Source: a virus. From it: a stretch of 20,184 nucleotides of DNA. Where the stretch lies: positions 1 through 20,184 of the IMG/VR virus record IMGVR_UViG_3300036785_000807; one strand, written 5' to 3'. This document shows positions 1-20,184 of this stretch, in pieces (within the stretch, counting starts at the first letter, position 1; each line of letters begins with the position of its first letter). Position numbers and translations under genes: made by a program. The notes under the pieces are model-generated. The model saw nothing but the letters and a program-made list of their open reading frames with translations, did not search any database and had not been told where the DNA came from.

Positions 1-93
1 GTGGACTGGCCCCCCCCACCAAAAAACGGCCCCCCCGCCATGACGGGCCCCCCCGCCGACGCCGTTGGGGGTGGTGGGGGTGACCTCGGGCAA
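1..93 (-). CDS. Possible small gene running off the left edge (partial)
   Basis: A - strand frame beginning with TTG at 93 (just after the HNH stop at 109-111, same frame) stays open to position 1. It encodes a Pro/Thr stretch and then a Gly-rich stretch created by the C-runs of the + strand. If the window ends are joined, the same frame continues through 20184-20125 and stops 8 nt inside the terS start, giving about 50 residues. No convincing ribosome binding site is visible and a TTG start is needed, so this is a weak call. I report it mainly because the joined frame bears on whether the window is a complete circle. It could equally be non-coding packaging-site DNA. Confidence 0.2.
   Translation of the reverse strand, partial: MPEVTPTTPNGVGGGARHGGGAVFWWGGPVH
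8..57 (+). repeat. Three C-run repeats, GGC(7-8)(A/G)CC
   Basis: Three near-identical units start at 8, 28 and 46, each GG followed by 7-8 C, then ACC or GCC. The second and third share the exact 12-mer GGCCCCCCCGCC. They lie downstream of the HNH gene. If the molecule is circular they sit between HNH and terS, where a terminase recognition (cos or pac) region would be expected. That role is inference; homopolymer runs at a window end could also carry sequencing or assembly error. Confidence 0.6.
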
Positions 94-108
94 GGGCCGT
101 CGCCGCGT

Positions 109-387
109 TCAAAACCTACTCACGTAGTGGGCGACGCTGTCGCGGTAGCGCCGGCGGTTGCGCACGTCGGACCCCGCCCCGGCGTTGCACATGCGACACG
201 CGGCGCGCAGGTTGGCCGGGTCGTAGAAGTCGCCGCCCTCCACGATCGGGACGATGTGGTCGGCCTCGGTGGCGAAGCGTGTGCACTTGGGCCGGCGTAT
301 CTGGCACAGTCCCAGATCACGGTCGATGACCCAGCGGCGTACCTGCCGCCAGTCCATCGTCTGGTACCTGGGATCGGTGCTGGCCAT
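109..387 (-). CDS. HNH endonuclease
   Basis: This 92-aa protein is a compact HNH nuclease. The visible core runs from the RDLGLC segment, through the ADHIVPI catalytic stretch and a GGDFYDPANLR segment, to the second metal-binding CRMCN. Together they form a beta-beta-alpha metal fold with Cys pairs holding a structural zinc. Small HNH proteins encoded next to the packaging site assist terminase cleavage in HK97-like phages. In a circular reading this gene lies just before terS, which suits that job. I chose ATG 387, preceded by GGTGG; ATG 357 would also keep the domain. An ATG at 459 extends the frame but has no ribosome site. The 387 start overlaps the preceding gene by 71 nt, unlike the 4-nt overlaps elsewhere. 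Confidence 0.85.
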   Translation of the reverse strand: MASTDPRYQTMDWRQVRRWVIDRDLGLCQIRRPKCTRFATEADHIVPIVEGGDFYDPANLRAACRMCNAGAGSDVRNRRRYRDSVAHYVSRF

Positions 388-538
388 TGCCACCAGTATG
401 CGCCCGCTTGCGCTCGGGTCCGTGCTCGTGGCCCGGAGCGGCGAAGCAGTACGTCGCATAGTCGACCGTATGCCAGCGATTCGACTGAGCTCGATAGATC
501 ATCTCGTGACACCAGCGGCACACGGCCCGGGCCGTCAT
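317..538 (-). CDS. Small Cys/His protein (72 aa), possible zinc finger
   Basis: The protein starts MTARAVCRWCHEMIYRAQ, with a CxxCH zinc-ligand pair at the N-terminus and further Cys/His residues around residues 31-38. The ATG at 538 has the best ribosome binding site of the early block (GAGGAGGAGCTGACGAG just upstream), and its ATGA overlaps the stop of the preceding zinc-ribbon gene. The last third is rich in Gly, His and Arg and overlaps the HNH start. I do not recognise a named family. The CxxC...C arrangement and position suggest a small nucleic-acid-binding or nuclease-accessory protein, which is inference. Confidence 0.6.
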   Translation of the reverse strand: MTARAVCRWCHEMIYRAQSNRWHTVDYATYCFAAPGHEHGPERKRAHTGGNGQHRSQVPDDGLAAGTPLGHRP

Positions 539-690
539 CTCGTCAGCTCCTCCTCGACCACCCACGACAGGGCGCCACACGCCCCACAGGTGACGATGCG
601 GTCGCGGACACGAGCGCTGACGAAGCGATCACGGCAGACCGGGCAGACCTCGAGCACGACCCAGCGACCGATGCCGCTCGTGCGCTTCAC
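535..690 (-). CDS. Tiny zinc-ribbon protein (51 aa)
   Basis: Read directly from the sequence: GTG start at 690, stop at 535-537. Two zinc knuckles are separated by about 20 residues, CPVC near residue 16 and CGAC near residue 35, giving a textbook four-Cys ribbon. A WVVLEV strand precedes the first pair and an acidic VVEEEL tail follows the second. Both junctions are 4-nt overlaps: GTGA with the upstream membrane peptide and ATGA with the downstream gene, which argues strongly for a real, translationally coupled gene. No specific family is recognised; a single-stranded DNA, RNA or protein-binding role is guesswork. Confidence 0.65.
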   Translation of the reverse strand: MKRTSGIGRWVVLEVCPVCRDRFVSARVRDRIVTCGACGALSWVVEEELTR

Positions 691-767
691 GAGCCGACCA
701 CGAAGACAACGATGGCGAGCGCGATGAAGACGACCACCGCAACGCCGGCGTAGTTGCGCACGATCAT
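687..767 (-). CDS. 26-aa single-pass membrane peptide
   Basis: ATG at 767, stop at 687-689. After a short polar start (MIVRNYAG) the peptide is almost entirely Val, Ile, Ala and Phe to a GS end, making one clear transmembrane helix. Its ATG overlaps the upstream stop as ATGA and its stop overlaps the next GTG as GTGA, so it fits exactly into the coupled chain. The size and hydrophobicity are uncommon in an early recombination/regulation block. It could be a membrane-active accessory (superinfection exclusion, holin-like or a small toxin), but nothing in the sequence decides this. Confidence 0.55.
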   Translation of the reverse strand: MIVRNYAGVAVVVFIALAIVVFVVGS

Positions 768-913
768 GTATTCGGCTTTCGGTGTTCGTGTCCGGTGGCC
801 CGGATCTCGGCCCCGAGCTCGGAGGTGCTCGCCCCGGTCACCCCGCACGAGCACGCCCAGCGCCACACGTTCGAGCTCGGGGCGCGCCAGATCCGGGCGT
901 CGTGTGTGGTCAC
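764..913 (-). CDS. Small Cys/His protein (49 aa)
   Basis: GTG start at 913, stop at 764-766. The chain contains WRWACSCGVTG followed by ATGHEH, a CxC...HxH set that could hold one zinc ion. Similar short 'ACSCG...H' proteins are common orphan genes in actinophage early regions, though their function is unknown. The start overlaps the upstream stop (GTGA) and the stop overlaps the downstream ATG (ATGA). The frame stays open upstream to 1042, but that part is covered by the neighbouring genes in another frame, so the coupled GTG is preferred. Confidence 0.6.
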   Translation of the reverse strand: MTTHDARIWRAPSSNVWRWACSCGVTGASTSELGAEIRATGHEHRKPNT

Positions 914-1059
914 CGGCCGCTCGACGCTGGGCGGGCCGGTCCGTGAGGGGCGACTCTGCGCACGTGGTGCGCAGGCGGGCTGATCGAGCCCGGCACCTGC
1001 GCCCAGTCGAAGGGCCACGAAGGATGGCGCCGGCGCCACCAACGGCGGATGCGGCTCAT
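910..1059 (-). CDS. Small basic protein (49 aa), unknown function
   Basis: ATG at 1059 overlaps the stop of the upstream gene as ATGA, and the stop at 910-912 overlaps the next GTG. The N-terminus is strongly basic and aromatic (MSRIRRWWRRRHPSWPFDW), followed by a Pro/His/Arg-rich remainder with no Cys. The WPFDWAQVPGS segment reads like a structured motif. No family is recognised. The basic N-terminus would suit nucleic-acid or membrane-surface binding, which is inference. Main support is the exact fit in the chain of overlapping small genes. Confidence 0.5.
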   Translation of the reverse strand: MSRIRRWWRRRHPSWPFDWAQVPGSISPPAHHVRRVAPHGPARPASSGR

Positions 1060-1301
1060 CGGCGCCGCCAGCCGTCGGCGTCGGGACACGTGGCGAAGTG
1101 CGAGCGGTAGAAATGCTCCTCGGGCGTCTGCTCCTTCATCCACTCGAGCTCGGTGGTCGGGACCACGACGCCGACGGCTTGGGCGAGGTCGGCGAGCACG
1201 TTGCCGTCGTCGGCCGGCTCGGCGTCGATGGGCATGCGCTTGCCGCCCGGGCGCAGCGTGAGCCACACGACCTGGGCACCGCAGGACCGACAGGTGCTCA
1301 C
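1056..1301 (-). CDS. Small zinc-binding protein (81 aa)
   Basis: GTG at 1301 gives MSTCRSCGAQVVWLTLRPGG: a CxxCG knuckle followed by beta strands. The protein ends with HFYRSHFATCPDADGWRRR, whose His and Cys can complete the zinc site. The middle (KRMPIDAEPADDGNVL) is typical of a widespread family of short phage proteins of unknown function with the CRSCGAxVxW...P.D...HFxTCP layout. It overlaps the VRR-NUC gene by GTGA and the next gene by ATGA. Family likeness comes from memory of actinophage genomes, not from a search. Confidence 0.75.
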   Translation of the reverse strand: MSTCRSCGAQVVWLTLRPGGKRMPIDAEPADDGNVLADLAQAVGVVVPTTELEWMKEQTPEEHFYRSHFATCPDADGWRRR

Positions 1302-1615
1302 CGCAGGATCCTCACGACGTCGTCGAGGTCGCTCGGGCGCCAGACGTAAACCTCGACGCCCGGGCAGCGCTCGAGCAGAGCGATCCAGTCCTGCTGGCTC
1401 GGCGCGAGCACCGAGGCCTTGCGGTCGGTCTTGAGCTCGGCGAGGACCAGGCGGGGCGGCCGGCAGAGCGACAGGTCGGGCCAGCCCCGCGGGGAGCGGA
1501 TCGACAGGTAGGCGTGGTACTCGGCCCAGCCGAGCTGGGTGGCGAGGTCGATCACCTGGCGCTGCCACTGGGCCTCGTTGAGCAACTGGGCCGTCTGGGC
1601 CTTCACGGCGCTCAC
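1298..1615 (-). CDS. VRR-NUC domain nuclease
   Basis: This 105-aa protein is a minimal VRR-NUC (PD-(D/E)XK superfamily) nuclease. The visible core is an E-Q-x-x-V helix (NEAQWQRQVIDLA), then GW.EYHAYLSIRSPRGWPDLSL with the catalytic Asp, then LVLAELKTD with the Glu-x-Lys pair, and QQDWIALL with the late Gln. Stand-alone VRR-NUC proteins in phages are thought to act as Holliday junction resolvases or structure-specific nucleases, which fits with the nearby RecT and exonuclease. GTG 1615 is chosen because its GTGA overlaps the upstream stop and it precedes the domain with 10-15 residues; the frame is open further upstream but covered by other genes. Confidence 0.88.
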   Translation of the reverse strand: MSAVKAQTAQLLNEAQWQRQVIDLATQLGWAEYHAYLSIRSPRGWPDLSLCRPPRLVLAELKTDRKASVLAPSQQDWIALLERCPGVEVYVWRPSDLDDVVRILR

Positions 1616-1797
1616 TCGCCGGCCTCCAGCGAGGCACCCGAGGGGTGTCGACCCAGCGCGCCGTCGGGCGCCTCGCGGCACGTGGCGAGGTGCTCGGCCA
1701 TGAGCTCCTCGGCGCGCTGCTCGGACGAGGCGGTGACTTGGTGGCCGCAAGAGCAGGCGGCGATGGTGACGAATTCGACGACTTCGTGAGCGGTCAT
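1612..1797 (-). CDS. Small zinc-finger-like protein (61 aa)
   Basis: ATG 1797 lies in an ATGA overlap with the stop of the winged-helix gene; the stop at 1612-1614 overlaps the next GTG. The sequence contains IAACSCGHQVTA, a helix rich in Glu and Ala, then EHLATC, giving a CxC...HxxxC ligand set like a small treble-clef or zinc finger. The tail is Gly/Pro/Glu-rich. Function unknown. It shares the CSCG start of its zinc motif with the 764-913 gene, so the two may descend from a common small-protein family. Confidence 0.65.
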   Translation of the reverse strand: MTAHEVVEFVTIAACSCGHQVTASSEQRAEELMAEHLATCREAPDGALGRHPSGASLEAGE

Positions 1798-2315
1798 GGG
1801 CGCACCGGGCGAATCGCCGTCGACCACGCTTCGAGAGCATGCGCGCGTGCTTCTTGCCCTTCAGGTTCATATACAGGTTCCATAGGTTCTGCGCGGCTCA
1901 CGCGCGCGCTAGGGGCCTCCGACTCGCGCGCTAAACGGCTCCCATTCGCGCGCTGGGAGTCGCTTAGCGTTCGCCGGGGCGCACGCTGCGAGTGGTTGTC
2001 CACAGGGTCGTTAGCGTTCGTGTGGACGATCGCTAAGCGGTAGAGCGTGGCCCGGTGGCCGACCCCGCGCTCGAGTACCTCGAGTGCCCCGGATCCGACC
2101 AGATCGCGGAGGGCGTGATGGACGGTCGCCGTGTGTAATCCAGTGCGCGCCGCGAGTCCGCGAACGCCGACTCGGAGCTGAGCGGTGCTGTTGCTCGCCC
2201 GGTCGGCCAGAGCGAGCGCTACGAGCAACGTGGCGCCCTCGAGGGGGCCTCTGGCCCCGTCGGCGACGAGGCCGTCACGAAGGGCCCACATGGCCGCCGT
2301 GGCACGAAAGCTCAC
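1794..2315 (-). CDS. Winged-helix protein, candidate replication initiator
   Basis: This 173-aa protein has an N-terminal winged helix-turn-helix at about residues 20-95: LLVALALADRAS, then RGLAARTGLHTATVHHALRDLVGSGALEVLE as recognition helices, and a wing ending in ATLYRL. The rest is polar and disordered-looking. This arrangement (wHTH plus unstructured tail) is typical of phage O-like or plasmid-type replication initiators. The DNA encoding the tail holds repeats and DnaA-box matches like those of a replication origin, as in lambda O. No helicase, primase or polymerase is seen, so it would need to recruit host factors. GTG 2315 has GGGGGGA just upstream and overlaps the preceding stop. It could instead be only a transcription regulator. 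Confidence 0.7.
   Translation of the reverse strand: MSFRATAAMWALRDGLVADGARGPLEGATLLVALALADRASNSTAQLRVGVRGLAARTGLHTATVHHALRDLVGSGALEVLERGVGHRATLYRLAIVHTNANDPVDNHSQRAPRRTLSDSQRANGSRLARESEAPSARVSRAEPMEPVYEPEGQEARAHALEAWSTAIRPVRP
1903..1968 (+). repeat. Three iteron-like repeats, 22-bp spacing
   Basis: The octamer CGCGCGCT occurs exactly at 1903, 1925 and 1947. Copies one and two agree at 16 of 22 positions when aligned by hand; copy three diverges after the octamer. Because 22 is not a multiple of three, the copies lie in different codon phases of the gene, so protein-level repetition cannot explain them. Likely binding sites for the initiator encoded by the same DNA. Confidence 0.65.
1996..2004 (+). 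promoter_or_regulatory. DnaA box TTGTCCACA
   Basis: Exact match to the TTGTCCACA box favoured by DnaA of Streptomyces and relatives. It lies between the two TTAGCGTTCG repeats and faces a second box 16 bp downstream. Confidence 0.55.
2021..2029 (-). promoter_or_regulatory. DnaA box TCGTCCACA
   Basis: Reads TCGTCCACA on the - strand, one mismatch from the exact box at 1996-2004 and in opposite orientation. Paired inverted boxes close together are typical of DnaA-loaded origins. Confidence 0.5.
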
Positions 2316-2461
2316 TCCCCCCGCTCGGCTTCCTTCAGCATTGCGGCATCGCCGACCTTCGCCCAGGCGTCGCGGCCCTCGATGACATCGCGGGCAGCTG
2401 AGTCGGCCGGCGCCAGGTCCAATTCCAGTTCCGCTCCGCAGCATGGGCACCTGAGATCCAC
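2312..2461 (-). CDS. Tiny zinc-knuckle protein (49 aa)
   Basis: Found by reading the frame directly: GTG start at 2461, stop at 2312-2314 in a GTGA overlap with the winged-helix gene. It begins MDLRCPCCGAELELDLAP, a CPxCG-like knuckle followed by a beta strand, then an acidic helix with DAWAKVGDAAMLKEAE. Only one Cys cluster is present, so a zinc site would need a partner or dimer. It starts 3 nt after the RecT-like stop. Small proteins of this type often follow annealase genes in phages, but function is unknown. Confidence 0.6.
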   Translation of the reverse strand: MDLRCPCCGAELELDLAPADSAARDVIEGRDAWAKVGDAAMLKEAERGE

Positions 2462-2464
2462 CGA

Positions 2465-3484
2465 TCACTCGCTCGGATCCGGCTCGTCTTCTGTGGCAGC
2501 CGGCGCCGACGCTTCCGGTTCTTCGACCTCGTTCGAGGCGGCCTGGTCCTGGCGGGCCTTGAGCACCGAGAGGTGGTCGAGGACCATCGAGGCCTCCGCC
2601 GCGGTCAGGTCGTGCGACGTCTCGATGGGGGCGGCGCCCTCGGGGCGCTGCACGACCTGGTGCACAACGGCGAGGCGAGGTCCGCGAGCCTTGATGTCGA
2701 GCATGCGGAACCCGGCCTGCAGGGCGCGCATCTGCTCGGCACTGATCGGCTCGGGCGCCGGTGGCTCGGCAGGCGGGTCGGGCGGTGGCTCGTCCTCGGC
2801 CGCCGGCGCCAGCGCGGCCGGTGGCCGGCGTTGCGCCGTGCGGCGTTTCTTGGGCTCGAGAGCGCCGGCGGACCCGTTCGCCTCTTCGCCGACGAGCGCG
2901 AGGTCGCCGTCCATGAGCTCTTCGACCGAGTACGGGATGCCCAAGATGGCGTCGGCCGCCACGAGGCGCACGACTTCGGAGGTCGCCCGGGCGATGAGCA
3001 TGTTGCGCGGCTGGGTGCGCCAGTTGGGCTTGCCGGCGAGGTTGCGGTCCCGGGCGTCGTCGATGCTCCAGGTGATCCGCTGCATGTTCGCCTCGTCGTC
3101 GCCCGAGCGCAGGCCGTCGACGACGGCCCGGGTCTTGGTCGCCTCGCGCAGCCAGATGCCGTGGCCGGCCCGCAGTGCGAGGGCGCGCAGGGCGAGGGCG
3201 GAGAGGGCAGGGGTGGACTGAATGAGGTTGATGGAGCGCAAGGAAGCCATCGGGGCGAGGCCGAGCTCGTCGCCGGTGAGGACCGCCGCCGTCACGTTCG
3301 CCGCCGTCGCCCCCTCGTCGTAGCGGCCGTTGTCCTCGACACGCAAGGACGCGGGCACGAAGGGCGTGCGCGCCAGGGCGGCTGAGGCCTGCCCGAGGCC
3401 GGCCACGAGCTCGACCCACTGGGCCAGGCGGTGGTCTGAGCCACCGAGGTCGTCGAAGACGGGCACGAGGCCGGCGGTGCTCAC
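2465..3484 (-). CDS. recT: RecT-family single-strand annealing protein
   Basis: This 339-aa protein resembles actinophage RecT-like annealases. It would bind ssDNA left by the exonuclease and anneal it to a complementary strand in homologous recombination. The family core is visible at about residues 60-195: NVTAAVLTGDELGLAPMASL, then LREATKTRAVVDG, TWSIDDARDRNLAGKPNW and PRNMLIARATSEVVRLVA, ending GIPYSVEEL. A Lys/Arg patch (211-220) and a Pro/Glu-rich linker (220-248) lead to a second helical domain (about 250-312) with LTAAEASMVLDHL. GTG 3484 starts one base after the exonuclease stop, indicating a coupled pair. Longer upstream frame is ignored because it overlaps the exonuclease. Confidence 0.85.
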   Translation of the reverse strand: MSTAGLVPVFDDLGGSDHRLAQWVELVAGLGQASAALARTPFVPASLRVEDNGRYDEGATAANVTAAVLTGDELGLAPMASLRSINLIQSTPALSALALRALALRAGHGIWLREATKTRAVVDGLRSGDDEANMQRITWSIDDARDRNLAGKPNWRTQPRNMLIARATSEVVRLVAADAILGIPYSVEELMDGDLALVGEEANGSAGALEPKKRRTAQRRPPAALAPAAEDEPPPDPPAEPPAPEPISAEQMRALQAGFRMLDIKARGPRLAVVHQVVQRPEGAAPIETSHDLTAAEASMVLDHLSVLKARQDQAASNEVEEPEASAPAATEDEPDPSE

Positions 3485-3485
3485 G

Positions 3486-4223
3486 TCAGCACTCCATGCT
3501 CGGGCCCACCCAACTGCGGGGCGCCTCGATGCGGCGCTGGATCCACGCCAGGTGGCGGAAGAACGTCCAGACGTCCTCGCCCCACTCGAGCTCGCGCAGA
3601 TCCCAGCCATCGGCGCGGACGTGCAGCGCCCCGACCCGCTCGATCCCGAGCTCGGCCATCGGGCGCTCTTCGCCGTCTTCGAGGTAGACCTCGGCCCGGG
3701 CATACGCGCAGCACTGCAGCGCGGTCTCACCGAAGATCCCCGAGCGCGAGGTTTTCAGGTCGAGCAGCCAGTTCTGTCCGAACATGGCGGCCACGAGGTC
3801 GACGGTGCCGCAGTAGCGCACGCTGCGGTTGCCGATGACGCCCTCGACGAGGATGGCCTTGGGGTCGGCGTGATTCAAGAAGTCGACGTACGCCTCGACG
3901 TGGCCGGCCAGCTCGTCGGGCACGGCGACCTCGAGGCCGCGCACGAGGGCCTCGGCGAGACGGTGCACCTCGGTGCCGCGCCGCGCCGCCGCGTCGCGCT
4001 CTTCGTAGCGGGCCCCATTGAGCCGCTTGAGCCGCTTGGACGGCGTGAGCGCGCCGAGCTCGTCCCAGAAGTCGACGGCATAGGCGGCCGTGGTGTTGCC
4101 CGCCCACTCGATGAGGGCGGGCGTCGGGAGCGCCTCACGGATGACGGTGGTTACCCCGGGCACCTTCTCGCCGTCGATGGTGTAGCCATGCCCGCTGCCG
4201 TAGTTGCGCCGGGTGATGCTCAC
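3486..4223 (-). CDS. Cas4/RecB-like PD-(D/E)XK exonuclease
   Basis: This 245-aa nuclease shows the RecB-family layout: RRGTEVHRLAE with His87, CGTVDL with Asp142, WLLDLKTS with Asp155 and Lys157, and the late QxxxY motif (Gln170, Tyr174). No four-Cys iron-sulphur set is evident, so it is closer to stand-alone phage exonucleases than to full Cas4. It would resect double-stranded ends to provide the substrate for the RecT-like protein encoded one base downstream, like lambda Exo with Beta. ATG 4223 overlaps the upstream stop as ATGA. The pair probably serves recombination, and perhaps genome circularisation and replication. Confidence 0.88.
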   Translation of the reverse strand: MSITRRNYGSGHGYTIDGEKVPGVTTVIREALPTPALIEWAGNTTAAYAVDFWDELGALTPSKRLKRLNGARYEERDAAARRGTEVHRLAEALVRGLEVAVPDELAGHVEAYVDFLNHADPKAILVEGVIGNRSVRYCGTVDLVAAMFGQNWLLDLKTSRSGIFGETALQCCAYARAEVYLEDGEERPMAELGIERVGALHVRADGWDLRELEWGEDVWTFFRHLAWIQRRIEAPRSWVGPSMEC

Positions 4224-4444
4224 AACGCGCCGCCGCGCACCTCGATCATGTCGGCGTGGATTTTGGCGACGCCCCGCTCGCCTTCGGTCTCGAGCAGCTC
4301 GCGTCCGGTCAAGGTGACGTGGCCGTGTACGAGCAGCGTCACCTTCTCGCCCAGCTCGAACTCCTCGCCCGTCGAGAAGGTCGTGGACTGCACCGAAACC
4401 TTGGTATCGGCGGCCATACCCTTGAATGGCTCTTGCTCAGCCAT
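4220..4444 (-). CDS. Small conserved-looking phage protein (74 aa), unknown function
   Basis: Predicted beta-rich: FELGEKVTLLVHGHVTLTG and AKIHADMIEVRG form alternating strands in an OB- or SH3-like pattern. There is no Cys or signal peptide. It begins 2 nt after the HTH gene and overlaps the exonuclease start by ATGA, so all three are one operon. Similar short proteins with a GxVxxxGxx..V..G...H...IEV pattern occur beside phage recombination genes, but I cannot assign a family name. An ssDNA or protein accessory to the exonuclease is one possibility. Confidence 0.65.
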   Translation of the reverse strand: MAEQEPFKGMAADTKVSVQSTTFSTGEEFELGEKVTLLVHGHVTLTGRELLETEGERGVAKIHADMIEVRGGAL

Positions 4445-4446
4445 AT

Positions 4447-4641
4447 TCAGCTCGCTTCCTCGTCCGTCCTCGGCACCGGTGGAACCGGCTGCCGCAGGGC
4501 CTCAATGTCTTCGGCTCGGAATCGCCGCTGGCCGCCAGGGGTCACCCAACATGGGACCTTGCCGTCGTCAGCCCAGCGAATGAGCGTCAGGCGGTGCACA
4601 CCCAAAATGTCGGCCGCGTCCTGGGTGCCAAGATCAGGCAT
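4447..4641 (-). CDS. MerR/BldC-type HTH protein: excisionase or Cro-like regulator
   Basis: This 64-aa protein is almost entirely a winged helix: LGTQDAADILGVHRLTLIRW forms the HTH, WVTPGGQRRFRAEDIEAL the wing and last helix. This is the HTH_17/excisionase-like family used by actinophage Xis proteins and small regulators. It is the first gene of the leftward early operon and diverges from the repressor across a 92-bp control region, where a lambda-type phage would carry cro. It could therefore serve as excisionase, as Cro-like anti-repressor, or as both. ATG 4641 has only a weak upstream site (CTGAG). Confidence 0.8.
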   Translation of the reverse strand: MPDLGTQDAADILGVHRLTLIRWADDGKVPCWVTPGGQRRFRAEDIEALRQPVPPVPRTDEEAS

Positions 4642-4659
4642 CTCAGCACAGTGTCATGA

Positions 4660-4665
4660 ATCGTA
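4660..4665 (-). promoter_or_regulatory. Possible -10 of the leftward early promoter
   Basis: On the - strand TACGAT (4665 to 4660) fits a TANNNT -10 element. Transcription would begin about 12 nt before the HTH gene ATG. The -35 at the 17-bp spacing (TGAAGC) is poor. The site lies between the operator-like repeats and the gene, so repressor bound there could block it. Confidence 0.3.
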
Positions 4666-4670
4666 ACAAT

Positions 4671-4699
4671 CCGCAACCCTTTGCTTCACCGTAACCCTT
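4671..4699 (+). promoter_or_regulatory. Operator-like direct repeats CCG(C/T)AACCCTT
   Basis: The 11-mer CCGCAACCCTT (4671-4681) is repeated as CCGTAACCCTT (4689-4699) with an 18-bp period, placing both on roughly the same DNA face. They fill the control region between divergent regulator genes and the second touches the repressor -35. Likely binding sites for the repressor, the HTH protein or both; this is inferred from position. Confidence 0.45.
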
Positions 4700-4726
4700 G
4701 TCACAGAACGTCGTGTCTTGTAACAT
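4698..4726 (+). promoter_or_regulatory. Promoter of the repressor gene, leaderless
   Basis: TTGTCA (4698-4703), a 17-bp spacer, then TAACAT (4721-4726). The -35 differs from TTGACA at one base. The expected start point, 7-8 nt after the -10, falls on or next to the ATG at 4734, and no ribosome binding site precedes that ATG. A leaderless mRNA, common in Actinobacteria, is the simplest reading. Confidence 0.55.
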
Positions 4727-4733
4727 CTCGCAT

Positions 4734-5168
4734 ATGTCATCAAGAGTCGGAGAGGATTTCGAGGACGCCCTGAGGACGAGCACTGAGATGGCCAGAGTCG
4801 TCGAGCAGACGACCAGACTGGCTGCAGAGGTCCGCGCCAACTCGGCGGCCGTCCTTCGAGCCGTGAAGAGCTACCGCCAGTTCACAGACGCGGTCCTGGC
4901 CATGCGGGCGGCCGGCGAGATGAGCCGGGGCGCCGTGCAGAGTTACATGTCCGGCCGGGCCGCTCTCACTGTGGACAAGATGGCGGTGTTCGCCGAGGCG
5001 CTGGCGATCACGCCGAAGCTGTTTTTCGACCCGCCCGACGTGGCGTTGCGCTGGGTCCTCGACAACAGCCCGAACCCTGACCCTACCGATCCCTCTGACC
5101 AGGACGAAAGGGGTTCTTCGCCGCCTACCAAATGGTACGCAAATATGCCTGCACTGGTGGCGGCATAA
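4734..5168 (+). CDS. Immunity repressor with ssrA-like C-terminal tag
   Basis: This 144-aa protein has a helical N-terminal part (1-45), then a Cro/C1-type HTH at about 48-98 (FTDAVLAMRAAGEMSRGAVQ, then SYMSGRAALTVDKMAVFAEA). A Pro/Asp/Ser-rich linker (112-131) follows, and the end is YANMPALVAA. That end resembles the ssrA tag (AN...ALAA), a ClpXP/ClpAP degradation signal. In BPs-type mycobacteriophages the virion form of the repressor carries such a tag and attP lies in the gene's 3' end, so integration removes it and stabilises the repressor. Size, position beside a same-strand integrase and a divergent HTH gene all match. ATG 4734 is preferred over TTG 4698, which is the -35 element. Confidence 0.78.
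   Translation: MSSRVGEDFEDALRTSTEMARVVEQTTRLAAEVRANSAAVLRAVKSYRQFTDAVLAMRAAGEMSRGAVQSYMSGRAALTVDKMAVFAEALAITPKLFFDPPDVALRWVLDNSPNPDPTDPSDQDERGSSPPTKWYANMPALVAA
5126..5167 (+). other. Candidate attP core region in the repressor 3' end
   Basis: Two short inverted repeats lie here: TACCA-AA-TGGTA (5126-5137) and TATGCC (5144-5149) with GGCATA (5162-5167) 12 bp apart. Tyrosine integrases bind inverted core arms, and the comparable phages carry attP at this place. No tRNA 3' end is recognisable, so the crossover site cannot be fixed without a host sequence. Speculative. Confidence 0.25.
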
Positions 5169-5202
5169 GCGTGCCGACCACGTCGAAATGATGCTACGAA
5201 AC

Positions 5203-5218
5203 CGCCCCAATCGGGGCG
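5203..5218. other. Small GC hairpin between repressor and integrase
   Basis: CGCCCC-AATC-GGGGCG is a perfect 6-bp stem with a 4-nt loop, 35 nt after the repressor stop and 41 nt before the integrase ATG. There is no U-run, so a strong terminator is unlikely; it may attenuate read-through into int or form part of the attachment region. Confidence 0.35.
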
Positions 5219-5259
5219 AACCACCAGGGAGCCGCCTCGTCTAGGGGGAGGGCAGAGTC

Positions 5260-6135
5260 ATGGAGACGCTACGAGAGGCGACCACGCGCTGGCTGCGCGA
5301 ACGGGTGCTCGGCGGTGAGATCAGTCCTCGGTCGAGGCGGCTCATGGAGTACCGCCTCGCCGGCCTGATGCAGCGCTCAGGCGCCGACCCGCTGGCCGAG
5401 CTCGACCGGCGAGCCGTGCGGGCCTGGTGGCACAGCGTCGGTCACCTGAGCCCGGCCAGCCGGCGCCTCTACCGCTCGACTCTCGTGTGTCTGTGCCGCT
5501 GGGCTCTCGACGAGGGACTGCTGAGCGACGATCCCAGTCGCCACCTGCCCCGTGTACGTGAGCCCCAGCGGGTCCCACGGGCCCGGCCGCGCTCTGACGT
5601 CGCCCGGCTGCTTCTCGGGGCCCGTGACGAGCGTGAGCGCCTTCTCGTCGTACTCATGGTGCAGATGGGCCTGCGCTGCGTCGAGGTCGCCCGGGCCGAG
5701 CTGGGCGACTACGACCCCGGCGCGCGCACCCTTTTGGTAAAGGGCAAGGGCGCGCACGAGCGGATGCTCCCGGTGCCGGGCCCCGCGGCCGCCGCCATCG
5801 GCGCCTACCGCGACGTCATCGGGTGGCGGGCCGGGCCGCTGGTGTGCGATCTGCACTCGGGCCGCCGGCCGATCAGTGCCCCGGCCGTGGCGCGCGTCGT
5901 GGGCAACCTCATGCGCCGCACCGGGGTGAAGGTGGCCGCCGGCGACGGGGTCACCGCGCATGCGCTGCGTCACACCGCGGCGAGTGATGTCTTGGACCGT
6001 TGCAACAACGTCCGCACCGTGCAGGGCATGTTGGGCCATGCCAGCCTGGCCACCACGCAGATCTATTTGCGCCGGGCCTCGCTCGGGCAGCTGCGCGAGG
6101 CCATGGAAGGCCGTTTCTATGACGATGCCGCCTAA
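5260..6135 (+). CDS. int: Tyrosine integrase
   Basis: This 291-aa tyrosine recombinase carries out site-specific integration and excision at attP/attB. A SAM-like core-binding domain spans about 1-90 and the catalytic domain about 108-285. The catalytic residues are visible: Arg139 in GLRCVEVARAEL, a Lys around 161-163 in VKGKGAHER, His234 and Arg237 in HALRH, His260 in LGHASLATTQIY, and the nucleophile Tyr269. It lacks the extra N-terminal arm-binding domain of lambda Int, so it is of the short, simple type. AGGGGGAGG at 5242-5250 is a strong ribosome site for ATG 5260. The C-terminus is FYDDAA, a possible weak degradation tag. Probably co-transcribed with the repressor upstream. Confidence 0.95.
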   Translation: METLREATTRWLRERVLGGEISPRSRRLMEYRLAGLMQRSGADPLAELDRRAVRAWWHSVGHLSPASRRLYRSTLVCLCRWALDEGLLSDDPSRHLPRVREPQRVPRARPRSDVARLLLGARDERERLLVVLMVQMGLRCVEVARAELGDYDPGARTLLVKGKGAHERMLPVPGPAAAAIGAYRDVIGWRAGPLVCDLHSGRRPISAPAVARVVGNLMRRTGVKVAAGDGVTAHALRHTAASDVLDRCNNVRTVQGMLGHASLATTQIYLRRASLGQLREAMEGRFYDDAA

Positions 6136-6141
6136 ATAGGT

Positions 6142-6184
6142 GGTGCCGGCGGGCGGTGGCGAAGGGGCCGCACCCGCCGGCGCC
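6142..6184. terminator. GC-rich hairpin between convergent units
   Basis: GGTGCCGGCGGG (6142-6153) pairs with CCCGCCGGCGCC (6173-6184) over 12 bp with one G-U wobble and a 19-nt loop. It lies between the integrase stop and the end of the holin gene, where rightward and leftward transcripts meet. No U-tract follows on either strand, so it may work as a U-less actinobacterial terminator. Confidence 0.5.
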
Positions 6185-6223
6185 GGGCGAGCAAACCAGG
6201 GAGGTGCACTTCGCCCAAAGCGA

Positions 6224-6412
6224 TTATGACTTGTCGCCGTTGCCCGTCCGCAGCGGCAGGGCGTTGATGATGACGGCCACCCCGCCCAGGAACCCGATCA
6301 CGGCCAGGACGTCGGTCGCCCCGGTGCGGTTCAGGACGAAGACGATGACGGCCAGCACCATGATGGCCACCCCGAGGAGGAGCTCGAGGGCCATCTGGCG
6401 CGTCGGGTTCAT
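6224..6412 (-). CDS. Holin candidate, two transmembrane segments
   Basis: This 62-aa protein has a short basic N-terminus (MNPTRQ), two hydrophobic helices at about 9-27 (ELLLGVAIMVLAVIVFVL) and 33-52 (DVLAVIGFLGGVAVIINAL), and a charged tail (RTGNGDKS). Size and topology match small class II holins, which let the endolysin cross the cytoplasmic membrane at lysis. It overlaps the amidase gene by ATGA and is the last gene of the late block. Many small phage membrane proteins look alike, so the call rests mostly on position. Confidence 0.7.
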   Translation of the reverse strand: MNPTRQMALELLLGVAIMVLAVIVFVLNRTGATDVLAVIGFLGGVAVIINALPLRTGNGDKS

Positions 6413-7188
6413 GCCCGGTCGGGCCGCCCGAAGTAGTGCGCCGAGCCGAAGGTGAACACGCCGCCGTCGCTGGCGAAGAGCCAGTAGCCGTCGTTACCCT
6501 TGCCCGCGATCCCGATCACCTCGCCGCTCAAGACGTCCGGCGAGAAGCCGCCGCCGCAATAGACCGCGTCCCCGAAGGCGTAGACCGCCCCGTCGTGCGT
6601 CGTCGTCCAGTAGCCGTTGCCGGTGCTCGTCGATGCGATCATCGTGCGTCCTTTCCTCGTCGGTGCTGGATCTGGTCCGGGCCGGGCCCCCCCGGCCATG
6701 GCGAGCACGTCGTCCATGGGGAACCCGGGCCCGCAGTCCCAGTGCCCGCCGCCGGCGGATCCGAGGTCGACGTGCTGACAGACCCCACTCGCCCCGCCTT
6801 GGGCCTCGGCCGCTGAGAGGCGGCGCAGCGGGATCCCGAAGGCGGCACACTCCTCGGCGATCCACTGCGCCGTGTTCTGGAGCATGACGGGGTGGCCGGC
6901 CCATTCGCTCGTCCACGAGGCGAAGGCGCACAGCTCGGCGGCGACGCTGTAGGGGTTGGCGTTGCCCTGGGTCCAGGCCTTCATGTCCCGGCGCACGTAC
7001 TCGCCGACGATGCCGGGCGTGTCGTCGATGCCGACGTGGCTGCTGACCCCCGAGCTCGAGCTCGAGAAGAACGACCCGAGCGACTGGTAGGTCAGTGCCC
7101 CCTCGGCGGTGTGCAGCACGACCAGGCGCACGCCCGTACCCCGGCTCGAGTAGTTGGGCGAGGCGATCCACTCGCGTCGCAGCGCCAT
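6409..7188 (-). CDS. Endolysin: N-acetylmuramoyl-L-alanine amidase with GYW repeats
   Basis: This 259-aa lysin has an N-terminal Amidase_2 (PGRP-like) domain at about 1-165 that cleaves the amide between muramic acid and the stem peptide. Likely zinc ligands are His26 (VVLHTAEG), His139 (VCQHVDLG) and Cys152 (HWDCGPGFP), with Tyr/His residues around SSHVGIDD. A Pro-rich linker (169-178) leads to two copies of a beta repeat: GYWTTTHDGAVYAFGDA (192-208) and GYWLFASDGGVFTFGSA (234-250). This repeat is frequent in cell-surface proteins of Actinobacteria, notably Acidimicrobiia, and probably binds the wall. No signal peptide, as expected for holin-dependent release. Its ATG overlaps the preceding stop as TGATG. 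Confidence 0.9.
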   Translation of the reverse strand: MALRREWIASPNYSSRGTGVRLVVLHTAEGALTYQSLGSFFSSSSSGVSSHVGIDDTPGIVGEYVRRDMKAWTQGNANPYSVAAELCAFASWTSEWAGHPVMLQNTAQWIAEECAAFGIPLRRLSAAEAQGGASGVCQHVDLGSAGGGHWDCGPGFPMDDVLAMAGGARPGPDPAPTRKGRTMIASTSTGNGYWTTTHDGAVYAFGDAVYCGGGFSPDVLSGEVIGIAGKGNDGYWLFASDGGVFTFGSAHYFGRPDRA

Positions 7189-7313
7189 CAGGTCTCGCCC
7201 CCTTCGGACTCGACGTCGTCGTCGGGCCTGTGGCGGGCCCAGGGCTCGTCGGGCTCGGTCTCGGGCTCGGGGGTCGGGTCGGCCTCGGGCGGTGCCGTCT
7301 CGTCGTTCATCAT
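7188..7313 (-). CDS. Tiny acidic Pro/Glu protein (41 aa)
   Basis: Found by direct reading. Two adjacent ATGs (7313 and 7310) follow an AAAAGGAACGC ribosome site. The peptide is almost only Glu, Asp, Pro and Thr in its first half (EPETEPDEPW), then basic-acidic mixed to EGGET. It is surely disordered. It lies between the receptor-binding-like gene and the endolysin and shares its stop with the amidase start (TGATG). No family is known to me; it could be a tail-fibre accessory or a lysis-timing peptide, with no evidence for either. Confidence 0.55.
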   Translation of the reverse strand: MMNDETAPPEADPTPEPETEPDEPWARHRPDDDVESEGGET

Positions 7314-7332
7314 TGCGTTCCTTTTCTCTGCC

Positions 7333-8157
7333 TTAGCGGATGTCGAACGAGATAGCGGCGAGCGACACCAGCACGTTGCCCGCCGCCGAGTCGGGCGTCA
7401 CGGTCCCGTCTGCTCGGATCGAGACCGTGTCGCTGAACGTCGCCGTACTGGTGGCGCGGGTGAGGAACCAATGCTGTCCCTGCGGGCGGTAGCCGAGCGG
7501 CAGCGTGAAGATCACGGCACCGGCCGTGCCTCCCGCGACGGCGCCCTCGACATAGACCCGGCTCGACTGGAGCATGAAGCGCACGGGCTGGGCGGGCGGC
7601 GCCGAGTTGGCCCAGCCGTTCTGGAACGGCGGTGCGCCCGGCGTCGATCCGACGAGGATCGGCGTGCCGCCGGCGGTGACCGCCTGCTGGGTGGTGCGCA
7701 GGTCGAGGATCACCGCCGCGTTGAGGTTGGCCACGGCACCCACGACGGTCACGGTGGCGATGGCCATGGCGTTGGTCGGTGTCGCCGGGGTGGCGGGCGC
7801 GCTCGCGGCGGGCGTGCCCGCTATGGCGGTGAAGATGAAGGCGTTGTTGCCGCCGGCGTCGAGCGCGTTGTCCTGCACCTGGGCCACGATCAGGTCGATG
7901 CGGCTCTGCCCGCTCGGCGGCGCGGCGCTGAGCGTGACGACCTCGGCCGCGTCCCAGCGGCACAGCGCGACACCTTGGCCGGCTTGGAGCGGCACGGCGG
8001 CGAAACCCGGGGCGATGCTCACGTTCATCGTGCCCGCCACCGCGGTCGTGACGCCACCTGAACAGCTGCCGCCCGGCCAGAGCGACTGCATGAGCAGGCG
8101 GTCCTGCGAAGCGGCGTAGCTTCCGGCCTGCTGCCAGAGGGGCTGGTATCGGGTCAT
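7333..8157 (-). CDS. Minor tail / receptor-binding-like protein
   Basis: This 274-aa protein begins with an actinophage tail-tip segment: NVSIAPGFAAVPLQAG, then WDAAEVVTLSAAPPSGQSRI and DLIVAQVQD, a beta-rich baseplate-attachment domain. An Ala/Thr-rich stretch follows (IAGTPAASAPATPATPTNAM). The C-terminal 90 residues (VRFMLQSSRVYVEGAV, FTLPLGYRPQGQHWFLT, SIRADGTVTP) look like a small beta-sandwich tip domain often seen in tail fibres of such phages. It is the last gene of the tail block, where host-recognition proteins usually lie. Roles are inferred from family layout. ATG 8157 is 2 nt after the upstream stop. Confidence 0.75.
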   Translation of the reverse strand: MTRYQPLWQQAGSYAASQDRLLMQSLWPGGSCSGGVTTAVAGTMNVSIAPGFAAVPLQAGQGVALCRWDAAEVVTLSAAPPSGQSRIDLIVAQVQDNALDAGGNNAFIFTAIAGTPAASAPATPATPTNAMAIATVTVVGAVANLNAAVILDLRTTQQAVTAGGTPILVGSTPGAPPFQNGWANSAPPAQPVRFMLQSSRVYVEGAVAGGTAGAVIFTLPLGYRPQGQHWFLTRATSTATFSDTVSIRADGTVTPDSAAGNVLVSLAAISFDIR

Positions 8158-8159
8158 GG

Positions 8160-9449
8160 TTACCTCCTGGCCAGTGCGTCCACGTCGGCGGCGATGCGGC
8201 CGATCACATGCACGAGGGTCGTGTCGGGGCGACCGACCACGAGCTCGACGTCCTCCTGGCCGTCGTCTCCGATGACGAAGGTGATCCCGAGCACGCGCAC
8301 CGTCGTGTTCACCTTCAGGCGGCCGTGCATGATCACCAGCGGCAGCGTGTCGCCCATGTTGAACGCGCCGGCGTAGTAGAAGTCGGGGCGCAGCTTCAGT
8401 GTGTAGACCGGGATCAGAACCCCGAAACGGTTGAGGTTGCCCTGGGCCCGCTGCACCAGCGTTGGGATCAGCGTGACGTCATTGGCGCCGTCGGGGCTCG
8501 CCCACAGGCCGACGGCCACGCCGCTGGCGTCGGCGTTGAAAGCCTCACCGATGTACTGGGCCACGCTGGCATCGCTCGAACCGTTGTTGCCGAGCTCGCG
8601 CCAGTAGTTCCCGTAGTCCGCACTGGTCACCTGGCGGGTGACCTGATTCACCGAGCTGCCGTAGGCGAGCACCGGATTGGTCCGGGTGACGCCCTGTTGG
8701 GGATAGAACACGCGCAGCTGGTCGGCCGTGGCCGCGGTCCCCATGCCGACGCCGCCGAGCGGCAGGACGTCGAAGTCGAAGCCGCCGATGACCTTGGCCA
8801 GCGCGTCGAGCGCGTCGAAGACGATCTGGTTGCCGTAGTAGGTGCGGTCGCGCAGCTGGCCCGAGAGGGCGCCCCGCGCCGTGCCGTCGGGGTTGGCCCG
8901 GTAGATGCTCAGCGGCAGGTAGGCGGCGGCACCGAAGACGGTGCCCGACGTGCTCTGGGCGCTCGAGGTGGCCCAGGTGAGCATGCTGGCGGCCAGCGTG
9001 TCCTGGTCGGTGGCCGTGACGGTCTGGGTGCCCCAGAGGATGCGCCGGCTCAACATGAGCAGGTAGTCGGTCGCCGTCACGGTGACGACGTGGGACTGCT
9101 CGTCGAGCTGATCCTGGCTGGCGGTGATCACGCCCCGGAAAACGGGGCGGTCCACGCCGGCGGTGTCGTCCCAGCGCCAGGCGATCACGTCGTGCTGCAG
9201 CTCGGTGAACAGGGCCGCCGAGGGCGCCTGGCCGTCGATGTCGAAGGTGAGCACGGCCGGGACATTCCAGGCCTGGACGAGCTGGCGGCTGCGGGCGGCC
9301 GAGAACTCGCCGACGAGCGTGGTCTGCCAGTTGACCGCGGAGAAGGCCCGGCGGTGCAGCGTGAGACGCCAGCGCCCGCGGCTCGGCGGGACGGGGTAGG
9401 TGCCCGGTGCGGCCCGCTCACTGCGCTCCTCGAGGAGATCGGTGCTCAT
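8160..9449 (-). CDS. Minor tail protein, Gp37-like (Siphovirus ReqiPepy6 type)
   Basis: This 429-aa protein resembles the actinophage tail-hub family annotated as ReqiPepy6 Gp37-like. Recognisable parts are RWRLTLHRRAFSAVNW, RQLVQAWNVPAVLTFDIDG, and PVFRGVITASQDQL followed by HVVTVTATDYLLMLSRRIL, typical of hub beta-barrels that also occur in T4 gp27-like folds. The later half carries GFDFDVLPL, LRPDFYYAGAFNMGDTLPL and a final EDVELVVGRPDT. It probably forms the central tail hub below the distal tail protein. It overlaps the preceding gene by ATGA. Confidence 0.75.
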   Translation of the reverse strand: MSTDLLEERSERAAPGTYPVPPSRGRWRLTLHRRAFSAVNWQTTLVGEFSAARSRQLVQAWNVPAVLTFDIDGQAPSAALFTELQHDVIAWRWDDTAGVDRPVFRGVITASQDQLDEQSHVVTVTATDYLLMLSRRILWGTQTVTATDQDTLAASMLTWATSSAQSTSGTVFGAAAYLPLSIYRANPDGTARGALSGQLRDRTYYGNQIVFDALDALAKVIGGFDFDVLPLGGVGMGTAATADQLRVFYPQQGVTRTNPVLAYGSSVNQVTRQVTSADYGNYWRELGNNGSSDASVAQYIGEAFNADASGVAVGLWASPDGANDVTLIPTLVQRAQGNLNRFGVLIPVYTLKLRPDFYYAGAFNMGDTLPLVIMHGRLKVNTTVRVLGITFVIGDDGQEDVELVVGRPDTTLVHVIGRIAADVDALARR

Positions 9450-10363
9450 GACAAAAAACTGTCCTGCCAGGTGGCCTGCACCTGGGTCACGCCGGTCATG
9501 ACACCGCCGGCCGGGTCGCCGGCCAGCGTCATCGTCGCCCCGTCGGGGCTCGGCGGGATCATCGGCCAGATCGTGTTCAGCCAGTCGATGGAGCCGAGCA
9601 CGTTCTGGGCCGGGTCGCCGTCCATGAACGCCGTGCGCTTGGCCGTGTCGATGGCGCAGTAGTGGCCCGCCGCGATGGCGAAGCCGGGCACGCCCCAGAC
9701 CCGGAACACGGTACCGGCGACAAGTGTGGTCAGCGTCACCTTGGGCGTAGTAATCGGCCCGTAGATGCTGAGCAACGGCTGGCAGGGCAGGTCGCCGTTC
9801 GTGGTGATGGTGGCATTCACGATGGCGCCCCCGGTCGGATAGATCCGGTTCGGGGTCCAGTTGTAGACACGCCCCGAGCCCACCGAGCCCGACCAGCTCG
9901 TCACGCTCTGCACCGTCGGGTCACGCACGATGGGGTCGGCGGCGACGAAGGTGAGCACGATGTCGCGCTGGGCGGCGCCGACGATGGGGAGGTCGTAGGA
10001 CTCACCGCGCACGCTCAGCACGCGCTCGGCCGCGCCGGGGCGGTCGAGCACGTAGTGGAGCACCGGGCGGCTGCCCGGCAGCATGAACGGGGCGAAGCTG
10101 GCCGCCACGGCGTCAATCCGCGCCCCGGCGCCGGTCATGGCGATGATGTTGACCGTGACCGTGCGCCCGGCGTAGTAGGCGCTGCGGTCGTCCATGCCGT
10201 GCTGGTCGGAGCGGTTGGTCGTGACGTCTCGGACAATGGGGGTGCCCAAATCGAGGCTCTGGCAGTAGTAGCCGGCGGCGGGATTCTCGAGCTGGATCGA
10301 GCTGGCCCCGAGCACGAGCCACGCCCTACGGACACAGGTGGCGGGGTAGGTGCCGAGCGTCAT
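9446..10363 (-). CDS. Distal tail protein (Dit-like)
   Basis: This 305-aa protein follows the tape measure, the standard place for the distal tail protein that joins the tail tube to the tip hub. The N-terminal half is a Dit-like beta domain: LENPAAGYYCQSLDLGTPIV, then RTVTVNIIAMTG and FAPFMLPGSRPVLHYVLD. The C-terminal half (from about residue 165) is a second beta sandwich containing PCQPLLSIYGPI and AIDTAKRTAFMDG, like the C-terminal domain of long Dit proteins. ATG 10363 overlaps the tape-measure stop (ATGA); the open frame further upstream is only a shadow of that gene. Confidence 0.78.
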   Translation of the reverse strand: MTLGTYPATCVRRAWLVLGASSIQLENPAAGYYCQSLDLGTPIVRDVTTNRSDQHGMDDRSAYYAGRTVTVNIIAMTGAGARIDAVAASFAPFMLPGSRPVLHYVLDRPGAAERVLSVRGESYDLPIVGAAQRDIVLTFVAADPIVRDPTVQSVTSWSGSVGSGRVYNWTPNRIYPTGGAIVNATITTNGDLPCQPLLSIYGPITTPKVTLTTLVAGTVFRVWGVPGFAIAAGHYCAIDTAKRTAFMDGDPAQNVLGSIDWLNTIWPMIPPSPDGATMTLAGDPAGGVMTGVTQVQATWQDSFLS

Positions 10364-12183
10364 GCCGCCGAGAACCTCCTGCCCTGTGAGCGCGCCAGCC
10401 AGGCGACGCGCCGCATCAGGACGTCGAGGTCGAGCTCGTCGAAGTGGGCGTGGTTGATGTTGACCAGCGGGCCGCCGAGCCCGGCCGGGGCGGGCGTGAT
10501 GGCCTCGCCGGCGTGCGCGTAGACCAGGCCGCTCTGCGTGATCAGTCCGCCCTGGGCGAGGTGCGGGATCGTCGGCATGCCTATGTCGACGCTCGGGGTG
10601 TGGAAACCGAGGATGTCGACCGAGGGCGTCTTGAAATGCAGAGCATTCCAGCCGTCGATTATTCCGTTGATGACCGCCTTGAAGGCACCACCGATGGAGT
10701 TCCACATGCCGCCGGCGACGCTCGCGATACGGCCGGGCAGACCGCTGAAGAACCCCATGAAGTCATTCCAATGGGTGATGATCTGCTCGATCGCGAGCCC
10801 GAACGGCCCGGTCAGGATGCCGAGCAGTAGCGGCCAGTTGCCCTCGATCCACTTGACGACGTCCATGACTGCGCCCTTGATGCCGTCGAATCCGATGACG
10901 ACGGTGTGCCAGACGTCGAGCACGACGTTCTTGAAGGTGGTGAGGTGCGTGACGATCAGCACGATCGCGCCGACGAGCACGACGCCGATGGCGATGGCGA
11001 TGAGTGTGATCGGGTCGGCGTAGAGGGCCGTGGTCAACGCCCACGTCGCCGCCGACGCGCCGAGGGTCGCCACGGTCTGGGCCACCTCGGCCAGCTTGAG
11101 GGCGTTGGCGGCCGCCTTGGCGATCTCCATCGCCGAACCGAGGCCGGCCATGGCGATACCCGCCGTGGTGATGGCCGGGCCGTACTTCTGGGCAAACAGC
11201 GAGATGTGATCGGTGATCTCGGCGCGCAGCGCGTGCAGGTGGCCGGTGAAGGTGTCGGCCTGAGCTGACGCCTGGCCGGCCAGTTTCTTTCCGAGCTCGT
11301 CGAGCGCCTTGGTGTTCGCCGACGTGCCGGTGGTGACGTTCTTCTGCGCCACGAGCAGCTTCTGGTGCGCCGTCGTGGCGACAAGGGTGGCGTTGGCGAC
11401 CTTGTTCTGGGCGTCCTGCAGCTTCAGCGTCTGCACCGTCGTCAGCGCCTTGCCGGTGGCGTCGGCCGCCTCGAGCTCGGTCAGCTGGCGCTTGGCGACG
11501 TTATAGGCGTCGTTGGCCTTGGTGGAGTCGGTGGTCGCCTTGCTGAGCTCTTTCTGCACCGACCCGGTCGCCGAGACGACGATGCCGAACTCTTTCATCA
11601 CCTTGCCGCTGCCGTTGTAGGCCTTGCCGAGCGTCGTGGCGGCCTGGGTCAAGTCCTCGTGCTTGGCCGCGGCGAGGTCGGTGGCGGTGTTCAGCAGCTT
11701 GAGCGCCTCGGTGGGGCTGTTCGTGGCCGAGGTGAGCACGCGCAACGCGTTCTGCGTCTGGTCGGCGGTGTGGCCGAACTTCTCCTGATGCCCGATGGCC
11801 GCCTCAACCTTGGATGCGTACTGGTCGTAGGAATGCCCGGTGGCGGCGACGGCCGCCTGCAGCTGTTGATGTGCCGCCTGGTCCTTGGAACCGAGTGCGG
11901 TCAACGCCAGGCCCACGCCGGCGGCCGCGCCGCCGATCCCCATCATCTTGGCCCCGGTGTCCTTGGCGTGGGCGCCCATCTGCTGCATGGACTGGTCGGC
12001 GGTCTGGAGCGCCGAGCCGAACGGGCCGAGCACGCCGGTCGAGTTGAGCGTGCCGAGCATGCCGCTGAAGGCGCTGTGCATGCCCTGCGCGGCGGTCTGG
12101 CCCTTCTGGCCCGCCTGGGTGAAGGACTGCCCGAGCCCGGCGACGTCGCCGAGGATCTTGACCATGATGGACGGGCCGGGCAT
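10360..12183 (-). CDS. Tape measure protein
   Basis: This 607-aa protein sets tail length and helps DNA ejection. It has a helical Gln/Ala/Gly-rich N-terminus, a TMP core with a long coiled-coil-like section (about 225-300, SKATTDSTKANDAYNVAKRQ and following), and a hydrophobic section with two or more membrane helices (about 378-417 and 449-471). A GLITQSGLVYAHAGEAITPA segment near the C-terminus is typical of tape measures. At roughly 1.5 angstrom per residue the tail would be about 90 nm. It starts directly after the frameshifted chaperone stop (TAGATG). Confidence 0.92.
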   Translation of the reverse strand: MPGPSIMVKILGDVAGLGQSFTQAGQKGQTAAQGMHSAFSGMLGTLNSTGVLGPFGSALQTADQSMQQMGAHAKDTGAKMMGIGGAAAGVGLALTALGSKDQAAHQQLQAAVAATGHSYDQYASKVEAAIGHQEKFGHTADQTQNALRVLTSATNSPTEALKLLNTATDLAAAKHEDLTQAATTLGKAYNGSGKVMKEFGIVVSATGSVQKELSKATTDSTKANDAYNVAKRQLTELEAADATGKALTTVQTLKLQDAQNKVANATLVATTAHQKLLVAQKNVTTGTSANTKALDELGKKLAGQASAQADTFTGHLHALRAEITDHISLFAQKYGPAITTAGIAMAGLGSAMEIAKAAANALKLAEVAQTVATLGASAATWALTTALYADPITLIAIAIGVVLVGAIVLIVTHLTTFKNVVLDVWHTVVIGFDGIKGAVMDVVKWIEGNWPLLLGILTGPFGLAIEQIITHWNDFMGFFSGLPGRIASVAGGMWNSIGGAFKAVINGIIDGWNALHFKTPSVDILGFHTPSVDIGMPTIPHLAQGGLITQSGLVYAHAGEAITPAPAGLGGPLVNINHAHFDELDLDVLMRRVAWLARSQGRRFSAA

Positions 12184-12617
12184 CTAGCGCGCCTTGTTCG
12201 CTCGGGCGATCTCCTCGGCCTCGGCCTGCATCAATCGCACCATGGCGGCGAAGTCAGCGTCACCGAGCTCGTCGGCCTCGGCCGGCGTCATGCGGTAGTA
12301 CCGGCAGAAACGGGCCCGGGCGTCGGCGATGTCCCGTTCATAGGGTTTTCGTCCGCCACCTCGACCTCAACGTCGTAGGCGTGCATCCACAGCGACGTCG
12401 GGTCGCGCTCGGGGTAGTCACGGAGCAGGGCGCGGAAGGCGACGATGCGGAACGGGGCGTTACGCGCCAGGGCCTCGAAGTCGACGCCCTCGATCTTGGT
12501 CACCAGGTCGAGGGTGCGCTGGGACGGCAGGCGCGAACTGAACGCCTGGGTGACGGTCACCAGCGTGGGCAGCAGCTCGAGGGCTGTGGCGGGGGCCGGC
12601 TCGAGCGCGTCAGTCAT
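12184..12617 (-). CDS. Tail assembly chaperone, frameshifted long form (G-T)
   Basis: Joining the first 91 codons of the short chaperone to the overlapping -1 frame gives a 144-aa product ending at 12184. The -1 frame is open from a TGA upstream of the slip region. It reads KPYERDIADARARFCRYYRM, then a helical stretch TPAEADELGDADFAAMVRLM to a charged end. No independent start fits well and it ends exactly where the tape measure begins, the classic lambda G/GT arrangement. The long form is expected to bind tape measure and tube protein during tail assembly. The exact slip position is inferred. Confidence 0.75.
12288..12617 (-). CDS. Tail assembly chaperone, short form (G-like)
   Basis: This 109-aa protein is the unshifted product. 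It is acidic and helical: TALELLPTLVTVTQAFSS, then LDLVTKIEGVDFEALARNAP and FRIVAFRALLRDYPE, matching small tail chaperones upstream of tape measures. The last 18 residues (MNGTSPTPGPVSAGTTA) are low-complexity and come from the region where the -1 frame encodes a better protein. Its ATG lies 8 nt inside the gp10-like gene. Confidence 0.85.
   Translation of the reverse strand: MTDALEPAPATALELLPTLVTVTQAFSSRLPSQRTLDLVTKIEGVDFEALARNAPFRIVAFRALLRDYPERDPTSLWMHAYDVEVEVADENPMNGTSPTPGPVSAGTTA
12345..12351 (-). promoter_or_regulatory. Probable -1 frameshift site CGAAAAC
   Basis: In the 0 frame this reads GAC GAA AAC CCT; slipping back one base gives CGA AAA CCC. It is the only A-run in the window where both frames are open and lies a few codons after the -1 frame's last stop. 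It is not a canonical XXXYYYZ heptamer, so efficiency is uncertain. Confidence 0.5.
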
Positions 12618-13047
12618 GGACGGCCTCGGCGTTCGTGGTCTCGTTCGACCAGGCGAACGAGTCGAAAGCACGCTGGGACGCCGCGCCATAGATCGCGGCC
12701 GCGGTCGAGGCCCACGCCTCGGCGGCAGGGTACAGGTAGCGCCCGCCGCTGACGTACTCACGGCCGCCCGGGTAGCCGCCGAAGTCGACCGGGCCGGCGT
12801 AGGGCAGCGCCTTGGAGCCGACACGTACTGCAGCGCCCGAGCGCGTGCCACTCGTACGGACGCTGCCGGCCAGACGCCCCGAGACCTGCGGATAGCTCGA
12901 GCGGGCCGCGGCGGCGACCGGCTCGGCGGCCTGCTTGCCGGCCTGGCTCAGCGCCGTGTTCAGCGGACCGGCGTCGGCACACAGGCGGTTGGCGTCACGC
13001 ACCAGGGCGCGCAGGCCGATGACGTCGACGGTCGGCGTTGCCGGCAC
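12610..13047 (-). CDS. HK97 gp10-like tail/neck protein
   Basis: This 145-aa protein matches the HK97-gp10-like family of neck or tail-completion proteins. It has a basic helical start (LRALVRDANRL), then AAEPVAAAARSSYPQVSGRL and AGSVRTSGTRSGAAVRVGSK. It then shows the diagnostic LPYAGPVDFGGYPGGREY and YLYPAAEAW segments. Such proteins join the connector to the tail tube or terminate it. It sits after the major tail protein, whereas the gene usually precedes it. GTG 13047 shares a TAGTG junction with the preceding tiny gene. Confidence 0.82.
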   Translation of the reverse strand: MPATPTVDVIGLRALVRDANRLCADAGPLNTALSQAGKQAAEPVAAAARSSYPQVSGRLAGSVRTSGTRSGAAVRVGSKALPYAGPVDFGGYPGGREYVSGGRYLYPAAEAWASTAAAIYGAASQRAFDSFAWSNETTNAEAVHD

Positions 13048-13139
13048 TAATGCCGCCCGATGCCGAGCCAGGTCAACAGCGAGACGCCCGCCAGCACGCC
13101 GACCTCGACGAGGAGGATGATCGTCTGGGTGGTGGTCAC
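13047..13139 (-). CDS. 30-aa membrane peptide in the tail operon
   Basis: GTG at 13139, stop TAG at 13047-13049. The peptide is MTTTQTIILLVEVGVLAG followed by VSLLTWLGIGRH: one hydrophobic helix with a short basic end. It starts within the major tail gene's stop (TAGTG) and ends within the next gene's start by the same TAGTG pattern, so it exactly fills the gap between two structural genes. A membrane peptide here is unusual. Its role is unknown; it might be a tiny holin-like or tail-assembly accessory. Confidence 0.5.
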   Translation of the reverse strand: MTTTQTIILLVEVGVLAGVSLLTWLGIGRH

Positions 13140-13858
13140 TAGGCCTTGCCGACGACCCAGGCCGAGCCCGACCAGTGCGCGCCGATGAGGTCGGCGGTGA
13201 TCACGTACTGGCCCGTCGCCCAGGCCGTCGCCGGGGTGGCCGTGATGCCGGTGAGCGCGACCAGGTTGGCCGGCACCGTCGCGCCGGAGGGGCTGTAGAA
13301 GCCGGGGAAGCCGGCGGTCGCCCCGGTCGCCGCGATGGCGCCGTTGTTGACCGTCCACGGGCCGGTTAGGTCCCAGGTGATGGCCACCTCTGAAAGGACC
13401 CCGGCGTCTCCGACCAGGATGTCGAAGGGCTGGGGGATGATCTGACCCGTGATGATCGGGTTGTTGGCGCTGGCGACGAGGCTCGCGTGCGGGCGGACCT
13501 TGAACGTCGAGGGCGTGCCGCCGGTGAGGTACTGCTGAAGCGCCTGGTTCAGCGTCGCATAGGTCGCGCCGCTGTCGAAGGTCTGATGAAAGGTCATCGT
13601 CTGGTGGTAGATCGTCGTGCCGACGACGTTGAACTCTCCGCACAGTGACACGACGCTCTGAAGCTTGTTCTCCGCCTTCAGCTCGATGTGCTTGACGAGA
13701 CAGCGGAGGTTGACCCCGTTGAGCTCGTAGTAGGCGTCGTTCAGCACGAGCGGGTTGGCTACGGGCGGTACGGGGTCGCCTGTGGCGGTGACGCTGGCGT
13801 CGAGCTGGCCGGGCGCCTTGTCGAGCACGGCGCCGCCGTTCTTCTCTGCTGGGCTCAT
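13139..13858 (-). CDS. Major tail (tube) protein
   Basis: This 239-aa protein forms the stacked rings of the tail tube. It begins with a variable 30-residue head, then the tube domain: LVLNDAYYELNGVNLRCLVK, EFNVVGTTIYHQTMTFHQTF and VRPHASLVASANNPIITGQI, with LSEVAITWDLTGPW closing. The last 55 residues (from GFYSPSGATVPAN) form a separate C-terminal extension ending HWSGSAWVVGKA, like the add-on domains many actinophage tail proteins display outside the tube. AAGGGAGAACC before ATG 13858 is a good ribosome site, in keeping with high expression. Confidence 0.85.
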   Translation of the reverse strand: MSPAEKNGGAVLDKAPGQLDASVTATGDPVPPVANPLVLNDAYYELNGVNLRCLVKHIELKAENKLQSVVSLCGEFNVVGTTIYHQTMTFHQTFDSGATYATLNQALQQYLTGGTPSTFKVRPHASLVASANNPIITGQIIPQPFDILVGDAGVLSEVAITWDLTGPWTVNNGAIAATGATAGFPGFYSPSGATVPANLVALTGITATPATAWATGQYVITADLIGAHWSGSAWVVGKA

Positions 13859-13868
13859 GGTTCTCCCT

Positions 13869-14249
13869 TCACATTCGGATCTCTAGGGTCAGATCGGCCG
13901 CCAGGACCTCGGCGCCGGCGACGCTGAGCCGGCGCCAGTTGCTCTGGGTCGTGACCTGAGCGACCTGCACGGTGCCCGACAGGTTCGGTGCCGCGTCGAG
14001 GGCGCTGCGTCCTTGGGCCAGCAGCTCGTCGAGCGTGTCGGGGTCGAACGGCCCGGCGTAGGCGCCCACGATGAACTCGACCAGGTCGATCCCGAAGGAG
14101 CTCGTCGCGTAGGTCACCGTCCGCGGGTAGCCGCACACATAGGCCGGCGGATTCAACGTCTCGGGCGGCGTGGCGAAGGCCGACACGCTCACGTCCATGG
14201 CACCGAGCAGGCCGGCGATAGCGGAGGCGACCGGGGCGCGTTGCCACAT
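13869..14249 (-). CDS. Tail completion / terminator-like protein
   Basis: This 126-aa protein has the alpha/beta pattern of tail-terminator or neck proteins. It begins with a short helix (ASAIAGLLGAM), continues with TLNPPAYVCGYPRTVTYATS, IDLVEFIVGAY, a helical DTLDELLAQGRSALDAAPNL segment and ends with the strand EVLAADLTLEIRM. It directly follows the connector gene and precedes the major tail protein, the normal place for a head-tail joining factor. Family assignment is by layout only. The gene starts immediately after the upstream stop (TGAATG). Confidence 0.68.
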   Translation of the reverse strand: MWQRAPVASAIAGLLGAMDVSVSAFATPPETLNPPAYVCGYPRTVTYATSSFGIDLVEFIVGAYAGPFDPDTLDELLAQGRSALDAAPNLSGTVQVAQVTTQSNWRRLSVAGAEVLAADLTLEIRM

Positions 14250-14624
14250 TCAACCGAACACCAGCGGGCCCACCGCGCTATAGAGAGACTCGACGTCGGA
14301 GTCGTAGCGCCCGACACGCACGACGCCGACGTCACCGAATCCGATGGTGCCGTCGATGGTGTCGCGCCGGCGGTAGACGCGGGCAGCGTGGATCAGGCAG
14401 GCCTCGTGCGCCGCGTCGGGCAGGACGGTGGTGTCGCCGGGGTAATTGGGTACGCGGCCCGGGCCGAACGTACCGTCCCCGTTGTCGACCAGGTGGCTCC
14501 CCGTCCGGCGCTGGCCGTAGTCGATGGCGGCTGAGAGGGCGGTTTGAATAACCCCGTCCTCGGTCGGGTCCGGTTGCATCCGTAGCAACGTCCGGACCTC
14601 TTTGAGCGTCGGCCATACCGCCAT
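14250..14624 (-). CDS. Head-tail connector (gp6-like)
   Basis: This 124-aa helical protein matches the gp6-like adaptor that docks under the portal: TLKEVRTLLRMQPDPTEDGV with IQTALSAAIDYGQRRTGSHL at the start, and LPDAAHEACLIHAARVYRRR with FGDVGVVRVGRYD following, ending with DSDVESLYSAVGPL. The pattern of N-terminal helices plus RVYRRRDT...G is typical of actinophage connectors. It overlaps the upstream gene's stop as TGATG. Confidence 0.82.
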   Translation of the reverse strand: MAVWPTLKEVRTLLRMQPDPTEDGVIQTALSAAIDYGQRRTGSHLVDNGDGTFGPGRVPNYPGDTTVLPDAAHEACLIHAARVYRRRDTIDGTIGFGDVGVVRVGRYDSDVESLYSAVGPLVFG

Positions 14625-15037
14625 CAGACGAATGTGAACCCGTTGGCCACGGTGACGTTGCCCCGTGGGTTCAGCACGACCACGTTCACTGCGCCGGCGG
14701 CGTGGGCCGGGCTAATGCACGTGACCATGCCGTCGTTGTTGACGAGGAACCCGGTCGCCGCCGTGCCGCCGAAGGTAACGCCGGTCGAGCCGGTCAACCC
14801 CTCGCCGTTGATGGTGACGCCGGTACCGCCGGCAATCGGGCCACCGTTCGGGACGATGGAGTCGACGCCGGGCGTCGCCGCCAAAGTGCCCCACTGGTCG
14901 CGACGAACCAGGAGCGTCGTGGCATTGGGATACCAGTGCCAACTTCCCGACAGCGCCAAGGCTGTCGGGAAGTCAGTACCGGGTGCGCTCGACGTGGCCT
15001 CGCCCCACGAACCTCGAGGCTTGAGCGTCCACGTCAT
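14624..15037 (-). CDS. IPT/TIG-domain protein, head decoration candidate
   Basis: This 137-aa protein has a short N-terminal region followed by one IPT/TIG (immunoglobulin-like) domain at about 58-137: SIVPNGGPIAGGTGVTING, then EGLTGSTGVTFGGTAA, MVTCISPAHAAGAVNVVVLN and the final TVANGFTFV. This fold usually binds surfaces or other proteins. Encoded directly after the major capsid gene (TAAATG), it is best explained as a capsid decoration protein or head fibre. It is small and has no signal peptide. Domain call is confident; decoration role is inferred from position. Confidence 0.78.
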   Translation of the reverse strand: MTWTLKPRGSWGEATSSAPGTDFPTALALSGSWHWYPNATTLLVRRDQWGTLAATPGVDSIVPNGGPIAGGTGVTINGEGLTGSTGVTFGGTAATGFLVNNDGMVTCISPAHAAGAVNVVVLNPRGNVTVANGFTFV

Positions 15038-16393
15038 TTACTTGCCGCCGTTGGCCTTGCGGCCGTTGGGCGCCTCGTCGGCCTCGGGCCCGGTGTCCTC
15101 TTCGACGGCGGAGGGGATCACGAGACCGGCCGGTGGCGTCAGCGGCACGAAGGCCGCGCCGGCGAGCGAGCCGAAGGCGACATAGCCGCCATAGGCGACC
15201 TGCACACCCAAGATGCTCGGCTCGATCACACTCAGCAGCCCAATGACCTCCTCGTAGACCTCGAAGAGGGTCGAGGGCCCGACGATGCACGTGCCGGCGG
15301 GGAAGGTCGGCACCACGATCCGGGGCAGGCCCAGAATGTCGCCCCGGAACGACGACAGCGAGGCGCCGCCGGCGTCGCCCGGGCCCGAGGAGTCACCGCC
15401 TACGGCGGCGTCAGCGGGAAACACCACCCTGGCCACGTCGACCAGTGAGCCGAGGGCGGCCCAGACGTCGAGGCTGCACCAGATCCGGTCGGGCATCATC
15501 TTGGCATTGACGTAGCTGTCGGCCGCGGCCAGATAAAGCGCCTTGGTCCAGTCAGCCAGCGTGTTCGTCGCCACCGCCACCGCGGTATGCGTGGCCGCCG
15601 TCTGGAAGGCCGTGGCCACCGCGGTCTCTGTCTGTACGGCGTAGACGTTGGCCAGGTCGCGGACCAAGATGTCCCAGGCGGCCGGGCTGGTCCAGTCGAT
15701 GTCCTGTCTCGAGATGTCCACCGTGCCGCCGTAGGTGGCCTTAGCGAAGCTCACCGGCGAGATGACCATGGCCGTGGACGAGAGCTGGGTCTTCTCTCCC
15801 GCCCCGGCGGCCTGCACACCGACGCTCGTGTGCGTGGTGATCTTGGGCCGGGTGAACGTGGCGCCGGGGATGCCGGCGAGCCCCCGGGCGCCGCCGAGCG
15901 ATGTGATCAGCGGCCGGAACGTGTCAATGAGATCGACCACGCCGCCGACGATGGGCGTTGGCAGGATGCCCGGGGTGTTCGTCGTCTTCTGGTCGGCCAC
16001 GACGCGGAATTGAGCGATGCGGGCCTCGGCGTCGTGGTCGATGACCCCGCGCTCGGTGAGGCCGCGGGCGCGCAGCAGGTCGACCACGTAGGCGCCGGGA
16101 GAGCGGTACTCGGGCGCCCGGTCGCCCCCGTCGACGCGGCGCGGCTGGGCGGGCAGGGCGGTGCGCGGCATGGCGGCGATGGTGCCGGCGTGCGTGTCGC
16201 GCAGCGACTCGATGGCGGCCAGGGGCTCGATCTGCGCGTCGAGCTCGGCCACGCGCTGGCGGCAGGCCTCGAGCAGCGAGCGCTCGGCCTCGACGAGGTC
16301 GCGGCCGTCGGCGGCCACCTGGGCGAGTAGCGCGTCCATGTTCTCGAGCTGGGTGGCGCGCTGGGCGTAAAGGGATTCAAGGACAGGGTTCAC
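15038..16393 (-). CDS. Major capsid protein (HK97 fold)
   Basis: This 451-aa protein begins with a coiled-coil delta-domain (about 5-65; LESLYAQRATQLENMDALLA and AERSLLEACRQRVAELDAQI) that acts as internal scaffold and is removed by the protease encoded upstream. The HK97-fold core follows: PIVGGVVDLIDTFRPLITSL with GATFTRPKITTHTSVGVQ, then FAKATYGGTVDISRQDIDWT and LADWTKALYLAAADSYVNAK, with the P-domain MMPDRIWCSLDVWAAL. The tail (about 430-451) is charged and disordered. GTG 16393 has GGAGG eight bases before it, the strongest late ribosome site; upstream frame is not used. Confidence 0.92.
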   Translation of the reverse strand: MNPVLESLYAQRATQLENMDALLAQVAADGRDLVEAERSLLEACRQRVAELDAQIEPLAAIESLRDTHAGTIAAMPRTALPAQPRRVDGGDRAPEYRSPGAYVVDLLRARGLTERGVIDHDAEARIAQFRVVADQKTTNTPGILPTPIVGGVVDLIDTFRPLITSLGGARGLAGIPGATFTRPKITTHTSVGVQAAGAGEKTQLSSTAMVISPVSFAKATYGGTVDISRQDIDWTSPAAWDILVRDLANVYAVQTETAVATAFQTAATHTAVAVATNTLADWTKALYLAAADSYVNAKMMPDRIWCSLDVWAALGSLVDVARVVFPADAAVGGDSSGPGDAGGASLSSFRGDILGLPRIVVPTFPAGTCIVGPSTLFEVYEEVIGLLSVIEPSILGVQVAYGGYVAFGSLAGAAFVPLTPPAGLVIPSAVEEDTGPEADEAPNGRKANGGK

Positions 16394-16536
16394 GGTAGGG
16401 ACCTCCGCATCGGTGACACTTTGGGCGCTTCGGGTGCGCTGACGTGTCTCTCGCCGTGGCCGGCGGGTGGGCGTCGACGTGGTCGGCGCCCGGGCCGGAG
16501 GCCGGGGGCAAGCGGCGGGGTCGGCCGCGGGCCTTG
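16394..16536 (-). other. Intergenic gap between protease and capsid genes
   Basis: This 143-nt gap, very GC-rich, is the longest in the late block. I see the capsid ribosome site (GGAGG, about 16402-16406) and no clear promoter. One - strand frame is open through it and ends near 16382 with a CHRCGGPYREPCP sequence, but it has no usable start, so it is not called. Confidence 0.4.
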
Positions 16537-17211
16537 CTAACGCGAGTGTAGGTCGGCGGCGATGCGCTGCCAATGATCCAACAGCGGGGTCGGCTTGTCG
16601 GCCAGCCAGGCCCGGCGGTCCTCGCCGGTATACGTGCGCCGGGCCGAGCGCACCATGGAGACCTGGGCGTCGGCGAAGGCCGGGGTCGGGGTCAAGCTCA
16701 CCTCGAGCAGGCGTGATTCGAGGCGGGTCACCCGGTCCATGTGCTCGGGCCCGGCGGTGGGGTCCCATTCGTCGCCGTCGAGCAGCTCCCATTTCGAGCG
16801 GATGGGCTGAAAGCCGATCGACAGGCCGGTGAGGTCGCCAGAGCGGGCCAGCTCGCCGGCCTGCTGGGCCTCGGGCGTGTCGTTGAGCTTCCAGACCCCG
16901 TGCAGGCCGTCGGCCTCGTGGCTCCACTGCTCGGCGTGCCCGGCCGGCCACGAGCGGTTGTCGTGGAACAACAGCAGCGGCAGGGCCTTGGCCGTGCCGC
17001 CCCGCGTCGAGCGCTCGAGCGACTTGAAGGCGTGGGTCTCGACGAACCAGCCGACGTCGGCCGGGGTGTCATAGGGCACGGCGCGGCCCTCGATGTAGTG
17101 GCTGCCGACCCGGCCGGTGTCGCGCAGCTCGAAGGTCGAGCGGTAGGCCGGGTGTTGCTCCGCGTTGCCGTCGGGCCCGGGGTTGGATGCGGTGGCGTCG
17201 AAGGTTCTCAT
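16537..17211 (-). CDS. Capsid maturation protease (HK97-type, S78)
   Basis: This 224-aa serine protease cleaves the capsid scaffold domain during head maturation. The family pattern is clear: YIEGRAVPYDTPADVGW, ETHAFKSLE, then LPLLLFHDN with catalytic His83, GDLTGLSIGFQPI with nucleophile Ser131, and LLEVSLTPTPAFADAQV with the conserved Glu170. After the domain a charged tail runs to the stop. ATG 17211 overlaps the portal stop (ATGA), with GGGAGGACC about 12 nt before it. The gene order portal-protease-capsid is that of HK97. Confidence 0.92.
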   Translation of the reverse strand: MRTFDATASNPGPDGNAEQHPAYRSTFELRDTGRVGSHYIEGRAVPYDTPADVGWFVETHAFKSLERSTRGGTAKALPLLLFHDNRSWPAGHAEQWSHEADGLHGVWKLNDTPEAQQAGELARSGDLTGLSIGFQPIRSKWELLDGDEWDPTAGPEHMDRVTRLESRLLEVSLTPTPAFADAQVSMVRSARRTYTGEDRRAWLADKPTPLLDHWQRIAADLHSR

Positions 17212-18407
17212 GGTTGGGCTGGTCCTCCCTCGGCAACGGGTGGTATGACGCCCGTGCCCTGGTCCGGTGGCGTGGCGACCGACACGACGGCGAGCGGGTC
17301 GCCCTGGGCCGTCGGCAGGTCCATGTAGGCCCGGGCCTCGGCAGGGGTCACGATGCCCGCGCCCACCAGTGTGGCCATGGCCGTCGCCGTCGTCATCAGG
17401 TCGTCGCGGAGCAACTGGTTACGGTCGAAGTGGATGCTCTGGCCCCGGGGCAGCCAGGCGTCGGACCACACATCCTCGAAATCGGCCAGGACCGGCTCGA
17501 GCGAGGTGCGCAGGATCTGTTGGTACTGAGGGCCCGCGGTCTTGTACGTCATGCCCTGGACGGCGGCACCGAGCCAGTACGAGTCCAGGTTGAACATGTT
17601 GGCCACGTCGGTCAGCGACATACGGCGGGCCTCGGTGAGCTGCGTGTCGGCCGGGCTCCACGCCAGCGGTTGGATGACCGTGCCGTTGGGCAGGATGGCC
17701 GGCTCGCGGGTGGCGCCGCCGTAGGTGGTGAGCCAGTTGGCCTTGGCCTCGGTGGCGACGTCCTGGGTCAGCGTGGCCTGGGGCGTGATGATGGCGACAG
17801 AGGGCACCGCGCCCGAAGACAGGGCCGAAGACTCGAAGATCTCCTCAGCCGCCACCCGGTTGAGGCTGCCCATGTGCTCTTCGACGACCCCGACACCGCG
17901 CACGGGGTAGAACCGGTCGGCGCCGCGGCGTACGTGGACGACGTCGGCGTTGGGCACCTGGTAGCCGAGCAGGTAGTAGCCGACGTTGTTGGGGTCGGGC
18001 GGTGTCCATGAGATGTAGACCCACGAGGCCGGCCACCACGTCACCGCCAGCGGCCAGCCGTTCACGTCGCGGGCGGTGACTTGCGCGATGGCGTTGCCGT
18101 TGAGCAGATAGTCCTCGACGGAGACCCCGACGAACCAGGGCCCGCCGCGGTTGGGGTCGGGCCGGCTCAACAGACGCGGCCGGGGCAAGGGGTCCGCGCC
18201 CCGGTAGACATTCATGGGCATCTGTTTGACCATGCCGCCGTAGAGCGCGATACAGCGCCCGACCGAGGGGATCGCCCGCGCCGTGCTGGCGTCCCAGACG
18301 TAGGGCCCCGGTGCGCCCCAGCCGACGACCGACCCGGCCGGCGGGATGAGCGAGCCCGAATCCCGGGGCGCGACCGCCCGGCCGACCTGGTAGGGCGCGA
18401 TCGTCAC
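17208..18407 (-). CDS. Portal protein
   Basis: This 399-aa protein forms the dodecameric portal through which DNA enters and leaves. Visible family segments are ARAIPSVGRCIALYGGMVKQ near the start, VGVSVEDYLLNGNAIAQVTA, VVHVRRGADRFYPVRGVGVV and the clip/stem region AEEIFESSALSSGAVPSVAI. Later come MSLTDVANMFNLDSYWLGAA and MTYKTAGPQYQQILRTSLEP to FEDVWSDAWLPRGQSIHFDR. GTG 18407 is chosen as the nearest start that keeps the domain; no strong ribosome site is present and the gap to the terminase stop is 50 nt. The frame is open further upstream within the terminase gene. Confidence 0.88.
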   Translation of the reverse strand: MTIAPYQVGRAVAPRDSGSLIPPAGSVVGWGAPGPYVWDASTARAIPSVGRCIALYGGMVKQMPMNVYRGADPLPRPRLLSRPDPNRGGPWFVGVSVEDYLLNGNAIAQVTARDVNGWPLAVTWWPASWVYISWTPPDPNNVGYYLLGYQVPNADVVHVRRGADRFYPVRGVGVVEEHMGSLNRVAAEEIFESSALSSGAVPSVAIITPQATLTQDVATEAKANWLTTYGGATREPAILPNGTVIQPLAWSPADTQLTEARRMSLTDVANMFNLDSYWLGAAVQGMTYKTAGPQYQQILRTSLEPVLADFEDVWSDAWLPRGQSIHFDRNQLLRDDLMTTATAMATLVGAGIVTPAEARAYMDLPTAQGDPLAVVSVATPPDQGTGVIPPVAEGGPAQP

Positions 18408-18457
18408 CTCACGGCGGGTTGGTGGCCATTTTGGACCCAACCCTACGCCGCGAACCC

Positions 18458-19912
18458 TCAGTAAATACGGAATTCGCCCGGCGCCGGGGCGTGGTCGAAG
18501 GCCCACAGGGCGACGGTGGCGGCCGTGAGTGGCGCGATGGATGTGCCCGACTGGCGCCGGCCCCACGCCCAGGCGTCGCCGAGCGAGCGCCGGGCCGCTC
18601 CCGCGGCCGCCGCGTCCATGGCCTCATGGCGCCGTATCCCGACGGTGGGCGGCTCGGCACAGACGGCTTCGAGGAACGAGGCGCAGGCGGCGGCGTAGGC
18701 CTTGGATTCGAGGCCTTCGAGCGCGAGACCGCCCCGGGTGGCCACGTCCGCGATGTCGAGGGCCGGGCCGGCCTTGTCGTAGGCGACCACGCTCGGGCGC
18801 CAGCGCTCGACGAGCTCGGCCAGGCGCTCGGGCACCCAGCCGGCGCCGTCGCGGTAGTCGACGACCTCTACGTGGCCCTGCGCGGCCCCGTCACGCCATC
18901 CGGCCACAATCGCCGCGTCCGAGCGATCCACGGCCACGTCGAAGGCCAGAGCCATCTCCCCGGGGCCAGGAAGGTCGACAGCGTCCTCGGCGGCGGCCCG
19001 CCACGCCTCGAGCGGGATGACCCGCGAGGTGGACGAGACCCAGCGGTTGCCGTAGGCACGGGCGAACTCGTCGGGCCCGAGCATCTCGAGGGCGCCGGCC
19101 ATGGCCTCGGCCCCGATGGTCTGCCCGTAGGCGGGGTGATAGAGCGGCCAGGACGCCGGCTCGGTCGGGTCGAGGTGGTCGGGGCAGGCCCACTCGAAGA
19201 AGGCCACGCCCTCGCGCCGATCGGCGGCGGCGGCGGCCCGGCCGGCCTCGACCGTGCCCAGCCACCAGGTGCTCGTGGCGTCGCCGGCCGTTGACACCTT
19301 CCAGACCTGGGCGTTGGGCCGGGTAGCGGTGGTCGGCACCACGGCGGCGTCGAGGGCCCGGCCGTGGACCAGGTCGAAGGCCCAGGGCTCGTCCACTACC
19401 ACCAGGTCGCTGACCTTGGAGTGCAGACCGTCGGGCGTCGGCGGGAAGGGCCGGATCAGGCCGCCCGAACGCAACCACTTGATGTGCTCGGTACCGGCGG
19501 CGCGGCGCAGGTAGACATTGGGCACAAACGGCGCGAGCAGCGGCCAGTGCTCGTTGATCAACCAGTCCACGGCGTGCTTGCCCGTTTGCTGGGTGAACCA
19601 GGCCCGCGCCATCGGCACGATCAGCGCCCGGTGGTCGAGCACGACGCCGAAGAGAAGCGACTTCCCGCTCTGCCGGGGGACGGTGATGATCACGAGCTGG
19701 TAGGCGAAGCGCCCTGCGGCGTCGACCTCGAGGGCGACGTCGGCCACGTAGCGCTGCCAGCCCATGAGGGGTTTGCCCATGGCCTCGGCCAGCGTGGCGA
19801 CGGCGCCGCCGAAGGTCAGGCGTTCAGGACTGCGGCAGGTCGCTCGAGCCGGTGCCGGCCCGAGAGAGCTCGACCAGGAGATTGTCGAAAGCGTCGACGG
19901 GCTTGACGCCAC
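18458..19912 (-). CDS. terL: Terminase large subunit
   Basis: This packaging motor has an N-terminal ATPase with Walker A at about residues 78-85 (VPRQSGKS counted from ATG 19912), Walker B at about 171-176 (VVVDEPW) and a coupling-like STAGDA segment. A C-terminal RNase H-like nuclease follows, with ALAFDVAVDRSDAAIVA as its first acidic motif and SVVAYDKAGPALDI later. It cuts and translocates DNA into the portal. The start is uncertain. RLTFGGAVATLAEAMGKPLM, before ATG 19780, looks like part of the conserved domain, so the true start lies upstream and overlaps terS; ATG 19912 is the first in-frame ATG but CTG or other starts near 19820 are possible. Confidence 0.92.
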   Translation of the reverse strand: MASSPSTLSTISWSSSLGPAPARATCRSPERLTFGGAVATLAEAMGKPLMGWQRYVADVALEVDAAGRFAYQLVIITVPRQSGKSLLFGVVLDHRALIVPMARAWFTQQTGKHAVDWLINEHWPLLAPFVPNVYLRRAAGTEHIKWLRSGGLIRPFPPTPDGLHSKVSDLVVVDEPWAFDLVHGRALDAAVVPTTATRPNAQVWKVSTAGDATSTWWLGTVEAGRAAAAADRREGVAFFEWACPDHLDPTEPASWPLYHPAYGQTIGAEAMAGALEMLGPDEFARAYGNRWVSSTSRVIPLEAWRAAAEDAVDLPGPGEMALAFDVAVDRSDAAIVAGWRDGAAQGHVEVVDYRDGAGWVPERLAELVERWRPSVVAYDKAGPALDIADVATRGGLALEGLESKAYAAACASFLEAVCAEPPTVGIRRHEAMDAAAAGAARRSLGDAWAWGRRQSGTSIAPLTAATVALWAFDHAPAPGEFRIY

Positions 19913-20132
19913 CGGCGGTCAGTCCCGCGGCACGACGCAGCTCGAGGTAGGCCAGGTTCGCTCGGCTGATGAGGTCGGGATCCTGAGCGGCCTCGGCCAC
20001 GTCGAGCGCCCGGGCCTGGACACGCAGCGCTGAACGCTCGCCACGGGTGATGTCGCGGCGGTCCATGAGGTCGACTTCCAGACCGGCCTCGACCCGGCCC
20101 AACTTCGGGTGATGACTGGTGCGATCACTCAC
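19824..20132 (-). CDS. terS: Terminase small subunit candidate
   Basis: This 102-aa helical protein is encoded just upstream of and overlapping terL, the standard place for the DNA-recognition subunit. It has a basic start (MSDRTSHHPKLGRVE), a long Ala/Arg-rich helix (GERSALRVQARALDVAEAAQ) and a second helix (LISRANLAYLELRRAAGL), then a Gly/Ser-rich tail. Small actinophage TerS proteins with this GERSALR...A...LYLELLRAAGL pattern are common; the family is recognised from memory. GTG 20132 is used. In a circular molecule its binding site would lie in the adjacent repeats at 8-57. Confidence 0.72.
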   Translation of the reverse strand: MSDRTSHHPKLGRVEAGLEVDLMDRRDITRGERSALRVQARALDVAEAAQDPDLISRANLAYLELRRAAGLTAGGVKPVDAFDNLLVELSRAGTGSSDLPQS

Positions 20133-20184
20133 GACCCGGCCCGATCACGCCCTGACCTGGGCCCTCTGGGGCAAAAACTTTGAA
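20125..20184 (-). CDS. 3' end of a gene entering from the right edge (partial)
   Basis: A frame open from the window edge (FKVFAPEGPGQGVIGPGRE) stops at 20125-20127, overlapping the terS start by 8 nt, like the other late junctions. It has no start in the window. If the ends are joined it continues the frame seen at 1-93. With only 19 residues no family can be named. Confidence 0.35.
   Translation of the reverse strand, partial: FKVFAPEGPGQGVIGPGRE

What the first reader, a model, noticed from the sequence alone, without database searches (positions are those of the whole stretch)
4447..6135. Integration-dependent immunity switch: repressor with ssrA-like tail upstream of integrase
Seen: a 144-aa HTH repressor ending YANMPALVAA, followed 91 nt later on the same strand by a tyrosine integrase, with a divergent excisionase/Cro-like HTH gene across a 92-bp control region. 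Known: in mycobacteriophages BPs, Brujita and relatives, attP lies in the 3' part of the repressor gene; the virion form carries a C-terminal ssrA-like degradation tag and integration removes it, so only integrated phage is immune. Inferred: the same switch operates here, in a phage whose host looks like a different actinobacterial lineage. The Pro/Asp/Ser linker (112-131) is a natural place for truncation.
Basis: partly seen in the sequence, partly recalled or inferred. Interest (0 to 1): 0.85.

Follow-up and report, generated by a model that had tools for sequence, protein, structure and literature searches.

The report
Phage repressor with removable degradation tail
A small, probably actinobacterial phage seems to carry its own integration site inside the end of its repressor gene, so that only an integrated phage makes a stable repressor; about 25 relatives share that site in the same reading frame but carry different repressors joined at exactly that point, which suggests immunity modules are swapped through it.

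Summary
A 144-aa repressor-like protein (4734-5168, ending ALVAA) lies 91 nt upstream of a tyrosine integrase (ending DDAA), with a divergent MerR/excisionase-like gene across a 92-bp control region. Relatives in IMG/VR share a 12-15 bp core (TCWACCRRATGG plus a few bases; window 5124-5138) in the last codons of the repressor. In 24 of 24 loci the core has the same reading frame, and 23 of those 24 end in -AA. Unrelated repressor families meet the tail and integrase exactly at this core. Core type follows the integrase tree; repressor family does not. The prevailing core codons are rare ones for this phage, and the inverted-repeat arms covary. Unlike BPs or Gordonia CW phages, the core is short and not tRNA-like. 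No host, attB, attL or attR was found, so truncation, tag removal and proteolysis remain inferred. Mechanism: known kind. New here: a frame-standardised, non-tRNA attP that joins interchangeable immunity modules across a clade of small phages.

The parts
4447..4641 (-). divergent small HTH_17/MerR-like gene (excisionase/Cro position)
   Evidence: Pfam HTH_17 E=3.9e-11, phrog_66 E=3.3e-7
4642..4733 (.). 92-bp control region between the divergent genes
   Evidence: coordinates; two blocks conserved with L003
4652..4668 (.). operator-like candidate TGTCATGAATCGTAACA (imperfect inverted repeat TGTCA..TAACA), conserved in L003
   Evidence: alignment; function inferred only
4698..4726 (+). sigma-70-like repressor promoter TTGTCA-17-TAACAT; ATG 7 nt after the -10, so the mRNA is probably leaderless
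   Evidence: 1 found, 0.1 expected; same element in L003
4734..5168 (+). repressor gene, virion form, 144 aa
   Evidence: type A repressor, 86% identical core in L003
5124..5138 (+). attP core CCTACCAAATGGTAC, in frame as P-T-K-W-Y
   Evidence: 24 loci, same frame, ~2 bits per column at the core against ~0.3 in flanks; joint of unrelated repressors
5136..5165 (+). removable C-terminal tail YANMPALVAA (ssrA-like tag)
   Evidence: 26 of 29 related repressors end in AA
5203..5218 (.). perfect hairpin CGCCCCAATCGGGGCG between repressor and integrase
   Evidence: sequence; a related hairpin in L008/L009; role unknown
5260..6135 (+). tyrosine integrase, 291 aa, C-terminus YDDAA (candidate degradation tag)
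   Evidence: closest isolates are small Gordonia phages EricDab and Emperor

Best explanation
This is an integration-dependent immunity switch. The repressor and integrase are read from one promoter. The attP core (5124-5138) is in frame inside the last codons of the repressor gene, and everything after it encodes a short ssrA-like tag (..ALVAA). In the virion or episomal form the repressor is made with the tag and would be destroyed by a ClpXP-type protease. When the integrase recombines the core with a host attB, the last ~10 codons are separated from the gene, a stable repressor is made, and the divergent early operon is silenced. The integrase also ends in -AA and is probably kept scarce in the same way. 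Shown here: gene anatomy, shared core, frame, tails, and module joints at the core. Inferred: that the core is attP, the recombination with attB, the truncation, and the proteolysis.
For: Gene order and tails. The core TCTACCAAATGG or variants (AGA, GGA centre) lies in the last codons of the repressor in 24 of 24 loci with the same frame; most were found by integrase, not by core, and L021, found by core alone, has a tyrosine integrase downstream. 26 of 29 repressors end in AA against 21 of 208 background ORFs; tail length after the Trp varies (4-23 codons), so the AA is kept at the protein level. Window genes use AAA for 14% of Lys, TAT for 16% of Tyr and TCT for 5% of Ser, yet AAA is invariant in the AAA-centred cores and TCT and TAT predominate there, so the constraint is on DNA. 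Core type follows the integrase tree (3 changes in the 22-member clade, shuffled mean 8.2, 0 of 500 as low); repressor family does not (14 against 13.9). Inverted-repeat arms covary: TACC..GGTA against AACC..GGTT. Reciprocal joints: L003/L004 share 20/60 before, 15/15 in and 43/45 after the core; L002/L004 share 59/60 before and nothing after. Isolated small Gordonia phages have the same layout with tRNA-type cores and -AA tails (PMC5559632).
Against: No host genome, attB, attL or attR was found; every record holds a single copy of the core. The core is short and not tRNA-like, unlike isolated mycobacteriophages of this type (PMC9262239), although short non-tRNA cores are known in M. abscessus integration-dependent prophages (PMC8092301). 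The HTH of this repressor is weak. The host protease and tmRNA tag are unknown. Three of 29 tails end AS or VA.
Confidence: 0.85

Rival explanations
1. The shared TKWY/TGW box is a protein motif of the repressor (oligomerisation or adaptor binding) and the real attP lies elsewhere, for example in 5169-5259.
For: It is always in the same frame, and no attB was found to prove recombination there.
Against: Box type tracks the integrase, not the repressor; rare codons prevail at it; it joins unrelated repressors; the intergenic stretch shows no comparable clade-wide element, and cargo genes sit there in L002, L050, L052, L055, L056, L058.
Confidence: 0.07
2. Ordinary mosaicism: the repressor-integrase region is a generic recombination boundary, the -AA ends are Ala-rich chance, and the system works like a classical cI with attP unrelated to repressor activity.
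For: General mosaicism exists: integrase and endolysin distances are only weakly correlated (Mantel 0.16, p=0.045; integrase against repressor 0.02, p=0.36).
Against: The boundary is a precise 12-15 bp word kept in frame, and AA is ninefold over background.
Confidence: 0.06
3. Assembly chimeras join different repressors to one tail.
For: All loci except the isolates are metagenome contigs.
Against: Joints recur in many separate records from several samples, at a 12-15 bp word, which is short for the word lengths assemblers usually use (general knowledge; assembly settings not checked), with intact frame and tail each time.
Confidence: 0.02

Closest known systems
Integration-dependent immunity of mycobacteriophages BPs, Brujita, Charlie (clusters G, I, N, P)
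   Different: Core 12-15 bp with inverted repeat and no tRNA sequence, against a 35-bp tRNA core in BPs; about 10 residues lost instead of 33; the window's own repressor has no clear relative among isolated phages.
Small-genome Gordonia phages of cluster CW and relatives (McGonagall, GMA5, EricDab, Emperor)
   Same: Closest integrases (31-35%) and terminases (37-40%) among isolates, 16-17 kb genomes, same layout, tails WAA/VAA/AAA, diverged repressors on one shared attP (PMC5559632).
   Different: Their core is a 37-bp tRNA-Lys sequence; here it is a short non-tRNA core.
M. abscessus prophages at non-tRNA attB sites (MabC, MabH, MabN, MabO)
   Same: Tyrosine integrase, attP inside repressor, short non-tRNA cores of 3-25 bp (PMC8092301).
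   Different: Those repressors lack -AA tags; attB is known there, unknown here.

Membership tests
Integration-dependent immunity system | co-directional repressor and tyrosine integrase, divergent early HTH gene, shared control region | tested here: met
Integration-dependent immunity system | recombination core inside the 3' coding part of the repressor (comparative test) | tested here: met
   24 of 24 loci, same frame, joint of unrelated repressors, tracks integrase; attP function itself inferred
Integration-dependent immunity system | attP x attB recombination with truncated repressor at attL | not testable with these tools
   no host genome or junction found
Integration-dependent immunity system | ssrA-like (--AA) tag on the virion form of the repressor | tested here: met
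   ALVAA; 26 of 29 relatives
Integration-dependent immunity system | ssrA-like tag on the integrase (common, not universal) | tested here: met
   YDDAA; 12 of 28 relatives end in AA
Integration-dependent immunity system | common core overlapping a host tRNA gene (usual in isolates, not universal: PMC8092301) | tested here: not met
   no tRNA in window, no T-arm sequence at the core, short core
Integration-dependent immunity system | no arm-type integrase sites | tested here: inconclusive
   no convincing repeats flanking the core
Integration-dependent immunity system | tagged form degraded, truncated form stable and immune | not testable with these tools
   needs experiment

The most novel reading that the evidence does not exclude
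The core is a frame-standardised joint: because all these phages keep it in one reading frame inside the repressor, integrase-mediated recombination between co-infecting phages, or between a phage and a resident prophage end, swaps the whole immunity module (operator, divergent gene, repressor body) onto another phage's tail and integrase and always yields a correctly tagged repressor. The same frame would also bar tandem integration, since a same-frame fusion would be tagged and unstable, as argued for M. abscessus T36 in PMC9934374. Superinfection specificity would then be switched by site-specific recombination.
Probability: 0.35. Interest if true: 0.78.

Novelty: new variant of a known kind. 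Interest (0 to 1): 0.6.

Why it matters
Integration-dependent immunity has been studied in cultured mycobacterial and Gordonia phages. Here it is, by anatomy, the shared rule of a clade of small uncultured phages, and the clade gives a natural experiment: one core, one frame, at least six repressor families, many reciprocal joints. That makes a testable idea of how phages change immunity specificity without breaking the switch, and it supplies several short tags (down to LIAA) for ClpXP studies.

Tried and rejected
A tRNA origin of the core was considered for both strands and rejected for lack of a T-arm; L072 does have a tRNA-antisense core like Gordonia CW phages. A structure of the repressor was predicted but is too poor to use. 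L002, at first taken for a prophage junction, is an attP-form phage with an HNH gene between core and integrase and a tail again ending AAA. The endolysin control shows that mosaicism is general, so free exchange is not peculiar to the repressor. BPs itself is not in the phage collection under the accession tried. An Rfam scan of the window found nothing.

Full report
Observation. The window is a 20,184-base IMG/VR virus record with a small tailed-phage gene set: terminase, structural and tail genes, amidase endolysin, RecT and an exonuclease, all on the minus strand. On the plus strand lie only a 144-aa repressor-like gene (4734-5168) and, 91 nt later, a tyrosine integrase (5260-6135). A small MerR/HTH_17 gene diverges across 92 bp. 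A good sigma-70-like promoter ends 7 nt before the repressor start and is conserved in L003. The repressor ends ALVAA, the integrase YDDAA.

Relatives. Integrase searches of viral contigs gave some 25 close or moderate relatives; a search for the core plus tail pattern added L021, and a search with one repressor family added L102. In each relative with an intact cassette a short gene of the HTH-repressor kind precedes the integrase, directly or with cargo (HNH endonuclease, methylase and others) in between. L021, found by the core alone, has a tyrosine integrase downstream. Hits of the same repressor search outside the clade have no such tail (L103, L104).

The core. In 24 loci the last codons of the repressor contain TCTACCAAATGG, TCTACCAGATGG or TCAACCGGATGG (or CCTACCAAATGG in the window and L008), all in one frame, S/P-T-x-W. 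Information content is near 2 bits at most core columns and near 0.3 in the flanks. Lys AAA, Tyr TAT and Ser TCT are rare codons in window genes (14%, 16%, 5%) but prevail at the core. The arms form an inverted repeat that covaries between groups, TACC..GGTA against AACC..GGTT, and reaches TCAACC-GGAT-GGTTGA in L054 and L057. In the window the core is 5124-5138.

The tail. After the core come 4-23 codons; 26 of 29 repressors (the 24-locus set except L102, plus more distant relatives) end AA, two end AS and one ends VA, against 21 of 208 background ORFs ending AA. L088 carries a repressor of one of these families on a different integrase, without the core, and its tail again ends IAA. The integrases of the window's own subclade end DDAA or DYAA.

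Exchange at the core. Repressor bodies fall into at least six families, some without detectable similarity. On the integrase tree the repressor family needs 14 changes in the 22-member clade, as many as shuffled labels (13.9), while core type needs 3 (shuffled 8.2, 0 of 500 as low). Joints are reciprocal: L003 and L004 differ before and agree after the core, L002 and L004 agree before and differ after it. The endolysin control is only weakly tied to the integrase (Mantel 0.16), so mosaicism is general in these phages and free reassortment as such is not special; what is special is the precise joint and the fixed frame.

Mechanism. Together with the published BPs system (PMC4557955, PMC9262239) the simplest reading is integration-dependent immunity: tagged, unstable repressor in the virion form, stable truncated repressor after integration through the core. 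Shown here are anatomy, core, frame, tails and joints. attP function, attB, truncation and proteolysis are inferred.

Comparison. The nearest isolates are small Gordonia phages, which use the same layout with a 37-bp tRNA-Lys core and for which diverged repressors on an identical attP were already noted (PMC5559632). The review of mycobacteriophages states that their integration-dependent systems use tRNA attB sites (PMC9262239), but M. abscessus prophages include short non-tRNA cores (PMC8092301). So the short core is unusual, not unprecedented. In M. abscessus T36 tandem prophages of this type were explained by different repressor frames at a shared core (PMC9934374); here all frames agree, which by the same logic would bar tandem lysogeny and keep modules interchangeable. 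Agreement of frame is partly self-perpetuating if exchange occurs at the core, so it is not 24 independent observations.

Verdict.

Noticed in passing
window 6409-7188 (-): Endolysin with an amidase domain and a C-terminal part of GYWLxxxDGGVFxFG-type repeats, which I recall (not tested) from Acidimicrobiia proteins; a possible host clue.
   Followed up: no
window 5203-5218: Perfect GC hairpin between repressor and integrase; a related hairpin occurs in L008/L009 but not in L003/L004. Could be an attenuator or terminator controlling integrase expression.
   Followed up: partly
L002, L050, L052, L055, L056, L058 between repressor stop and integrase: Cargo genes (HNH endonucleases, DNA methylase) sit between the core and the integrase, often starting at an ATGA overlap with the repressor stop; they would lie at attR after integration.
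   Followed up: partly
L064, L066, L074, L063: More distant relatives have other cores (GTCCGCATGGGTTACGGCGGATGA type; CCTACCATTTGGTAT) with TGG at the same codon position, as if the integrases changed the centre of the site while keeping the arms.
   Followed up: partly
L072 2533-2895: Repressor tail overlaps a tRNA-antisense core nearly identical to that of Gordonia phage EricDab but in another reading frame.
   Followed up: partly
L009, L024, L025 upstream of the repressor: The divergent gene differs with the repressor family (MerR-like with types A-C, XRE/Cro-like with types D and F), so the exchanged module may include operator and divergent gene.
   Followed up: partly
L088 2965-3369: A type F repressor joined to a different integrase and a different tail that still ends IAA.
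   Followed up: partly
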